Below, one piece after another: positions 1 to 64,000 of a stretch of 64,000 nt of DNA. Each line of letters starts with the position of its first letter. Position 1 is the stretch's first letter. The stretch comes from Aurantimicrobium minutum (GTDB lineage Bacteria > Actinomycetota > Actinomycetes > Actinomycetales > Microbacteriaceae): positions 992,001 through 1,056,000 of the forward strand of contig NZ_AP017457.1 of the NCBI RefSeq assembly GCF_002355535.1, written 5' to 3'. The translations under genes and the position numbers were made by a program. The notes under the pieces are model-generated. The model saw only the letters and a list, made by a program, of their open reading frames with translations. It did no database searches and was not told the DNA's origin.

Positions 1-331
1 GCTGAGCAACACCCACGAAGTCTTCAGGGAAAAGGTCAACAACGCGCTTGATGAGGTTGTTGCAAGCAACAGTCCACTCCAGGCTGATGCGCTGGTCTCC
101 CTCGTGGTGGCCCATAGCCGAAGCGCGTGGAGAGAAGATAGTGAGGTCTGAGCCGCGCTCTTTGATGAGCTTGAGCTGGTTCTGCTCAATGGTCTCTCGG
201 ATTATCTCATCAGAGATTTCAGGGTATTCAGGGCTGGGCTGACCAGCAGCATAGGCAGCAAGCTGGTCAATACGCCACTGGTTGTGCAGCTCAGGCGCTG
301 TTGTGTAGTGGCCGTGAATGTCGATAATCAT
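1..331 (-). CDS. ligJ: 4-oxalomesaconate hydratase, 5' part only (LigJ/GalB-like)
   Basis: The first 110 codons of an amidohydrolase-fold protein run off the left edge. It begins [13 protein letters not shown], the metal-binding HxH segment typical of LigJ/GalB, and continues with KERGSDLTIFSPRASAM, also characteristic of this family. LigJ hydrates 4-oxalomesaconate to 4-carboxy-4-hydroxy-2-oxoadipate in protocatechuate 4,5-cleavage (or gallate) catabolism. Its ATG overlaps the stop codon of the upstream tautomerase gene (ATGA), so the two are probably translationally coupled. With the next two genes it supplies the last steps of the meta-cleavage pathway. The ring-cleaving dioxygenase, if present, must lie outside the window. 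Confidence 0.88.
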   Translation of the reverse strand, partial: MIIDIHGHYTTAPELHNQWRIDQLAAYAAGQPSPEYPEISDEIIRETIEQNQLKLIKERGSDLTIFSPRASAMGHHEGDQRISLEWTVACNNLIKRVVDLFPEDFVGVAQ

Positions 332-1428
332 GCGTTCTCCCACGCGGTTTGAGGTACAAAAACTGATCCCTGCATGAGCATGCGGGCGGTGCGCAGCAGC
401 GCAGACTTTGTCACAACAGGTGTGCCCGAGGAGTTATCTACTTCCATCTGGACGGTGAAGAACCCGGTGGGGTGTTCAACCTCAATCTCCATGCTCGAAC
501 CCACGGTGTCTAGGCCAGCAATCTGGGCAGCAACGCTTCCCTCCAGCATGCAGGCAGTGGCAACGGAGACAGCGCCCAGCACACCGATGCTTTCGTGCAC
601 ACGGTGAGGAATGAAGGTGCGGGTAGAGACGAGGCCACTGTCTTGGGCTGGCGCTAGCAAGCTCATCTTGGGCACGGTTTTGTTGGTGACATCACCTAAG
701 TTCATGAGCGGACCAACTGCTAAGCGAACTTCTTCCACGCGGGCCTTGAGTTCTGCGTTTGCCTCGAGCTCAGCTGGAGTTTCATAGCCAGTAATGCCGA
801 AGTCGGAAGCATTCAGGCAGACAACAGGCATGCCGTTGTCGATGCAAGTCACCTGCACGCCGAGAACCTCATCCACTATGTTGCCGGTGGGCAGCAAAGC
901 ACCACAGCTGGATCCAGCAACATCTTCAAAGTTGATGGTGATAGGGGCGTGAGTTCCAGGAACTCCGTCAATCCGTGCGGTGCCGGCATAGTTCACGACT
1001 CCACCGGGAGTCTCGACAAAAGCAGTCGCCTTGGAGTCAGTGTTTTCCATGTAGATGGCAACGGGAGTCACACCATCTGCTGCGCGGACGAAACCTTTTT
1101 CAATAGCAAAGGGGCCCACACCTGCCAGGATGTTTCCGCAGTTCTGCTGGTCGCTGACCTCAGCGCGGTCAGGCCACACCTGTAAAAAGAGGTAATCCAC
1201 ATCGATGCCGTCTCGCTCAGACTTCGAGACAACGGCAACTTTAGAGGTGAGTGGGTGTCCGCCACCCATGCCGTCAATCTCGCGCACGTCTGGTGACCCC
1301 ATCGCTGCAAGTAGGAAGGTGTCACGGGCAGCACGATCTGCAGGCAAATCACTGGCGAGGAAGAACAGTCCCTTGGATGTTCCTCCGCGCATGACTGCGC
1401 AGTCGACGGCTACTTGAGAATTGGTCAT
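328..1428 (-). CDS. ligU: 4-oxalomesaconate tautomerase (LigU/GalD-like, PrpF family)
   Basis: A 366-residue PrpF/diaminopimelate-epimerase-fold isomerase. Visible family motifs are MRGGTSKG near residues 13-20, QQNCGNI near 95-101 with the conserved Cys, and [10 protein letters not shown] in the C-terminal half. Such proteins move the double bond of 4-oxalomesaconate between keto and enol forms so that LigJ can hydrate it. It overlaps by four bases with both ligK upstream and ligJ downstream, giving one coupled three-gene operon. A PrpF-type aconitate isomerase is the main alternative by family alone, but its neighbours argue for the LigU role. Confidence 0.85.
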
Positions 1429-2105
1429 CCCTGGTAGTCCTCGTAGACGAGTCCCTTAGCAGCGAGCTTCTCGCGCATGTTGTAAATATCGAGACCGAGT
1501 TCACCCGCAGCAAGACGCTTGCGCTTGCCGGCTTCCATTGCTTCGCGCTCTTGAGCAGCCTTGAGAACCTTTTCGGCATCTTCGCGCTTGACCAAGCAGA
1601 CGCCGTCAATGTCAGCCACGATGACATCCCCGGGGCGAACCAGCTGGTCTGCCATCAAAATGGGTGTCTGCACGTTTGCAATAGTTTCCTTGACAGTTCC
1701 TTGCGAGCTGATGGTCTTGGACCAGACAGGGAAGCCCATTTCGGTCAGCGTGGCCACATCGCGCACACCGGCGTCAATGACGAGTCCGCGCACGCCGTGA
1801 GCCATCAGACTCTCGGCAAGAAGGTCACCCAGGTAACCGTCGTCGCAGGGGCTGGTGGGAGTGACAACCAGAATGTCTCCAGGCTGAGCCTGCTCAACGG
1901 CGACGTGAATCATCCAGTTATCGCCGGGGGCAACTTCACAGGTCAGCGCATTTCCAGCAATCATTGCGGGGAAGATGGGGCGCAGACGACGGTTCAACAG
2001 ACCAATTCGGCCCTGGGCCTCATGAACGGTGGCGGATCCGAGTGCGGCGAGGCCGTCAACAATCTCGAGTGGGGTTCGTGGTGTTCCTCGAACAACGCGT
2101 GCCAT
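1425..2105 (-). CDS. ligK: 4-carboxy-4-hydroxy-2-oxoadipate aldolase (LigK/GalC-like)
   Basis: A 226-residue class II aldolase of the RraA-like fold. The [19 protein letters not shown] and VIDAGVRD segments match the pyruvate- and metal-binding parts of the HMG/CHA aldolase family. It cleaves 4-carboxy-4-hydroxy-2-oxoadipate to pyruvate and oxaloacetate, and members usually also decarboxylate oxaloacetate. It is the first gene of the lig operon and has a good ribosome binding site (AAGGGAGA) six bases before ATG. The roughly 100-base gap upstream would hold its promoter, lying behind an iclR gene on the same strand. Confidence 0.87.
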
Positions 2106-2183
2106 GATTCTCCCTTGAAAACTCTGAATAAAAGCAATAAAGCCTGTATCCAGACAACTGCATTGTGGCGCAGATTTCCAAGG

Positions 2184-2206
2184 AGCCTTCCGGATAGTGG
2201 AAGGCT
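2184..2206. other. Stem-loop at the end of the first iclR gene
   Basis: An 8-bp perfect stem (AGCCTTCC / GGAAGGCT) with a 7-base loop overlaps the iclR stop codon. The T-rich flank lies on the plus-strand side and no U-tract follows on the minus strand. It may weakly separate iclR from the lig operon, but I cannot call it a standard terminator. Confidence 0.35.
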
Positions 2207-2996
2207 AATTTATTTCAGCTTGAGGGCGAACCGTCTCGCCCAGACCTGCCTCAACCAGTTTTTGTGACAGTGCAGCACCGGTGACCTGCATGACCGGCAC
2301 CATTTTGCCCAAGTCGCGTCCATCACTGGGAGCAACAATGCCCAGCGCCGCAATCACGTTGCCGCCCTTGCCACGCAAGGGCACAGCAATGGAAATTGCT
2401 CCCTCCGCGAGTTCTTCACGCGTCCACGCAAAGCCTTGCGTGCGAATGGATTTGAGTTGGGAATCCAATAAACCCGGATCAGTGATGGTTTGATCCGTGA
2501 ACTTATCCAAAGAGTTGAACACTGCATGCTGCAGTTCTGAGCCTCCGTGTGCAAGAAGAACTTTGCCCACCCCCGTGGCGTGAAGAGGAAGCCTGGAGCC
2601 AGGTTTACTCATGACTTCCAGGCTTCGCGAGCCAGCAATACGGTCCACAATCAAACAGCGGAATCCATCAAGCACCGCTATTTGAACCGCATCACTGCCA
2701 AGTTGATACACATCTTCCATGTAGGGAAGCGCGACTTCACGCAGGTCTGCGTGAACCGACGCAAGCATTCCTAATCGCCAGATTTTGCTTCCGATTTCAT
2801 AATCCCCGTCGGAACCACGAACTAGGGCGTCCTGCTTCTCCAACTCATGAACGAGACGGTGGGTTGTCGTCAGGGGAAGGTCAGCGCGCCTGGCGATGGA
2901 AGCTAATGACTGACGTCGATGCTTTGCATCAAAGGTGTCGAGGACGGCGAGCGCGCGACCAGTGACAGTGCGAGAGGGAGTGCTCTTTTGTGTCAC
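2205..2996 (-). CDS. IclR-family transcriptional regulator (next to lig operon)
   Basis: A 263-residue IclR protein. The N-terminal winged helix is visible around residues 12-70 (ALAVLDTFDAKHR, then LPLTTTHRLVHELEKQDAL), followed by the C-terminal effector domain with the family segments SRLPLHATGVGKVLLA and ELAEGAISIAVPLR. It starts with GTG, with TAGACT six bases ahead and no Shine-Dalgarno. It lies just upstream of the lig operon on the same strand and downstream of a second iclR gene, so control of protocatechuate or 4-hydroxybenzoate catabolism is likely by context. The effector cannot be read from sequence. Confidence 0.85.
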   Translation of the reverse strand: MTQKSTPSRTVTGRALAVLDTFDAKHRRQSLASIARRADLPLTTTHRLVHELEKQDALVRGSDGDYEIGSKIWRLGMLASVHADLREVALPYMEDVYQLGSDAVQIAVLDGFRCLIVDRIAGSRSLEVMSKPGSRLPLHATGVGKVLLAHGGSELQHAVFNSLDKFTDQTITDPGLLDSQLKSIRTQGFAWTREELAEGAISIAVPLRGKGGNVIAALGIVAPSDGRDLGKMVPVMQVTGAALSQKLVEAGLGETVRPQAEIN

Positions 2997-3002
2997 GATT
3001 CG

Positions 3003-3008
3003 AGTCTA
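3003..3008 (-). promoter_or_regulatory. -10 box for iclR at 2996 (leaderless geometry)
   Basis: TAGACT, six bases, then GTG on the minus strand. There is no Shine-Dalgarno between the box and the start, so transcription would begin at the start codon. Confidence 0.5.
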
Positions 3009-3025
3009 TTTCGCTGAAGTGACAG

Positions 3026-3787
3026 CTACTGGGCATCGAGCTCAGCTGCGATGGAAGCAGCCGCATCTGTCAGGGTGGAAACCAAACGATTGATGTCGAG
3101 TCTGTTGAGGTGAACAATCACGCCAACGGCGGCAACACACTTCCCCTTGCGCATGATGGGAACAGCGATAGAGCCACTGCCACGTGTCATTTCTTGCCGG
3201 GTGATCGAGTAACCGTTCTTGCGAACTTCTGCCAGGTCTTTTCGCAGGGCTTCCGGGTTAGTAATGGATTGTGGGGTGGGCTTAGGAAGTGGTTGGGCAA
3301 GGTATTGCTCAATAGCTTTCTCAGATTGATAGGCAAGCAATACTTTGCCCACACCGGTGGTGTGCAGTGGAAGGTGGCCTCCCGCGCGGCTGATGGTGGG
3401 GATACTGCGTTCACCAACCAGACGGTCAACATAGAGTGCCTGACCGCGGTCGAGAACTGCAAGCGTCACGTTCTCCCCCGTCTCTTCATAGAGGCGAGCC
3501 AGGGTGGGAAGAGCGCTTTCACGCAAACGCTCACTCAGCGGCGCATGTTGGGCAATGGTCCAGAGCTTGGTCCCTACCCGGAAACGACGATCGCCACCCT
3601 TGCTCAGGAAGCCACCCTGCTCGAGAGTGCCCACTATCCGGTGACAGGTCGACATGGGAAGCTTCGTAATCTCTGCGATCTGCGTCAGGGTGAGGGCGCT
3701 GTGCTTGGAGTCAAAGCATCCAAGTATCTCCATGGCTCGTTCCAGCAGTGCAGTGGGTGCACCACTTTCAACCCGTGCAGGGCTCAT
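3026..3787 (-). CDS. IclR-family transcriptional regulator (divergent from pobA)
   Basis: A 253-residue IclR protein with an N-terminal winged helix (TQIAEITKLPMSTCHRIV, about residues 36-53) and the effector-domain segments HLPLHTTGVGKVLLA and EMTRGSGSIAVPIMR. It is read divergently from pobA across a 111-base gap that contains a perfect inverted repeat, the usual layout for a PobR-type IclR activator or repressor of 4-hydroxybenzoate hydroxylase. An AAGGGA ribosome binding site precedes the ATG. Control of pobA is inferred from position; the protein could also act on the lig or cre genes. Confidence 0.86.
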   Translation of the reverse strand: MSPARVESGAPTALLERAMEILGCFDSKHSALTLTQIAEITKLPMSTCHRIVGTLEQGGFLSKGGDRRFRVGTKLWTIAQHAPLSERLRESALPTLARLYEETGENVTLAVLDRGQALYVDRLVGERSIPTISRAGGHLPLHTTGVGKVLLAYQSEKAIEQYLAQPLPKPTPQSITNPEALRKDLAEVRKNGYSITRQEMTRGSGSIAVPIMRKGKCVAAVGVIVHLNRLDINRLVSTLTDAAASIAAELDAQ

Positions 3788-3817
3788 CGGGTTGTCCCTT
3801 CTGAAAATTCCATCTCA

Positions 3818-3838
3818 TGAAACTTTATCCTTGTTTCA
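3818..3838. promoter_or_regulatory. Inverted repeat in the iclR-pobA intergenic region (candidate operator)
   Basis: TGAAAC and GTTTCA are perfect inverted half-sites separated by nine bases, one dyad across about two helical turns. It sits between the divergent iclR and pobA start codons, which fits a dimeric regulator site. Confidence 0.5.
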
Positions 3839-3898
3839 CTGTGGCGAACAGGCCTGAATTGACACAGACGTTTCCCCTGAAGAAGTAAAGGCTCAAAG

Positions 3899-5092
3899 AT
3901 GACCACAACTATTCGCACCCAGGTAGGCATTCTGGGCGCTGGCCCCGCAGGACTCCAGCTTGCACACCTCCTCCAGCGCGCCGGCATCGACTCTGTCGTG
4001 ATCGACGGTCGCAGCCGCGAAGACATCGAAGAAACAGTCAAAGCAGGAATTCTGGAATCCCCCGCGGTTGAAGTTCTCGTCGACACCGACGTTGTCTCTC
4101 GAGAGCATGTTGAAACCATGCGTCACGATGGCATCGAGTTTCACTTTGACGGTCACGCTCACCGTTTCGATTTCCCCTCGCTGACCGGCAAGGGTGTGTA
4201 TCTGTTCCCCCAGCACGAAGTTCTCAAGGCTCAAATCAAGGCACGCGTCGCCGCTGGGGTTACTCCCCTGTTTGAACACCTCGCCGACAAGGTTGTGGAT
4301 GGCCCCAACGGACCCATGATTGTGGGCAAGACTGCCACCGGTGAAGCATTCGAAATCTCAGCGGATTTTGTTATCGGTGCTGACGGTTCGATGAGCATCG
4401 CCCGCGAATACGTCACCGGTGACCGCTTCAGCGGCATGGCCCGCGAATACCCCTTCGGTTGGTATGGAATCCTTGTCGAGGCGCCACCAAGCTCGGAAGA
4501 GCTCATCTACAGCCGCTCTGAAGAAGGCTTCGTGCTCATCTCCACTCGTGACGAACACATCCAGCGCATGTATTTCCAGTGCGACCCCAACATGGATGTC
4601 AATGCCGTCAACGATGAGCAGATCTGGGACAAGCTTCAGGCTGGTGTGGCAACCCACGAACTCAAGCGCGGTCCCATCTTCCGCAAGGACGTGTTGAAGT
4701 TCCGCAGCTACGTCCACGACAGCCTGCGCAAGAACAAGGTCTTCCTGATGGGTGATGCAGCACACACCGTTCCCCCCACAGGAGCTAAGGGTCTGAACCT
4801 TGCTTTCAGCGATGTGTTGTGGCTCAACCGCGCACTGCGTGAGTACTACCGCTCAGGGTCTGAAAAGTACTTGGACACCTACCAAGAAGACGCGCTCAAG
4901 CGCATTTGGAAGGCCGCCAACTACTCCTACATGATGACCACCATGCTGCACATCGCACCGGATGCAACCGAGTTCGATAAGAACCGTCAAGTTGCAGACC
5001 TCTACTCACACACCGAATCTCTGGCTGGACAGACCTTTATCGCTGAAGGCTATGTTGGCTGGGATTACGACGCTGACGACTGGCGTTCATAA
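3899..5092 (+). CDS. pobA: 4-hydroxybenzoate 3-monooxygenase
   Basis: A 397-residue class A flavoprotein monooxygenase. It shows the FAD-binding GAGPAGLQLAHLL near residues 12-24 and the second flavin motif GDAAHTVPPTGAKGLNLA near 284-301, both diagnostic of PobA, and it has PobA length. It hydroxylates 4-hydroxybenzoate to protocatechuate using NAD(P)H and oxygen. AAAGG lies 7-8 bases before ATG. It is the only gene here that joins the cre-like upper pathway (product 4-hydroxybenzoate) to the lig lower pathway (substrate protocatechuate), and it ends at a strong hairpin. Confidence 0.95.
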   Translation: MTTTIRTQVGILGAGPAGLQLAHLLQRAGIDSVVIDGRSREDIEETVKAGILESPAVEVLVDTDVVSREHVETMRHDGIEFHFDGHAHRFDFPSLTGKGVYLFPQHEVLKAQIKARVAAGVTPLFEHLADKVVDGPNGPMIVGKTATGEAFEISADFVIGADGSMSIAREYVTGDRFSGMAREYPFGWYGILVEAPPSSEELIYSRSEEGFVLISTRDEHIQRMYFQCDPNMDVNAVNDEQIWDKLQAGVATHELKRGPIFRKDVLKFRSYVHDSLRKNKVFLMGDAAHTVPPTGAKGLNLAFSDVLWLNRALREYYRSGSEKYLDTYQEDALKRIWKAANYSYMMTTMLHIAPDATEFDKNRQVADLYSHTESLAGQTFIAEGYVGWDYDADDWRS

Positions 5093-5103
5093 CCACACAA
5101 AAC

Positions 5104-5140
5104 TTCGAGGCCCCCGGACCAGCAGGATGGGGGCCTCGAA
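5104..5140 (+). terminator. Rho-independent terminator of pobA
   Basis: A 12-bp perfect stem (TTCGAGGCCCCC / GGGGGCCTCGAA) with a 13-base loop, followed by TATTTT. It begins 11 bases after the pobA stop codon. Confidence 0.85.
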
Positions 5141-5159
5141 TATTTTCACCTTCACACTG

Positions 5160-5165
5160 GATAAT
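5160..5165 (+). promoter_or_regulatory. -10 box for the DUF2218 gene
   Basis: GATAAT, six bases, then ATG at 5172. It lies just after the pobA terminator and no Shine-Dalgarno is present. Confidence 0.5.
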
Positions 5166-5171
5166 GAGCAC

Positions 5172-5462
5172 ATGAGCTTCGAACTTGTTGAACGCGCAGA
5201 GGTCGCCATTGAGCGCCCAGAAAGATATGGCAAACAACTTGCCTCACATCTGTCTCATAAGTGCCCCATGACAGAAACCAGTCAAGGTTGGGAACTCCTG
5301 ATCCGCGATGGTGAAGGCAAAGTGTTACCTGGGAGCTCTGTCCTCGTTCTTGAAGCTCGCGCCCACGACCAAGACACCCTCGTCATTGTCAAAGACGTCC
5401 TGGAGCGTCAGCTCAGAAAGTTTGCGTCCAAGCTAGACCCACTAGATATTCAGTGGAAGTGA
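5172..5462 (+). CDS. DUF2218 family protein
   Basis: A 96-residue protein starting MSFELVERAEVAIERPERYG, with the pattern of the small DUF2218 family: an alpha/beta domain that opens with this kind of segment and has KQLASHLSHKCP near residues 20-31. In other bacteria DUF2218 proteins often neighbour siderophore or iron-reductase genes; no function is established that I know of. Longer in-frame starts reach back into the pobA terminator and are unlikely. It is convergent with the aldehyde dehydrogenase gene, whose stop is eight bases away. Confidence 0.72.
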   Translation: MSFELVERAEVAIERPERYGKQLASHLSHKCPMTETSQGWELLIRDGEGKVLPGSSVLVLEARAHDQDTLVIVKDVLERQLRKFASKLDPLDIQWK

Positions 5463-5469
5463 CCCGCTC

Positions 5470-6927
5470 TTAGCGCTTGCGGTGGATGGACTTCATGCGC
5501 GTGTAGGCGCCGATGGCCTCTGGGCCGTATTCCATACCAATTCCTGAATCCTTCCAGCCACCAAATGGGGCAGCAAGGTTAGATCCGTAGAAGTTGATAC
5601 CAACAGAACCTGATTCAATGCGGCGAGCTAGTGCAGCGCCGTGCTCAGGGTCCTCGGTGAAGATAGAGCCACCCAAACCAAACGGCGAATCGTTGGCGAT
5701 GCTCACGGCGTCATTTTCATCCTCGTAAGGAATGACGACGAGCACGGGGCCAAAGATTTCTTCACGGGCCACACGCATCTGGTTGTTCACATCAGCAAAG
5801 ACGGTGGGCTTGTTGTAGTAGCCACGGGTGATGCCCTCCGGCATTCCCGAACCACCCACAGCAACACGAGCGCCTTCTTCCTGCCCGATACGAATGTAGT
5901 CAGCAACAGTGGCTGCCTGCTTCTTTGAAGCAGAGGGTCCATACACAGTTGCAGGGTCGAAGGGGTCGCCAATGATGGTGTTTCCTACGACCGTAGCAAC
6001 AGCATCAACGACCTCGTTATACATCGACCGTGGTGCAAGAATACGTGTCGAGTTGTAGCAGGTCTGGCCAGTGTTTCGCAGGCAGGTGCGGTTGAGCATG
6101 GAGGCGAAGTAGTCCAAGTTGGCATCAGGGAGCACGATGCTTGCTGACTTTCCACCAAGTTCAAGAGTGACTGGGCGCAGGAGACGTCCGCACTGCTCAG
6201 CGAGCAGGCGTCCGACGCCTGTGGAACCGGTGAACGCAACCTTGGCCACGAGCGGGTGCTCCACTAGGGCACCAACAACATCACGGCTGCAGGTGATGAG
6301 GTTGAGCACACCCTCAGGAATACCTGCGGCCTGGGCTGCTTCCATCAGGATGCGCAGATCCAGAGGCGTCTCTGATGCAGGCTTGATGACCACTGTGCAG
6401 CCAGCAATCAGTGCCGGAGCAAGTTTGACCATCACGAGAGCAACAGGGAAGTTCCAAGGTGCAATCAAGGCAGCAACACCACGAGGCTGGCGAACAACTT
6501 CGGTGAACTGGTCAGCAACGCCAGGGAAAGGACGTTCATCAACCTGGTCGACATAGTCGGCCAGGCCGGCGTAGTAGCGCAGGAGCTTGCCAGCGTGACC
6601 TGCAGCCTGGCGAGTTTCGGTAATTCCTGTGCCGTTTTCACTCGTAATGATCATGGCTAGGCGCTCAGCGCGTGCTTCAAACTCATCTGCAAGACGAATC
6701 ATCATCTCTGCACGTGCGGGTGCACCAATATCGCTCCAGCCCGTGCCACGGAAAGCATTGTGCGCTGCCTGAACAGCACGGTCAATGTCTTCAACGGTTG
6801 AGGCAGGAACAGCTCCCCATACTTCCTCAGTGGAAGGATCGACAATCTCGATCTTCGTGGAGGAGAGGGACTTAACCCAATCGCCGTTGATGAAGTTATC
6901 GTCGTGGTATTCCTGGAGCGTGGTCAT
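5470..6927 (-). CDS. creC: NAD(P)-dependent aldehyde dehydrogenase (CreC-like)
   Basis: A 485-residue ALDH superfamily enzyme with the catalytic glutamate in VTLELGGKSAS, the nucleophile Cys290 in NTGQTCYNS, the cofactor-binding segment AFTGSTGVGR, and EEIFGPVL. In the cre scheme it would oxidise the aryl aldehyde (4-formylphenyl phosphate or free 4-hydroxybenzaldehyde) to the acid. The start at 6927 was chosen because AAGGA precedes it and it falls seven bases after the upstream HD gene's stop; a longer reading would run into that gene. It is the last gene of the catabolic run. The creC name follows family and gene order and is not proof of substrate. Confidence 0.85.
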   Translation of the reverse strand: MTTLQEYHDDNFINGDWVKSLSSTKIEIVDPSTEEVWGAVPASTVEDIDRAVQAAHNAFRGTGWSDIGAPARAEMMIRLADEFEARAERLAMIITSENGTGITETRQAAGHAGKLLRYYAGLADYVDQVDERPFPGVADQFTEVVRQPRGVAALIAPWNFPVALVMVKLAPALIAGCTVVIKPASETPLDLRILMEAAQAAGIPEGVLNLITCSRDVVGALVEHPLVAKVAFTGSTGVGRLLAEQCGRLLRPVTLELGGKSASIVLPDANLDYFASMLNRTCLRNTGQTCYNSTRILAPRSMYNEVVDAVATVVGNTIIGDPFDPATVYGPSASKKQAATVADYIRIGQEEGARVAVGGSGMPEGITRGYYNKPTVFADVNNQMRVAREEIFGPVLVVIPYEDENDAVSIANDSPFGLGGSIFTEDPEHGAALARRIESGSVGINFYGSNLAAPFGGWKDSGIGMEYGPEAIGAYTRMKSIHRKR

Positions 6928-6934
6928 GATGTCC

Positions 6935-7597
6935 TTACTGAATAACGTCGAGTTTGAGCAGTTCGATGGAACGAGCAAGTTCTACTTCTGCGATGGCGCG
7001 TGCCTCGGGAGTGATGAGCTGGCCATAGATGGTGTCTTCAAGACGGAGGCGAATCTCCTGTGGTGTCTTACCAAACCACAGTGCAGAGAAGGCCATACCG
7101 GTGGGCTGGAAACGCCAGAGGCGGTCAGCATCACGCATGATGGCATCTTCGATGCCGTCATGGTTGGGGTCAGTGTCGTGGCCGTCAATAATCTTGCACA
7201 CTGCCTCGACGACCTCATTGCTGTATCCCAAGGGTGGCAATACTTCGCGGGCAATATTGCATCCCTCGATTTCGTGCAGAACTCGAATATCAGACTGCAT
7301 AGCGTTCTCGCTACGGAAGCCCTCAGAGATGATGCGCTCCTCATCGACACGAGCCCAGCCGGTGTCGTGCAGAAGGATTGCCAGGCGAGTTACCAGTGAA
7401 TCTGCCTCGGGGTGGTGGTCCAGGAGTAGCTCAGCAAAGTTGAACGACAGTGGCAGGTGAATGTCGTTAGCACGAGTGCGCAGGTAGGGGCGAACTGCCA
7501 CCCATACTGCATCAAGGTTTTCCCATTGTCCGCGGGGGCTTGCCCCATTAGCGAGGGTCGGGATGTCTCCAAGGACATGCGTGTATTCCATCGTCAT
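6935..7597 (-). CDS. creD: HD-domain phosphohydrolase (CreD-like)
   Basis: A 220-residue HD-superfamily protein. The metal ligands are visible: H77-D78 in ILLHDTGW, H108-E109, H140-D141 in IIDGHDT, and acidic residues in MRDADRLW (about 155-162). In the cre pathway a phosphohydrolase removes the phosphate from the oxidised aryl phosphate to release 4-hydroxybenzoate; the position between ferredoxin reductase and aldehyde dehydrogenase genes fits CreD. It lies five bases after the reductase gene and seven before the dehydrogenase start. A paralogue, 9969-10682, shares the same motifs, so which one is the main phosphatase is open. Confidence 0.78.
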   Translation of the reverse strand: MTMEYTHVLGDIPTLANGASPRGQWENLDAVWVAVRPYLRTRANDIHLPLSFNFAELLLDHHPEADSLVTRLAILLHDTGWARVDEERIISEGFRSENAMQSDIRVLHEIEGCNIAREVLPPLGYSNEVVEAVCKIIDGHDTDPNHDGIEDAIMRDADRLWRFQPTGMAFSALWFGKTPQEIRLRLEDTIYGQLITPEARAIAEVELARSIELLKLDVIQ

Positions 7598-7602
7598 TTT
7601 CT

Positions 7603-8847
7603 TTACGCTTCCCCGCCCGTGATGAGCGTTTTGAGGGCAATGGTGGAGTCTGCTGCCGCATCTGCAGGAATGTTTGCTCCTGCAGTGAGTGCGCGGCGAA
7701 CGGCCATGTAGTCGCTGACGTCATTGACAGCGTCGATGGCCAACAGGGAACCGTTCCTGTAATAGAGAACGGAGAACTTTTCCGCGGCCATATCGCCGCG
7801 AATAACGGTCTGGTCATATCCAGAAGACAAGCCTGCAATCTGAAGTTTGAGATCTGACTGATCGGACCAGAACCAGGGAACAGCACGGTATGGCTCGCGA
7901 ATACCCATGAGGGTTTTCGCTGCAACCTTGGCCTGATCAACAGCATTCTGAACAGATTCGAGTCGAACCTGACCTTCGTGGCCGAGAGGGTGCGGCAAAA
8001 TCACTGCATCGCCGGCTGCAACAACATTTGGGTTGGAGGTTTCGGCGTATTCGTTGACAACGATGACGCCATCTTCCATCTCGAGAGCCAACTGGTCGGC
8101 CAGTTCACCACGTGCGGTGACACCGATACCCACCATGACGATGTCTGCTGGAACGACAGAACCGTCAGCTAGTTGCACTCCGGTTACCTTGCCGTTTTCG
8201 CCGACAAGGTGAGACACCTGAGCATTGAGAGTGACTGTGGTGCCACGTTTTTCATGGGCTGCTTTATAAAAGTCACTCACGATAGGCGAGACTGCACGAC
8301 CCATGAGCCTGCTACCGGATTGCAGCACGGTGACGTTCTTTCCATGCTTTTGTGCAACTGCCGCAACCTCGAGGCCAATAAAGCCACCGCCGAGCACAAC
8401 AACGTTCGTAATGGAATCCCAGCGCTTTTTGAGCTCTTTGGCATCGTCGAGGTGGCGCATGTAGAGCACGCCGTCAAGATCTGCTCCGTCGACTTTGAGC
8501 TTGCGCGGATCTGCACCTGTGGTGAGAGCAAGCTTGTCGAACGCATAGGTTTTTCCTGAACGGCCTGTGGCCACTCCCCCGTTGGGACCAAACTCAACAT
8601 GCTCGATCTGCTCGCCGGTAACCACGCCAATGTTGTTTTCAACATAGAAGTGTTCGTTACGGAACTCTAAAGATTCTTCATCCATATCACCGGCCAGATA
8701 GGCCTTTGACAGCGGTGGGCGCTGATAGGGAGCATATGCTTCCTCGCCCACGATGGTGACATCACCGGCATAGCCTTCGTCGCGCAGCGACGAGGCTATT
8801 TGCATGCCGGCTTGGCCGGCACCGATGATGAGAATCTTTTCTTTCAT
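7603..8847 (-). CDS. creE: Ferredoxin reductase, FAD-dependent (CreE-like)
   Basis: A 414-residue pyridine-nucleotide-disulfide-fold reductase of the putidaredoxin/rhodocoxin reductase type. It has the FAD motif IIGAGQAGMQIASSL near residues 6-20, PYQRPPLSKAYLAG, the NADH motif VVLGGGFIGLEVAAVA mid-protein, and the second FAD motif VVAAGDAV. It would pass electrons from NADH to the adjacent [2Fe-2S] ferredoxin for the P450 at 13710-14936, giving a three-component class I P450 system. It follows the ferredoxin gene after five bases and is the only FAD reductase of this type in the window. Confidence 0.9.
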   Translation of the reverse strand: MKEKILIIGAGQAGMQIASSLRDEGYAGDVTIVGEEAYAPYQRPPLSKAYLAGDMDEESLEFRNEHFYVENNIGVVTGEQIEHVEFGPNGGVATGRSGKTYAFDKLALTTGADPRKLKVDGADLDGVLYMRHLDDAKELKKRWDSITNVVVLGGGFIGLEVAAVAQKHGKNVTVLQSGSRLMGRAVSPIVSDFYKAAHEKRGTTVTLNAQVSHLVGENGKVTGVQLADGSVVPADIVMVGIGVTARGELADQLALEMEDGVIVVNEYAETSNPNVVAAGDAVILPHPLGHEGQVRLESVQNAVDQAKVAAKTLMGIREPYRAVPWFWSDQSDLKLQIAGLSSGYDQTVIRGDMAAEKFSVLYYRNGSLLAIDAVNDVSDYMAVRRALTAGANIPADAAADSTIALKTLITGGEA

Positions 8848-8852
8848 GATGA

Positions 8853-9173
8853 TTACTGCTTAGGTGCGATCCGGACTTTGAGACCGTCGAGGTCTGCACA
8901 CATCTTGATCTGGCAAGACAGGCGGGAAACAGGAAGACGCTCAGACTCAGCACCATCGAGCATGTCGTCTTCGAGGTCGGAAACTTCGCCGACAGCATCG
9001 ACGAATGCGTCATCGACGTACACGTGGCAGGTTGCACACGAGCATGCGCCACCGCACTCTGCAACGATGCCCTTGACACCGTTCTTGACAGCGATCTCCA
9101 TCACGGAGTCACCATCGCGGGCTTCGAGGGTGGTCTCGGTTCCGTCGGGGGAAATATAGGTTACGTGAGGCAT
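8853..9173 (-). CDS. creF: [2Fe-2S] ferredoxin, adrenodoxin type (CreF-like)
   Basis: A 106-residue vertebrate-type/putidaredoxin-like ferredoxin. The cluster ligands are C40, C46, C49 (ECGGACSCATCHVYVDD) and C87 (RLSCQIKM), the standard C-x5-C-x2-C...C spacing. Such proteins shuttle electrons between an FAD reductase and a bacterial P450; both partners are in the same run of genes. AGGAG lies in good position before the ATG. It lies between the dehydrogenase and the reductase genes. Confidence 0.92.
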   Translation of the reverse strand: MPHVTYISPDGTETTLEARDGDSVMEIAVKNGVKGIVAECGGACSCATCHVYVDDAFVDAVGEVSDLEDDMLDGAESERLPVSRLSCQIKMCADLDGLKVRIAPKQ

Positions 9174-9210
9174 GTCTTACTCCTGTTGTCTCTTTCTGTC
9201 TGACGAGTGC

Positions 9211-9969
9211 TTAGATAAATTGTTTGCCGCCATCGACCACGAGGGTCTGGCCGGTGATGTATCCGGACTGTTCGCCCGCGAGGAAAATTGCGGTTCCCAC
9301 AATGTCTTCAGGCTGGCTGGCACGCTTGATCGCACCGCGGTCCACGCCATAGGTCTCGGCGTCTTCCATCAGGCTCAGGCTTGCTTCGGTGAGCGTAAAG
9401 CCGGGTGCAATGGCGTTAACGGTGACACCCTGGGGTCCAACCTCTCGTGCCATGACGCGGGTCATACCAATCACGGCACCCTTAGATGCGACATAGTGCA
9501 TCCATAAAGGTGAGCCACTGAAGACGGTAGCGGAGGCAATGTTCACAATGCGACCACCTGGTTGTGTCATCCGTGGATATACCGAGGCGGAACACAGCCA
9601 TGCACCCTTGACGTTCACGTTCATGACGCGATCCCATTCAGCGGGGTCAATCTCGGTAAAAGGCTTGCGGGTCAATGTTGCATAGATGGCCGCGTTGTTG
9701 ATGAGCACATCAATGCGACCAAAAGCATCGATGGCTGCCTGAGCGAGGGCATCGGTGGATTCTTTGTTGGTGACATCTACCTTGACAGCGATTGCTGCTG
9801 CGCCAGAGGCGGTCAGCATCGCTGCAGTTTCTTCCACACCAGCGAGGTCAATATCAGCCACAACAAGCTGTGCACCCTCGGCAGCAAAACCCTGCGCAAA
9901 TGCGCGACCGAGGCCGCCAGCTGCACCGGTGACGATGACAACTTTGCCCTCAAATTGATCTGTGGCCAT
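9211..9969 (-). CDS. creG: Short-chain dehydrogenase/reductase (CreG-like)
   Basis: A 252-residue classical SDR. It has the cofactor motif TGAAGGLG (14-21), NNAA (91-94), and the catalytic residues N118, S146, Y159 and K163. The acidic end of beta-2 (VADID) favours NAD(H). In the cre order this position is an alcohol dehydrogenase that oxidises the hydroxymethyl product of the P450. Its start overlaps the stop of the upstream HD gene (TAATG), so the two are coupled. By sequence alone it could be any NAD-linked alcohol dehydrogenase. Confidence 0.85.
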   Translation of the reverse strand: MATDQFEGKVVIVTGAAGGLGRAFAQGFAAEGAQLVVADIDLAGVEETAAMLTASGAAAIAVKVDVTNKESTDALAQAAIDAFGRIDVLINNAAIYATLTRKPFTEIDPAEWDRVMNVNVKGAWLCSASVYPRMTQPGGRIVNIASATVFSGSPLWMHYVASKGAVIGMTRVMAREVGPQGVTVNAIAPGFTLTEASLSLMEDAETYGVDRGAIKRASQPEDIVGTAIFLAGEQSGYITGQTLVVDGGKQFI

Positions 9970-10682
9970 TAGGCGAGGTCCTCTCGGGTGTACGTATTAG
10001 CCAGTTCATCCATGTAGTCCATGCACGCTGTGGTGACGAGAACCCTGGACATGGCTTTGGCTTGGTCAGTAAAAAGTTCGTTATATGCGCGGTAGGCACA
10101 CAACCGCAGCGACTGCTCGGCATCAATGCCAAACCAGTCCATCACGACGCGGCGACCGTGTGGGGTGACTCGCCAGACCTTGTCGGAGTCTTTCACGACG
10201 GAGTCGTTTGTGCTCATCGCGACAAGGCGGGTGTCGTGGCCATCAATGATGTCCACAATCGCAACGATGTCTTCTTCGGGGACACCGACCTGCTCGAGAA
10301 TTTCACGAGCTATGCGTGCACCCTCTTTCTCATGCTGAATGATGAGGTGATCGAGGGAACCATCGGCTCCGGGAGCAATCGCTTCGAGGGCGAGGCGCTC
10401 ATCGACGGTGGACCAGCCAGTGTCGTGCAAAAGAATTGCGGGAAGCACGATGTTTTCATCGGCTTCAGGAATCTGTGAGAGCAAAGCTTGGGCGATGGAA
10501 TATGCATACAGGCTGTGCGCATCGTTATCGCGTGTGCGAAGGAAATCCTTCGCCAGGGACCAAATCGCCCCATCCCGCTCGTTCAGTTCAATCATCCCAG
10601 GGACTCGCGATGCGTCCGGAATTTTTCCAGTGACATCGCGGCCCAGGTGATTGACAACTGGTGAGTGGGATGGGGACGACAT
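9969..10682 (-). CDS. Second HD-domain phosphohydrolase in the catabolic run
   Basis: A 237-residue HD-superfamily protein clearly related to the one at 6935-7597. Ligands H86-D87 (ILLHDTGWSTVDER), H117-E118 and H149-D150 (IIDGHDT) are conserved, followed by KDSDKVWRVTPHGRR. It lies between the aryl phosphate synthase genes and the dehydrogenase gene, with AAGGA before its ATG. It may act on a different phosphorylated intermediate, on a different alkylphenol, or as the partner of its paralogue in a heteromer. I do not know of an assigned role for a second HD protein here. Confidence 0.78.
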   Translation of the reverse strand: MSSPSHSPVVNHLGRDVTGKIPDASRVPGMIELNERDGAIWSLAKDFLRTRDNDAHSLYAYSIAQALLSQIPEADENIVLPAILLHDTGWSTVDERLALEAIAPGADGSLDHLIIQHEKEGARIAREILEQVGVPEEDIVAIVDIIDGHDTRLVAMSTNDSVVKDSDKVWRVTPHGRRVVMDWFGIDAEQSLRLCAYRAYNELFTDQAKAMSRVLVTTACMDYMDELANTYTREDLA

Positions 10683-10707
10683 GGTTTATTCCTTAGTGGC
10701 TGCTAAC

Positions 10708-12555
10708 TTAGCCAATGATCTCGACGGTACCGTTCGAGCCATCGACTCGAAGCTTCATACCGGTCTTGATCTTGGTGGAAGCAGAACCGGTACCGGTGAC
10801 GGCGGGAAGGCCGTACTCACGGCAAACGATAGCCGCGTGGCTCATCATTCCACCGATGTCGGTAACAGTTGCGCTGATCTTGCCGAAGACAGGTCCCCAG
10901 CTCGGTGCGGTCACAGGAGCAACAAGGATTTCACCCTGCTGGAGCTGGTCGAGCTCCTCTGGTCCCATGATGACGCGAGCCTTACCCTCAACAACACCAG
11001 GGGATGCTGCCATACCCTTGAGTTGGTTGGGGTCGCCCTCGTCGGCGCCAAGCCACTGCTGAACCTGCTCGGTGGTGATACCCCAGAGCATGATGGTGAA
11101 TGGCTCGTTGATTTCTGCAGGAGGCTCGTTGAATGCAGGCTCGGGGCGTGCAGTCATCAGAGCATCTACGATCTTGCGACGACGCTCAATTTCAGCTGGC
11201 CAGTAGGTAGGTGCGATGCAGTCTGCGCCAACACCCCAACCGGTTGCGAGGTCGAACAGTACGGGACGTACTTCGTCACGGGTCAGGTAGAGCATGTCAT
11301 CTGGCTCAGTCCAGAAGCCGTAGCTGTGGAGCAGACGAGACAGCTGACGAACCTTGCGCCAGAAGACGCCCATGGTCCAGTGCTCGATGTAGAAGTTGTG
11401 GTCTTCTACGTAGGGGTACACGGTGCGTGCAAGACCGAGCTTGCCGTTGAAGGTCTCGAGGGCTTCGCCATCGAGCAGTTCAGCGTATTCACTGGTGATG
11501 CGGTCGCGCTCTGCAATGAGCTCGTCCTTGGGGCGGTGAAGCTGCTCGCCCTTTGCGGCACGAACAACGTAGTCCTGGATATAGCCCATTGGCAGATCCA
11601 GGTTGTCACGCCAGTAGACGTCAGAACCGTAGAAACCGTTACCGCTGGTGTAGTTGAACCAAGGCTCCTGAGCCTTCTCCCACGCAGCAATCCACTTCTT
11701 GCCATCTGCAGAGCCTTCGAGCTCAGCCAGAGTAGCTGCAGCATCGTTGTTCTTTGCGAAAACAGCGGTGAGGTTGTGCTTGACAGCGAGCTCAGCGAGA
11801 TCCTTGAGCTCGTCATCGGGACGGAAGAGAACCGAGTCCACACCCATCACCATCTTGGCGATAGCCAAGTCGGGGATGCCGGGGAAGGATTCCTTGCAGA
11901 AACCGAAAAAGTCCAGGTAGGCAACGTAACCGAGGTTCAGGAACTCGAAGTGGTGCTCCCAGTTCTTGTATGCCAGCTGGATGAGGCGGTCATAGTCAGC
12001 CATCATCTTGGCGGTGGGGTCAATACCAGCACCGCTGGTGATGACCTCAATGTCAACCATCTCTGGAAGCGCTTCGAAGTTGATGGCGTCCATCTCTTCG
12101 ATGGTTGCAAGAACCTTCTTCTTCCAGTTTTCGAGCAGGGTGTTCCAGTTCTGGAAGTAGTAGCCTGCACGCTCCATGAAGTGAGGAACGCGGTCACCGA
12201 TGAGCTCAGGTGCAACTGCAACAGGGCTCATGTAGCAGAAACCGTTGTGAATACGGAATTCAATACCGTTTGCTGGAGGGATGATGTAGTGGCGGGTGTT
12301 GTATGCACCGAGGCAACGTACGGCGAATTCCACACCGACGGTCTCAAATGGCTTGAACACGTTGGGCCAGTGCTGCGAGTCGCAGAACCAGAACTTCGCG
12401 TTTTCCTTGTCTTTCAGGTTTTCCTGGAATACAAGGTTGTATGGGTAGAGGTCTTGCCAACCTTCAGCGCCCTTGGGTGCTGGCAGGTCATAAGGCGAGA
12501 CGAAGCTCTTACGAGCAGCGCTAGGCGTCATTGCTTTTGCCTTCTTTCCGAACAT
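10708..12555 (-). CDS. Aryl phosphate synthase, phosphohistidine subunit (CreHI-like)
   Basis: A 615-residue protein ending in a PEP-utilising mobile domain with the phosphate-carrying His573 in GGMMSHAAIVCREYG. The first ~480 residues contain no PEP-synthase ATP-grasp or TIM barrel; this region is rich in aromatic residues and probably binds the phenolic substrate, as in phenylphosphate synthases. With the ATP-binding subunit at 12630-13700 it would transfer phosphate from ATP through histidine to the phenol, making 4-methylphenyl phosphate from 4-cresol. GAAAGG precedes the start. I cannot say from sequence which subunit corresponds to CreH and which to CreI. Confidence 0.8.
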   Translation of the reverse strand: MFGKKAKAMTPSAARKSFVSPYDLPAPKGAEGWQDLYPYNLVFQENLKDKENAKFWFCDSQHWPNVFKPFETVGVEFAVRCLGAYNTRHYIIPPANGIEFRIHNGFCYMSPVAVAPELIGDRVPHFMERAGYYFQNWNTLLENWKKKVLATIEEMDAINFEALPEMVDIEVITSGAGIDPTAKMMADYDRLIQLAYKNWEHHFEFLNLGYVAYLDFFGFCKESFPGIPDLAIAKMVMGVDSVLFRPDDELKDLAELAVKHNLTAVFAKNNDAAATLAELEGSADGKKWIAAWEKAQEPWFNYTSGNGFYGSDVYWRDNLDLPMGYIQDYVVRAAKGEQLHRPKDELIAERDRITSEYAELLDGEALETFNGKLGLARTVYPYVEDHNFYIEHWTMGVFWRKVRQLSRLLHSYGFWTEPDDMLYLTRDEVRPVLFDLATGWGVGADCIAPTYWPAEIERRRKIVDALMTARPEPAFNEPPAEINEPFTIMLWGITTEQVQQWLGADEGDPNQLKGMAASPGVVEGKARVIMGPEELDQLQQGEILVAPVTAPSWGPVFGKISATVTDIGGMMSHAAIVCREYGLPAVTGTGSASTKIKTGMKLRVDGSNGTVEIIG

Positions 12556-12629
12556 GTGGTGGTGCCTTTCTCATCGTCGAGACTGGTGTTACAGGGTTGT
12601 GGTGCAGGTGTTGCCGTTGTTGTGGGGCT

Positions 12630-13700
12630 TTACTTGCGGTCTCCGATTTGGGCCATCAGCGACTTTGTGATCGCTTCAATACCGGAACCGGTGGAAGTGA
12701 TTTTCACTTCCTGCTTCTTCTGTGACCACACCGTTTCGGGGCGGCTTTGCAGAAGGAGAACGTTGGAACCTGCAGGAAGGTCGGCGTCGATAGCCCACTC
12801 AATGTCCTGAACTGTTCCGTAGTGTTTGTGTGCAGCCTTAGCTAAAGTTGCGACCTGAATCAGCTCTTCATCGCTGAGGCTGGGGCTGTTGCGACGCTCG
12901 GCGTCGACTTCCTTGCGGATCACGGTGCCGTGACCTGAAGGCACGAGTTCTTCGTGCTTGTCAGAAATGGTGCGGTTGATGATGTGCATCATGACTTTGT
13001 CGATAAGGAAGTTATCTGGGGTGACTTCACCAGAGACAACCATCTCACCCAGGCCCCAGCTGGAGTCGACAACAATCTTGGACTTGTCACCGTTGCTGGG
13101 GTCAATGGTCATGGCCACACCGGAAGTGCGAGAGTTGACCATCTTCTGAACGGCAACAGCCATTGACAGACCCTCATCGGGAATGTTGTTTGCCATGCGG
13201 TAAGTGATTGCACGGGCGGTGTACAGCGATGCCCAGCATTCACGAATCTTCTGCATGACAGCTTCTTGGCCGATAATCCAGAGGTAGGTGTCCTGCTGTC
13301 CAGCGAAGCTTGCGTCAGGCAGATCTTCAGCGGTAGCACTGGAGCGTACGGCGACAGGTACTTCGCCACCACACAAGTCCATGAGCTTCTTGTAAGCAGC
13401 GATGGTTTCATCGCGCACATCAGCAGGAACTTCCTGGGTCATGATCAGTTCGCGGATGTGAGCTGCACGGGTGTCTACGTCAGTCACATCGTTGGGGTCT
13501 AGACCTTCGAGGTGCTTCACAATGTGATCGCGCAGTGTGGTCTGGTTCATCACCGCATCAAATGCGTCAGTGGTCACGGCGAATCCGGGAGGGACAGGCA
13601 TACCTGCGCTGGTCATGATGGCCAGGCTGGTGCACTTGCCGCCCAGACGGTCGTGTTCTGGAGTTTCTGTGCTGTCAAAAGCGAAGGTGTACTTTCCCAT
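12630..13700 (-). CDS. Aryl phosphate synthase, ATP-binding subunit (CreHI-like)
   Basis: A 356-residue protein that is essentially the N-terminal ATP-grasp domain of PEP synthase/pyruvate phosphate dikinase: LGGKCTSLAIMTSAGMPVPPGFAVT near the start, AVRSSATAEDLPDASFAGQ mid-protein, and WAIDADLPAGSNVLLLQSRPETVW near the end. It lacks its own phosphohistidine domain, which is on the next gene downstream. Together the two form a split dikinase like phenylphosphate synthase. AAAGGA precedes the ATG and the P450 gene ends nine bases upstream. Confidence 0.83.
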   Translation of the reverse strand: MGKYTFAFDSTETPEHDRLGGKCTSLAIMTSAGMPVPPGFAVTTDAFDAVMNQTTLRDHIVKHLEGLDPNDVTDVDTRAAHIRELIMTQEVPADVRDETIAAYKKLMDLCGGEVPVAVRSSATAEDLPDASFAGQQDTYLWIIGQEAVMQKIRECWASLYTARAITYRMANNIPDEGLSMAVAVQKMVNSRTSGVAMTIDPSNGDKSKIVVDSSWGLGEMVVSGEVTPDNFLIDKVMMHIINRTISDKHEELVPSGHGTVIRKEVDAERRNSPSLSDEELIQVATLAKAAHKHYGTVQDIEWAIDADLPAGSNVLLLQSRPETVWSQKKQEVKITSTGSGIEAITKSLMAQIGDRK

Positions 13701-13709
13701 GGTTTTCCT

Positions 13710-14936
13710 TTACTTGGTCCACTCAACTGGTACCGACGTTGGTACCCGGAAGGAGATGTTTTCGATGAAGTTAATGTCTGCTCCTGGCATCAGTCGCAGG
13801 GTTGGAATTTTCTTAGTGATTTCTTCCAAAGCAACCTTGCCCTGCAGTTTCGCAAGGAGGTTTCCGAGGCAGAAGTGGATTCCGTAACCGAATGACATGT
13901 GGTTACGGGCGTTTTCGCGACCGATGTCAAAGACATCGGGGTTCTCAAACACGCTGGCATCACGGTTTGCCGAGCCCATGAGCAGAAGAACACCAGATCC
14001 TTCAGGAATCTTGACTCCGGCGATTTCTGCATCGCGGGTTGCCTTGCGGCGCCAAGCCACAATGCTTCCTGCCATGCGCAGCACTTCGTCAATGGCGCCT
14101 GGAATCTTCTCGGGGTCTTCCACGAGAGCTTGGTAGGTCTCAGGGTTCGACAGCAGCATGCGCAGTGAATTAGAGATCAGGGTGGTGGTGGTTTCGTGAC
14201 CAGCGAAGAGCATCGAGTACAGCAACGATGCAATTTCGTGGTCAGAGATCTCATTACCTTCAGCCTGAAGCTTCAACAGATCTGCAGCGAGGTTGTCCTG
14301 TCCAGGGTTCGCCTTATTGTTGGCCACAATTTCCTGGCAGAAGTTCCAATACTCAACGAGGTTGTGTGCGTGAGGAATCTGTTCCTCATCGGTGAGCTCT
14401 GCCCAGGTCATTAAAGCGCGGCTACCCGACCACTTCTTGATTTCAGGAATGCGAGAAATGGGAACACCAAACAAGGTCAGGATGGTGATTGTGGGCAGGT
14501 CGTTTGCGATGTCGCTGAGGATGTCTCCGGGTTCTCCCGCGGCGAGCATCTTGTCAATCATGATGTCAACGTTTTCGCGAATAGCTGGTTCGAGAACTTT
14601 GTAGCGGCGAGGAGTGAACGCCTTGGAGGCAATGGAGCGAATACGGGTGTGCTCTGGCGGAATGCGAGCAGAGAGACCGGAGTATGCGGTGAAGCCACCC
14701 TCTTCCATGATCTTTTTGGCAGGTGCACCCATGGGGCGAACTGGAGCTTGGGCGTTTTCAGAGGAGAAGGTCTCCCAGTCTTCGAAGACTGCTTTGACAT
14801 CGTCGTAACGAGAGACAACGAAGTAACCGATGCGGTCGTCATACATCACGGGCTCTTCGCGGCGAAGCTCAGCGTAAGCGGGGAAGGGGTCCTTCATGTC
14901 GAAGGGCTCGTATCCGTGGTATGTGGTTGCACCCAT
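13710..14936 (-). CDS. creJ: Cytochrome P450 (CreJ-like alkylphenyl phosphate oxidase)
   Basis: A 408-residue soluble bacterial P450. The heme-binding loop FGYGIHFCLGN places the ligand at C356, the I-helix oxygen-binding motif is AGHETTTT, and the K-helix motif is EVLR. It is predicted to oxidise the methyl group of aryl phosphates, with electrons from the ferredoxin and reductase of the same run. It is the first gene of the nine-gene unit, with a strong AAGGAGG ribosome binding site, and an inverted repeat lies in its upstream region. The substrate call rests on the neighbours. Confidence 0.87.
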   Translation of the reverse strand: MGATTYHGYEPFDMKDPFPAYAELRREEPVMYDDRIGYFVVSRYDDVKAVFEDWETFSSENAQAPVRPMGAPAKKIMEEGGFTAYSGLSARIPPEHTRIRSIASKAFTPRRYKVLEPAIRENVDIMIDKMLAAGEPGDILSDIANDLPTITILTLFGVPISRIPEIKKWSGSRALMTWAELTDEEQIPHAHNLVEYWNFCQEIVANNKANPGQDNLAADLLKLQAEGNEISDHEIASLLYSMLFAGHETTTTLISNSLRMLLSNPETYQALVEDPEKIPGAIDEVLRMAGSIVAWRRKATRDAEIAGVKIPEGSGVLLLMGSANRDASVFENPDVFDIGRENARNHMSFGYGIHFCLGNLLAKLQGKVALEEITKKIPTLRLMPGADINFIENISFRVPTSVPVEWTK

Positions 14937-15001
14937 GTGCGTTCCTCCTTGAACTGCTTATTTACATAGTCGACCTGTCGGAGGTAAACAGATAGACATG
15001 T

Positions 15002-15018
15002 TTCTCACTCAATGAGAA
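15002..15018. promoter_or_regulatory. Inverted repeat upstream of the P450 gene (candidate operator)
   Basis: TTCTCA and TGAGAA, perfect inverted half-sites with a five-base centre, 66 bases before the P450 start codon in the gap that follows the third iclR gene. I see no strong -35/-10 pair to fix its position relative to the promoter. Confidence 0.4.
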
Positions 15019-15076
15019 TGACATTGAAAGATTTTTTCACACCCGCGTAAATACGGGGAAAACGTGGGAAAAATAG

Positions 15077-15847
15077 TTAGCGAATCGTCCGGCCAGACAT
15101 CGAAGATTGGATGCTTTCGACGGTTCCGCGCATCAAAGGCATCAAGCGGCGCACCTCACCAATCTTCGCTTTATCGAGCACCATACCCACCGCAGCAATG
15201 GTCTGACCTTCAACAATGACCGGCAGCGCCAGAGAGAACTGCCCCACGCGCATTTGCTCAATCGTGATGGAATACCCAGTGCGCTGCACCTCATCTATTT
15301 CAGCACGAAGAATCTCAGGATCGACCACCGTTTTCGGAGTGGGTGTTTCCAATTCACGCTCGAAATAGGCTTCGATAAACCATTCAGGCTGGGCTGCCAA
15401 CAGCACACGGCCCACGGCCGTGGCATGCAGGGGCAGTCTGCCACCCACGCGTGAAATGAGGGGCACTTTGCGGGAGCCATAAATCTTGTCGGTATACAGC
15501 GTCTGAGTTCCCTCGCGCACAGCCATGTGCACGTTCTCGTGAGTGAGATCAAAGAGATCTTGCAAGAAAGGGTGAGCACGGTCGCGTAAACGACGACCAG
15601 CTAATTGGCCCAACTCCCAGATGCGCATACCCACCTGATATTTGCCATCTGAGGTCTTATCCAGACCGCCCCACTCTTCAAGCTCGTGCACGAGACGATA
15701 GGTAGTTGACAGGGGCAAACCAGAGCGCTGAGAAATCCGGGCAACAGAGAGTGCGCCAGGAGAATTCTCAAAAGCAGAGAGCACCGACAGTGCACGCGAG
15801 GTGACGCTGCTGGATTCAGCTGTTTCAGCTTTGTTGTGTGCCACCAT
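15077..15847 (-). CDS. IclR-family transcriptional regulator (head of the cre-like run)
   Basis: A 256-residue IclR protein with the winged helix in the first 70 residues (SVARISQRSGLPLSTTYRLV) and the effector-domain segments RLPLHATAVGRVLLA and QMRVGQFSLALPVI. It is encoded just upstream of the P450 gene on the same strand, so it is the likely local regulator of the phosphorylated-phenol pathway. Start codons are ambiguous: GTG at 15853 and 15850, ATG at 15847, GTG at 15844. The ATG is preferred because AAGG lies five bases before it. Confidence 0.85.
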   Translation of the reverse strand: MVAHNKAETAESSSVTSRALSVLSAFENSPGALSVARISQRSGLPLSTTYRLVHELEEWGGLDKTSDGKYQVGMRIWELGQLAGRRLRDRAHPFLQDLFDLTHENVHMAVREGTQTLYTDKIYGSRKVPLISRVGGRLPLHATAVGRVLLAAQPEWFIEAYFERELETPTPKTVVDPEILRAEIDEVQRTGYSITIEQMRVGQFSLALPVIVEGQTIAAVGMVLDKAKIGEVRRLMPLMRGTVESIQSSMSGRTIR

Positions 15848-15921
15848 CACCACCTTGTTGAGTGCCTCATGGTCATGTTACCCAACGCAATCCCCTCAAT
15901 GGGAGTTCACGCTGTAACGCA

Positions 15922-15948
15922 GATGCCCCCGGATATACCGGGGGCATC
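15922..15948 (-). terminator. GC-rich hairpin after the DUF4190 gene
   Basis: An 11-bp perfect stem (GATGCCCCCGG / CCGGGGGCATC) with a five-base ATATA loop, 17 bases beyond the stop of the gene at 15965. No U-tract follows, which is common in actinobacterial terminators. Confidence 0.7.
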
Positions 15949-15964
15949 GCGCTCACTGGAAGAA

Positions 15965-16480
15965 CTAGTTGCTTTGGGGTGCTTCAAGTTGTGGCATCTC
16001 CCCTGGGGCAGGAAGCATGTGCTTCATCTCCCCTTCCAACTGGTCGAATTCGTGCATCATGTCTTCCATGTCCCCCTCGTACATGATGTGACCGCCACCC
16101 TCCATGATGTGCACCTGCCCAGCTGGGTATCCGTGGCCAAATGGACCGCTGAATGCTGCTGCGGTAAAGGCCACCCACATACCAAATAGGAAGATTCCGA
16201 TGATGCTGAGGGCACCACTAACAATGACGGCGACTTTCGCCAAAACGTTGTTCTTGCCCGCCTTGTTTGACCACACCCACGCGATGATTCCCAGCGCTAG
16301 CGCGGGAAGCGGCATAAAGAAAGCAAACACCAGAGCAACAATTCCCAGTGTCTGGCCGGGATATGTGGCGCTGGTGGCGTCGTGCTCAACAGCTGGCTTA
16401 GTGCCGGAGGTAGCAGTCTTTGCTTTGGGCGACTTCGGCTCCTGAGCAGGATCAAAAGTTTCTGGGGTGGACGCGGCCAT
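15965..16480 (-). CDS. DUF4190-type membrane protein with Met/His-rich tail
   Basis: A 171-residue protein. Residues 1-45 are hydrophilic and probably cytoplasmic. Two hydrophobic segments follow (about 47-70 and 82-112), with the GIVALVFAFFMPLPALALGI pattern of DUF4190 proteins. The last 50 residues are unusually rich in Met, His, Glu and Asp (HIMEGGGHIMYEGDMEDMM and on), which resembles extracytoplasmic metal-binding tails; copper or another soft metal is a guess. GGAG lies five bases before ATG. Confidence 0.7.
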   Translation of the reverse strand: MAASTPETFDPAQEPKSPKAKTATSGTKPAVEHDATSATYPGQTLGIVALVFAFFMPLPALALGIIAWVWSNKAGKNNVLAKVAVIVSGALSIIGIFLFGMWVAFTAAAFSGPFGHGYPAGQVHIMEGGGHIMYEGDMEDMMHEFDQLEGEMKHMLPAPGEMPQLEAPQSN

Positions 16481-16561
16481 GATTACTCCAATGAAGGGGG
16501 ATGTGTTCTCACGGTATCGAGCGAACTTATGAGTCGGCTGAGAGAAGTTTATGAATTGCCC

Positions 16562-16567
16562 TAACGT
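16562..16567 (+). promoter_or_regulatory. -10 box for the small membrane protein gene
   Basis: TAACGT, seven bases, then ATG at 16575. This spacing favours 16575 over the earlier in-frame ATG at 16551. Confidence 0.4.
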
Positions 16568-16574
16568 GAGAGGT

Positions 16575-16817
16575 ATGGCTCATCCTCCCCAGCAGGTCTC
16601 CGTTCACGTCCGCGCTTTCATCACCTGGCTGACTATTTTTCCCCTGGTGGCATTGGGATTGACGTTTCTCATGCCACTACTCGGTGACACACACCCCATC
16701 TTCAAGGCATTCGTGTTGACCCTGATTGTGGTTCCGCTGGCGGTCTACGTGATTGTTCCCCGGCTGTTGGGGCTCTACGTCAAGCTCAGCTCAAAGAAAA
16801 GCTCAAACACACACTAG
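16575..16817 (+). CDS. Small two-helix membrane protein
   Basis: An 80-residue protein with two predicted transmembrane helices (about 15-34 and 43-62) around LMPLLGDTHPIFKAF, and a short basic C-terminus ending KLSSKKSSNTH. Similar small proteins with an N-terminal VSVHVRAFITWL segment occur in actinobacteria, but I know of no function. It is convergent with the CitE-like gene, overlapping it by four bases at the stop codons. An alternative in-frame ATG at 16551 would add eight residues. Confidence 0.6.
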   Translation: MAHPPQQVSVHVRAFITWLTIFPLVALGLTFLMPLLGDTHPIFKAFVLTLIVVPLAVYVIVPRLLGLYVKLSSKKSSNTH

Positions 16818-17629
16818 GAAGGGTTGATGCCGAAGGCAACAGCCAACTTCTCAATCTTCTCGGCACGCCCCAAACGAGGCAGGTCACTGCCGTCACGAAC
16901 GACACGGCCGCGTGCTTCGAAGTCTGCGAGGAATGTTCGAGCCCACGCAACATCAGACTGAGTGGGGCTAATTGCTTCGTTGATGACCGGGATTTGGTCG
17001 TGGTGCAAACACAGCTTTCCGGTCATGCCCAATGCAACAGCGTGCTCTGACTTTTCACGCAGAATTCCATAGCTGGATCCCACCGTGGGGCCATCGATGG
17101 GGCCCGGAAGGTTTCCAATACGACTTGCCACAACCAGGCGCGAGCGAGGATAGGCCATGGCAATATCTTCCACACTGGTTCCGGTGTCCCGGCGGTAGTC
17201 ACCACTGCCAAAGGCAAGACGGAACGCTCCGCGAGCGCACGCAATCTCTCGAGCTTCTTCAATACCTAAAGCAGATTCCACGAGGGCAAGAACACGGGTC
17301 TTGCCGCCGAGGCGATCGAAAGTTTCGGTGACGTGAGAGCCGTCTTCTGTTTTCGCGAGCATGACACCCAGAAGCCCGGGAACATCACGAAGCTGATCGA
17401 TGTCGTCTGACCAGAAATTTGATGCACGGTCGTTAATGCGAACCCAGGCTTGCTTTGTTTCAAGCCACTTGGCCACCTCATCACGGGCAATGCTCTTCTG
17501 TGATGGATCTACCGCGTCTTCAATATCGAGAACAATCTGGTCTGCTTTGGAGGCAGCAGCAGCGTCAAACTCTTCAGTTTTGGCACCGTTGACGAGCAGC
17601 CAGGAGCGCGATATTTCTGCAGAAATCAT
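16814..17629 (-). CDS. CitE-like lyase (HpcH/HpaI aldolase family)
   Basis: A 271-residue TIM-barrel protein of the citrate lyase beta/HpcH-HpaI superfamily: IVLDIEDAVDPSQK with the acidic metal ligand, VRIND, VLALVESALGIEEAREI with the catalytic Glu, FGSGDYRRDTG, and GMTGKLCLHHDQIPVIN. Free-standing CitE-like proteins cleave or form acyl-CoA thioesters such as citramalyl- or malyl-CoA. The substrate here is unknown; proximity to the aromatic genes may be coincidental. It appears to have its own promoter. Confidence 0.8.
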   Translation of the reverse strand: MISAEISRSWLLVNGAKTEEFDAAAASKADQIVLDIEDAVDPSQKSIARDEVAKWLETKQAWVRINDRASNFWSDDIDQLRDVPGLLGVMLAKTEDGSHVTETFDRLGGKTRVLALVESALGIEEAREIACARGAFRLAFGSGDYRRDTGTSVEDIAMAYPRSRLVVASRIGNLPGPIDGPTVGSSYGILREKSEHAVALGMTGKLCLHHDQIPVINEAISPTQSDVAWARTFLADFEARGRVVRDGSDLPRLGRAEKIEKLAVAFGINPS

Positions 17630-17635
17630 AGATAA

Positions 17636-17641
17636 AGACTA
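17636..17641 (-). promoter_or_regulatory. -10 box for the CitE-like gene
   Basis: TAGTCT, six bases, then ATG. The TAG is also the stop codon of the upstream alpha/beta hydrolase gene. Confidence 0.45.
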
Positions 17642-18421
17642 CTTGGACAAAAAGGTCGTCATAGCCTTGGCAACCTCGAGAGGTGCTTCGACGACCGCTT
17701 GGTGTGATGCGCCGGCAATAATGACCTGCTGAGCTTCGGGCACTGTCTCCGCGATGATTGCCCCGGCTGCAGGCGGAGAGCCAGGATCGATCTCTCCCGA
17801 GATCACCAGAATGGGCACACGGATGTCTGCCAAATAACCGCGGGCATCAAAAGCACCCAGTGCTTCACACGTTTTGATGTAACTGGAGTCATCGGTCGAG
17901 GCAACCATATCCAAGAGAGCTTTCACCGCTCCAGGATCTTTGGTGATGAAATCATCAGAGAACCAGCGCGCGGGAAGCGCAGGAACGAGCGAAGCTGTTC
18001 CGTGCGCTTGAACCTGAGCAATACGTTCGCTCCACCCCTCAGGGCCCCCCATATAGGGCGCAGAACACACGACAACAGAGTGCTTAATGCGGTCAGGGAA
18101 TTTGTGTGCAATTTCGAGAGCAATAGCGCCAGCAACCGAGACCCCGGCAAAGTCAAAGCGCTGAATTCCGAGTTTGTCTGCCGAAGCGATGACGGCATCT
18201 GCGACTTCTTCGAGAGTGTAGGAATCGGTGGGGACAGGTGATTTGCCGTGCCCTGGCATATCGAAGCGCACGATGGAATAGTGCACTGAGAGGGCCGGCA
18301 TGGCCCTCTCCCACAAATGAATATCAGTGCCGAGGGCATTGCCGAGAACTAAAACGTTGTCAGCTGAGGCTAGTTCTTCAGCAGGAGTATCTGAGACGGT
18401 GTAAATCTGTGGGACGGCCAT
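17639..18421 (-). CDS. Alpha/beta hydrolase, PcaD-like (3-oxoadipate enol-lactonase type)
   Basis: A 260-residue alpha/beta hydrolase. The nucleophile serine is in FAGVSVAGAIAL (G-x-S-x-x-G variant), the acid in VISGEIDPGSP, and the histidine in AGASHQAVVEAP. The overall pattern (LGTDIHLWERAMPALS, FDMPGHGKSPVP) is that of 3-oxoadipate enol-lactonases. That reaction belongs to the ortho pathway, whereas the lower pathway in this window is meta-cleavage, so either an ortho pathway exists elsewhere or the substrate differs. An esterase of unknown substrate is the alternative. Confidence 0.72.
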   Translation of the reverse strand: MAVPQIYTVSDTPAEELASADNVLVLGNALGTDIHLWERAMPALSVHYSIVRFDMPGHGKSPVPTDSYTLEEVADAVIASADKLGIQRFDFAGVSVAGAIALEIAHKFPDRIKHSVVVCSAPYMGGPEGWSERIAQVQAHGTASLVPALPARWFSDDFITKDPGAVKALLDMVASTDDSSYIKTCEALGAFDARGYLADIRVPILVISGEIDPGSPPAAGAIIAETVPEAQQVIIAGASHQAVVEAPLEVAKAMTTFLSK

Positions 18422-18427
18422 AGCCCC

Positions 18428-18433
18428 ACTTTA
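18428..18433 (-). promoter_or_regulatory. -10 box for the PcaD-like gene
   Basis: TAAAGT, six bases, then ATG at 18421. No Shine-Dalgarno. Confidence 0.45.
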
Positions 18434-18434
18434 C

Positions 18435-18938
18435 TCAGCTCGTAAACAGTGCGGTGAGCGCCATCGCAACCCAGAACCCCAGGAGCATGAAAGGTCCAAA
18501 TGGAATACGGGTTTCTTTCGTCACCGCCCACGCTTGAGACAACGGGAGATCTTTTCTTCTCAGCAAAGTAATCATCAACACAACAAGTGAGGCAAGGCCA
18601 CCAAAGATAAATGCAAAAACTGGAGACAGAATGGCCGTGGGGGCACCGATCAACCCTGCAGCACCGCCGAGAACCCCGGCAAGCTTCACATCCCCCATAC
18701 CCATTCCACCGCCGTAACTGAAGATGAGAAGGAATCCGAAATAGCCTGCCGCAGAAATGGCAGGAATGAGTGGGTACTCACCCGTGCTGATCCAGACGCC
18801 GATCCAGGCAATTGCTATTGCTGCATAGCCGGGCATCACCCAGGCATTAGGAAGTCGGTGAGTGCGCCAATCAATGCGCACCAGTGGAATGGTCACGACC
18901 GCCAGATAGGCCAGCGGGATGATTTGCCACAACGTCAT
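18435..18938 (-). CDS. Prepilin peptidase, A24 family, without methylase domain
   Basis: A 167-residue polytopic membrane protein (about five helices) with the two aspartates of type IV prepilin peptidases: Asp23 in RIDWRTHRLPN and the GxGD-type motif GGGMGMGDVKLAG. It is the short form lacking the N-terminal cysteine-rich methyltransferase domain, as in TadV-like peptidases of actinobacterial Flp pili. No pilin genes are visible nearby. It would cleave class III signal peptides at the membrane. Confidence 0.82.
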   Translation of the reverse strand: MTLWQIIPLAYLAVVTIPLVRIDWRTHRLPNAWVMPGYAAIAIAWIGVWISTGEYPLIPAISAAGYFGFLLIFSYGGGMGMGDVKLAGVLGGAAGLIGAPTAILSPVFAFIFGGLASLVVLMITLLRRKDLPLSQAWAVTKETRIPFGPFMLLGFWVAMALTALFTS

Positions 18939-18944
18939 GTGCTC

Positions 18945-18950
18945 ACGATA
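18945..18950 (-). promoter_or_regulatory. -10 box for the prepilin peptidase gene
   Basis: TATCGT, six bases, then ATG at 18938. A terminator-like hairpin lies immediately upstream. Confidence 0.5.
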
Positions 18951-18955
18951 ATGCA

Positions 18956-18982
18956 GATAGCCCTCGCAAAGCGAGGGCTATC
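18956..18982 (-). terminator. Hairpin between phoH and the prepilin peptidase gene
   Basis: A 12-bp perfect stem (GATAGCCCTCGC / GCGAGGGCTATC) with an AAA loop, 59 bases beyond the phoH stop. There is no clear U-tract, but the stem is very stable. Confidence 0.75.
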
Positions 18983-19040
18983 CACAGTCCGCGGGTGAGC
19001 TGACGACGAGTACTCTCCTCCCCAGCTATTCGCGTGGCGT

Positions 19041-20402
19041 CTAGAGGACTTCCTGGCGTTCCAGGAGGTCGGTGACGAGCGCCGCAATAGCGGAGCGCTC
19101 AGAACGGGTCAGGGTGATGTGACCGAAGAGTGGCTGTCCCTTCAGGCTTTCAATCACGCTGGCGATGCCATCGTGACGACCCACTCGCAGGTTGTCTCGC
19201 TGAGCTACGTCATGCGTGAGAACAACTCGAGAGTTTTGGCCGATACGGCTGAGCACTGTGAGCAGAACGTTGCGCTCAAGAGACTGTGCCTCGTCCACGA
19301 TGACGAATGCATCGTGAAGTGAGCGACCACGAATATGTGTCAGTGGCAGAACCTCGAGGATTCCGCGATCGACAACCTCATTCATAACGTTGTCGGAGAC
19401 TAGAGCGCCCAAGGTGTCAAAGATGGCCTGACCCCAGGGGTTCATCTTTTCTTCTTTATCCCCTGGAAGGTAGCCCAGCTCTTGACCGCCGACTGCGTAA
19501 AGCGGGCGGAAGACGATGATCTTCTTGTGCTGCTGACGTTCCAGGACTGCCTCAAGACCGGCACACAATGCCAGCGCTGACTTTCCAGTACCGGCAGAGC
19601 CGCCCAGCGAGATGATTCCCATACTGGGGTCGAGCAGCATGTCTATCGCCAGACGCTGTTCTGCCGAACGGCCGTGAAGACCAAAGATGTCACGGTCACC
19701 GCGCACCAAAGCAATCTCACCCTTATGAACTACACGGCCAAGTGCAGAGCCACGGTCGGAGTGAATGATCAAGCCAGTGTTGATGGGGGTGTCTTTGACA
19801 GCGCTGGTGCGCAGCACCTCATCTTCATACAAGATGGCCATGTCGTCAGCGCTGAGGTCAATCTCTTCATGCCCCATCCAACCGCTGTCCACAGCGAGCT
19901 CGGCACGGTATTCCTCAGCGTTCATGCCGATAGAAGAAGCCTTGACACGCATAGGGAGGTCTTTGGAGACCACGGTCACATTGAGACCATCGTTGGCGAG
20001 GTTCATCGCCACAGCCAGGATGCGACTGTCGTTGTCTCCCAGCTGCAATCCAGATGGAAGCACCGCCTGGTTGGAGTGGTTAAGTTCAACCCGGAGCGAA
20101 CCACCCTCCCCAATGGGGATGGGGAAATCTAAACGTTCGTGCTTAATGCGTAAGTCATCAAGAATGCGCAACGCCTGACGAGCGAAGTAACCGATCTCGG
20201 GATCGTGACGTTTCTTTTCCAGCTCACTAATCACCACCACCGGGATGACCACGGCATGCTCCGCGAAGCGGAACAATGCCTGGGGGTCAGACAACAAAAC
20301 CGAGGTATCTATGACATAGACACGCTCGGTTGTGGATGAGGAAGTGGACTTCTGGCGCTGACCGGATTGACCAGTCTTAGCGCCACTACTTTGTGGGCTC
20401 AT
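19041..20402 (-). CDS. PhoH-family ATPase with N-terminal PIN domain (PhoH2)
   Basis: A 453-residue two-domain protein. Residues ~27-150 form a PIN ribonuclease domain ([28 protein letters not shown]), and the C-terminal half is a PhoH P-loop ATPase with [15 protein letters not shown] (Walker A) and [13 protein letters not shown] (Walker B). PhoH2 proteins are RNA helicase/ribonucleases thought to act in RNA decay. The first ~25 residues are a Ser/Gln/Lys-rich low-complexity leader. Transcription appears leaderless and ends at a strong hairpin. Confidence 0.9.
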
Positions 20403-20408
20403 GTCATG

Positions 20409-20414
20409 AAAGTA
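20409..20414 (-). promoter_or_regulatory. -10 box for phoH
   Basis: TACTTT, six bases, then ATG at 20402. No Shine-Dalgarno in the gap. Confidence 0.45.
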
Positions 20415-20490
20415 CGACCCTCGTCACCCACTTTCGTGGCGACACGCCCGATGTTCATCTAAGTGTCATCGGGATGACATCACAGAGCTT

Positions 20491-21276
20491 TTATCCGCCG
20501 AAACGACGCTCGCGACGTGAGTAGTCACGCATGGCACGTAGGAAGTCCACTTCACGTAAATCTGGGTAGAGAGCTTCCACAAAATAGAACTCGGAGTGGG
20601 CACTTTGCCAGAGCATAAAGTCAGAAAGCCGCTGTTCTCCAGATGTCCTAATCACCAGATCAGGGTCAGGAAGTCCACCGGTGTAGAGGTGGTCGCTGAT
20701 CAGTTCAGGAGTGAGCTTATCGGCTAGCTGGTCCAGGCTGCCACCATGACTCTGGTGCTCCGAGATGATGCTGCGCACCGCATCAGCAATCTCTGCGCGT
20801 CCCCCATACCCAATCGCAAGGTTGACGTGGAGTCCGGTGTTGTTTTTGGTTCGCTCCTCTGCATCTAGCAGTGTTGCTAACAGCTCTGGAGGAAGTACAT
20901 CGTCTTTGCCCACGTGATTGATTTTCCAGTTACGGAAGTGAGATAGCCCTTCGGCAAGCTCCGCAATGATGTTGTACAGCTCGGTGAGTTCGGTCTTATC
21001 GCGCCCGGTGAGGTTATCTGTGGAGAGCAAATACAGCGTGACCATGCCAATGCCTAGATCATCACACCAGACAAGGAACTCAGGAACTTTCTGGGCGCCT
21101 GCGCGGTGGCCATGAGAGGGGTTCTCCAAGAAGCGCTCTCTAGCCCAGCGACGGTTGCCATCAACAATCATTCCAATGTGGTGCGGAAGATTGTCTTTGT
21201 TGAGCCCCCGACGCAGGCGTTTTTGATACAGGCCATAGAGCGGACCTGTCTTATTCGCGCGCGACATCACGTCCAT
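20491..21276 (-). CDS. uppS: Cis-prenyltransferase (undecaprenyl/decaprenyl diphosphate synthase family)
   Basis: A 261-residue UppS-family enzyme: HIGMIVDGNRRWARE with the catalytic Asp, LYLLSTDNL, AIGYGGRAEIADAVRS, and the isopentenyl diphosphate site RTSGEQRLSDFMLWQ followed by ALYPDLREVDF. It extends a polyprenyl diphosphate with cis double bonds, giving the lipid carrier for cell wall synthesis. Many actinobacteria have two paralogues, one making a short Z,E-farnesyl product, so chain length is uncertain. The start may instead be GTG at 21270, because TAAAGT lies exactly seven bases before it. Confidence 0.9.
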   Translation of the reverse strand: MDVMSRANKTGPLYGLYQKRLRRGLNKDNLPHHIGMIVDGNRRWARERFLENPSHGHRAGAQKVPEFLVWCDDLGIGMVTLYLLSTDNLTGRDKTELTELYNIIAELAEGLSHFRNWKINHVGKDDVLPPELLATLLDAEERTKNNTGLHVNLAIGYGGRAEIADAVRSIISEHQSHGGSLDQLADKLTPELISDHLYTGGLPDPDLVIRTSGEQRLSDFMLWQSAHSEFYFVEALYPDLREVDFLRAMRDYSRRERRFGG

Positions 21277-21342
21277 GACTTTACCGAAGGTTAGGCGCCT
21301 GCGAGCAGTGTTACGCCCAGCGTGCTCACAATAAAACTGGCG

Positions 21343-21348
21343 TACGCT
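21343..21348 (+). promoter_or_regulatory. -10 box for the hemolysin III gene
   Basis: TACGCT, six bases, then ATG at 21355. It lies in the short gap divergent from uppS. Confidence 0.45.
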
Positions 21349-21354
21349 GTTTAA

Positions 21355-22041
21355 ATGAGCTTGCCGCTAATCGAGGATGCCGAGTCTCACCCCCACGTGG
21401 AGGTGAAGCCCTCCTGGCGTGGATGGATTCACACCGGCACATTCCCCTTGGCTATCGCCGCCGGAGTTGTGCTCATTGTTCTGGCTGATGGTCCAGCAGC
21501 AAAGTGGAGTTCTGCGGTCTTCATGACCACCTCACTGCTGCTTTTTGGCATCTCGGCGTTGTATCACCGCATCAACTGGAAACCTAAGACCAAGGTGATG
21601 CTCAAACGCTTTGATCACGCCAACATTTTCTTACTTATTGCCGGTACCTACACGCCTTTGGCAGTGTTGGCACTCCCACCCAGCAAGGGTGTTCTCCTGT
21701 TGGTGATGGTGTGGAGCGGTGCGCTGTTGGGCATTTTCTTCCGGGTGTTTTGGGTGCACGCCCCGCGCTGGTTGTATGTCGCGTTGTACATCCTGCTCGG
21801 TTGGGCAGCCATGATGTACGTGGTTGATCTCTTCCAAGCAAACATCGCCATGATGGTGCTGGTTATCGTAGGTGGTTTGGCCTACACCGCCGGCGCGGTG
21901 ATTTACGGAATGAAGAAACCCAACCCCGTTCCAGGTGTGTTTGGCTTCCATGAAATCTTCCACACACTCACGGTTATCGCGTTTATGTGCCACTGGACGG
22001 CAATTTTGCTCATTGCCATGAACCCTGCCTATAACGCCTAA
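21355..22041 (+). CDS. Hemolysin III / PAQR-family membrane protein
   Basis: A 228-residue protein with seven hydrophobic segments and the conserved family landmarks: SALYHRINWKPKTKVMLKR with the SxxxH motif near residue 65, FDHANIFLLIAGTYTPLAV, and the C-terminal FHEIFHTLTVIAFMCHW. The conserved Ser, Asp and His residues suggest a metal-dependent membrane hydrolase, like eukaryotic adiponectin receptors. True haemolytic activity is not implied. It is convergent with the TipAS-domain gene, overlapping by four bases. Confidence 0.88.
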   Translation: MSLPLIEDAESHPHVEVKPSWRGWIHTGTFPLAIAAGVVLIVLADGPAAKWSSAVFMTTSLLLFGISALYHRINWKPKTKVMLKRFDHANIFLLIAGTYTPLAVLALPPSKGVLLLVMVWSGALLGIFFRVFWVHAPRWLYVALYILLGWAAMMYVVDLFQANIAMMVLVIVGGLAYTAGAVIYGMKKPNPVPGVFGFHEIFHTLTVIAFMCHWTAILLIAMNPAYNA

Positions 22042-22376
22042 AGGTTGTTATCTGCCCAGATGACGATCGCGTCGTAGTGGTATTTCCCTAAGCCCTCGGC
22101 TATCCCTTCGTAGGTGTCCCGATAGGGCGAAGGCATGATGTAACTCAAAGCGAGGCTCTTGTAGGCCTCTCGAGTGGGTTTCCAAAACTGAGAGCAAAAC
22201 TCGTAGTGCTGACGCACAGCATCCTGGATGGATGCCGCGTCAGCTGGCACGCCTTCATTTAGGCCTGCAACAAATTGCTGCGTTATCGCATCAAAAGCAG
22301 CAGTGAACTGCTCATTTTGTTCTTTCGAGTAGTCGTTGGTGTACTGCTCGGAATATATTCCGAACTGGTTCGACAT
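22038..22376 (-). CDS. Stand-alone TipAS-like effector-binding domain protein
   Basis: A 112-residue all-helical protein matching the C-terminal TipAS domain of the MerR regulator TipA: an acidic N-terminus, a central region with DAVRQHYEFCSQFWKPTREAYKSL (about 57-80), then YEGIAEGLGKYHYDAI. TipAS binds thiopeptide antibiotics covalently through a cysteine; one Cys is present here (YEFCSQF). There is no DNA-binding domain, so it might act as an antibiotic-sequestering protein. The family call rests on pattern recognition only. No ribosome binding site is obvious. Confidence 0.62.
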   Translation of the reverse strand: MSNQFGIYSEQYTNDYSKEQNEQFTAAFDAITQQFVAGLNEGVPADAASIQDAVRQHYEFCSQFWKPTREAYKSLALSYIMPSPYRDTYEGIAEGLGKYHYDAIVIWADNNL

Positions 22377-22388
22377 GAGGGAAAGTGA

Positions 22389-22595
22389 CTACTTCGACTC
22401 GGCGGCGCTGGTGTCAGCAGCCTGCTCAGCGTCGAGCTTCTTGTTGATCTCTGCGCGCATGTTCACACGGCGCATGCGACGAACCATGTCGATCAGAAGG
22501 AGAACGGTCGCAATGGTGACAAGGATTGTGGCAACGAATCCCACCACTCCAGGAGAGACCAGCTGAGGGTCAATTGTCTCTTCTGCAAAAAGCAC
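22389..22595 (-). CDS. Small single-pass membrane protein
   Basis: A 68-residue protein with one transmembrane helix (about 18-37, GFVATILVTIATVLLLIDMV), followed by a basic stretch RRMRRVNMRAEINKK and an acidic Ala/Ser-rich tail. It is the size and layout of small actinobacterial proteins of unknown function. It starts at GTG with GGAGGA four bases before it. Its stop is 12 bases from the TipAS gene start, so they probably share a transcript. Confidence 0.6.
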   Translation of the reverse strand: MLFAEETIDPQLVSPGVVGFVATILVTIATVLLLIDMVRRMRRVNMRAEINKKLDAEQAADTSAAESK

Positions 22596-22619
22596 GGGTC
22601 CTCCGAAGGGTTTTTAAGC

Positions 22620-22633
22620 TAATAACCTTATTA
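22620..22633. promoter_or_regulatory. AT-rich palindrome between divergent genes
   Basis: TAATAA-CC-TTATTA, a perfect dyad in the 96-base gap between the small membrane protein gene and the DUF4307 gene. It may supply -10 elements for one or both, or an operator. No -35 can be assigned with confidence. Confidence 0.3.
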
Positions 22634-22691
22634 ATAGAGTACTGGGCGAAACTGAGAATTCGTCCGTCACGACGGGCCGCCAAGGAGCTCC

Positions 22692-23099
22692 ATGAGTACC
22701 GAAACTAACCTCGCAGATCGCTACGGACGATCACGCGATGACCGCGGACCCATCCGCCGTAACCTTGGTGTCATCATTGTCTCGTCAGTGATCATTATTG
22801 GCCTGGTGAGCTGGGTCATCTTCACCGATGCACTCGGGTTTGGTCCGCAGACCTCCGCACGCGATCTGGGGTTTGAGGACCTCACCGAAACAAGCGTGAC
22901 CGTGGAATTTGAACTCACGGCAACTCCTGGACACGAGGTGGCTTGCGCTGTGCAGGCCCTCAACACAAGCTTTGCCATTGTGGGTTGGAAGGTGTTTGTC
23001 TATCCACCTTCACAGCAGCGCATCCGCGATATTAAAGAGACCATCACCACGAGCCAACCAGCGACCACCGGTTTGGTTTACCAATGTTGGCTCACCTAG
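22692..23099 (+). CDS. DUF4307 family membrane protein
   Basis: A 135-residue protein: a basic N-terminal segment (RYGRSRDDRGPIRRN), one transmembrane helix (about 26-45), and an extracytoplasmic beta-rich domain with two cysteines (about residues 78 and 132) that may pair. This is the actinobacterial DUF4307 family, which commonly precedes greA as here. Function is unknown. AAGGAG lies four bases before ATG. Its stop codon forms the start of the likely greA -10 box. Confidence 0.8.
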   Translation: MSTETNLADRYGRSRDDRGPIRRNLGVIIVSSVIIIGLVSWVIFTDALGFGPQTSARDLGFEDLTETSVTVEFELTATPGHEVACAVQALNTSFAIVGWKVFVYPPSQQRIRDIKETITTSQPATTGLVYQCWLT

Positions 23100-23102
23100 G
23101 CT
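23097..23102 (+). promoter_or_regulatory. -10 box for greA
   Basis: TAGGCT, seven bases, then ATG at 23110. TTGGTT lies 18 bases upstream and could be the -35. The TAG is the stop codon of the DUF4307 gene. Confidence 0.5.
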
Positions 23103-23109
23103 AAACCCT

Positions 23110-23601
23110 ATGGCTAGCGAAGAAATCAAAGAAACATGGCTCACTCAAGAGGCGTATGACCGCCTCAAGGGAGAACTCGACACCTTGTCCACGACAGGTC
23201 GTGAAGAGATTGCCAAGCGTATTGAAGCTGCCCGCGAAGAGGGTGACCTCAAAGAAAACGGTGGCTACCACGCTGCTAAAGATGAGCAGGGCAAGATCGA
23301 AGCTCGCATTCGCACCCTGACTGCTCTGCTCAAGGACGTCAAAGTCGGCGAAGCCCCCCAAAGCTCTGGTGTTGTCGAAACTGGAACCGTAATCACCGCC
23401 ACAATTGCCGGTGATGAAGCAACATTCTTACTCGGCAACCGCGAAATTGCTGCCGGAACCGACTACACCGTCTACAGCGAAAGCAGCCCCATGGGTGCTG
23501 CCATCTTGGGCCTCAAGGTCGGCGAAAAGACCACCTTCACTGCCCCTAACGGGAAAGACATTGAGGTTAAGGTCATCAACGTCGAAACGTTCACCGGCTA
23601 A
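23110..23601 (+). CDS. greA: Transcription elongation factor GreA
   Basis: A 163-residue Gre factor with the usual length. The N-terminal antiparallel coiled coil (about 10-75) carries EEGDLKENGGYHAAKDEQG at its tip, including the acidic residues that enter the RNA polymerase secondary channel, and the C-terminal FKBP-like domain contains ESSPMGAAILGLKVGE. It rescues backtracked RNA polymerase by stimulating transcript cleavage. The start at 23110 gives the standard MASEEIKETWLTQEAYDRL N-terminus; longer readings run into DUF4307. Confidence 0.96.
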   Translation: MASEEIKETWLTQEAYDRLKGELDTLSTTGREEIAKRIEAAREEGDLKENGGYHAAKDEQGKIEARIRTLTALLKDVKVGEAPQSSGVVETGTVITATIAGDEATFLLGNREIAAGTDYTVYSESSPMGAAILGLKVGEKTTFTAPNGKDIEVKVINVETFTG

Positions 23602-23613
23602 CTCAAACCACAG

Positions 23614-23643
23614 AATAAAGCCTCCCTTTCGGGAGGTTTTATT
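23614..23643. terminator. Bidirectional terminator between greA and ilvA
   Basis: AATAAAGCCTCCC and GGGAGGTTTTATT form a nearly perfect stem around a TTTC loop, with A- and T-rich arms on both sides. It serves convergent greA and ilvA. Confidence 0.92.
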
Positions 23644-23652
23644 CGTTAAGTG

Positions 23653-24897
23653 TTAGATGTCGTCGCTGATGCGGACTTTGAATCCCTCATCACGCAGGGC
23701 CTTGATGACCTGCTTGCGATGTTCCTTGCCACGAGTCTCGATGTGAAGTTCGAGTTCGACCTCACTGATCTGGAGGCCACGACCGTGACGGGTGTGCAGC
23801 ACCTCAACAACGTTCGCGTTCTGCTCGGAAACAATCTCTGCCGTGCGGGCTAGCTGACCAGGACGGTCAGGAAGCATGACTCGAAGCTTGAGATAACGTT
23901 CTGAGGCAGCCAAGCCGTGACCAACAATGCGCTGCAACAGCAGTGGGTCAATATTTCCACCTGAGAGGATGGCGACAGTTTTGCCTGTCTTCTTAATCTT
24001 CTTCGCCATGATGGCGGCAACGCCGACAGCACCGGCAGGTTCAACAACGAGCTTGGCTCGCTCGAGCAACATGACAAGTGCACGGGCAGTGTCATCATCG
24101 GAGACGGTAACAACCTCGTCGACAGTGTCCTTGATGATCTCAAAGTTCAACGTTCCAGGGCGCGCAACGGCAATACCGTCACAGATGGTGGGATGCACGT
24201 CTACGGTGACGGGTTCTTTCGCCTCCAACGAGGGAGGGTAAGCCGCCGCGTTCTCGGCCTGAACACCAATGATTCTGATTGTGCGTCCGAGGGTGGCAGC
24301 TTTTTGCTTCACCGCAGAGGCAACACCAGAGATGAGTCCGCCGCCACCGATAGGCACGATGATGGTGTCCACATCAGGGACTTCTTCCAAGATTTCGAGG
24401 CCCAGGGTTCCCTGACCGATGATGACATCTTGGTGGTCGAAGGGGGCAATAAAAATACCGCCGGTTTCCGCCGCAAATTCTTTGGCGGCCTTGAGCGATT
24501 CGTTGAAGATATTTCCGGTCAGAACAACTTCAGCGCCGTATTCACGAGTTGCCTCGAGCTTAGGCAGAGCTACGCCCAGCGGCATGAAGATGGTTGCTTT
24601 GATGCCGAGTTCGCGAGCTGCGAGAGCAACACCTTGTGCATGGTTTCCAGCTGAAGCAGCAATCACACCCTTGGCACGCTCATCTGCAGATAGCTGAGAG
24701 AGACGGTTATATGCGCCGCGAAGCTTGTAGCTACCGGTACGTTGCAAGTTTTCACACTTAAGGAATACCTCTGAGCCGAGCACTTTGCTCAGGTAGCGGG
24801 AAGTTTCCATCGGAGTGGATTGCGCCACTTTGCCCACGGTTTCCCGGGCGGCCTCGAACTCGGACAGGCTAGGTCCAACTATAGGCTTCGAGGTCAT
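23653..24897 (-). CDS. ilvA: Threonine ammonia-lyase (threonine dehydratase), biosynthetic type with ACT-like domain
   Basis: A 414-residue fold-type II PLP enzyme. The PLP lysine is in TGSYKLRGAYNRL, the phosphate loop is IGGGGLISGVA, and the C-terminal ~80 residues form an ACT-like regulatory domain (LRVMLPDRPGQLARTAEIV). It deaminates threonine to 2-oxobutanoate, the first step to isoleucine. The shorter ACT form resembles the TdcB/IlvA-short class common in actinobacteria. ATG at 24897 is preferred over the upstream TTG at 24903 because TAAACT is exactly six bases away. Confidence 0.93.
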   Translation of the reverse strand: MTSKPIVGPSLSEFEAARETVGKVAQSTPMETSRYLSKVLGSEVFLKCENLQRTGSYKLRGAYNRLSQLSADERAKGVIAASAGNHAQGVALAARELGIKATIFMPLGVALPKLEATREYGAEVVLTGNIFNESLKAAKEFAAETGGIFIAPFDHQDVIIGQGTLGLEILEEVPDVDTIIVPIGGGGLISGVASAVKQKAATLGRTIRIIGVQAENAAAYPPSLEAKEPVTVDVHPTICDGIAVARPGTLNFEIIKDTVDEVVTVSDDDTARALVMLLERAKLVVEPAGAVGVAAIMAKKIKKTGKTVAILSGGNIDPLLLQRIVGHGLAASERYLKLRVMLPDRPGQLARTAEIVSEQNANVVEVLHTRHGRGLQISEVELELHIETRGKEHRKQVIKALRDEGFKVRISDDI

Positions 24898-24903
24898 ATC
24901 CAA

Positions 24904-24909
24904 AGTTTA
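24904..24909 (-). promoter_or_regulatory. -10 box for ilvA
   Basis: TAAACT, six bases, then ATG at 24897. It decides the ATG over an in-frame TTG. Confidence 0.5.
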
Positions 24910-24927
24910 GAGGAGAGTTCTGAAGCT

Positions 24928-25809
24928 CTAAAACTTGCCGCCCATTTCGTGTAGTCGTTGAACCCGATCTTCGATAGGTGGGTGGGTTGCAAACATGCGG
25001 TCGACAATGCCGGGCTTCACCGGATCCGCAATCCACATGTGGGCCATGCTGGAGCTCTGTTTTTGCAGAGGGCGACCATAAGCGGCAAGTTTCTGGAGTG
25101 CACTAGCTAGTGCCTCTGGGTGCCTAGTTGCCAATGCCCCTGTGGCATCTGCCAAATACTCGCGCTGCCGGGAGATAGCCAATTGCACCATCGTGGCAAC
25201 CAGTGGAGCAATAATCATGGCGGCCAAACCCAGCACCAACATGACGGGGTTACCACCACCGTTCGAATCACGCCGGGGGGCGAAGAATGACATGCGCAAA
25301 AGCATGTCGGAAAGGAAGCCCACTGCAACGACCAGACCAAACACAATCATGGATACGCGGATGTCATAGTTGCGAACGTGACCGAGTTCGTGCGCCATAA
25401 CACCTTCGAGCTCAGCGTCATCCATCAAATCAAGAAGACCCGATGTTGCTGCAACGGCAGCATGCTGAGGGTCACGACCGGTAGCAAAAGCGTTGGGTGC
25501 CTGGTCGTTGATGATGTAAATCTTGGGCATGGGTGTACCTGTGGCAATGCACAGGTTTTCTACGATTCGATACAAACGCGGGTTGTCCGCTTTTTGAATC
25601 TCTATCGCCCCGGCAATAGAGAGTGCCTGAGACCCTGCCAGGTAATACTGGAACAGGGCATATCCAGAGGCAATCACGATGGTCATCACGGTAATGGTGA
25701 CGTCGTTGTAGATGTAACCAGCAAGCCACCCCAAGCCGCCAATGATCAGCAAGAAGAACACCATGATGACAACGGTGTTGCGTTTGTTTTTCGCAATTGC
25801 GGAATACAT
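24928..25809 (-). CDS. htpX: HtpX-like zinc metalloprotease (M48)
   Basis: A 293-residue membrane protease with two N-terminal helices (about 12-30 and 34-54), the zinc motif MAHELGHVRNYD, two more helices (about 156-175 and 193-212), and the third ligand region SRQREYLADATGA. It degrades misfolded membrane proteins at the inner face of the membrane. AAGG lies eight bases before ATG. It follows lemA by 22 bases, the usual actinobacterial lemA-htpX pair. Confidence 0.93.
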   Translation of the reverse strand: MYSAIAKNKRNTVVIMVFFLLIIGGLGWLAGYIYNDVTITVMTIVIASGYALFQYYLAGSQALSIAGAIEIQKADNPRLYRIVENLCIATGTPMPKIYIINDQAPNAFATGRDPQHAAVAATSGLLDLMDDAELEGVMAHELGHVRNYDIRVSMIVFGLVVAVGFLSDMLLRMSFFAPRRDSNGGGNPVMLVLGLAAMIIAPLVATMVQLAISRQREYLADATGALATRHPEALASALQKLAAYGRPLQKQSSSMAHMWIADPVKPGIVDRMFATHPPIEDRVQRLHEMGGKF

Positions 25810-25831
25810 CAGAGCCCTTGCTCAGAAAGTT

Positions 25832-26401
25832 TTAGAACTGGATGCGTGGAGGTTCTGCAATAGCTGCAGCGTCGGCAACATCGAAGAAGTCGCGCTTGTC
25901 GAACTTCAACTTGTTTGCCCACATGTTGTTCGGGAAGGACAAGATCTTGGTGTTGAATTCGCGCACGCCACCGTTGTAGAACCGGCGAGCAGCTTGAATC
26001 TTGTCTTCAGTGTCGACGAGTTCACTTTGGAGCTGGAGGAAGTTTTCACTGGCGTGGAGCTGGGGATATGCCTCTGCCACAGCAAAGATGCTCTTGAGCG
26101 CAGCCTGCATGTGGCCTTCGGCCTCAGCGGCAGCCGCCGGTGTTTCCGCAGTGAGCGTTTCCGCTCGAGCCTTCGTTACTGCCTCGAACACACCTCGTTC
26201 GTGGGATGCATATCCCTTGACGGTCTCGATGAGGTTGGGAATCAAGTCCGCTCGACGCTTGAGTTGAACGGTGATGTCACTCCACGCCTCTTCGACTCGA
26301 ACATTGAGCGTGACAAGGCTGTTGTAAGTAGCCCAGAGGTAGATGCCGACGATGACAGCAAGCACTAAAACAATGCCGAGAATGGGGAGCAGTAAATCCA
26401 T
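25832..26401 (-). CDS. lemA: LemA family protein
   Basis: A 189-residue protein with an N-terminal transmembrane helix (about 3-23), then the four-helix LemA domain with the hallmark NVRVEEAWSDITVQLKRRADLIPNL (split here as about 32-56) and a coiled-coil-like middle. Function is not firmly known; it is commonly paired with htpX or other membrane proteases. The start at 26401 gives the standard short cytoplasmic N-terminus. Upstream in-frame starts have no support. Confidence 0.9.
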   Translation of the reverse strand: MDLLLPILGIVLVLAVIVGIYLWATYNSLVTLNVRVEEAWSDITVQLKRRADLIPNLIETVKGYASHERGVFEAVTKARAETLTAETPAAAAEAEGHMQAALKSIFAVAEAYPQLHASENFLQLQSELVDTEDKIQAARRFYNGGVREFNTKILSFPNNMWANKLKFDKRDFFDVADAAAIAEPPRIQF

Positions 26402-26408
26402 AGCTCCA

Positions 26409-26414
26409 ATGGTA
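26409..26414 (-). promoter_or_regulatory. -10 box for lemA-htpX
   Basis: TACCAT, seven bases, then ATG at 26401. Confidence 0.4.
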
Positions 26415-26486
26415 CGACGAGAATGCTGGATGAATGCCGAGAGATTCATGCATGACGCAACTGGTTCATTCGGACACAAATCTCAA

Positions 26487-26492
26487 TAAGCT
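26487..26492 (+). promoter_or_regulatory. -10 box for the MFS transporter gene
   Basis: TAAGCT, six bases, then ATG at 26499. The sequence GCTAAACCC between box and start is shared with greA. Confidence 0.5.
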
Positions 26493-26498
26493 AAACCC

Positions 26499-27779
26499 AT
26501 GTCTTCCCCGCGCACACGCAGAATTCATCCTGCATGGCTTGTTGCTGGGGTTGGATTTTTAGCACTGGTTGGCGCCGCCGGTTTTAGATCCGCGCCAGGT
26601 GTGATGATGGTTCCTCTCGAGGAGGAATTTGGCTGGAGTAGCACCACAATCTCCATTGCCATCGGCGTGAATATTTTGCTCTTTGGCCTCACTGCCCCGT
26701 TCGCGGCAGCGTTAATGAGTCGTTTCGGACTACGCAAAGTCACCACCGGCGCATTGCTTCTTATTTCTGCTGGAAGCGCCCTGAGCATTTTTGCCACGAA
26801 CCCGTTCATTTTGGTGTTGACGTGGGGAGTCTTGATTGGGCTCGGTAGCGGCTCGATGGCATTGGTCTTTGCTGCCACAATCACCAACACGTGGTTCCTT
26901 GCCCGCCGAGGACTTGTTGCCGGTGTTCTCTCTGCAGGAAGTGCAACAGGTCAACTGATTTTCCTTCCTGTGATGGCCAATTTGGTCACCACGACAGGAT
27001 GGCGTTCAGCATCGCTGTTGATAGCGGCAGCCGCCTTAGCGGTAGTGCCGCTGATTTTGCTGTTCATGCGTAACTCCCCCGCTGATCTTGGTGTGCGTCG
27101 CTACGGCGAAAGTGAGGAACAAGCCAAGATAGCCGCGGCACTGCTTGCGGCAGAACCTCCTCGGGGGAACCCCGCGAAATATGCGCTAGTGGTTCTCAAG
27201 GAAGCGTCACGCTCTCGAACTTTCTGGGCTCTAGCTGTCGGTTTCGCCATCTGTGGTGCCACCACCAACGGTTTGATTGGTGTGCATTTCATTCCCTCAG
27301 CGCATGATCACGGCATGCCCGAAACTACTGCTGCGGGCTTGCTTGCCGCAGTGGGCATCTTCGACATTTTTGGCACCATTGCCTCTGGTTGGCTCACCGA
27401 CCGCGTCAACCCTCGAATCTTGCTCGCGATTTATTACTTCGGTCGTGGCATATCTCTCATGCTCTTGCCCGTTCTTCTCTCGGCCACCATCCACCCAAGC
27501 CTGATTCTTTTCATCGTGATTTATGGCTTGGACTGGGTGGCCACAGTTCCCCCCACCATCGCTATATGTAATGAGATGTTTGGCAATAAGGGACCCATCG
27601 TCTTTGGTTGGGTCTTTGCCTCCCACCAGGTAGGGGCCTCCATTGCAGCTATCGCTGCCGGAACTGTGCGAGACCTCACCGGCGAATACACCCTGGCATG
27701 GTTTGGTGCCGCGGGCTTATGCGCCGTCGCAGCATGGGTGAGTTTCAGGATTCGAAAAGCCCCGACACCAGTCCAGTAA
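26499..27779 (+). CDS. MFS transporter
   Basis: A 426-residue major facilitator with 12 predicted helices. The N-terminal half contains SRFGLRKVTTGA (motif A-like loop between helices 2 and 3), and ASGWLTDRVNPRI is the matching loop in the second half. The overall pattern (FRSAPGVMMVPLEEEFGWS at the start) resembles the monocarboxylate/oxalate-formate branch. The substrate is unknown. It is upstream of the amylosucrase gene on the same strand with a 63-base gap; a shared role in sugar use is possible but not shown. Confidence 0.85.
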   Translation: MSSPRTRRIHPAWLVAGVGFLALVGAAGFRSAPGVMMVPLEEEFGWSSTTISIAIGVNILLFGLTAPFAAALMSRFGLRKVTTGALLLISAGSALSIFATNPFILVLTWGVLIGLGSGSMALVFAATITNTWFLARRGLVAGVLSAGSATGQLIFLPVMANLVTTTGWRSASLLIAAAALAVVPLILLFMRNSPADLGVRRYGESEEQAKIAAALLAAEPPRGNPAKYALVVLKEASRSRTFWALAVGFAICGATTNGLIGVHFIPSAHDHGMPETTAAGLLAAVGIFDIFGTIASGWLTDRVNPRILLAIYYFGRGISLMLLPVLLSATIHPSLILFIVIYGLDWVATVPPTIAICNEMFGNKGPIVFGWVFASHQVGASIAAIAAGTVRDLTGEYTLAWFGAAGLCAVAAWVSFRIRKAPTPVQ

Positions 27780-27842
27780 GAGGAATACACTATCTACAAC
27801 CGTTAAGAGACGAACGGGGCCAGAGACAACGGAGTCACTGCA

Positions 27843-29771
27843 ATGTACGCATTTCCCGAACTTACTGCTGCTGCCAGAGCACAACTGCAGGGCCTCATTG
27901 GCACGAGTACTCGTGGTGCCCAAGATCTCCTCGATCGTTTTGATCGCTGGGGCCACGACCTCATCGAAGCGTTTGCTCAGCTCTACCCGATCGAAACAGC
28001 ACTGCCTCAAATGATCGAGGTGATGGCCGTAGCTCACCTTCACCGTGATGAAGAGCTCCAGCAACGCGACCGTGAGCGTGTTCTAGAACAGGACTGGTTT
28101 CAGTCTGAAAAAACTATTGGCTATGTTGCCTACGCTGACCTCTTCGCAAAAAACCTCAAAGGAATCAACAAACGCATTCCCTATCTCAAAGATTTGGGGA
28201 TCACCTATCTCCACCTGCTACCCATTTTGAAGCCCCGGCCAGGCGCTAACGACGGGGGCTATGCCGTCATGGACTATCGCGCTCTTCGTGAAGACCTCGG
28301 CTCCATGAAGGAATTGCGCTCAACAGCAGACAAGCTGCATGACTCAGGAATCTCGCTCACGCTCGATCTCGTTCTCAACCACGTTGCGCAGGAACACGTG
28401 TGGGCTGAAAAAGCTCGAGCAGGTGATGCCACGTATCGCGAGTACTTCTATGTTTATCCCGACCGCACCATCCCTGATGAGTTTGAAAAAACTCTCCTGG
28501 AAGTTTTTCCTGACTTTGCTCCCGGGAACTTCACCTGGGATGACAAGCTCCAAGGCTGGGTGTGGACGACGTTTAACTCCTATCAATGGGATGTGAACTG
28601 GTCGAACCCTGCCGTGTTCTGCGAATACGCAGACATCATTGCCAACCTGGCCAATCACGGAGTTGACTGCATCCGCTTAGATGCAATTGCATTCATGTGG
28701 AAGCGGATGGGAACAATCTGTCAGGGTGAACCAGAGGTTCACGTAATCACCCAAGCACTGCGCGCCTTTGCTCGCATACTGTGTCCCTCGATGATTTTCA
28801 AAGCTGAAGCGATTGTGGGGCCTGCCCAGGTGGGCGCCTACTTTGGTGAGGGAAAGCACGCAGGAAAAGTCTCCGATCTGGCGTATCACAACAGTTTGAT
28901 GGTGCAGATTTGGTCGGCGATTGCCGCCAAGGACACCTCCCTCATGGTGCACACCATGTCACGGTTTAGTGGACTACCGAACACGACCGCATGGGGTGTG
29001 TATCTGCGTTGCCACGACGATATTGGGTGGGCAATCGATGACACGGATGCCCACGAAGTGGGCCTCAACGGTCACGATCACCGCCTTTTCCTTGCTGAAT
29101 ATTTTGAAGGAAACTTCTTTGGATCTTTGGCAACTGGGCAACCCTTCATGCCAGACCCGGTCAGTGGGGAACGTCGCACCTCTGGCACCGGCGCCAGCCT
29201 GGCAGGCATTGAAAAAGCCATCAAGCTCAAAGACGAGATGCTCCTTAACCAAGCCATTGATCGATATCTTTGTGCCTACACAATGGTGTTTGGTTTTGCC
29301 GGTATCCCCCTGCTCTATATGGGTGATGAGATTGGCCTGCTGAACGACCACAGTTATCTCAAAGACGAAACCAAGAAGGAAGATAACCGCTGGATTCACC
29401 GCCCCAAGATGAACTGGCGCGTAGCGGATGCGGCCGCTGCCGGCGAACTCGATGACAAACCTGCAGGGCGAATTTACAACCGCATTAAGCACGTCATTGA
29501 TGTTCGAAAGTCTCTTCCTTCGCTTCATGCCAGCGTTGCCACGACAGTACGAGCAGGTTCGGGTAAAGGAGTGGTCATTTTTGACCGCAAGCACCCTGCC
29601 GGAGATCTCATCGAGGTTTACAACCTCTCAGAATCTTCACGATGGCTCGGTTCACAAGAACTTGGTGGAATGACTGGGAAAGTGACAGACCACCTCACCG
29701 GGCACACCTTCGAGATAGGTAACGGTGTTCCGTTAGCACCCTATGAAGTGCGCTGGTTTAGCCAGGCGTAG
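27843..29771 (+). CDS. Amylosucrase (GH13 family)
   Basis: A 642-residue GH13 enzyme with the amylosucrase-type N-terminal helical domain (about 1-90) before the TIM barrel. Signatures are LGITYLHLLPILKPRPG, LVLNHVA, CIRLDAIAFMWKRMG (nucleophile Asp), FKAEAIVG (acid/base Glu) and CHDDIGWAI (stabilising Asp). It splits sucrose and builds alpha-1,4-glucan, releasing fructose. The PfkB sugar kinase at 51781 could use such fructose. GGAG lies eight bases before ATG. Sucrose phosphorylase or trehalose synthase are less likely because of the N-terminal domain and the KPRPGANDGGYAV segment. Confidence 0.85.
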   Translation: MYAFPELTAAARAQLQGLIGTSTRGAQDLLDRFDRWGHDLIEAFAQLYPIETALPQMIEVMAVAHLHRDEELQQRDRERVLEQDWFQSEKTIGYVAYADLFAKNLKGINKRIPYLKDLGITYLHLLPILKPRPGANDGGYAVMDYRALREDLGSMKELRSTADKLHDSGISLTLDLVLNHVAQEHVWAEKARAGDATYREYFYVYPDRTIPDEFEKTLLEVFPDFAPGNFTWDDKLQGWVWTTFNSYQWDVNWSNPAVFCEYADIIANLANHGVDCIRLDAIAFMWKRMGTICQGEPEVHVITQALRAFARILCPSMIFKAEAIVGPAQVGAYFGEGKHAGKVSDLAYHNSLMVQIWSAIAAKDTSLMVHTMSRFSGLPNTTAWGVYLRCHDDIGWAIDDTDAHEVGLNGHDHRLFLAEYFEGNFFGSLATGQPFMPDPVSGERRTSGTGASLAGIEKAIKLKDEMLLNQAIDRYLCAYTMVFGFAGIPLLYMGDEIGLLNDHSYLKDETKKEDNRWIHRPKMNWRVADAAAAGELDDKPAGRIYNRIKHVIDVRKSLPSLHASVATTVRAGSGKGVVIFDRKHPAGDLIEVYNLSESSRWLGSQELGGMTGKVTDHLTGHTFEIGNGVPLAPYEVRWFSQA

Positions 29772-29807
29772 TTGTTCACAGGCCTATCATGCTGGATTCC
29801 TCGACGC

Positions 29808-29813
29808 TATAAT
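29808..29813 (+). promoter_or_regulatory. Consensus -10 box for the toxin-antitoxin operon
   Basis: A perfect TATAAT, seven bases, then ATG at 29821. No Shine-Dalgarno lies between, and no good -35 is visible. Confidence 0.6.
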
Positions 29814-29820
29814 TCTGTAC

Positions 29821-30105
29821 ATGACAACTCTTTCCCTCGCTGAAGCACGAGCTAACCTCTCCAAGCTTGTAGAGGCAGCTGTCACCACTCAAGAAGTATT
29901 TGAGATTACTCGAAACGGAAATCGTGACGCAGTTCTCATGAGCGCTGACGAATATGACTCCCTCATCGAGACCATCGACATTCTGGGTGATGAAGAAACG
30001 ATGAGTCAACTTCGCGTGGCCTTGGCCCAGCAAAAAGCAGGCTTGAGCGTTGCTATGGATAAAGAAACACTCCTTGCGAGCGTTGCTGCCAGAATGCCCG
30101 AATGA
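29821..30105 (+). CDS. relB: Antitoxin, Phd/YefM (RelB-like)
   Basis: A 94-residue Phd/YefM-type antitoxin: TLSLAEARANLSKLVEAA at the N-terminus (DNA-binding part), then FEITRNGNRDAVLMSADEYDSL, a hallmark of the family. The C-terminal 30 residues would wrap the toxin. It usually represses its own operon. The start at 29821 is set by the consensus -10 seven bases before it. Its last codons overlap the toxin start (ATGA), a standard translational coupling. Confidence 0.88.
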   Translation: MTTLSLAEARANLSKLVEAAVTTQEVFEITRNGNRDAVLMSADEYDSLIETIDILGDEETMSQLRVALAQQKAGLSVAMDKETLLASVAARMPE

Positions 30106-30377
30106 ATCAGCCTTATACCGTCAAAATTCTTCCTGCCGCACGCACTGCAATTGAGGTTCAATTACCTCAAAAAGTTGCTTCCGCTGTCATCGAGTTCATC
30201 TACGGCCCGCTTGCCCAAAACCCCCACCGACTTGGTAAACAGCTGCGCGGAGACCTGGCAGGAATGATGGTTGCCAGGCGCGGAGAATACCGAGTGATTT
30301 ATGAAATCTTCGATCATGAAATCATGATCGAGATTGTGCTGGTGTCACATCGACGCACAGCGTATATGCGTCGATAA
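30102..30377 (+). CDS. relE: Toxin, RelE/ParE family
   Basis: A 91-residue RelE-fold protein: YTVKILPAARTAIEVQLPQKV, then PHRLGKQLRGDLAGMMVARRG and EYRVIYEIFDHE, ending VSHRRTAYMRR. The conserved basic residues and the C-terminal His-Arg-Arg-x-x-Tyr pattern are those of ribosome-dependent mRNA interferases. It directly follows the antitoxin. Both genes are intact, so the module is probably functional. Confidence 0.88.
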   Translation: MNQPYTVKILPAARTAIEVQLPQKVASAVIEFIYGPLAQNPHRLGKQLRGDLAGMMVARRGEYRVIYEIFDHEIMIEIVLVSHRRTAYMRR

Positions 30378-30399
30378 ACGCGTACGGTTGCGTCTTATC

Positions 30400-31524
30400 T
30401 CAACGTTTGCTGAGTGAGTTTTTTCTTCTCAGGAAAAGGGCTCCGCCGAATAAGGAAATTATTGCGACGACAGAGAGAACAGCACCTGCCTCAGAGGAGC
30501 TACCAGTTTTTGCAAGTTCCTGCGGAGTCGGGGTAGGTGTAGGAGTTGGTTCGACCAAGTTGATGACACTCACAGTGTCATTCAATAGCGACGTGGCATA
30601 GGCGCTACGACCATTCGGGGTTACTGCAATCCCGGTCATACCGGATGCAACGTTGATTGTGGAGATCACTGCCTTGGTCGCAGTGTCAATGACTTGAACC
30701 TGACCTGTATCAAAACAGGCAACGTAGAGCTTTGCTCCGTCAGGGGTGATTGCCATGCCCATAGGACCGCTTGCCACACTGATTGTGTCAGTTACTGCAT
30801 TATTCGCAGTATTTACAACGCTGACAGTGTTAGGGCCCTTGTTCACCACATAAAGCTTCGAAGCGTCTGGACTAAAGGCCATGGAGCGGGACTCAGCACC
30901 GATTGAAATGGTGTTTGCGAGAGTGTTGTTTGATGTAGTAAACACCTGTAATGAACTCGCGGCGTAATTGGTGACATAAAGCTTGGCACCATCAGGCGAA
31001 ACAGCAACCATCAGCGGGCTCGTCGCAGTTGAAACGGTATTCGTAACTGTGTTATCGCTGGCACGAATAACGGAATAGGTGTTGCTGATCACATTGGCAA
31101 CATAAATTTTGCTGGAATCTGGTGAAACGGTAACACCAAGTGGAGCAGAGCCAACAGTTACGTTTGCAACCACGGTGAGGTCAGAGAGCCTAATTACGGC
31201 AACTGCGTCACCGGTGTTCTTGGAAACATAGGCATATGTTCCCAGCGGATTGATGGCAATGTCTGTAGGGCTGCCGCTGACTGTGATGGAAGTTTGCACA
31301 GTATTTGTTGCTGTGTCTATGACATCCACACGACTGGCATTAGAGATTGCCACGAGAGCTTTCGAGCCATCAGGTGTTATTGCAACTGACCAAGGCTCAT
31401 CGCCGACGGCAATCGTGGCAACGACGTTATCAATAGTCGCGTGTGCTGGTGTTGTAACAAAGAAAACCAGGAAAAGAGCAAGCAACGAGGTGAGGCCAGC
31501 TCGGAATGTGGACTTAGTCAGCAA
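30400..31524 (-). CDS. Cell-wall-anchored YVTN beta-propeller protein
   Basis: A 374-residue secreted protein. Residues 1-29 are a signal peptide (LTSLLALFLVFFVTTPAHA), followed by about seven 42-residue YVTN-type beta-propeller blades with repeated PDGxKLYV and NTVSVI motifs. Then come a Thr-Pro linker (PTPTPTPQE) and a sortase signal LAKTG, hydrophobic segment and RRKNSLSKR tail. LAxTG is the form recognised by class E sortases in actinobacteria. No sortase is in the window. It starts at TTG with GGAG five bases before it. The role is unknown; ligand binding or adhesion is plausible. Confidence 0.8.
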   Translation of the reverse strand: MLTKSTFRAGLTSLLALFLVFFVTTPAHATIDNVVATIAVGDEPWSVAITPDGSKALVAISNASRVDVIDTATNTVQTSITVSGSPTDIAINPLGTYAYVSKNTGDAVAVIRLSDLTVVANVTVGSAPLGVTVSPDSSKIYVANVISNTYSVIRASDNTVTNTVSTATSPLMVAVSPDGAKLYVTNYAASSLQVFTTSNNTLANTISIGAESRSMAFSPDASKLYVVNKGPNTVSVVNTANNAVTDTISVASGPMGMAITPDGAKLYVACFDTGQVQVIDTATKAVISTINVASGMTGIAVTPNGRSAYATSLLNDTVSVINLVEPTPTPTPTPQELAKTGSSSEAGAVLSVVAIISLFGGALFLRRKNSLSKR

Positions 31525-31614
31525 CGTTGCTCCAGTGTTGGGTGAATAAAGCCAGGTTTCCGGCGATGTGTTCAGCCTATCTTCAGGCGTGGTTTTTGTG
31601 TTTGATTTTCACGG

Positions 31615-31688
31615 TACCCCCAGTGGGACTCGAACCCACACTGGATCGATTTTAAGTCGATTGCCTCTGCCGATTGGGCTATGGGGGC
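31615..31688 (-). tRNA. tRNA-Leu(TAA), short variable loop
   Basis: A 74-base cloverleaf: acceptor stem GCCCCCA/TGGGGGT, D-arm of 17 bases with GG in the loop, perfect five-bp anticodon stem ATCGA/TCGAT around CTTAAAA (anticodon TAA), five-base variable loop CCAGT, T-arm GTGGG-TTCGAGT-CCCAC, and discriminator A. CCA is not encoded. The anticodon and A73 indicate leucine, but the long variable arm normal for bacterial tRNA-Leu is missing. Confidence 0.88.
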
Positions 31689-31710
31689 GTACCTCTCAAG
31701 GCTAGCAAAG

Positions 31711-31742
31711 CACAAGGGAGGCCGCGGACGGCCTCCCTTGTG
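31711..31742 (-). terminator. Terminator of the ndh transcript
   Basis: A 13-bp perfect stem (CACAAGGGAGGCC / GGCCTCCCTTGTG) with a six-base loop, ten bases beyond the ndh stop. A short T-rich stretch (CTTTG) follows on the minus strand. Confidence 0.82.
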
Positions 31743-31751
31743 TGAGAAGTT

Positions 31752-33164
31752 TTACTTCTTGACTGCGGGCTTCTTTGCAGGAGCCTTCTTTGCAGCTGGC
31801 TTTGCGGCAACCTTCTTAGTAGCAGGCTTTGCTGCTGCCTTAGCTGGAGCTGCAGGGCGTGAAGCAAACTCTTCGAAAGCGGCACGAGGTGTCTCACGAG
31901 CTTCGAGAGAGACGATGTCACGTCCGAGCCAGAAGTTGTTCCACCATCCCCAGATGACGCGGAACTTGCGCTCGAAGGATGGCATAGCCAGACCGTGGTA
32001 TCCACGGTGTGCAAGCCACGCGATGTATCCCTTGAGGGCGATCTTGCCGGACTGGAATACACCAATGTTCAGACCAAGGCCTGCAACAGCACCCAGGTTC
32101 TTGTGGAAGTAGTCAGTGGGTCCTTCGCCACGTAGCACGGCAACAACGTTGCGAGCCATGAGCTTGCCCTGGCGAACAGCGTGCTGAGCGTTAGGTACAC
32201 AGTAGCCACCTACGCCGCCACCGGAAAGGTCAGGACATGCGGTTGCGTCTCCAGCACCCCAGGCGCCTTCAATAACTCCGTTGTCGCCTTCAACGCGCAG
32301 GTCGGCGCGCACGCGCAGACGTCCACGCTCGTCGAGGGGGAAGTCGGTTGCACGCAGCATGGGGTTAGCCATGACACCTGCGGTCCAGATGATGAGGTCG
32401 GATTCGAAGCTTTCACCGGTGGAGAGCTGGATTACACCGTTCTCTGCTGACTGAAGCTGAGTGTCTAGGTGAACCTGAGCACCGCGGGTTGCGAGGTTGT
32501 TCAGAACCCACTTGCTGGTCTCGAGCGAAACTTCAGGCATGATGCGACCCATAGCCTCAATGAGGTGGAAGTGGGTGTCATCGAAGGTGAGCTCTGGGTA
32601 GTCCTTGATGAGGTCGGATGCGAGTGAGCGAAGCTCAGCGAAAACCTCTATACCTGCGAATCCACCACCAACAACGGTGACGGTGAGCAGGCGGTCTCGC
32701 TCAGGACCTTCAGGAAGCTGTGCTGCCTTGTCGAAGTTAGAGAGCAGGCGGTCGCGAATAGCAACAGCCTCTTCGATGGTCTTCAGACCAATAGCGTTAT
32801 CAGCGATGCCGGGGATGGGGAAGGTACGAGAGACGGCACCAGCGGTGAAAATAACCTGGTCGTACTTCTCGTCGAACTGCTTACCTGCGTTAGGAACGAT
32901 GGTGGCAGTTTTCTTGGCGTGGTTGATGCCTGCTACCTTGCCGGAAATGATGCGGGTCTTACGTAGGTGAGAGCGGTGACCAACAACTGCGTGGCGAGGC
33001 TCGATGGATCCGGCAGCAACTTCGGGAAGGAAGGGCTGATAAGTCATGTAGGGCAGTGGGTCAACAATGGTGACTTCTGCTTCTCCGTTACGGAGGAGTT
33101 TTTCGAGCTTCCACGCGGTATAGAAACCAGCGTAACCAGCACCGACAATCAGAATCTTGGGCAC
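31752..33164 (-). CDS. ndh: Type II NADH:quinone oxidoreductase with lysine-rich tail
   Basis: A 470-residue NDH-2 flavoprotein with the FAD motif KILIVGAGYAGFYTAWKLEK at the N-terminus, the NADH motif VTVVGGGFAGIEVFAEL, and WGAGDATACPDLSGGG. It oxidises NADH and reduces menaquinone at the membrane without pumping protons. The C-terminal ~35 residues are a Lys/Ala/Pro repeat (AAKPATKK, AAKPAAKK, APAKKPAVKK) like histone H1 tails, not part of the core fold. The GTG start at 33164 was chosen because a longer ORF would overlap the preceding gene; GGAG is about ten bases upstream. Confidence 0.9.
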   Translation of the reverse strand: MPKILIVGAGYAGFYTAWKLEKLLRNGEAEVTIVDPLPYMTYQPFLPEVAAGSIEPRHAVVGHRSHLRKTRIISGKVAGINHAKKTATIVPNAGKQFDEKYDQVIFTAGAVSRTFPIPGIADNAIGLKTIEEAVAIRDRLLSNFDKAAQLPEGPERDRLLTVTVVGGGFAGIEVFAELRSLASDLIKDYPELTFDDTHFHLIEAMGRIMPEVSLETSKWVLNNLATRGAQVHLDTQLQSAENGVIQLSTGESFESDLIIWTAGVMANPMLRATDFPLDERGRLRVRADLRVEGDNGVIEGAWGAGDATACPDLSGGGVGGYCVPNAQHAVRQGKLMARNVVAVLRGEGPTDYFHKNLGAVAGLGLNIGVFQSGKIALKGYIAWLAHRGYHGLAMPSFERKFRVIWGWWNNFWLGRDIVSLEARETPRAAFEEFASRPAAPAKAAAKPATKKVAAKPAAKKAPAKKPAVKK

Positions 33165-33180
33165 AGTAATACGTCTCCAG

Positions 33181-34467
33181 CTAGACATTGGGGGGTTGGG
33201 GCGTCTCGTCTGTTTCGTGACGGGAATGATCACGGGGAACAACAGGACGAAGTCTTCGAGTAACTCCGATGTACCCGATAACTACAATCGTACCGAATCC
33301 AGCGAAAAACAGTAACGGAACACCCACGGTGGTCAGCTGATAGAGCGTGGGAAGACCCGCAATATTGCCACTGTCGAAGGGCAAGGGAGCTGGGGTTGCT
33401 GTCGAGGTATCCCATGGGATGGGAGTAGAGGTGGAGCTTCCGCGCCGATACAACTTGATCCATTCGGTGAGATCACCCAGTGGGTTTGCTTTCACCGGTG
33501 CGACCTCTGCTGTCACGGCAGCGTAGGCGTTGATCTTTCCGTAGCCGTAAATAGGGCTAGGAACTTCTCCCACAGGTGTAGCAGTAGCGATAACGCGCTG
33601 AATCACGTTGTTGGCATCGAGTTCAGGATGTGATGCTCGCACTAATGCCACCAGTCCAGAGACGATGGGGGCTGCACCACTGGAGCCAGACCACTTCATG
33701 TATTGGCCGCCAGGAGCAACACCAACAAGTGCCTCACTGGGGGCAGAAACCGCGATGGTGATTCCTTGACTGGAGGCGTCGTAGCTGGCTTCTCCGTTGA
33801 CATCCAAACCGGCAACGGTCAAGACGCCAGGGATTGTTGCGGGTGCTCCCACTTCGTTAGTTCCAGAGCCGCGGTTTCCCGCAGCAGCAACAATCACGAC
33901 ATCATGCTCGAAGGCATAGAGGAATGCCTCATCCCAGCTCTTTGGCCATTCCAGCGAGTTTCTGGTCAGGGACATGTTGATTACTTTGGCGCCCTGATCC
34001 ACCGACCATTTGATGGCATTGGCTATCTGTTCATCTGAGGGGATAGCCGTGTCTACACCGAACGCCACTGAAGCTGAAAGAAGCTGCGCTGCCGGAGCAG
34101 TTCCTAAAATTCCGTTATTGCCTCCGGTGCCACGGCCTGCCAGGACAGAAGCCACCAAAGTTCCGTGATCAGGCGATGCGCCCACCGGGGTGCGACCATC
34201 AGGGGACCCAACGCCGGAAAAATCTGCTCCCCCGACCACAGCAGCATTGATATCGGGCGCATACCCAATACCTGAGTCAATGACCGACACCAGGACGCCC
34301 TCACCGCGGGTGATATCCCAGGCTTGATAGAAGTTGTAGTCCGAAAGCCAATACTCCATGTCACGGATGTAGTCAGCCCGGGCAGGCACAGCCTGCAACA
34401 CCGTCATCATGGTGACGGCAAAAGTAGCAAGAAGAATTAGTCCTCGTCGTAGACGACGCACTGGCAC
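33181..34467 (-). CDS. Secreted/membrane-anchored subtilase, mycosin-like (S8)
   Basis: A 428-residue protein: signal peptide (about 1-31), subtilisin domain with catalytic Asp in VSVIDSGIG, His in SPDHGTLVASVLAG and Ser in SGSSGAAPIVSGLVAL, a Pro/Ser/Thr linker, and a C-terminal transmembrane helix (about 375-400) with a basic cytoplasmic tail. This architecture is that of MycP proteases of type VII secretion. No other ESX component is in the window. The GTG start at 34467 lies inside the DUF501 gene (31-base overlap); GTG at 34461 is an alternative. Confidence 0.85.
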   Translation of the reverse strand: MPVRRLRRGLILLATFAVTMMTVLQAVPARADYIRDMEYWLSDYNFYQAWDITRGEGVLVSVIDSGIGYAPDINAAVVGGADFSGVGSPDGRTPVGASPDHGTLVASVLAGRGTGGNNGILGTAPAAQLLSASVAFGVDTAIPSDEQIANAIKWSVDQGAKVINMSLTRNSLEWPKSWDEAFLYAFEHDVVIVAAAGNRGSGTNEVGAPATIPGVLTVAGLDVNGEASYDASSQGITIAVSAPSEALVGVAPGGQYMKWSGSSGAAPIVSGLVALVRASHPELDANNVIQRVIATATPVGEVPSPIYGYGKINAYAAVTAEVAPVKANPLGDLTEWIKLYRRGSSTSTPIPWDTSTATPAPLPFDSGNIAGLPTLYQLTTVGVPLLFFAGFGTIVVIGYIGVTRRLRPVVPRDHSRHETDETPQPPNV

Positions 34468-34949
34468 ACCTCAGGAGACCAACTCGAACGGGCTAGAGCA
34501 AGGTCCCCGATGGGGTTGACTCCCGGTCCTGCTGCCAGGGCATGTCCGGCCAGCGCGTGAAGACACTTCACGCGCACCGGCATTCCCCCAGCAGAAATCC
34601 CATCAATTTCTGGAACAACGCCAAAGCTTTCACGGTCCGCAATGAACTGTTCGTGCGCGGCAAGATACTGCTTTTGCATCTCAGGGTCCGCGTTCAACAC
34701 CTCAGTGAATTCAGCCATCACCTGGGTTGCTTCCAGATCGCTCATGGCGACGGTGGCAGCCGGATGAGTGAGGTAGTAGAAGGTAGGAAACGGTGTTCCA
34801 TCAGAAAGTCGGGGCGAGGTAGCCACCACGGTGGGCGAACCGCACACACAACGGGCAGGAATACCAACGACATCACGTGCCGGGCGGCCCAGTTGTGCCG
34901 AAACAATCCGGATGTCTTCATCACTGACGGGATCAAAGGGGGGACGCAT
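34437..34949 (-). CDS. DUF501 family protein
   Basis: A 170-residue soluble protein with the DUF501 landmarks: QLGRPARDVVGIPARCVCGSP at about 19-39, FPTFYYLTHPAAT, and the C-terminal GMPVRVKCLHALAGHALA with a conserved Cys-Leu-His. Function unknown. It lies between an FtsB-like gene and the subtilase gene, a conserved actinobacterial neighbourhood with eno. In related genomes a Ppx/GppA phosphatase gene follows at this place; here the subtilase gene follows instead. Confidence 0.86.
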   Translation of the reverse strand: MRPPFDPVSDEDIRIVSAQLGRPARDVVGIPARCVCGSPTVVATSPRLSDGTPFPTFYYLTHPAATVAMSDLEATQVMAEFTEVLNADPEMQKQYLAAHEQFIADRESFGVVPEIDGISAGGMPVRVKCLHALAGHALAAGPGVNPIGDLALARSSWSPEVCQCVVYDED

Positions 34950-34961
34950 GAAAAAACTTTC

Positions 34962-35453
34962 TTACTGAACTGGCTGAACTTGAGCAGGGGTGGGTGTTCC
35001 CAGCCCAGCGATGAGGAAAGACTTCAACAGGCCAGTAACCCAGTCTGTTTGGGTGTTTTGGAGTTCAGCAGTTGCTTTCTCCCGCTTGAGGTCTTCCACC
35101 TGAGTGTCGTTAATCACGAGGTAACTAATCTCACCGGGCATGACGTAGTAGAGACGGTCACGGGCCTGGGCACGAACATAGGCTGGGTCATCCCAGCGAG
35201 CACGCTGCTTTTCCAGTTCAGTGAGATCAGCCTGTTTCTGGGCAGCTTCTGCTTGCAAATCAGCAACAACTTGGCGTTGTTCGATCAAGATTTTCAGTTG
35301 CGGAGCCAAAATGCCCACGCCCAGTAAGGTCAAGGACATCACCAAGATGGTGAAACCAGAAACACGAATACTGCCAAGCCAGACGCCCGCTTTCGTGGTT
35401 CCGGTGACCAGAGCCACCGGAACCTTACGAACGCGGACGTTTTTCTTGGCCAT
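34962..35453 (-). CDS. FtsB/DivIC-like septum formation initiator
   Basis: A 163-residue protein: basic cytoplasmic N-terminus (~1-27), one transmembrane helix (about 28-49), then a coiled coil (about 55-90, EQRQVVADLQAEAAQKQADL) and the FtsB-type segment DPAYVRAQARDRLYYVMPGE. It belongs to the divisome FtsB/FtsL group that recruits and activates septal wall synthesis. It lies 15 bases after eno in the same operon. The last 50 residues are a less conserved tail. Confidence 0.88.
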   Translation of the reverse strand: MAKKNVRVRKVPVALVTGTTKAGVWLGSIRVSGFTILVMSLTLLGVGILAPQLKILIEQRQVVADLQAEAAQKQADLTELEKQRARWDDPAYVRAQARDRLYYVMPGEISYLVINDTQVEDLKREKATAELQNTQTDWVTGLLKSFLIAGLGTPTPAQVQPVQ

Positions 35454-35468
35454 TTCGGCGTGCTACTC

Positions 35469-36800
<1,332 letters not shown>

Positions 36801-36806
36801 TTAATT

Positions 36807-38114
36807 CTAGGCGAGGTCCTTGAAGACCAGGTCCTTGGCACTCGTAGTCTCAGCAGAAACAAAGGCAAAGGAGCCAAATCCTGCCTCGCGGGCGCGATCA
36901 AGCACAGGTGTGAGATTTTTCGCACGCTTCTCAAGGCGAACACGCTTGCCAGCAGCAATAAGCTCGCTCTTAATCCCCATCAATGTTGAAAGACTCAGAT
37001 CAGCGCTGTCCAGGACGGCATCGTGAACCAGCACCACACTGTCTTGTGCACCTGAAGCTTCAACTTCAATGAGATCAACAATGCGTTCAAAACCAATAGA
37101 GAAACCCGCCGCGGGAACGTCTTGACCAAGGAATCGGCCAATCATGCCGTCATAGCGTCCGCCGCCACCTACTGAAGATCCAGATTCAGGGTGAGCTATC
37201 TCAAAGATGGTGCCGGTGTAGTAACCCATGCCGCGAACCAGGGTGGGATCAAAGCGCACCTCAACACCGGAAGGCAATTGTGTAAGTGCCTGAGCCAAGG
37301 TTTCCAGATCTGCCACTGCATCGGAATCAATGCCGTCGGGAAGAACAGAAAGGATATCTTCGGTGGTCATTGGAACCCCGCCTGAAGCCAGGTGCGGTTC
37401 GATGCGCTCCAGCAGTCCGCCCAGGACTGCGGCGGCATCAGGGCCGGTTTCTGACAGTTCGCTGACGACACCCTCGGCACCAATTTTGTCGAGCTTGTCG
37501 ATTGAGATCAATGCGGAACCAAAACGTTCTGGGGCAAAACCGCAGTAGTCAAGAATGCCTGACAAAATACGACGGTCGTTGATGCGAATGGTGCATCCTT
37601 GGAGTCCGAGGGTGGACAGCACTGCTGAGGTTGCCGTAATGAGTTCCACCTCGGCAAGCTGTGTTCCATCACCGATGATGTCGATGTCACACTGCACGAA
37701 CTGGCGGTAGCGACCCTTCTGGGGTCGCTCAGCACGCCATACGGGTGCAATCTGAATCGCACGGAAAACGGTGGGAAGCTCTGCGCGGTGGCTGGCATAG
37801 AACCTGGCCAAAGGAACCGTGAGATCAAATCGCAGACCCAAATCGGCCAGGTCGTGTGCATCTCCAGATTGTGCTGCTGCCTCGAGCGCCCCGCGGTCGA
37901 GTCCGCGCTTGAGCACGCTGAAGGCGAGCTTTTCGTTATCTCCGCCCAGACCTGAGTGCAAACGTTCAAAATCTTCGACGACTGGAGTTTCGATTTCTTC
38001 AAAACCGTGGCTGGAGTACACATCCCGGATGATGCGCAAAGCGCGTTCGCGCTTGGCCTTATCTGCGGGAAGGAAATCCCGCATGCCGCGGGGAGGAGAA
38101 ACGTCACGAGCCAT
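36807..38114 (-). CDS. hisS: Histidyl-tRNA synthetase
   Basis: A 435-residue class II synthetase. It has RGMRDFLPADKAKRERAL at the start, motif 2 in RAERPQKGRYRQFVQCDIDIIG, the histidine-specific motif VRGMGYYTGTIFEI, and the motif 3 region AGFSIGFERIVDLI. The C-terminal anticodon domain is present. The start at 38114 gives the usual N-terminus and falls four bases after the mazG stop; the longer ORF overlaps mazG. Confidence 0.94.
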   Translation of the reverse strand: MARDVSPPRGMRDFLPADKAKRERALRIIRDVYSSHGFEEIETPVVEDFERLHSGLGGDNEKLAFSVLKRGLDRGALEAAAQSGDAHDLADLGLRFDLTVPLARFYASHRAELPTVFRAIQIAPVWRAERPQKGRYRQFVQCDIDIIGDGTQLAEVELITATSAVLSTLGLQGCTIRINDRRILSGILDYCGFAPERFGSALISIDKLDKIGAEGVVSELSETGPDAAAVLGGLLERIEPHLASGGVPMTTEDILSVLPDGIDSDAVADLETLAQALTQLPSGVEVRFDPTLVRGMGYYTGTIFEIAHPESGSSVGGGGRYDGMIGRFLGQDVPAAGFSIGFERIVDLIEVEASGAQDSVVLVHDAVLDSADLSLSTLMGIKSELIAAGKRVRLEKRAKNLTPVLDRAREAGFGSFAFVSAETTSAKDLVFKDLA

Positions 38115-38118
38115 GTAT

Positions 38119-38772
38119 CTATTCTGCCTCTCGAATGTCTTCCTGCAGTTCACGCAGCCGCACACGCAGTGCTTTCTCAGCGTCAATGCCCTGCTCGCGG
38201 GCAGAGGAGACAATGCTCAGCAAAATACTGCCCACCTCGTCTTCGCTTTCCCAGATGGGCGGATCAGGCAGGTGCTGCTTCTCTAAACCGACCTTCTCAG
38301 CTTTGCCCAGAAGTTTCTCGGCGAGCGCGAGAGCAGGCATGGATTGTGGGATGCCGTCGAGCGTGGAGGTTCTTCCGGGCTTTTCTGCCTTCTTGAGTTC
38401 ATCCCACACTTGAATGACTTCGTCAGCAGTTTCGAGTTTGTTGTCGCCGAACACGTGTGGATGCCGCCCAACCATCTTGGCGGTCATGTGGGCGGCAACG
38501 TCTTGAATATCGAATTCTTCACCCGGGGTGGTGGATGCCAGATCTGCGTGGAAGATGACTTGATAGAGCACATCCCCGAGCTCTTCGATCATCTCGTCAC
38601 GATTGCCTGACTCTATGGCATCGATGAGTTCGTAGGTTTCCTCGATGAGGTATTTGATCAGTGACTCGTGTGTTTGCTCGGCATCCCAAGGGCAGCCTCC
38701 TGGTGCTCGCAGCACGGCCATGACTTCGATGAGTTCATCGAGTTTGGATTGGTCTTTCTTCTCTTCACTCAT
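38119..38772 (-). CDS. mazG: Nucleoside triphosphate pyrophosphohydrolase MazG
   Basis: A 217-residue all-alpha NTP pyrophosphatase: LRAPGGCPWDAEQTHESLIKY, EETYELIDAIESG and EELGDVLYQVIFHADLA contain the conserved acidic metal ligands (EExxE12ExxD). It hydrolyses non-canonical NTPs. It has about one MazG domain plus a partial second copy, the common actinobacterial length. It is coupled to the membrane protein gene upstream by an ATGA overlap and lies just before hisS. Confidence 0.92.
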   Translation of the reverse strand: MSEEKKDQSKLDELIEVMAVLRAPGGCPWDAEQTHESLIKYLIEETYELIDAIESGNRDEMIEELGDVLYQVIFHADLASTTPGEEFDIQDVAAHMTAKMVGRHPHVFGDNKLETADEVIQVWDELKKAEKPGRTSTLDGIPQSMPALALAEKLLGKAEKVGLEKQHLPDPPIWESEDEVGSILLSIVSSAREQGIDAEKALRVRLRELQEDIREAE

Positions 38773-39197
38773 GAGTTGCTCTTGAGGTATTTCTCACGAA
38801 TACCCCAGCGATATGCGGTCACATAGGCGATGGCAACGATGAGTGCGGGGGCAACAACGATGGGAATGTAGGCGAATTCTCCGCCCACAGTAAATGCCTG
38901 TAGGAAGGCGAAGAGGGCAAACCCAATTCCAGATATTCCAGGCTTATTCCAGCCCACAACGATGAAGAATACGAGGGCAACTGCTGGCAACAGGTGGGTA
39001 AATACTGCCCAGGTGTAAATCAAACTGGGGTTGGATGCTCCGCTAAGCATGGGTTCTTGTCGTGCTTGTGACTCATCCCACCATGCAGTGAAGTAGAGGG
39101 CTGCGACGGCTAACGCAAGGATGCGAGAAACCCATATCGCTGCGAGATAGCGCGGGCTTCTCACTTCACGAAGTGAGGAGAAGATGGGGTTGGTCAT
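38769..39197 (-). CDS. Small multi-pass membrane protein
   Basis: A 142-residue protein with four hydrophobic segments (about 17-37, 57-79, 86-105, 108-130). I recognise no motif. It has GGAGG before the ATG at 39197 and overlaps mazG by four bases. Function unknown. Confidence 0.65.
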   Translation of the reverse strand: MTNPIFSSLREVRSPRYLAAIWVSRILALAVAALYFTAWWDESQARQEPMLSGASNPSLIYTWAVFTHLLPAVALVFFIVVGWNKPGISGIGFALFAFLQAFTVGGEFAYIPIVVAPALIVAIAYVTAYRWGIREKYLKSNS

Positions 39198-39266
39198 CAG
39201 TTTCCCTCCAGATGTACAACCCCATCTTCTCACCGAGACTGAGAGACACAGACCCGGTTCACTCGT

Positions 39267-39284
39267 CCGACAATAAATTGTCGG
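39267..39284. terminator. Hairpin after pckG
   Basis: A seven-bp perfect stem (CCGACAA / TTGTCGG) with a TAAA loop. The T-run is on the plus side (TTTTGG) and A-run on the other, so its activity for the minus-strand pckG transcript is uncertain. Confidence 0.45.
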
Positions 39285-39299
39285 TTTTGGCTCAGGACT

Positions 39300-41174
39300 C
39301 TACGTGGTGAGACGTCCTCGTAGCTGAGCCAATTCTTCGGTTAGTGCTTCAGGAACACGGTTACCAAATTGTTCGAAGTATTCCTCGGTGAGGTCACACT
39401 CCGCAGTCCACATATTGCGATCAACATGGAACAACTTTTCCAGGGCGTCCTCTGAGACATCCACGCCATCGAGGTTGAGTGTTCCTGCTGCGGGAACACG
39501 ACCCATGGGGGCGTCTTCGGTTGCCACGTCGCCGTCTACGCGGCGTGCAATCCACTCCAGGACACGAGAGTTCTCGCCGAACCCTGGCCAGAGGAATGAG
39601 CCGTCAGCGTCTTTACGGAACCAGTTGACCTGGAAGATTGCGGGAGCCTTGTCGCCGAGCTGCTTGCCAATCTCGAGCCAGTGACCCCAGTAGTCAGCCA
39701 TGTTGTAGCCACAGAAGGGAAGCATGGCGAAAGGATCGCGGCGAAGATCACCGACAACACCTTCTGCTGCCGCGGTCTGCTCACTCGACATCGTTGCCCC
39801 GATGAACACACCGTGCTGCCAGTCGAAGGCTTCAGCGACCAGTGGGATGTTTGTTGCACGGCGGCCACCAAAGATAATGGCGTCCAGGGGTACACCAGCA
39901 GTTTCGTACCACTCGTCCGAGAGGGTGGGGCACTGCTGAATGGGAACAGTAAAACGTGAGTTGGGGTGTGCGGCGGGACGTCCTGCATCAGGAGTCCAGT
40001 CGTTGCCACGCCAATCAATGAGGTGCTCAGGAACGGACTCCGTCATACCCTCCCACCAGACGTCGCCGTCATCGGTGAGTGCCACGTTGGTGAAGATGGT
40101 GTTGCCGCTGACGGTATCCATCGCCACAGGGTTGGTCTTTTCACCAGTTCCTGGTGCGACACCGAAGAAACCTGCTTCAGGGTTGATGGCGTAGAGACGA
40201 CCGTCTGAGCCTTGGCGCAACCACGCAATGTCATCACCGATGGTTTCTGCTTTCCATCCGGGGATGGTGGGGCGCAGCATGGCCAGGTTGGTCTTGCCAC
40301 ACGCCGAAGGGAACGCAGCAGCCATGTGGTAGGCCTTACCCTCAGGCGAGGTGAGCTTGAGAATGAGCATGTGCTCGGCGAGCCAGCCCTCTTGCAAACC
40401 CATGTATGAACCAATGCGCAGCGAGAAGCACTTCTTAGAGAGAAGAGCGTTTCCACCGTAACCAGAGCCGAAGGACCAGATCTCGCGAGTTTCTGGGAAG
40501 TGGCAGATGTACTTGATGGGGTTTGAAGGCCAGGCAATGTCCTCGATGCGACGACCGGTGGCATCAACCAGTGGCATACCAACCGAGTGGACAGCAGGAA
40601 CCCAGGGGGTCTTCTCGTCGATTTGCGCCAAAGCATCAAAGCCCATGCGAGTCATGATGCGCAGGTTGAGCACAGCGTAGGGAGAGTCCGTAAGTTGGAT
40701 GCCGACCTGCGAGATCGGTCCACCGTAGGGGCCCATGGAGAAGGGAACGACGTACATGGTGCGTCCGCGCATAGACCCATCGAAGAGTCCACGCAGTTCT
40801 TCATTCATGAGATCTGGGTCACGCCAGTTATTGGTGGGACCTGCATCTTCTTTCTTGACGGAACAAATGAAGGTGCGGTCTTCAACGCGTGCGACATCAT
40901 CGGGGTCAGAGCGAACCAGGAACGAGTTGGGGCGCTTTTCTGCATTGAGGGGAATCATGGATCCCGCTTCAACGAGGAGCTTGGTCAGGCGGTGCCATTC
41001 GGCATCCGAGCCGTCGCACCATTCAATACGTTCAGGCTTGGTCAGCTTGGCAATGTCTGCAACCCAGTGCAGCAGGGCACGCTGAGTGACAAAGGGAGGT
41101 GCGTTGAGTTCAGTAGCGATGGGCACCTCAGGCTGTGCGATGGGCTCGGTTCGAGTGAGGTCTGCAATCGACAT
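39300..41174 (-). CDS. pckG: Phosphoenolpyruvate carboxykinase (GTP)
   Basis: A 624-residue GTP-dependent [26 protein letters not shown] (shown in part), the P-loop [13 protein letters not shown] with the reactive Cys, [22 protein letters not shown], and [12 protein letters not shown]. It links oxaloacetate and PEP for gluconeogenesis or anaplerosis. Oxaloacetate is a product of the lig pathway in this window, so pckG would carry that carbon to sugars. ATG at 41174 has GGAG six bases upstream; an earlier ATG at 41198 does not. It is divergent from a RamB/ScfR-type regulator. Confidence 0.96.
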
Positions 41175-41296
41175 CTGAGTCTCCTTTGTCTCATCCAAGT
41201 CTCGAGGGAAGAAAAAACTTGGTGATATTTCAAGTATTGAGGAGAGATATGAGAAAGATTCACAAATTTCACTAGAAAAAAGTGGGCTTTTTCTCG

Positions 41297-41302
41297 TATT
41301 GT
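41297..41302 (+). promoter_or_regulatory. -10 box for the RamB/ScfR-type regulator gene
   Basis: TATTGT, six bases, then ATG at 41309. The divergent gap to pckG is AT-rich. Confidence 0.45.
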
Positions 41303-41308
41303 AAAGAA

Positions 41309-42748
41309 ATGGCCGCAGACATGATGATTTTAGGCAAACGCATCAAACATTTCCGCATCAGCTCGGGAATGACCCTCGAACAACTGGGAGACAGTGTGGG
41401 GGTTGTGCCCAGCCAACTCTCCCTGATTGAGAACGGTAAGCGAGAGCCCAAGCTCTCGCTCCTCAATGCCATTGCCACAACCTTGGGTGTGAGCGTGCAA
41501 GAACTGCTGAGCACCGAGGCTCCAGATCGCCGCTCAGAACTCGAGATTGAACTCGAACGATTGCAGCAATCTGAGCTGTACACCTCCTTGCAACTGCCTG
41601 CCGTGCGCAGCACCAAGGGCCTCAGCGATGAAGCGCTCGAGGCTATTGTTGGCCTGCACAAAGAAATGGAGCGGCGCGAACGCCTCTCTATTGCCACGCC
41701 TGAGGAAGCACGTCGTGCTAACACCGAACTGCAAGCGGTGATGCGCGAGAAGAACAACTACCTGCCTGAGCTCGATGAGCTGGCAGAAGATCTCGTCAAG
41801 CGTGCTGGCCACGAAAGCGGTGCTCTCATGCACCGCACGGTGGCAGAGATGGCCAACCTTGTCGGGTTTGAACTCATCTTCGTCGATGACCTGCCCAGTT
41901 CAGCTCGTTCCATCACTGACCTCGCCAATGGTCGTATTTATTTGCCGCCTGCCTCTATTCCTGGCGGTCACGGATTGCGGGCCATGGCGCTGCAGGCCAT
42001 CGCACACAGATTGCTCAACCACCAGAAGCCCTCAAACTACGCCGAATTCTTGCAGCAGCGCCTAGAAATCAACTACTTTGCAGCCGCGGCCTTAATGCCT
42101 CGCTCACGCTCTGTGGCGTTTTTACAAAACGCCAAAAAGGACCGCAACATTGCCATCGAAGACTTCCGCGATGCCTTTGGTGTTACCCACGAGGCAGCCG
42201 CGTTGCGCTTTACCAACCTGGCGACAGAACATCTTGGTTTACGCACACACTTCCTCAGAGTCAACCAGGGTGAAGGTATTTTCCGTGGTTACGAAAACGA
42301 CGGCCTGCGGATTCCCGCCGACGTGAACGGATCCATCGAGGGCCAGGTTGTGTGCAGGAAGTGGCCGGCACGGATGGCATTCCAGCGCACCAACCGCACG
42401 AACGAGTTTTATCAATACACCGATACTCCTGGCGGAACTTTCTGGGACTCCACCCAAACAGGTACTGGAGAAAAGGAAGAATTCTCCATCAGCGTCGGCG
42501 TTCCATTCGACGACGCAAAGTGGTTCCGAGGTCGCGACACCGAACGCCGTGAAGTATCGACCTGCCCCAATGAGAACTGCTGCCGTGTTCCTAGTGACGA
42601 ACTCGCCCAGCGCTGGTCCGGGAAAGCATGGCCCAGTGCGCGCATGCATGCTCATGTGCTCTCTCCCCTACCTTCGGGAACCTTCCCCGGTGTGGAGGAG
42701 ACAGAACTGTTTGCGTTCTTGGAAAAGCACGCCAACGCAGGAGGCTAA
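41309..42748 (+). CDS. XRE-family regulator of the RamB/ScfR type (HTH + IrrE-like + DUF2083)
   Basis: A 479-residue regulator: an N-terminal helix-turn-helix (about 7-62, [21 protein letters not shown]), a coiled linker, an IrrE/ImmA-like domain in the middle that lacks a clear HExxH (the segment is IAHRLLNH), and a C-terminal DUF2083-type domain with Cys residues (CPNENCC). This is the architecture of RamB, which controls acetate and glyoxylate genes in Corynebacterium. The divergent pckG gene is the obvious target. The start could also be the ATG at 41321. Confidence 0.85.
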
Positions 42749-42767
42749 CGCCTCATTCACAGCCCGA

Positions 42768-42773
42768 TAGTCT
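42768..42773 (+). promoter_or_regulatory. -10 box for nhaA
   Basis: TAGTCT, six bases, then ATG at 42780. Confidence 0.45.
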
Positions 42774-42779
42774 GAAATC

Positions 42780-43940
42780 ATGGCCCGGGTAAGTATGAAG
42801 ACAATCTTCAGATCAGAACGCTATGCCGCCATCTCTCTCGCTGGCGCTGCTGCACTGGGCTTATTTCTAGCCAATTCTGTGGCAGGCCCCGGGCTCATTG
42901 AACTCAGTCACTCTTACGTTGGCTTCCCTGCCATTGGGCTTGAGCTGAGTATCGCTCACTGGATTACTGATGCTTTGTTGGCAGTGTTCTTTTTCATCAT
43001 TGCTGTTGAACTTCGTCATGAATTGACCGTGGGCGAACTGAGCTCATTCAAAAAAGCTCTCGCTCCAGGAATTGCGGCTCTCGGCGGTGTGATTGTTCCA
43101 GCGCTCGTTTATTTATCCATCGCTGGAGCAGATTATGCCCGAGGCTGGCCTATCCCCACCGCGACAGATATTGCTTTTGCCCTAGGGCTCATTGCACTTG
43201 TGGGTCGAGGTCTCCCCGGTCGATTGCGAGTCTTTCTACTTGCCTTAGCCGTCATCGATGATCTCATCGCGATCTTGATCATTGCCGTGTTCTTTACGGC
43301 CAGCATTGACTTCATTGCGTTAGGCATGGCTGTCATTGCCGTGTACTTGTTCCGGTTCATTAGTTGCCAAGGGCGAATGAATTCACAGCTTCAAGCAACT
43401 TTGTTGGTCGTTGTTGCGTTGTTTGCGTGGTATTTCACCTACCTTTCCGGCGTGCATGCCACCATCGCTGGAGTTGCCCTAGGTCTGGTTCTTCAACCTC
43501 GCTTGGCTGGTCAAGCTGCTCACGCCTTGCAGCCAACAACAAACGCAGTGATCCTGCCCCTCTTCGCCTTCGTCTCCGCGTTGGTTGTTATTCCTGATCT
43601 TGCACCCAGTGAGCTCAGTCCTGCCTTTTGGGGCATCGCTGTTGGTTTGCCATTGGGGAAGATTATTGGAATTACTCTCGCCGGCAGCATCGTGGCCGCA
43701 ATCATTCACCGCGGTGAAGCAACCGAAACCATCGTCAAAGGGTGGGACTTATTCACGATCTCTGCCGTGGCCGGTATTGGTTTCACCGTCTCGCTGCTGA
43801 TGAATGAGTTGGCTTTTGAAGGAAACTCGCTTATTCGAGACGAGGGTGTGCTGGGTGTGCTCATCGGCTCAGCCATCGCCATCGTGATCGGTGGAAGCTT
43901 GGTTATCTGGCGCTCTCGTCACTACCGGAAGAAGAACTAG
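42780..43940 (+). CDS. nhaA: Na+/H+ antiporter NhaA
   Basis: A 386-residue antiporter with about 12 helices. The ion-binding pair of aspartates is in VIDDLIAILII, preceded by PTATDIAFALG (helix IV crossing) and followed by SGVHATIAGVALGL. It exports sodium in exchange for protons. Its 3' end overlaps the 3' end of mfd by 38 bases on the opposite strand, so neither has an intergenic terminator. Confidence 0.93.
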   Translation: MARVSMKTIFRSERYAAISLAGAAALGLFLANSVAGPGLIELSHSYVGFPAIGLELSIAHWITDALLAVFFFIIAVELRHELTVGELSSFKKALAPGIAALGGVIVPALVYLSIAGADYARGWPIPTATDIAFALGLIALVGRGLPGRLRVFLLALAVIDDLIAILIIAVFFTASIDFIALGMAVIAVYLFRFISCQGRMNSQLQATLLVVVALFAWYFTYLSGVHATIAGVALGLVLQPRLAGQAAHALQPTTNAVILPLFAFVSALVVIPDLAPSELSPAFWGIAVGLPLGKIIGITLAGSIVAAIIHRGEATETIVKGWDLFTISAVAGIGFTVSLLMNELAFEGNSLIRDEGVLGVLIGSAIAIVIGGSLVIWRSRHYRKKN

Positions 43941-46900
43941 CATCTGACTTCGCTGGAACGGGGAAGATAGCTTCGAGCAGATTCCCTGTCCAGGCAATCA
44001 AATCAACATCCTCAGGTAGAGGAACAGTCATCACCCGAGCAGCGGGAACATATTTTGCTCCTGGATACATCCTCGCCAATCTCACCTGCAGCGAGTCCGG
44101 AAGATCAACCGGGGTAATGCGCAGGTTGGAACCCATCACGACAACCTCACTCAAGCTGGACTGGTGAGCTCGGCGACGAAGCCTGGAAATAGCTATCAGG
44201 TTGTGAACTTGAGCTGGTGGTTCACCGTAGCGATCGGAGAGTTCTTCGAAGACCTGATCAATCTGTTCTTCACGTGAGAGGGGACCACTGGCAACCGACA
44301 GCTTTTGATACGCCTCAAGACGCAAACGCTCTGAATTGACATAATCATCAGGAATGCGGGCATCAACCGGCAGTTCCAGGCGAAGCTCAGTCTGGCCTTC
44401 TGCGACGTCGCCGCGGAAGGCAGAGACCGCTTCGCCAATCATGCGCAGGTAGAGGTCAAAGCCCACCCCGGCAATATGACCTGACTGTTCTCCGCCGAGA
44501 AGGTTACCGGCACCGCGAATTTCGAGGTCTTTGAGCGCAATCTGAATACCAGAGCCCAGTTCGTTATTGGCTGCGAGCGCGTTTAACCGGTCGTGGGCTG
44601 TTTCACTCAGGGGCGTTGTTTCGTCATAGAACAGATAGGCATAGGCACGTTCTCGGCCACGGCCAACACGACCACGCAACTGATGCAATTGGCTCAGGCC
44701 ATATTTATCTGCTCGATCAACAATGAGCGTGTTGGCATTGGCGATATCTAGACCGGTCTCAATGATGGTGGTGGAGACCAAGACATCGAATTTGCGTTCC
44801 CAGAAGTCGATAATGACTTGTTCGAGTTGGTGTTCGGAGAGTTGACCGTGTGCAACACCCACGCGCGCTTCAGGAACAAGTTCTGCGATCTGCGCGGCAA
44901 CCCGGTTGATGCTCGAGACACGGTTGTGCACAAAGAAGACTTGGCCTTCGCGCAAGATTTCTCGGCGGATTGCAGCCGCTGCTTGCTTCTCGGAGTAAGG
45001 GCCCACGAAGGTGAGAATAGGGTGACGATCCTCAGGTGGCGTGGCTAACGTCGACATTTCACGAATACCGGTCACAGCCATTTCTAGTGTGCGTGGGATG
45101 GGGGTCGCACTCATGGCAAGAATGTCAACGTTGGTCTTGAGTTTCTTCAGTGCATCCTTGTGCTCCACACCAAAGCGTTGCTCTTCGTCAATGATGACGA
45201 GGCCAAGGTCTTTGAAGGTGACGCCCTGCGCTAAGAGGCGGTGGGTTCCGATGACCACGTCCACGGTGCCATCGGCCATGCCAGCCAAGGTTTCCTTGGC
45301 TTCTTTATCTGTTTGGAAACGACTGAGTGCACGTAAGTGAACCGGGAATCCGGCAAAGCGTTCTTGGAAGGTCTCGAAGTGTTGCTTCACCAGCAGCGTG
45401 GTGGGCACCAAGATGGCAACTTGCTTGCCATCTTGGACAGCCTTGAACGCTGCGCGAACCGCGATTTCTGTTTTTCCGAATCCCACATCACCTGAGATAA
45501 GACGGTCCATGGGGATGGGCCGCTCCATATCTGCTTTGACTTCGTCGATGGTCGTGAGCTGATCAACGGTCTCGACATAGGGAAAGGCTTCTTCGAGTTC
45601 GCGCTGCCAAGGCGTATCGGGGCTGAAGGCAAAACCTTTGCTGGCCATGCGAGCGCTGTAGAGCTTGACGAGTTCGACCGCGATGTCGCGGACAGCTTTG
45701 CGTGCTTTGTTCTTGGCTTGACCCCAGTCGCTGCCACCCATCTTGGATAGCGCGGGAGACTCTCCGCCAACATAGCGAGTGAGTTGATCAAGCTGATCAG
45801 TAGGGACATACAGTTTGTCGCCGGGATAGCCACGTTTGCTGGGTGCGTACTCAATAACTAAGTACTCACGCATGGTCTTCACGGCGTTGCGTCCACCGGA
45901 GGAAACTTCACGCTGAACAAGCTCAAGGAACTTACCAATACCGTGAGTTTCGTGAACGACAATGTCGCCAGCTTCGAGTTTGAGCGGGTCAACCACGTTC
46001 TTGCGTCTGCTGGCGAGTTTGCGTGGTGCTCGGGCGTCATAGCTGGCAGCGCGGCCATAAAACTCAGATTCCGAAATAACGGCAAGCTTGGCTTCCTCGA
46101 GCTCAAACCCTGCCTCCACAGATGCTTGAACCAGGTATGCCACCGCAGGTTCGAGCTCGCCAGGAAGCTGCTCAACCATGCGGGCAGCAAGATTCCGTTC
46201 AGCCAGAACTTGCCCAGCACGCTCAACTAGGCCGTGACCTTCGGCCGCCACAATGACGGTCCAGTTGTTCTTGAGTAATGACTCCACGTGCTCAGCAGCA
46301 CCATCAATGTTCCCAGCAAAGCTGGGGACAGCTTTAGCGTTAATTCGTACGGTCAGAATCTCATCAAGGTCGAGCTCTTCAGGCAGCGGTTCTGACGCAT
46401 CAGGACCGTGTTGGAAGGCACTAAATGTCCACCATGGACCACCCGTGTAGTGTTCACGCAGTTGCGTGATGGTGAGGAAATCGCCGGCCGAAAGATCAAT
46501 AGGAGCTTGTGCGCCAGCACTTGCTGCATTCCATGCCGCATCGAGGAATTCACGGTTTGTCTCGGTGAGGTTGATGGCACGAGTCGCGATGCGTTCTGGT
46601 GAGAGCAACGCGATAGCGGAACCCTTGGGCAGATAGTTGGTCATTGGAACAAGGTTGTCCACCAGTGCTGGAGTGAGAGACTCCATTCCCTCCACCGCGA
46701 TACCCTCGGCAATCTTGGAGAGCATGTGGGAAATACCGGGGAACTCGTGTTCCATCTCCCGGGCACGTTGACGCACGGGTTCTGTCAGGAGAAGTTCACG
46801 GCTAGGCGGAAGCGCGACGGTATCCAGATCACCGTCGAGGGATCTTTGGTCAGCGACCGAGAAGGCCCGAATGCTGTCAATCTCATCACCGAAGAAGTCC

Positions 46901-47499
46901 ACACGAATGGGGTGGTCGGCCACCGGCGGAAAAACATCCAAGATGCCGCCGCGCACAGCAAACTCACCTCGCCGGGTGACCATATCGACACGGACATAAG
47001 CCAAGTCCACTAAGCGTGAGGCAATCTCGAGCAGATCATTTCCGCGAGAGCCCACCTTGACGATGATGGGGTCCACCTCGGCAAGATTGTCGGCAATCGG
47101 TTGCAGCACACCTCTCACGGAGGTAATCATGACCAACGGTGTCTTGCCATCCCAATCCCGCAATTGGCGAATGGCATCAAAACGTCGCCCCACAATTTCT
47201 GGGCTGGGACTCAAGCGCTCATGAGGCAGGGTTTCCCAGGCAGGGAATTCAGCCACCGTCGCGTGAGGAAGCAAACTTCCTAAAGCGGCAGAAAGCCGTT
47301 CAGATTCACGTTGAGTTGCGGTGACAGCCAAGACCACAGGCGGCTCACCTTGCTCAATGCGGGTCTCAATCAAAGAGGTCAGCAGAGGAGCATTGAGACC
47401 TTCTACGAGAGAAAAATCCGCATCTTTGTTGGCGTATTCCAGAGCCTCAGAGATATTTCGGGTACGCGAAAGGGCGCGCGAAAGCCCGTGAAATACCAT
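43903..47499 (-). CDS. mfd: Transcription-repair coupling factor
   Basis: A 1198-residue Mfd. In order: UvrB-like domains near the N-terminus (TRRGEFAVRGGILDVFP), the RNA polymerase interaction domain (KLEAGDIVVHETHGIGKFL), the RecG-like translocase (SGDVGFGKTEIAVRAAF Walker A, VIIDEEQRFG Walker B, MSATPIPRTL), and the C-terminal regulatory domain. It removes RNA polymerase stalled at lesions and recruits UvrA. The ATG at 47499 was chosen because TAAACT lies seven bases before it; a longer ORF would overlap the upstream gene. Confidence 0.96.
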   Translation of the reverse strand: MVFHGLSRALSRTRNISEALEYANKDADFSLVEGLNAPLLTSLIETRIEQGEPPVVLAVTATQRESERLSAALGSLLPHATVAEFPAWETLPHERLSPSPEIVGRRFDAIRQLRDWDGKTPLVMITSVRGVLQPIADNLAEVDPIIVKVGSRGNDLLEIASRLVDLAYVRVDMVTRRGEFAVRGGILDVFPPVADHPIRVDFFGDEIDSIRAFSVADQRSLDGDLDTVALPPSRELLLTEPVRQRAREMEHEFPGISHMLSKIAEGIAVEGMESLTPALVDNLVPMTNYLPKGSAIALLSPERIATRAINLTETNREFLDAAWNAASAGAQAPIDLSAGDFLTITQLREHYTGGPWWTFSAFQHGPDASEPLPEELDLDEILTVRINAKAVPSFAGNIDGAAEHVESLLKNNWTVIVAAEGHGLVERAGQVLAERNLAARMVEQLPGELEPAVAYLVQASVEAGFELEEAKLAVISESEFYGRAASYDARAPRKLASRRKNVVDPLKLEAGDIVVHETHGIGKFLELVQREVSSGGRNAVKTMREYLVIEYAPSKRGYPGDKLYVPTDQLDQLTRYVGGESPALSKMGGSDWGQAKNKARKAVRDIAVELVKLYSARMASKGFAFSPDTPWQRELEEAFPYVETVDQLTTIDEVKADMERPIPMDRLISGDVGFGKTEIAVRAAFKAVQDGKQVAILVPTTLLVKQHFETFQERFAGFPVHLRALSRFQTDKEAKETLAGMADGTVDVVIGTHRLLAQGVTFKDLGLVIIDEEQRFGVEHKDALKKLKTNVDILAMSATPIPRTLEMAVTGIREMSTLATPPEDRHPILTFVGPYSEKQAAAAIRREILREGQVFFVHNRVSSINRVAAQIAELVPEARVGVAHGQLSEHQLEQVIIDFWERKFDVLVSTTIIETGLDIANANTLIVDRADKYGLSQLHQLRGRVGRGRERAYAYLFYDETTPLSETAHDRLNALAANNELGSGIQIALKDLEIRGAGNLLGGEQSGHIAGVGFDLYLRMIGEAVSAFRGDVAEGQTELRLELPVDARIPDDYVNSERLRLEAYQKLSVASGPLSREEQIDQVFEELSDRYGEPPAQVHNLIAISRLRRRAHQSSLSEVVVMGSNLRITPVDLPDSLQVRLARMYPGAKYVPAARVMTVPLPEDVDLIAWTGNLLEAIFPVPAKSDASSSSGSDESAR

Positions 47500-47506
47500 G
47501 CAAGCT

Positions 47507-47512
47507 AGTTTA
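47507..47512 (-). promoter_or_regulatory. -10 box for mfd
   Basis: TAAACT, seven bases, then ATG at 47499. The hexamer lies between the upstream gene's stop codon and the mfd start. Confidence 0.5.
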
Positions 47513-47518
47513 CGCAGG

Positions 47519-48649
47519 TCACCAGATAGCTGAGATTCGTGCGAGTTGGTCCGCAGTGCATGAAGTCGTGTATGCCCCGGTTGAATAGCCAAGTTTTCCG
47601 ATCGTTGCGCAATCCGCCATGTATTCCACGGCACGCTTTGCAGCGTCTACTTGTTGCTGAGGTGTCGAACCTGCGGGGGCAGTGAATTGTGGGGCTTGAG
47701 CCAAGCTTTCATCAAGAATTCTTGAGCCGTAGGTCCACCACTGACGCGCGTGTGCTGCTTCATGAACCAACACAGAAATCCCGATTGTGTTGGCATAAAT
47801 TTCGCGTTTTGCTGGATCAAGTCGAATTTCAACCGGGGTTGAATTGGTACCACCGACCCAGGCTTCACCGCAGGCGTAATACTGAATGCATAAGTCTGGG
47901 ACCCAGGAAATATATGAATTTGGGGCCAATGCCGCTACATATGCCTCAACACTAAACGCAGCGGAAACCACTGGTGGTGGCGTTGATGGGGGCGCCGGTG
48001 CACTTGGTGCAGTTCCTCCACCGGATTCACTCAGAGTGCTTTTCGCCGCAGCATTACGAGCCGCGGCTCGGGCTGCTGCTGCCTGAGCCGCAGCTGCAGC
48101 GGCCTGCTCTGCCGCTACGCGCTCTTGCTCTGCTTGCCACGCGGCCTGTGTTGCCTGAACGGCTTGAATACCTTGGCCCAGGGCAATGACGTTATTGGCG
48201 AGGGCTTCAACATCTTTTTTATTTATCGTGATCGAGTTTTCTGCACGGTCACGCTTGAGCGTTGGAAGTAATTCTTCCCAGACATCCCTTGTGGAAAGCG
48301 ATTTCAGTTGCGTCTTCAGCTTGGCCACAGTCTTTTTATTTGCCACAAGTGTCGCTTGGGCAGTTGAGATGCTCTTTTCTAGGACCTGCCGTGCATTCTC
48401 ATCAAGAACTTTCCCACTGGAGTCATTGAGGATGGTTGTTGCATTGGAGATGGCAAGTTCCAAATCGGCAGAGCGTTCAGTGAGAGCGGTGATCTGCTCT
48501 TTGCCGGCAGAGATAACCTGCTGGGTTTGTTGCTGCGCAGAAGCACGGGTTTCAACATAAACCTGTGAACCCCAACTGGCAGTGGATCCAATCAGCACGG
48601 CACTTACTGCCAACGCGGCAATCATTCGAGTGCGGGCAGAAAAGGACAT
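47519..48649 (-). CDS. Secreted coiled-coil protein with an HEAAH zinc-peptidase-like motif
   Basis: A 376-residue protein. Residues ~7-30 form a signal peptide or anchor, ~35-130 a predicted coiled coil, ~170-200 an Ala/Gln/Glu-rich stretch, then a Pro/Ala/Ser linker. A compact C-terminal domain contains VLVHEAAHARQWWTYG and RAVEYMADCATIGKLG. HEAAH fits the HExxH zinc pattern, and the downstream EYMAD could give the third ligand, so this may be an extracytoplasmic metallopeptidase. I recognise no named family. ATG at 48649 is chosen from the -10 spacing; ATG at 48655 is the alternative. Confidence 0.65.
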   Translation of the reverse strand: MSFSARTRMIAALAVSAVLIGSTASWGSQVYVETRASAQQQTQQVISAGKEQITALTERSADLELAISNATTILNDSSGKVLDENARQVLEKSISTAQATLVANKKTVAKLKTQLKSLSTRDVWEELLPTLKRDRAENSITINKKDVEALANNVIALGQGIQAVQATQAAWQAEQERVAAEQAAAAAAQAAAARAAARNAAAKSTLSESGGGTAPSAPAPPSTPPPVVSAAFSVEAYVAALAPNSYISWVPDLCIQYYACGEAWVGGTNSTPVEIRLDPAKREIYANTIGISVLVHEAAHARQWWTYGSRILDESLAQAPQFTAPAGSTPQQQVDAAKRAVEYMADCATIGKLGYSTGAYTTSCTADQLARISAIW

Positions 48650-48656
48650 ATTCATC

Positions 48657-48662
48657 AGGATA
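48657..48662 (-). promoter_or_regulatory. -10 box for the HEAAH protein gene
   Basis: TATCCT, seven bases, then ATG at 48649. Confidence 0.45.
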
Positions 48663-48676
48663 AAAGCTTAAGCTTT
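48663..48676. promoter_or_regulatory. Palindrome in the promoter spacer of the HEAAH protein gene
   Basis: AAAGCTTAAGCTTT, a 14-base perfect palindrome directly upstream of the -10 box, with another AAAGCTTT a few bases further out. Its position between -10 and -35 suits a repressor or spacer-binding activator. Confidence 0.4.
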
Positions 48677-48692
48677 GTATCCGCTGAAAGCT

Positions 48693-49274
48693 TTAAGCAG
48701 GTGAATTAAAGCGCTGCTGCGCAGCAAGAATTCCCTCGGTAGCAATCATGTCCACCGCATCACAGACGTGCGCTAAAACGTGTGGCAACACCTCACGCTC
48801 AGAGGAGTTAAAGTTCGACAGCACAAAGTCGGCGGCATCCTGGCGTCCTGGCGGACGCCCTATGCCGATGCGGACGCGGTCAAATTCGTTTGTGCCGATG
48901 GCGGCAATAATGTCGCGCAGGCCATTGTGGCCTCCGTGACCGCCATTGCTTTTGAGTCGCACCACATCAAAGTCAATGTCGAGTTCGTCATGTAAGACGA
49001 TGAGATTCAAAGGCTCAATGCCATAAAACTTGAGCAGGTTAGCAACGGGGCCACCTGAGAGGTTCATAAAGGTGTTGGGCTTGGCCAGAATCAGCTTGGG
49101 GCCTCCGGGGCGCACCCAACCTTCTGCAACAAGCGCGTTGGCTTTGTGGGACTTGAATGTTGCCCCAATGTCGCTGGCTAACTGCGACAGTGCCATCTGG
49201 CCCACGTTGTGGCGATGGCCGGCGTAGTCGGGCCCGGGGTTACCGAGCCCGACTACAAGCCAGGTATTACTCAC
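48693..49274 (-). CDS. pth: Peptidyl-tRNA hydrolase
   Basis: A 193-residue Pth: WLVVGLGNPGPDYAGHRHNVG with the catalytic His near residue 22, KPNTFMNLSGGPV, and LIVLHDELDIDFDVVRLKSNGGHGGHNGL. It recycles peptidyl-tRNA released prematurely from ribosomes. The start is GTG, eight bases after the rplY stop. The rplY-pth order is conserved in actinobacteria. Confidence 0.95.
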   Translation of the reverse strand: MSNTWLVVGLGNPGPDYAGHRHNVGQMALSQLASDIGATFKSHKANALVAEGWVRPGGPKLILAKPNTFMNLSGGPVANLLKFYGIEPLNLIVLHDELDIDFDVVRLKSNGGHGGHNGLRDIIAAIGTNEFDRVRIGIGRPPGRQDAADFVLSNFNSSEREVLPHVLAHVCDAVDMIATEGILAAQQRFNSPA

Positions 49275-49282
49275 TGGAGTAA

Positions 49283-49996
49283 TTACTCAGCAGCCTCAGC
49301 TGCTGCAGCTGCACCAGAGAGCTCAGCGTCAGCAAGTGCTTCAGCCTTCTCTGCGTCGTGCTGCTCAGCGTGGATTTCTGCCTTGTGCTCAGCGTGAGCT
49401 GCTTCGTCAGCAAGTTCAGCTGCGAGCTCAGCACCGGTTTCACCGGAGTCCTTGGCCTTCGCTGCGTGGACGTGAACAACGAGCTGCTCTGATTCGCCGG
49501 CAACCTTGACGTCTGCAGGAAGCTTGAGATCTGCGAAGGTCACGCGGAATCCGGGAACAGCTCCGTCGATGTCGACCTCGATGAACTCAGGAATGTGAGT
49601 TGCTTCAGCCTCAAGTGGCACTGCCTTAGCGTCAAGCTCCAGGGTTGAACCAGACTGCTGAGTTCCCACGATGTGGATTGGAACGTCAACAACAACCTTC
49701 TCACCCTTGGTGACGACAACGAGGTCGATGTGCTCGATGATCTGACGTACGGGATCCTTCTGAGCATCCTTCACCAGGGCGAGCTGGCTCTTGCCATCGA
49801 TCTGGAGGTCGAGAACTGCGTTCTTCTTACGAAGAAGCAGAGATACCTGACGTGCGGGAAGAGCGACGTGCAGAACCTCTGAGCCGTGACCGTATACAAC
49901 GGCAGGAATCTGGCCAGCTGCACGCAGACGGCGAGCAAAACCCTTACCGAACTGAGTGCGGACCTCTGCGGGAACCTTGTTATCAATTTCAGCCAT
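49283..49996 (-). CDS. rplY: 50S ribosomal protein L25/general stress protein Ctc
   Basis: A 237-residue L25 of the long Ctc type: a 5S-rRNA-binding N-terminal domain (about 1-95, starting KVPAEVRTQFGKGFARRLR) and a C-terminal beta domain (about 96-180). The last ~55 residues are an Ala/Glu/His-rich tail absent from the core fold. It binds 5S rRNA in the large subunit. A strong AAGGAGG site precedes ATG, and pth follows after eight bases. Confidence 0.93.
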   Translation of the reverse strand: MAEIDNKVPAEVRTQFGKGFARRLRAAGQIPAVVYGHGSEVLHVALPARQVSLLLRKKNAVLDLQIDGKSQLALVKDAQKDPVRQIIEHIDLVVVTKGEKVVVDVPIHIVGTQQSGSTLELDAKAVPLEAEATHIPEFIEVDIDGAVPGFRVTFADLKLPADVKVAGESEQLVVHVHAAKAKDSGETGAELAAELADEAAHAEHKAEIHAEQHDAEKAEALADAELSGAAAAAEAAE

Positions 49997-50286
49997 GATG
50001 GCCTCCTTCTTGTGAGGCCGTGGCCTCGTCTCGTGTTTTCAACTCGAACGCATGTCAGCGTGAGGAAACGGCAAGAGCCACATTCCACCGCGTCGATAAC
50101 GGATATCCAAGAGATATCCCTCGCCGAAGTACGTCTTTACTGTACCGGGAAAGCCGTAACAGCGCGAAATCGAGGAAGGAGGCTAGCTCAACTCGGGTAC
50201 GATTGAACACAGAGACTTTTTCAGTGAGACGACTTTTTCTCTACCTTTTCCCACCTTTTTCATTTCTCAAGCTAGGAGACGCATTC

Positions 50287-51735
50287 GTGAGCGCGAAGGC
50301 AAACATCGGAGTCGTAGGACTCGCCGTCATGGGTTCAAACTTGGCACGTAACCTTGCCAGCCGCGAAGGCAACACCGTTGCTGTCTACAACCGCTCCTAT
50401 GCACGCACCGAGCAGCTCATCACCGAGCACCCCGAAGCAGGGTTCATTGCCTCTGAGACGATCGACGACTTTGTAGCTTCCTTGGCAAAGCCCCGCACCG
50501 CGATCATCATGGTTCAGGCTGGTGCTGGTACTGATGCTGTGATCAGCCAGCTCGCTGAACGTTTCGAGCCCGGTGACATCATCGTTGACGGTGGTAACGC
50601 ACTCTTCACTGACACTCTTCGTCGCGAGGCAGCTATCTCCCCCACCGGCATTCACTTCGTCGGTGCTGGTATCTCCGGTGGTGAAGAGGGCGCGCTCAAG
50701 GGCCCCAGCATCATGCCTGGTGGTTCTGCAGAGTCCTACAAGACCCTCGGCCCCATTCTTTCTTCCATCGCAGCTGTTGCCGAAGGTGAGCCTTGTGTTA
50801 CTCACGTCGGCACCGACGGTGCTGGTCACTTTGTGAAGATGATTCACAACGGTATTGAGTATGCAGATATGCAGCTCATCGCTGAGGCATATGACCTGCT
50901 GCGCAACATTGGTGGATTCACTCCAGCAGAGATCGCAGACATCTTCACCGAATGGAACAAGGGCGAGCTCGAGTCCTACCTCATTGAGATCACCGCTGAG
51001 GTTCTCAAGCAGGTTGATGCCAAGACCGGAAAGCCACTGGTTGACGTCATCCTCGACGAGGCAGGTTCCAAGGGCACCGGCGTCTGGACTGTTCAGACCT
51101 CTCTGAATTTGGGCGTTCCTGTTTCCGGTATTGCCGAGGCAGTATTCGCTCGTTCGCTTTCTTCGCAGCGCGCTCAACGTGATGCTGCCAACAACCTGCC
51201 TGCAGACACTGTCCCTTACAACGTTGCCGACAAAGCCGCGTTTGTCGAGGACGTTCGCCGCGCACTCTACGCATCCAAGATTGTTGCCTACGCTCAGGGC
51301 TTCGATGCGATTCGCGCCGGTGCCAAGGAATACAACTGGAACATTGACCTAGGTGCTGTGTCCAAGATCTGGCGCGGTGGTTGCATCATTCGTGCACAGT
51401 TCCTCAACCGCATCGCTGAGGCGTACGGCAAGGACGCAAACCTGCTGTCCCTCCTGCTTGATGGCTACTTCACTGACGCTGTTGCTAAGTCACTGGGTGC
51501 ATGGCGTCGCATTGTGGCTGGCGCATCACTGGCTGGTTACCCCATCCCTGCTTTCGCTTCCTCGTTGTCCTACTACGACGGTCTGCGTGCTGAGCGTCTG
51601 CCTGCTTCGGTGGTTCAGGGTCAACGTGACTTCTTCGGTGCACACACCTACAAGCGCGTTGACATGCCTGGCACCTTCCACACTCTGTGGTCTGGTGATC
51701 GCTCTGAGATCGAAGCTGAGCCCAGCACCCACTAA
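50287..51735 (+). CDS. gnd: 6-phosphogluconate dehydrogenase (decarboxylating)
   Basis: A 482-residue Gnd: cofactor motif GVVGLAVMGSNLARNLASR at the N-terminus, FVGAGISGGEEGALKGPSIMPGG, and FVKMIHNGIEYADMQLIAEAY with the catalytic Lys. It produces ribulose 5-phosphate, CO2 and NADPH. The GTG at 50287 has TAGGAGA eight bases upstream, and an ORF extending further back is unsupported. It is divergent from rplY and is followed by the sugar kinase gene. Confidence 0.95.
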   Translation: MSAKANIGVVGLAVMGSNLARNLASREGNTVAVYNRSYARTEQLITEHPEAGFIASETIDDFVASLAKPRTAIIMVQAGAGTDAVISQLAERFEPGDIIVDGGNALFTDTLRREAAISPTGIHFVGAGISGGEEGALKGPSIMPGGSAESYKTLGPILSSIAAVAEGEPCVTHVGTDGAGHFVKMIHNGIEYADMQLIAEAYDLLRNIGGFTPAEIADIFTEWNKGELESYLIEITAEVLKQVDAKTGKPLVDVILDEAGSKGTGVWTVQTSLNLGVPVSGIAEAVFARSLSSQRAQRDAANNLPADTVPYNVADKAAFVEDVRRALYASKIVAYAQGFDAIRAGAKEYNWNIDLGAVSKIWRGGCIIRAQFLNRIAEAYGKDANLLSLLLDGYFTDAVAKSLGAWRRIVAGASLAGYPIPAFASSLSYYDGLRAERLPASVVQGQRDFFGAHTYKRVDMPGTFHTLWSGDRSEIEAEPSTH

Positions 51736-51780
51736 CTCCTAACGGGGCTTCCCTCCCCCACACTGTCGAAGGAGACATCG

Positions 51781-52725
51781 ATGAGTGATCGCATTGTGGT
51801 CATCGGTGAGGCACTCATTGACCTCATCCAGCAAGTAGATGGCAGCTACCAGGCGAAGCCTGGTGGTGCACCAGCAAACGTATCTATCGCCCTTGCCCGC
51901 TTGGGTGCTCATGTCAGCTTTGCTGGCCGCATGAGCACTGACAAGTTTGGTGAAAAGTTGCACGGCTGGCTGAGCCCAGAAAACATTGATCTCTCACTCG
52001 TCGAGCGCACCAGTGACCCCACCTCACTTGCCGTTGCTTCATTAGATGAGCAGGGCAAGGCGAGTTACAGCTTCTATCTCAAGGGAACTGCCGACTGGGG
52101 ATGGACTCTGGGGGCGTTCGTTCACCTCGAAGTCGAACCACCTGCAGCTTTGGTGATTGGTTCTGTCGCTACAGCAATTGAACCTGGCGCTTCGGTGATC
52201 GAGAACTTGGCAGGACATCTCCACTCCACCCAAGGCTCAACGGTGGTCATTGACCTCAACATTCGTCCAGGTCTCGGTTTCGAACGAGAAAATGAAACAG
52301 TTCGCGTAGAGCGCCAAATCAAACTCGCACACATCGTCAAGGCTTCAGATGATGATCTTGCGTGGCTCTTCCCAGACCGCTCACCTGTTGACACTGCACG
52401 GCACTGGGCAGCTGCAGGACACCACGTCATCATGACTCGCGGAGCTGACGGGGCAACATTGTTCACTCCAACAGGTGACACCGTCAGCGTGAAGGCTCCT
52501 GTGATTGAGCTGGTAGATACCGTGGGGGCTGGCGACTCGTTCCTGGGAGCAACACTGTATGGTTTGCAGCGCCGCGGTGCACTCGGAGCTAATGCTGAAG
52601 AGCTCTTGGCCAAAGTCACCTTGGATGACTGGATTGACCTGCTCACCCTGGCTGCAAAAGTCGGTGCGATTACCTGTTCACGTGCTGGATGTAATCCTCC
52701 CTCCCTCGCCGAACTAGGCTTGTAA
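51781..52725 (+). CDS. PfkB-family sugar kinase (fructokinase-like)
   Basis: A 314-residue ribokinase/PfkB-fold kinase: GEALIDLIQQ near the start, KPGGAPANVSIALARLG (substrate-binding), ITMTRGADGATLF-like segment, and the anion hole/base motif DTVGAGDSFLGATL near residues 239-252. The GGAPANVSIALARLG pattern is that of fructokinases, and the amylosucrase in the window would release fructose, but the specificity is inferred. AAGGAG precedes ATG. It follows gnd after 45 bases. Confidence 0.85.
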   Translation: MSDRIVVIGEALIDLIQQVDGSYQAKPGGAPANVSIALARLGAHVSFAGRMSTDKFGEKLHGWLSPENIDLSLVERTSDPTSLAVASLDEQGKASYSFYLKGTADWGWTLGAFVHLEVEPPAALVIGSVATAIEPGASVIENLAGHLHSTQGSTVVIDLNIRPGLGFERENETVRVERQIKLAHIVKASDDDLAWLFPDRSPVDTARHWAAAGHHVIMTRGADGATLFTPTGDTVSVKAPVIELVDTVGAGDSFLGATLYGLQRRGALGANAEELLAKVTLDDWIDLLTLAAKVGAITCSRAGCNPPSLAELGL

Positions 52726-52729
52726 AACT

Positions 52730-53572
52730 ATGTTTGCTCAAATTCTGATCACCCAAGGCATTCTGCTTGCTTGCGTCCTGGTGGGTTGGTTTGTGGGCAG
52801 AGCAATCCACCGTTTTGCAGACAATCGATTCACCGAAGGCTCACTCCAAGGCCATGAGCTCGGTCGCCTCACCGACACTCTTGCCTTTGTCGGCGGTGCC
52901 GTTGGTATTTTGCTGGGTTTACTCCTGAGCTTTGGCGTCACCGAATTTGATGACACGAAGAGCAATATTCAGGCCGTTGCTCGCAGCAGCGTGGGAGTGT
53001 TCACTTCCTCAGAAACGCTCGAAGAATCGCAACGCTTCGAAATACGTCGTGACACAGTCTGCACACTGCGCTCTATCTCAACTGATGACTGGCAAGCCAT
53101 AGGTAATGGCACGACTGGAGGTTCACAGTCCACTGAAAAGTGGTTGCTGAAACTCAATGCGGATGTGAGCACAGTCACCCTTGATACCAATCAGCAACAG
53201 GGTAGTTACCCAGTACTTCTCAGTAGCGTCTCGGACATGACTGATGCTCGCGAAGAACTCGTCATGGGAAACACTGCCATGATTCCTGAAGTGGTCTGGA
53301 TGGTGATTTTCTTCGCCAGTTTCATCATGTCCGCATTGCTGGCAATGCACCTTGCGGACCGAAAGTGGCTTGCCCGCATCTCTGCCGCCATGGCCTGGGG
53401 GATGCTTGCAGTGATTCTTCTGGCTCTTACCGTGCTGGACTCACCACTGGCCCCAATTTTTGGAACACCCACGATTGAGCCCACCGCGATTACGCAAGCA
53501 CTTTCGACAATTGAGGAGTCCTACCCGGGCTCAGCACTCATGTCTGTATGTCCGGAGGCTCCCGCAAGCTAA
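52730..53572 (+). CDS. DUF4239-like membrane protein
   Basis: A 280-residue protein with helices at about 5-26, 46-68, 190-210 and 217-237 and a hydrophilic domain between the second and third. The pattern resembles DUF4239/bestrophin-like proteins of unknown function; I am not certain of the family. It starts four bases after the sugar kinase stop, so the two are likely co-transcribed. No ribosome binding site is obvious. Confidence 0.6.
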   Translation: MFAQILITQGILLACVLVGWFVGRAIHRFADNRFTEGSLQGHELGRLTDTLAFVGGAVGILLGLLLSFGVTEFDDTKSNIQAVARSSVGVFTSSETLEESQRFEIRRDTVCTLRSISTDDWQAIGNGTTGGSQSTEKWLLKLNADVSTVTLDTNQQQGSYPVLLSSVSDMTDAREELVMGNTAMIPEVVWMVIFFASFIMSALLAMHLADRKWLARISAAMAWGMLAVILLALTVLDSPLAPIFGTPTIEPTAITQALSTIEESYPGSALMSVCPEAPAS

Positions 53573-53596
53573 ATTTGTTGAGCTCTGTGAGAGTGC

Positions 53597-54574
53597 TTAG
53601 GCAGCCCCATCAAACATCGAGGTAACAGAACCTTCTTCGAAGACCTCGTGGATTGCGCTAGCAAGAAGTGGCGCAATAGGCAGGATTGTGAGCTTGTCGA
53701 AGCGCTTTTCTTCTGGAACGGGAAGGGTGTCGGTGACGACAACCTCTGAGATGAACTCAGACTGCAAGATCTCACACGCTGGGTCAGAAAACACTGCGTG
53801 GGTAGCAGCAACAACAACACCAATAGCACCGTTAGCAACCAGTGCCTCAGCAGCTTTGACGATGGTGCGACCGGTATCAATCATGTCATCAACCAGCAAA
53901 CAGACGCGGCCTTCAACTTCACCAACGATTTCGTGCACAGTCACCTGGTTGTGAACTTTAGGGTCACGACGCTTGTGAATAATCGCCAGTGGAGCACCCA
54001 GCTTCTCCGACCAAATATCTGCCACGCGAACACGGCCCATATCTGGAGAGACCACGGTCAGGGTTGCGGGATCCAGCTGTGCGCGGAAGTGTTCGAGGAG
54101 AACGGGCATCGCAAAAAGGTGATCCACGGGGCCATCGAAGAATCCCTGGATCTGAGCAGCGTGAAGATCCACGCTCATGATGCGGTCAGCACCGGCGGTT
54201 TTGAACAGGTCAGCAATCAGACGAGCGGAGATGGGCTCGCGGCCGCGACCCTTCTTGTCCTGTCGAGCGTAGGGATAGAACGGCGCAACCACAGTGATGC
54301 GCTTGGCAGAGGCGCGCTTGAGCGCGTCCACCATAATCAAGGTCTCCATCACCCATTCGTTGATGGGGGCGGTGTGTGACTGGACTACGAAGACATCCGC
54401 GCCACGAACACTGTCGTCGTAGCGGGCATAGATTTCCCCGTTAGCAAAGGTGCGCAGATCCGTGCCCGAGACATGTGTTTTGAGCTGAGCAGCAACCTCA
54501 GTGGCGAGCTGGGGGTGTGCTCGCCCACTCACCACAACAAGCTTCTTCTTTGTCGGCACGGAGAGTTCGGACAT
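53597..54574 (-). CDS. prs: Ribose-phosphate pyrophosphokinase
   Basis: A 325-residue PRPP synthase: LVVVSGRAHPQLATEVA near the start, YPYARQDKKGRGREPISARL, VDLHAAQIQGFFDGPVDHL, and the PRPP loop VCLLVDDMIDTGRTI. It makes PRPP for nucleotide, histidine and tryptophan synthesis, using ribose 5-phosphate from the pentose phosphate pathway to which gnd belongs. The ATG at 54574 has AAAGG six bases upstream; the longer ORF would overlap glmU. It follows glmU by 40 bases, the common actinobacterial order. Confidence 0.95.
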   Translation of the reverse strand: MSELSVPTKKKLVVVSGRAHPQLATEVAAQLKTHVSGTDLRTFANGEIYARYDDSVRGADVFVVQSHTAPINEWVMETLIMVDALKRASAKRITVVAPFYPYARQDKKGRGREPISARLIADLFKTAGADRIMSVDLHAAQIQGFFDGPVDHLFAMPVLLEHFRAQLDPATLTVVSPDMGRVRVADIWSEKLGAPLAIIHKRRDPKVHNQVTVHEIVGEVEGRVCLLVDDMIDTGRTIVKAAEALVANGAIGVVVAATHAVFSDPACEILQSEFISEVVVTDTLPVPEEKRFDKLTILPIAPLLASAIHEVFEEGSVTSMFDGAA

Positions 54575-54614
54575 TGAAGGCCTTTCGGGTGAGGTTTCTC
54601 TGGTGAGAGGGAAC

Positions 54615-56036
54615 TTATTTGGCCTCGTCCGCAGCTTTCGCTGCGGCGGTGCCGGGACGGTTGGCTTGAACCCAGCCGTCCATATTGCGCTGTGGAGCAA
54701 CATTAATGGCGAGAGCTCCGGCTGGGACATCCTTACGGATGACCGCACCAGCGCCACTGTATGCTCCATCGCCAATACTAATTGGCGCAACGAATGTGTT
54801 GTGAGAACCAGTTCTCACGTGGGAACCCACGGTGGTGTGACTCTTGGTCACGCCGTCATAGTTCGCGAAGATCGTGCCGGCACCGATGTTACTGCCTTCA
54901 CCGATGGTGGCATCGCCAACATAAGACAGGTGGGGAACTTTGCTTCCCTTGCCAATGCGTGCGTTCTTGGTCTCCACGAAGGTGCCGATCTTGCCGTCAG
55001 CTTCGAGGTAGGTTCCTGGACGCAAATAAGAGAACGGGCCAACGGAGGCGCCGGCACCAATGACAGAAAGTGTGGCATCGGTGCGCTTCACCACAGCACC
55101 TTCACCCACTTCTGTATCCAGCAAGGTTGTGTCGGGACCTATCACTGCCCCGGTTTCCACAACAGTTGCACCAAGAAGCTGTGTTCCAGGCTTAATTTCA
55201 ACATCGGGAGCGAGCTGAACCTGGATATCAATCCAGGTGGTGGCAGGGTCTGTAATGGTCACTCCGGCTAGCTGCCAACCGCGAACAATCAAGCCGTTGA
55301 GCAATCCCGCTGCGCGCGAGAGTTGAGCGCGGTCATTGATTCCCTCAACTTTCCACGAATCCAGAATCTCGACAGCAGCCACTGTTGCACCTGCTTCACG
55401 CAGCAGGCCGATGACATCGGTGATGTATTTCTCGCCCTGCGCGTTATCGAGGGTGAGGTTACTGAGCTGTGCACGAAGTTCTGGAGCAGAGAACACATAA
55501 ATTCCCGCGTTGATTTCATTGATGGCTAGTTCTTCAGCCGAAGCATCCTTGTGCTCAACGAGTTTTTCAAGGTTGCCATCTGCCGAGCGAACTACGCGGC
55601 CATAACCGGTGGCATCTTCTAAGACGGTTGAGAGGATTGTGGCTGCGGCTTGCGCCTGACGGTGCTGGTTGATCAGCCCCTGCAACGTTTCGGCATCCAA
55701 GAGTGGAACATCACCGTTAACAACGAGAACATCACCAGCAAAACCGGAAGGCAATGCTGCTACAGCCAGTTCAACAGCTCGACCGGTTCCAGGAATTTCA
55801 TCCTGGTCAACGATGATGCTCTGAGGCAGATCAACCTCAATGACCTCAACTAAGCGGTCACGTTCGTGACGCACTACGGAAACAACGTGAGCTGCATCAA
55901 GCTGGCGTGCGGTAGCAAGAACATGGCTGACGACGGACACTCCACCAAGCTTGTGTAACAGCTTGGGAGTTGAGCTCTTCATTCGAGTTCCTTGGCCTGC
56001 CGCGAGAACAACGATTGCTAGCTGTGCGTCGGCCAA
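54615..56036 (-). CDS. glmU: Bifunctional N-acetylglucosamine-1-phosphate uridyltransferase/glucosamine-1-phosphate acetyltransferase
   Basis: A 473-residue GlmU: the uridyltransferase domain starts IVVLAAGQGTRMKSSTPKLLH, with NGDVPLLDAE, and the C-terminal half is a left-handed beta-helix with hexapeptide repeats (about 255-450) including YLRPGTYLEADGKIGTFVE and SYVGDATIGEGSNIGAGTI. It makes UDP-GlcNAc for peptidoglycan. The start is TTG with GGAG five bases before it. tRNA-Gln lies 27 bases upstream. Confidence 0.94.
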   Translation of the reverse strand: MADAQLAIVVLAAGQGTRMKSSTPKLLHKLGGVSVVSHVLATARQLDAAHVVSVVRHERDRLVEVIEVDLPQSIIVDQDEIPGTGRAVELAVAALPSGFAGDVLVVNGDVPLLDAETLQGLINQHRQAQAAATILSTVLEDATGYGRVVRSADGNLEKLVEHKDASAEELAINEINAGIYVFSAPELRAQLSNLTLDNAQGEKYITDVIGLLREAGATVAAVEILDSWKVEGINDRAQLSRAAGLLNGLIVRGWQLAGVTITDPATTWIDIQVQLAPDVEIKPGTQLLGATVVETGAVIGPDTTLLDTEVGEGAVVKRTDATLSVIGAGASVGPFSYLRPGTYLEADGKIGTFVETKNARIGKGSKVPHLSYVGDATIGEGSNIGAGTIFANYDGVTKSHTTVGSHVRTGSHNTFVAPISIGDGAYSGAGAVIRKDVPAGALAINVAPQRNMDGWVQANRPGTAAAKAADEAK

Positions 56037-56062
56037 AGTTTCTCCAATGTTGTTATGGGGAG

Positions 56063-56133
56063 CTCCGCCACCAGGACTCGAACCTAGACCAACAGATCCA
56101 AAGACTGTTGTGCTGCCATTACACTATGGCGGA
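56063..56133 (-). tRNA. tRNA-Gln(TTG)
   Basis: A 71-base cloverleaf: acceptor TCCGCCA/TGGCGGA, anticodon loop CTTTGGA (anticodon TTG), T-arm loop TTCGAGT, and discriminator G as expected for Gln. CCA is not encoded. It lies just upstream of glmU on the same strand. Confidence 0.93.
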
Positions 56134-56187
56134 ATTGTGAAATCCAGCACTGGATGTCACTAGTACAGTCTGCCAGATTCCAGAAGG

Positions 56188-56193
56188 GATAAT
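56188..56193 (+). promoter_or_regulatory. -10 box for the MarR regulator gene
   Basis: GATAAT, six bases, then ATG at 56200. Confidence 0.5.
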
Positions 56194-56199
56194 GGTTTC

Positions 56200-56712
56200 A
56201 TGGCACCAGAGAATGATGAAGTCGATCGCATTGTGCGTTCGTGGAAGCGCGAACGCCCCGATCTCGACTTTTCTCCACTCGAAGTTCTCTCGCGTGTTGG
56301 GCGTTTAGCGAAGCTTTTGGACCGGGCCCGTAAGGATGCTTTCCACAAGTCCAAGCTGGAATCATGGGAGTTTGATGTTCTTGCAGCGCTGCGCCGTGAA
56401 GGCGCCCCCTATCAACTGAGCCCGAAGGCTCTGCTGAAACAAACCCTGGTTTCCAGTGGAACTATGACGAACCGTATCGACCGCTTGGTTGAAAACGGCT
56501 TGGTGATTCGTCGGGAGGACCCCAATGATGGTCGTGGAGTCCTGGTGGAGATGACCGCAGCTGGACTCACCCGAGTCGATGCAGCAATCACGCGTCTAGT
56601 TGATGCGGAGGCTCTGCTTTTGGCGTCTCTTTCCCGCTCAGAACAGCACCGCTTGGCCGAATCTCTGCGCCGACTCAGCATTGATGTGGTTGAGCAGGAC
56701 TCAACTGATTAG
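56200..56712 (+). CDS. MarR-family transcriptional regulator
   Basis: A 170-residue winged-helix protein: helices at the N-terminus for dimerisation, then WEFDVLAALRREG, the recognition region KQTLVSSGTMTNRIDRLVENGLV, the wing REDPNDGRGVLVEMTAAG, and a long C-terminal dimer helix. Effector and targets are unknown. It is convergent with the ABC-F gene, with no gap between the two stops. Confidence 0.9.
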   Translation: MAPENDEVDRIVRSWKRERPDLDFSPLEVLSRVGRLAKLLDRARKDAFHKSKLESWEFDVLAALRREGAPYQLSPKALLKQTLVSSGTMTNRIDRLVENGLVIRREDPNDGRGVLVEMTAAGLTRVDAAITRLVDAEALLLASLSRSEQHRLAESLRRLSIDVVEQDSTD

Positions 56713-58503
56713 TTAGTAGCCCAGAAGCTCACTGAGCTCAAGCCACCGCATTTCCAAATCTGCAATAGTGCCTTCGCACTTACTGATTTCTTCCGCCAGT
56801 GCACCCAAGCCAACGTAGTCATTGGGGTCATGCTCTGCCATCTTGGCGTGGATTGCTTTCACATCCTCTTGTTGCTTGGCAATCTTGCGCTCAATGGACG
56901 CAAACTCTTTCTCTGCGTTGCGCAGCTCCGCACCACTGAGAGAACTTTGTGGCTTGGCAGGAGCTGACCCCTGCGTGGTCGTTGCAGCTGGTGCAGCCAG
57001 CTGTTTGGCGCGGATAGCCAAGTACTGGTCAACGCCATTGGGCAAGTGGGTGAAGTGCCCCTCGAGAACCGCGTATTGATTATCGGTGATGCGCTCGAGC
57101 AGATAGCGGTCGTGAGAAATCACGAGCAGAGTTCCAGGCCACGTATCAAGCAGGTCCTCCATGGCCACAAGCATGTCAGTGTCGAGGTCATTGGTGGGCT
57201 CATCCAAAATCAACACATTGGGCTCGTCCAGCAAAATCAACAGCAGCTGCAACCTCCGCTTTTGACCACCGGAAAGATCTCTCACGGGGGTTGCCAGCTG
57301 GGCAGAGGTGAAACCCAGACGCTCCAAGAGTTGCCCTGGGGTCATCTCCTTGCCGCCGACGGAGTAGGTCGTTTTCTTTTCCGCAACCACCGCGCTCACC
57401 CGCATGTCTTGAACAGCTGTGAGTTCATCCAGTTGCTGGGTGAGGGTGGCAATTTTGACGGTCTTTCCCTGCTTCACGCGTCCAGACGTTGGCTGAACGT
57501 GACCGGAAACCAATCCCAAGAGCGTTGATTTGCCGGCACCGTTGACACCAAGGATTCCGGTTCGCTCCCCCGGCGCAATACGCCAAGTCACATCCCTCAA
57601 AACGTGCTGATTGCCAAAGCTCACGCTGACGTTCTCCAGATCAACCACGTCTTTACCCAGTCGTTGCATGGCCATGGAAGCCAGCGAGACCGTGTCGCGA
57701 ACAGGTGGCTCATCTGCGATGAGGGCATTGGCAGCCTCGATGCGGAACTTAGGCTTGGCTGTGCGGGCAGGAGCACCGCGACGCAACCAAGCCAGTTCCT
57801 TCTTCATCAAGTTTTGGCGTTTTGCTTCGCTGACCGCGGCCATGCGATCGCGTTCGACCCGTTGCAATACATATGCTGCATAGCCGCCCTCGAAGGGCTC
57901 CAAAATGCGGTCGTGAACTTCCCACGTGGCCGTGGAGACTTCATCTAAGAACCAGCGGTCGTGAGTGACGACAACAAGACCACCTTGTCCTGCAGGCCAG
58001 CGTTTCTTGAGGTGACTAGCAAGCCACGCGATACCTTCCACATCCAAGTGGTTGGTGGGCTCATCGAGGAAAATGACATCCCAGTCGCCGGTGAGCAGCG
58101 CGGCCAGTGCAACGCGGCGACGCTGACCACCCGAGAGATCTCCCACTTTCGCATCCCAGGGAATACCGGCGACAAGCCCTGCCAGCACATCACGAACTTT
58201 GGCGTCTCCAGCCCACACGTGTTCTTCGATACCGCCCACGATTGCTTCTCCCACCGTGAGGGAAGGGTCAACCTCGTCGGCTTGATCGAGCATTCCGAGG
58301 GTGATGCCTCCGCGGCGGGTGACACGGCCCTGATCTGGCTCTAGTCGTCCTGCCAGAATTTTCATCAGGGTAGATTTTCCGTCACCATTGCGACCGACAA
58401 TGCCGATACGATCGCCATCGTTAATGCCGACTGTGACGCCCTCGAAGATGACGCGGGTGGGGAATTCGAGGTGGATGTTTTCTCCACCGAGAAGGTGTGC
58501 CAT
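56713..58503 (-). CDS. ABC-F family ATPase
   Basis: A 596-residue soluble protein with two ABC domains and no membrane segment. Walker A motifs are GRNGDGKSTL (about 38-47) and GVNGAGKSTLLGL; signature motifs are LSGGQRRRVAL and LSGGQKRRLQL; FLDEPTNHLD and LDEPTNDLD are the Walker B regions. The C-terminal ~60 residues are a coiled coil (EKEFASIERKIAKQQEDV). ABC-F proteins act at the ribosomal exit site, in translation control or drug resistance; the subfamily cannot be fixed. Its start overlaps the ispE stop (TAATG). Confidence 0.9.
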   Translation of the reverse strand: MAHLLGGENIHLEFPTRVIFEGVTVGINDGDRIGIVGRNGDGKSTLMKILAGRLEPDQGRVTRRGGITLGMLDQADEVDPSLTVGEAIVGGIEEHVWAGDAKVRDVLAGLVAGIPWDAKVGDLSGGQRRRVALAALLTGDWDVIFLDEPTNHLDVEGIAWLASHLKKRWPAGQGGLVVVTHDRWFLDEVSTATWEVHDRILEPFEGGYAAYVLQRVERDRMAAVSEAKRQNLMKKELAWLRRGAPARTAKPKFRIEAANALIADEPPVRDTVSLASMAMQRLGKDVVDLENVSVSFGNQHVLRDVTWRIAPGERTGILGVNGAGKSTLLGLVSGHVQPTSGRVKQGKTVKIATLTQQLDELTAVQDMRVSAVVAEKKTTYSVGGKEMTPGQLLERLGFTSAQLATPVRDLSGGQKRRLQLLLILLDEPNVLILDEPTNDLDTDMLVAMEDLLDTWPGTLLVISHDRYLLERITDNQYAVLEGHFTHLPNGVDQYLAIRAKQLAAPAATTTQGSAPAKPQSSLSGAELRNAEKEFASIERKIAKQQEDVKAIHAKMAEHDPNDYVGLGALAEEISKCEGTIADLEMRWLELSELLGY

Positions 58504-59441
58504 TAGTCGTTCACGAGTCTGGCACCGTGAACGGGACCAGTTACTCGAACAACCTTGTGACCGGCAGCGCTCAAGGTGACCTGCAGGTCAATAGCTGACT
58601 CAACGTCTTGCGCGAGGAAAGCCAGTGTGGGGCCAGAGCCAGAAACAATACCCGCGAGGGCCCCATTGCTTTCACCCAGTTCGAGAATGTCAACGAGTGC
58701 TGGTTGGAGGTGCAGTGCAGGTGCTTGCAGATCATTACTGAGGGAGTCTGCCAACATGACGGGATCACCTGCGCGCAGCGCCTGCAGAACGTGGGTGTCC
58801 ACTGTGGGAGATTGCGGTGCGGGCTTGATGTCTGCAACGTGACGTTCACGGTGCGCATCAAGCTCACCATAGACGGCAGGAGTGCTCAGCCCATATTCAG
58901 CCAAGACAAGAACCCACTCAAAATGTTCGTGACTGGTCAGTACGGGACTAAGCCGATCGCCGCGACCAGTACCAATGGCGGTGCCACCCATCAACGCAAA
59001 GGGAACATCTGCTCCCAGCTGCGCAGCAAGTTCTAGGAGTGCATCCTTACCCAGGTTGGTTCCCCACAGTGCGTCACAGGCGACGAGTGCTCCGGCAGCA
59101 TCTGCTGAGCCTCCACCCATACCGCCGGCGATAGGAACATTCTTCTGGATTTCGAGGCGAACCCCGCCGCGATACTTCGCAGTGCGGGCGAGCAGCTGAG
59201 CAGCCTTGATGGCCAGGTTGGAAGCATCTAATGGGATGCCACTGAGATCAAAGTCGCCGGTGAAGCTGACCGAGAAATCATCAGCGTGATAGGCACGAAT
59301 GTCTTCGTAAAGTGAAACAGCCTGGTAGGTGGTTGCCACATCGTGGTAGCCATCTTCCATCACTGCGCCAACGGCGAGTGAGACATTGATCTTGCCGGGG
59401 GCTCGGACGTGAGCCATCTCGCGGACGCCAGTGTCGGTCAT
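58503..59441 (-). CDS. ispE: 4-diphosphocytidyl-2-C-methyl-D-erythritol kinase
   Basis: A 312-residue GHMP kinase: [13 protein letters not shown] at the N-terminus, the phosphate-binding [19 protein letters not shown], and [11 protein letters not shown] near the C-terminus. It phosphorylates CDP-ME in the MEP pathway that supplies isoprenoid precursors, including those used by the UppS-family enzyme here. It lies after rsmA, as in most actinobacteria, but appears to have its own promoter. Confidence 0.94.
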
Positions 59442-59447
59442 AATTCC

Positions 59448-59453
59448 AACCTA
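59448..59453 (-). promoter_or_regulatory. -10 box for ispE
   Basis: TAGGTT, six bases, then ATG at 59441. The TAG is the stop codon of rsmA. Confidence 0.45.
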
Positions 59454-60287
59454 ACTGGCGCGGGCGATAGATACGAATTCAGCGATGCCCAACTGCTCCC
59501 CACGCAAGGTGGGTTCAATGCCAGCGCGCTCAAGAAGTTCTGTTGCCTGGGCGCTGGAACCACACAATTCCGACAAAGCTTGGCGAAGCATTTTGCGACG
59601 CTGGCCAAAGGCGGCATCAATAATGTCGAATGTGCGGCGGCGAAGTGCCTCGTCACCGGGCTCTTCTGAATCGCGTTCAAAACCGACCAATACAGAATCC
59701 ACGTTGGGTACTGGCCAGAACACTTGTCTGCTCACGGTTCCTGCAATACGCCATGCGCCATACCAGGCAGCTTTAGCGCTAGGGCCGCCGTACACCTTCG
59801 AGCCTGGCTCAGCAGCTAGGCGGTGCCCAACCTCTGCCTGCACCATAACAACTCCAGAGCGAATACTCGGGAAGTGCTCCAGGAAGTGAAGTAGCACAGG
59901 AACGGAAACGTTGTAGGGAAGGTTCGCAACCAGGCGCGTGGGCTCATCGGGGAGCTCCATGATCTTCATGGCATCTTCGTGGATTACGGTGAGCTTGGCG
60001 TCCGGAGCCATCTGTGTAAAGGTCGCCGGCAGCTGCGCTGCAAGACGACCATCAATCTCGACAGCAACAAGGGAGGCTCCTGCTTCCACGATGCCCAGAC
60101 TGAGTGATCCCAGGCCTGGACCAATCTCCACCACCGAGTCCCCTGCTTCAACGTGGGCTACTTTGACAATCTTGCGCACCGTGTTGGCGTCGATGACGAA
60201 GTTCTGTCCCAGCTTTTTGGTCGGGGTGACATCCAGTAATTCTGCAAGGTCACGTATTTCGGCAGGACCGAGTAGCTTCACGCTCAT
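59451..60287 (-). CDS. rsmA: 16S rRNA dimethyladenosine transferase
   Basis: A 278-residue RsmA/KsgA: KKLGQNFVIDANTVRKIV, the S-adenosylmethionine site VVEIGPGLGSLSLGIVEAG, and the catalytic ANLPYNVSVPVLLHFLE. It dimethylates two adenosines near the 3' end of 16S rRNA during small-subunit assembly. Its start overlaps the tatD stop by four bases, indicating coupling. Confidence 0.95.
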   Translation of the reverse strand: MSVKLLGPAEIRDLAELLDVTPTKKLGQNFVIDANTVRKIVKVAHVEAGDSVVEIGPGLGSLSLGIVEAGASLVAVEIDGRLAAQLPATFTQMAPDAKLTVIHEDAMKIMELPDEPTRLVANLPYNVSVPVLLHFLEHFPSIRSGVVMVQAEVGHRLAAEPGSKVYGGPSAKAAWYGAWRIAGTVSRQVFWPVPNVDSVLVGFERDSEEPGDEALRRRTFDIIDAAFGQRRKMLRQALSELCGSSAQATELLERAGIEPTLRGEQLGIAEFVSIARAS

Positions 60288-61189
60288 TCAACAAGCCCGT
60301 CTTGCCAGGAGCCGTAAACCGTTTCGGTATTGAAGGCAATCTGCGCACACAAATCACCTAAGTCCACCTCGAGCACCTCTGCCATGGCACGCACCGTGTG
60401 CGGGGTCAAATAGGGTGCGTTAGGCCGACCCCGAAACGGAGTGGGGGTCAGAAATGGTGCATCTGTTTCCACGAGCACAAGTTCACGCGGAATGACTTTG
60501 AGCGCCTGGCGAAGTTCTTCATTCTTTTTGAACGTGATTGTTCCTGAGAAGGAGAGATACCAACCGTTATCGGCAGCGATGGCGGCCATGGCAGCATCCC
60601 CCGAGAAACAGTGGAACACGGTCTTCTCCGGCGCACCAACACGCAGCAGAGTTTCAATAACCTCATCGTGGGCATCACGATCGTGGATCTGCATGGCGAT
60701 GTTGTGCTTTTTTGCAATCCCAATATGCGCTTCGAACGAGCGATGCTGGGCGGCAAGGCCTTCTGGTCCTGTCCGGAAAAAGTCCAGCCCTGTTTCGCCC
60801 ACCGCGCGCGTGCGTGGCCATGCAGCTAGCTCATCAATGACCGCAAGGGCCTCGTCGAGAGTGCCAGCTGCTTCATAGTTCGGAGCTTCGTTGGGATGGA
60901 TAGCAACTGCTGCCAACATGCGTGGTTCTGCTGCGGCGACAGTCGCTGACCATTTCGACGTCTCGACATCCCCGCCGACCTGGATTACGCCGACAATGCC
61001 AACCTCTGCAGCACGTTCGAGGTGTTCGCGGTAATCGATCGGTTGATCACCATCAGAGATCTCAAGGTGAGTGTGATTGTCATAGACCGCCACCGGAAGT
61101 GGTTCTGGCAGTGGTGGGTAAGACAAATCACGCTTCTGTCCGTGCTCCGAGGTGGTACCCCGGTGGCGAATATATGCCGATTCGGTCAT
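60284..61189 (-). CDS. tatD: TatD-family metal-dependent hydrolase
   Basis: A 301-residue TatD-type protein, slightly longer than usual at the N-terminus. Metal ligands are visible in YDNHTHLE (HxH), AVGETGLDFF, QIHDRDAHDE, VFHCFSGD and LVETDAPFLTP. TatD proteins are 3'-5' exonucleases. AGGA precedes the ATG. It follows metG after 15 bases, forming the metG-tatD-rsmA cluster. Confidence 0.92.
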   Translation of the reverse strand: MTESAYIRHRGTTSEHGQKRDLSYPPLPEPLPVAVYDNHTHLEISDGDQPIDYREHLERAAEVGIVGVIQVGGDVETSKWSATVAAAEPRMLAAVAIHPNEAPNYEAAGTLDEALAVIDELAAWPRTRAVGETGLDFFRTGPEGLAAQHRSFEAHIGIAKKHNIAMQIHDRDAHDEVIETLLRVGAPEKTVFHCFSGDAAMAAIAADNGWYLSFSGTITFKKNEELRQALKVIPRELVLVETDAPFLTPTPFRGRPNAPYLTPHTVRAMAEVLEVDLGDLCAQIAFNTETVYGSWQDGLVE

Positions 61190-61204
61190 ACGTTGTCCTG
61201 AGGA

Positions 61205-62785
61205 TTACTCAGCAGCCGACTCAATGCGTGGGAAGAGTGCCTCCAGAGTGCCCACGGTGGTTCCCACAGGAATCTGATTCCAGCTTCCAGCCTCACGAAT
61301 GGGCTGTGCAGTCAACGCACCAAGGCTGCCTTCAACTCCGAGGGCATCCCATAGTTTCTGAGTTGCCTGAGGCATAAAGGGAGAAAGGAGGACAGCAAGG
61401 GCCCGCAAACCTTCGGTCGCAGTATTGAGCACCGTAGCCAAGCGTTCGGCCTGAGCAGGATCCTTGGCAAGCGCCCATGGCTCTTGCTCGGTGATGTAGC
61501 CGTTGAGTGCGTCAACGATAGCCCAGATCGAAGTTACGGCCTCGTGAATGGCAAGACGTTCGATTGCAGCGTCTGCTTCAGCGACGGAGGCAGCAACAAC
61601 ATCCACGATGGCTTTATCTGAAGGTGTGAGCTCACCTGCTCCAGGAACAACACCTTCGAAGTAGCGCGAGACCATGGCCAGTGTGCGCGAGGCGAGGTTA
61701 CCAAAACCATTGGCAAGTTCTGCCTGGTAACGGGCAGAGAGGTCTTCCCAGCTGAAGGAACCATCCTGGCCAAAGCTAATGGCACTCATGAAGTAGTAGC
61801 GGAAAGCATCTGAACCGAAGGTGTCGGTGATGTCGTTCGGCGCAATACCGGTGAGCTTGGACTTGGACATCTTTTCGCCACCAACAAGCAGCCATCCGTG
61901 GCCATAGACCTGGTGAGGAACTTCCACACCGGCAGCCATCAACATTGCTGGCCAAATCACGGCGTGGAAACGAAGGATGTCTTTGCCCACAATGTGGGTG
62001 GCAGGCCAGAGAGAAGCAAGCTTCTCTTCGTCATAGCCATAGCCGGCTGCCGTGATGTAGTTCAGCAGAGCATCGAACCACACATAAACAACATGGGATT
62101 CATCCCAGGGAAGCTTGATACCCCAGTCGAAGCTCGAGCGTGAAATGGAAAGGTCATTCAGACCCTGCTTCACAAACTGCACAACCTCGTTGCGAGCAGA
62201 CTCTGGCTGCACAAAGTTGGGGTTTGCTTCATACATGTCCAGCAAAGGCTGAGTGAAGTCACTCATACGGAAGAAATAGTTCTTCTCGTGCAGGTTTTCA
62301 ACCGGCTTGGAGTGAATAGCGCAGACCTTCTCACCCGCGAATTCACCGGTGCCCTCAACGAGGTCTGAATCCTGCTTGTATTCTTCACAACCTACGCAGT
62401 AGGAACCTTCGTATTCACCGGTGTAGATAAACCCAGCGTCATAGAGATGCTGCAGGAACTTCTTGACGTTGTCCTCGTGGCGAGCGTCGGTGGTACGAAT
62501 GAAGTCGTCATTGGAAATGTCGATGGTGTCCAGCAAAGGCTTCCAAGCAGACTCCACCAAGCGGTCAACCCACTCTTGAGGAGTTGCGCCATTTGCGGTT
62601 GCAGTCCGCAGGATCTTTTCACCGTGTTCGTCAGTACCGGTGAGCATCCAGGTACGGTCTCCGGCCTGACGGTGCCAGCGTGCGAGCACGTCAGCAGCAA
62701 CCTCGGTGTAGGCGTGACCAATGTGGGGCACGTCGTTCACGTAGAAGATAGGCGTGGTTACATAAAAGCTTTTGCCGGCAGACAT
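61205..62785 (-). CDS. metG: Methionyl-tRNA synthetase
   Basis: A 526-residue class I synthetase: VNDVPHIGHAYTEVAADVL with the HIGH motif, one Cys pair in YCVGCEEYKQ, and GGEKMSKSKLTG with the KMSKS motif. It lacks the C-terminal tRNA-binding (EMAP) domain found in longer MetG. The promoter is read from TAGAAT seven bases before ATG, and the gene starts a cluster with tatD and rsmA. Confidence 0.96.
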   Translation of the reverse strand: MSAGKSFYVTTPIFYVNDVPHIGHAYTEVAADVLARWHRQAGDRTWMLTGTDEHGEKILRTATANGATPQEWVDRLVESAWKPLLDTIDISNDDFIRTTDARHEDNVKKFLQHLYDAGFIYTGEYEGSYCVGCEEYKQDSDLVEGTGEFAGEKVCAIHSKPVENLHEKNYFFRMSDFTQPLLDMYEANPNFVQPESARNEVVQFVKQGLNDLSISRSSFDWGIKLPWDESHVVYVWFDALLNYITAAGYGYDEEKLASLWPATHIVGKDILRFHAVIWPAMLMAAGVEVPHQVYGHGWLLVGGEKMSKSKLTGIAPNDITDTFGSDAFRYYFMSAISFGQDGSFSWEDLSARYQAELANGFGNLASRTLAMVSRYFEGVVPGAGELTPSDKAIVDVVAASVAEADAAIERLAIHEAVTSIWAIVDALNGYITEQEPWALAKDPAQAERLATVLNTATEGLRALAVLLSPFMPQATQKLWDALGVEGSLGALTAQPIREAGSWNQIPVGTTVGTLEALFPRIESAAE

Positions 62786-62792
62786 AGCTTCT

Positions 62793-62798
62793 ATTCTA
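62793..62798 (-). promoter_or_regulatory. -10 box for the metG cluster
   Basis: TAGAAT, seven bases, then ATG at 62785. Confidence 0.5.
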
Positions 62799-62834
62799 TT
62801 TTGCTCAGCTCAGCCCTTGAACCACGCACAAGCC

Positions 62835-63878
62835 CTAGGTGGTGGGGTATGCCAGCACTGGCCCTGCCAGTGCCACACCAACCTCATCGCCGCGAGAGCG
62901 TATCTCTTGAGGCGCAACACGAACATCGAGCCTGTCCACGCCTCTCTGCAAGGTCAAGAGGGCGTCATGGCCGCAATATTCAATGGCGGTGACTTTCCAG
63001 TCCCCCGAGTCGGTAATGCGTAATGACTCAGGTCGAATTAACACGTCAAGCGTTTCCTGCTCCGAAGGTTCACCACTCCAGGTGAACGGTGTTGTTCCCA
63101 AAATTGTCTCCACCTCGTCACCGCGTCGGGTGCCCACCAGGTGGTTTGCTTCACCAAGGAACTGTGCCACCCATTTGCTTGCAGGAGTGTTGTAAACCAC
63201 TGAAGGTGATCCAACCTGCTCAATACGTCCCTGGTTTAGTAGAGCAACTGTGTCTGCGATAGACAGCGCCTCTGTTTGGTCGTGGGTGACCAACAGTGCC
63301 GTTGTCGAACTGGATTTGAGGATGGCTTTAACCTCCGCGCGGAGGTCAGATCGCAAGACAGGATCTAGCCCGGCAAAAGGCTCATCCATCAACACCAGCT
63401 GGGGTTGTGCAGCCAGTGCACGAGCTAACGCAACACGTTGGGCTTGACCGCCAGAGAGTTCGCTAGGCATTCTGTTGCGCAACGACGTGAGGTTGATCAG
63501 TTCTAACAGTTCGTCCACACGGCCTGATTGGGCCTGCTTTTTCACTCCTCGAGGAGTTTTAGCTAGAGAGAACGCAATGTTCTCTGCCACTGTCAGCATG
63601 GGGAACAGTGCCGCATCTTGGGGAACCCATCCGATGTTGCGCTTTTCTGGAACCAAGTGGATTCCATGCATGGTGAGAATGCTGCGGCCCAGACGAATTG
63701 TTCCGCTTTGTGCACGCTCGAGGCCCAGGATTGTTCGAAGCAGGGTTGTCTTGCCGCATCCGCTGGGGCCAGCTATCGCAACAAAATCTCCCTGCTGGGC
63801 TGCAAGGTTGATGTCAAAAAGGACTTGAGTGTGCCCGTAGGAGACGTTGAGGTCTGTGATTTCTAGAAAAGCGCTCAT
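62835..63878 (-). CDS. ABC transporter ATP-binding protein (FbpC-like, iron type)
   Basis: A 347-residue importer ATPase: Walker A AGPSGCGKTTLLRTI, signature ELSGGQAQRVALARALA, Walker B LVLMDEPFAGLDP, switch His in LLVTHDQTEAL, and a C-terminal TOBE-like regulatory domain from about 240. The length and the TOBE domain fit FbpC-type ferric iron or related importers; spermidine/putrescine or thiamine transport are alternatives. A strong AGGAGG site precedes ATG, and the gene overlaps the upstream permease gene by four bases. Confidence 0.85.
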   Translation of the reverse strand: MSAFLEITDLNVSYGHTQVLFDINLAAQQGDFVAIAGPSGCGKTTLLRTILGLERAQSGTIRLGRSILTMHGIHLVPEKRNIGWVPQDAALFPMLTVAENIAFSLAKTPRGVKKQAQSGRVDELLELINLTSLRNRMPSELSGGQAQRVALARALAAQPQLVLMDEPFAGLDPVLRSDLRAEVKAILKSSSTTALLVTHDQTEALSIADTVALLNQGRIEQVGSPSVVYNTPASKWVAQFLGEANHLVGTRRGDEVETILGTTPFTWSGEPSEQETLDVLIRPESLRITDSGDWKVTAIEYCGHDALLTLQRGVDRLDVRVAPQEIRSRGDEVGVALAGPVLAYPTT

Positions 63879-64000
63879 GACTTCACCTCCTGGGTAGTTT
63901 CCGAACGCACCAACAACAGTGTGGGGATGGCTGCAATGATCACGAGCATAAGAGCATAGGGCGCTGCTGCGCCATATGAGGCAACATCTGTCTTAGCCCA
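63875..64000 (-). CDS. ABC transporter permease, C-terminal end only
   Basis: The last 41 codons and stop of a gene entering from the right edge, translating to a segment with DVASYGAAAPYALMLVIIA and ending LLLVRSETTQEVKS. It has one terminal helix and a short cytoplasmic tail, as in FbpB-type permeases. It is coupled to the ATPase gene by an ATGA overlap. The rest of the gene is outside the window. Confidence 0.72.
   Translation of the reverse strand, partial: WAKTDVASYGAAAPYALMLVIIAAIPTLLLVRSETTQEVKS

Follow-up and report, generated by a model that had tools for sequence, protein, structure and literature searches.

As a rule, bacterial leucine tRNAs belong to class II (see, for example, passages of PMC7609411). 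The same passages define class II by an arm formed from a variable region at least ten bases long. The window considered here, a stretch of 64,000 nucleotides from Aurantimicrobium minutum, contains a tRNA gene with a leucine anticodon and only five bases in its variable loop. Is this a leucine tRNA, and if so how can it do without the arm? The original prediction allowed two answers, a lineage-specific form of leucine tRNA or a tRNA with unusual charging. We argue that it is very probably a genuine leucine tRNA, the sole reader of UUA found in this genome, which would be charged by the ordinary LeuRS. Its core would have been rebuilt and the type inherited vertically. The best reading is an ordinary function in an unusual form.

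The features of the gene and its surroundings are collected in Table 1. The sequence, together with ARAGORN for the anticodon and Rfam for the loop, bears out the five-base loop, the TAA anticodon and the discriminator A that had been predicted. The covariance score for the Rfam tRNA model RF00005 is 59.8 bits, against a gathering score of 29. Two other Rfam models, Plastid-ycf2 and sR42, match the plus strand and overlap the tRNA. They fall under their gathering scores and were dismissed. A TAA anticodon reads UUG through wobble as well as UUA. Since the gene encodes CC alone, the A of the CCA end would need to be added post-transcriptionally. Some genomes of the same genus encode the full CCA. 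No sigma-70-like promoter was detected in 31500-31800. The oxidoreductase on one side of the tRNA has a C-terminal tail rich in lysine, alanine and proline. Beyond the gene on the other side lie PhdYeFM_antitox and ParE_toxin genes that overlap by four bases and are likely a toxin-antitoxin pair.

Table 1. Features of the tRNA-Leu(TAA) locus, numbered by position in the window
Feature	Position	Strand	Description	Basis
tRNA-Leu(TAA) gene	31615-31688	minus	74 nt to the discriminator base	ARAGORN, Rfam, sequence
ARAGORN span, tRNA-Leu(taa)	31613-31688	minus	takes in two CCA-end bases	ARAGORN
RF00005 match	31615-31688			Rfam
Acceptor stem			GCCCCCA/TGGGGGT; first pair G1.U72	
D-arm	31663..31679	minus	GCCC-AATCGGCAG-AGGC; loop with A14, A15, G18G19, A20a-G21 (leucine-type); stem with C12-G23, C13.A22	
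Anticodon arm			ATCGA-CTTAAAA-TCGAT	
Anticodon	31652..31654	minus	TAA; codon UUA	sequence, ARAGORN
Variable loop	31640..31644	minus	CCAGT, five bases; positions 44-48, U48 facing A15	sequence, Rfam
T-arm			GTGGG-TTCGAGT-CCCAC	
Discriminator base	31615	minus	A73	sequence
Partial 3' CCA end	31613..31614	minus	CC only, G next	sequence
Pyr_redox_2 oxidoreductase gene	31752-33242	minus	flanks the tRNA	
Beta-propeller gene	30400-31524	minus	Lactonase and YNCE families; other flank of the tRNA	
Probable toxin-antitoxin genes	29743-30377	plus	PhdYeFM_antitox, ParE_toxin	
Gene we take to be mfd-like	43903-47634		used in the codon test	protein sequence
Gene we take to be glmU-like	54615-56036		used in the codon test	protein sequence

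It is worth asking whether a long arm has simply been missed. Just five bases separate the anticodon stem from the T stem, which is too few for any class II arm, so a misfold hiding a better class II alternative can be ruled out. The loop falls within the four or five bases of class I. Calling the gene a clean class I tRNA holds for this loop, but not for the D-arm. The class I tRNAs of its own genome have A21 and a C13-G22 pair (the pair is present in 24 of the 29 numbered non-leucine ones), whereas this gene has A20a-G21 and a C13.A22 mismatch. The minimum-energy fold retains the acceptor, anticodon and T stems, and its D-arm pairing departs from the cloverleaf of the covariance model. The folding energy has a z of -2.26, with 6 of 200 shuffles equally stable.

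The genome makes the case for function. It is a single contig of 1.62 Mb that is 99.98% complete. Rfam finds 41 tRNAs in it, and ARAGORN run around these also gives 41 genes. Only one of them is a Leu(TAA), and it is the short one. A second Leu(TAA) with a long arm was sought as the original prediction had advised; none was found, and a DNA search finds no other copy of the short gene. The Leu(CAA), Leu(CAG), Leu(TAG) and Leu(GAG) of the same genome all have long arms and are 82-84 nt in length. By ARAGORN run on stretches around the Rfam hits, none of the other 40 tRNAs carries an anticodon expected to pair with UUA. The codon is in use, making up 75 of 1894 leucine codons in a mechanically chosen set of open reading frames. 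A single LeuRS frame, of 849 codons, scores above the TIGR00396 cut-off, and the remaining matches fall below it.

Whether UUA means leucine here was judged from the mfd-like and glmU-like genes of the window, each aligned with homologues from 29 loci in other genomes of the same family. Homologous codons that are themselves UUA were left out, as were sites where fewer than 15 homologous residues could be compared. Leucine accounts for 241 of 316 homologous residues across 11 UUA sites. Its share is 71-75% at UUG, CUU, CUC, CUA and CUG sites and 5-17% at the tallied isoleucine, valine, methionine and phenylalanine codons. It is the commonest residue at 9 of the 11 sites. At the other two, arginine and valine respectively predominate, and a third site has leucine in just 14 of 29. 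UUA codons occupy leucine positions as often as the other leucine codons do.

The next line of reasoning is what a LeuRS would recognize. We examined 35 distinct short Leu(TAA) genes, this one included, chosen regardless of their determinants (34 by anticodon loop and T loop, and this gene by similarity). All of the short genes could be kept when the core was numbered; 2 of the 41 tRNAs of the genome could not be numbered and were left out. Every one of the 35 has U8, A14, A15-U48, GG in the D loop, A20a-G21, C2-G71 and A73. According to passages of PMC9976931, the leucylation determinants of E. coli tRNALeu are A73, A15-U48, G18G19, A20a and A14, and an E. coli tRNALeu truncated so as to lack the arm is still active. 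Short Leu(TAA) genes keep the LeuRS determinants as defined in E. coli, by rules that may not be those of this LeuRS. The discriminator holds up more widely. In the fetched loci A73 is present in 297 of 297 tRNAs selected by the D-arm signature and in 97 of 101 other short leucine tRNAs.

The rest of the core is another matter. C12-G23 and C13.A22 are found in all 35 and A9 in 32. Five-base variable loops make up 32 of the 35 and six-base loops the other 3; 30 of the loops end in AGT. Class II leucine tRNAs (62 distinct ones, from the loci fetched by then) are different: 59 have G9, 59 have G12-C23, and 58 have G.A or A.A at 13.22. These counts at 9, 12-23 and 13.22 mean that a leucine elbow has been joined to a core that is neither class II nor class I.

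The D-arm can also be asked how often it occurs with some other identity. The signature is present in 0 of 1803 non-leucine tRNAs and 367 of 504 leucine tRNAs, in loci that were mostly selected by this signature and were fetched before any exceptions were scanned for. A pattern for the D-arm that leaves the anticodon free was run on viral contigs, and among the matches listed, from 80 loci, 81 of 83 are leucine tRNAs and 2 are histidine. The same pattern with the spacing of a longer loop gives leucine in 114 of 114 matches (80 distinct). Two scans then looked for exceptions, with an anticodon middle base other than A in one and an A followed by a pyrimidine in the other; Phe (GAA) lies outside both. 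Their complete listings hold 15 and 4 viral stretches respectively, with 10 His, 4 Gln, 1 Asn and 4 Ile. Among the 401 tallied matches listed, no Phe (GAA) anticodon goes with a leucine-type D-arm. The D-arm of the short type is a strong marker of leucine tRNAs. The 19 viral stretches that combine it with His, Gln, Ile or Asn anticodons (L543, L544, L551 and L607-L622) are possibly cases of identity switching.

How did this genome come by the gene? Among the 18 family genomes compared, 15 have the tRNA and the mfd-like gene no more than about 38 kb apart. The two are on different contigs in two of the other three genomes and far apart in the third. All 8 genomes of the genus, this one included, share the same 74 nt; they also resemble one another upstream of the gene, but differ downstream of it. 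We argue for vertical descent here from the mfd-like linkage, the identity within the genus and the upstream flank. No tRNA array surrounds the gene, and the whole window holds one other tRNA.

The short Leu(TAA) is present in 36 of 40 genomes of the order, namely 25 of 25 in the family, taken to be Microbacteriaceae (this one included), and 11 of 15 outside it. The remaining four have the long form in one case and no pattern match in three. Two pattern searches missed three family genomes that do have the short gene, with C38. One family genome (G012) has an additional pattern match of 40 nt. Across the phylum, taken to be Actinomycetota, at least 74 of 296 genomes (52 of 199 genera) have at least one short leucine tRNA with the signature, with TAA, CAA or TAG as the anticodon. 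This is a lower bound, as the short TAA genes of G129, G215, G306 and others miss the stricter pattern. There was no match for a signature-bearing short leucine tRNA in 222 of the 296, including all nine genomes of one family (f18).

The type does not stop at the phylum. A further scan found at least 118 loci, 25 of the listed ones titled as other phyla. By title, the listed loci include Planctomycetota, Proteobacteria, Acidobacteria and Bacteroidota (to which we assign Xanthocytophaga) among others. Many of these are contigs of metagenome-assembled genomes (MAGs) and may be misbinned. The 119 matches listed have the anticodons TAA (54), TAG (38), CAA (20), CAG (5) and GAG (2); the mix of taxa and anticodons is unrepresentative, since the pattern required a leucine-like anticodon and did not include C at acceptor position 2. 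Twelve genomes behind the listed loci were looked at individually. A short match is the only one in 7 of them, for example Rhodobacter sp. KR11 and Rothia nasimurium, and in 2 it is accompanied by a match unlike leucine. A Phycisphaeraceae MAG has a match of class II length, and its own short gene has T32, outside the pattern. The last 2 have no pattern match, and their short genes also carry T32. The short type is present in some Rhodobacteraceae and Planctomycetota. DNA similar to the short tRNA-Leu(TAA) was not found in complete E. coli genomes at the sensitivity used. It occurs in 7 of 72,556 plasmid records, all from actinobacterial genera.

Phages carry it too. There are 52 phage records that match by blastn, the hosts of phages with the same type include Lactobacillus, Vibrio, Prochlorococcus and actinobacteria, and the viral matches include all six leucine anticodons. 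In Lactobacillus phage Bacchae, short genes for Leu(TAG), Leu(TAA) and Leu(CAA) sit near one another (L096, 1162-1860). A contig of an Abditibacterium MAG (L217) has leucine tRNAs with GAG, TAA, CAG and CAA in one 8-kb stretch, and ARAGORN gives each a length of 74 nt. What is surprising is how widespread the short type is, not this single gene. The original prediction of a form of leucine tRNA is supported by its determinants, the leucine sites occupied by UUA and the one LeuRS gene found, but lineage-specific is too narrow a term. The type also occurs in other families of the phylum, in many phages and, going by contig titles, in some Alphaproteobacteria and Planctomycetota.

A bolder reading of this breadth is that short leucine tRNAs make up a second kind in bacteria, set apart by a core of their own, that phages and tRNA arrays carry between phyla and that has more than once replaced a long-arm form on chromosomes. 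We put this forward as a tentative possibility. Replacement would have affected TAA in this family and the Acidimicrobiaceae, and perhaps TAG in genera such as Amycolatopsis and CAA in Micromonospora. Of the fetched loci's 101 short leucine tRNAs outside the pattern, 19 carry G12-C23 in a D stem like that of class II, and these may have lost the arm separately. This second short type, seen on viral contigs (L226, L245, L363, L373 and others) with loops such as ATTTT and GTTCT, points to more than one origin.

Other readings of the gene itself must be considered. One can imagine that another synthetase charges it, so that UUA is recoded or ambiguous. Losing the arm removes a feature held to be typical of tRNA-Leu, and a class I shape might admit other synthetases. 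However, UUA falls on leucine in homologues as often as the other leucine codons do, all 35 short Leu(TAA) retain the LeuRS determinants, and A73 is nearly invariant in the wider counts. Recoding is unsupported by the codon test. The proposal of unusual charging gains nothing from that test or from the identity elements as read in the gene sequences, and we consider it highly improbable. It is scarcely credible that the gene is decayed or misfolded and that some other tRNA reads UUA. The D-arm pairing of the free-energy fold and the incomplete CCA could be taken that way, but the gene is identical in all 8 genomes of the genus and conserved across the family, and none of the other 40 tRNAs offers an anticodon expected to pair with a codon that is in use.

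Recent acquisition from a phage or a tRNA array could be argued from the phages of several host groups that have the same type and from the tRNA arrays on genome contigs that carry it as well. Against this stand the linkage to the mfd-like gene, the upstream flank shared across the genus and the lack of an array around the tRNA. A recent phage insertion at this site is unsupported for these reasons, and we regard acquisition of this sort as very unlikely. The gene might instead be a regulatory tRNA akin to bldA of Streptomyces, its short form tuned for low supply. UUA is uncommon in this genome, and bldA does act as a UUA switch according to passages of PMC4932002. We find this very unlikely as well. 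The preferred reading remains an ordinary leucine tRNA in an unusual form.

How could such a tRNA work? LeuRS may read A73 and the tRNA elbow (A14, A15-U48, G18G19 and A20a) and ignore the variable arm. If LeuRS does not read the arm, then the arm is dispensable provided that the core is rebuilt. The rebuilding would be a shift from the class II arrangement (G9, G12-C23, G13.A22) to a short-loop form with A9, C12-G23, C13.A22 and a loop that usually ends in AGT. In the family of A. minutum the short form would have passed down vertically, as part of a wider type that spans several phyla and their phages. The structure, the single copy, the conserved determinants, UUA at leucine sites, the distribution and the linkage are observed; we infer charging by LeuRS, the contacts within the core, which way the core changed and how the type came to spread.

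The class II rule is broken by a short form kept family-wide as the one UUA reader found in a genome. Nature here provides a test of whether LeuRS can dispense with the arm, as found for E. coli. For tRNA engineering, the type supplies leucine tRNAs that are compact and have a novel core, and its carriage by phages raises the question of what they gain from it. In the open-licence PubMed Central literature, as far as its passages go, a chromosomal short bacterial Leu(UAA) does not appear as a type, and short forms get passing mentions. No short bacterial leucine tRNA is named in passages of a review of non-canonical tRNAs (PMC7609411). Passages of a global tRNA tree remark on short-arm Leu, Ser and Tyr tRNAs (PMC2474678), those of PMC11541572 name tRNALeu-2, 3 and 5 of M. 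tuberculosis as long-loop tRNAs, and those of PMC8450103 describe an armless human Leu(CAA) gene that scores as Met.

The closest comparison is with class II bacterial tRNA-Leu, which shares A73, A14, A15, GG and mostly A20a-G21, and has A15-U48 in 59 of the 62. It differs in having the long arm and mostly G9, G12-C23 and G.A or A.A, where this gene has a short loop, A9, C12-G23 and C13.A22. Animal mitochondrial tRNA-Leu(UUR) is also a leucine tRNA without a long arm. Its identity depends on A73 and A14, and the arm is likewise absent from the human one, according to passages of PMC9976931. It is organellar, however, and served by a mitochondrial LeuRS, whereas this one is bacterial, in a genome with one LeuRS gene found and four long-arm leucine tRNAs. 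The tRNALeu(TAG) of the Mycobacterium mucogenicum and M. phocaicum cluster is bacterial with a short variable loop, but as described in passages of PMC6582537 it is an extra beside a normal long-loop gene, and here the short gene is the sole Leu(TAA). The leucine tRNAs of Lactobacillus phage Bacchae, Vibrio phage phiKT1024 and cyanophage P-RSM6 match it in D-arm type and have short loops, although the hosts lie outside the phylum and Bacchae has three short leucine genes.
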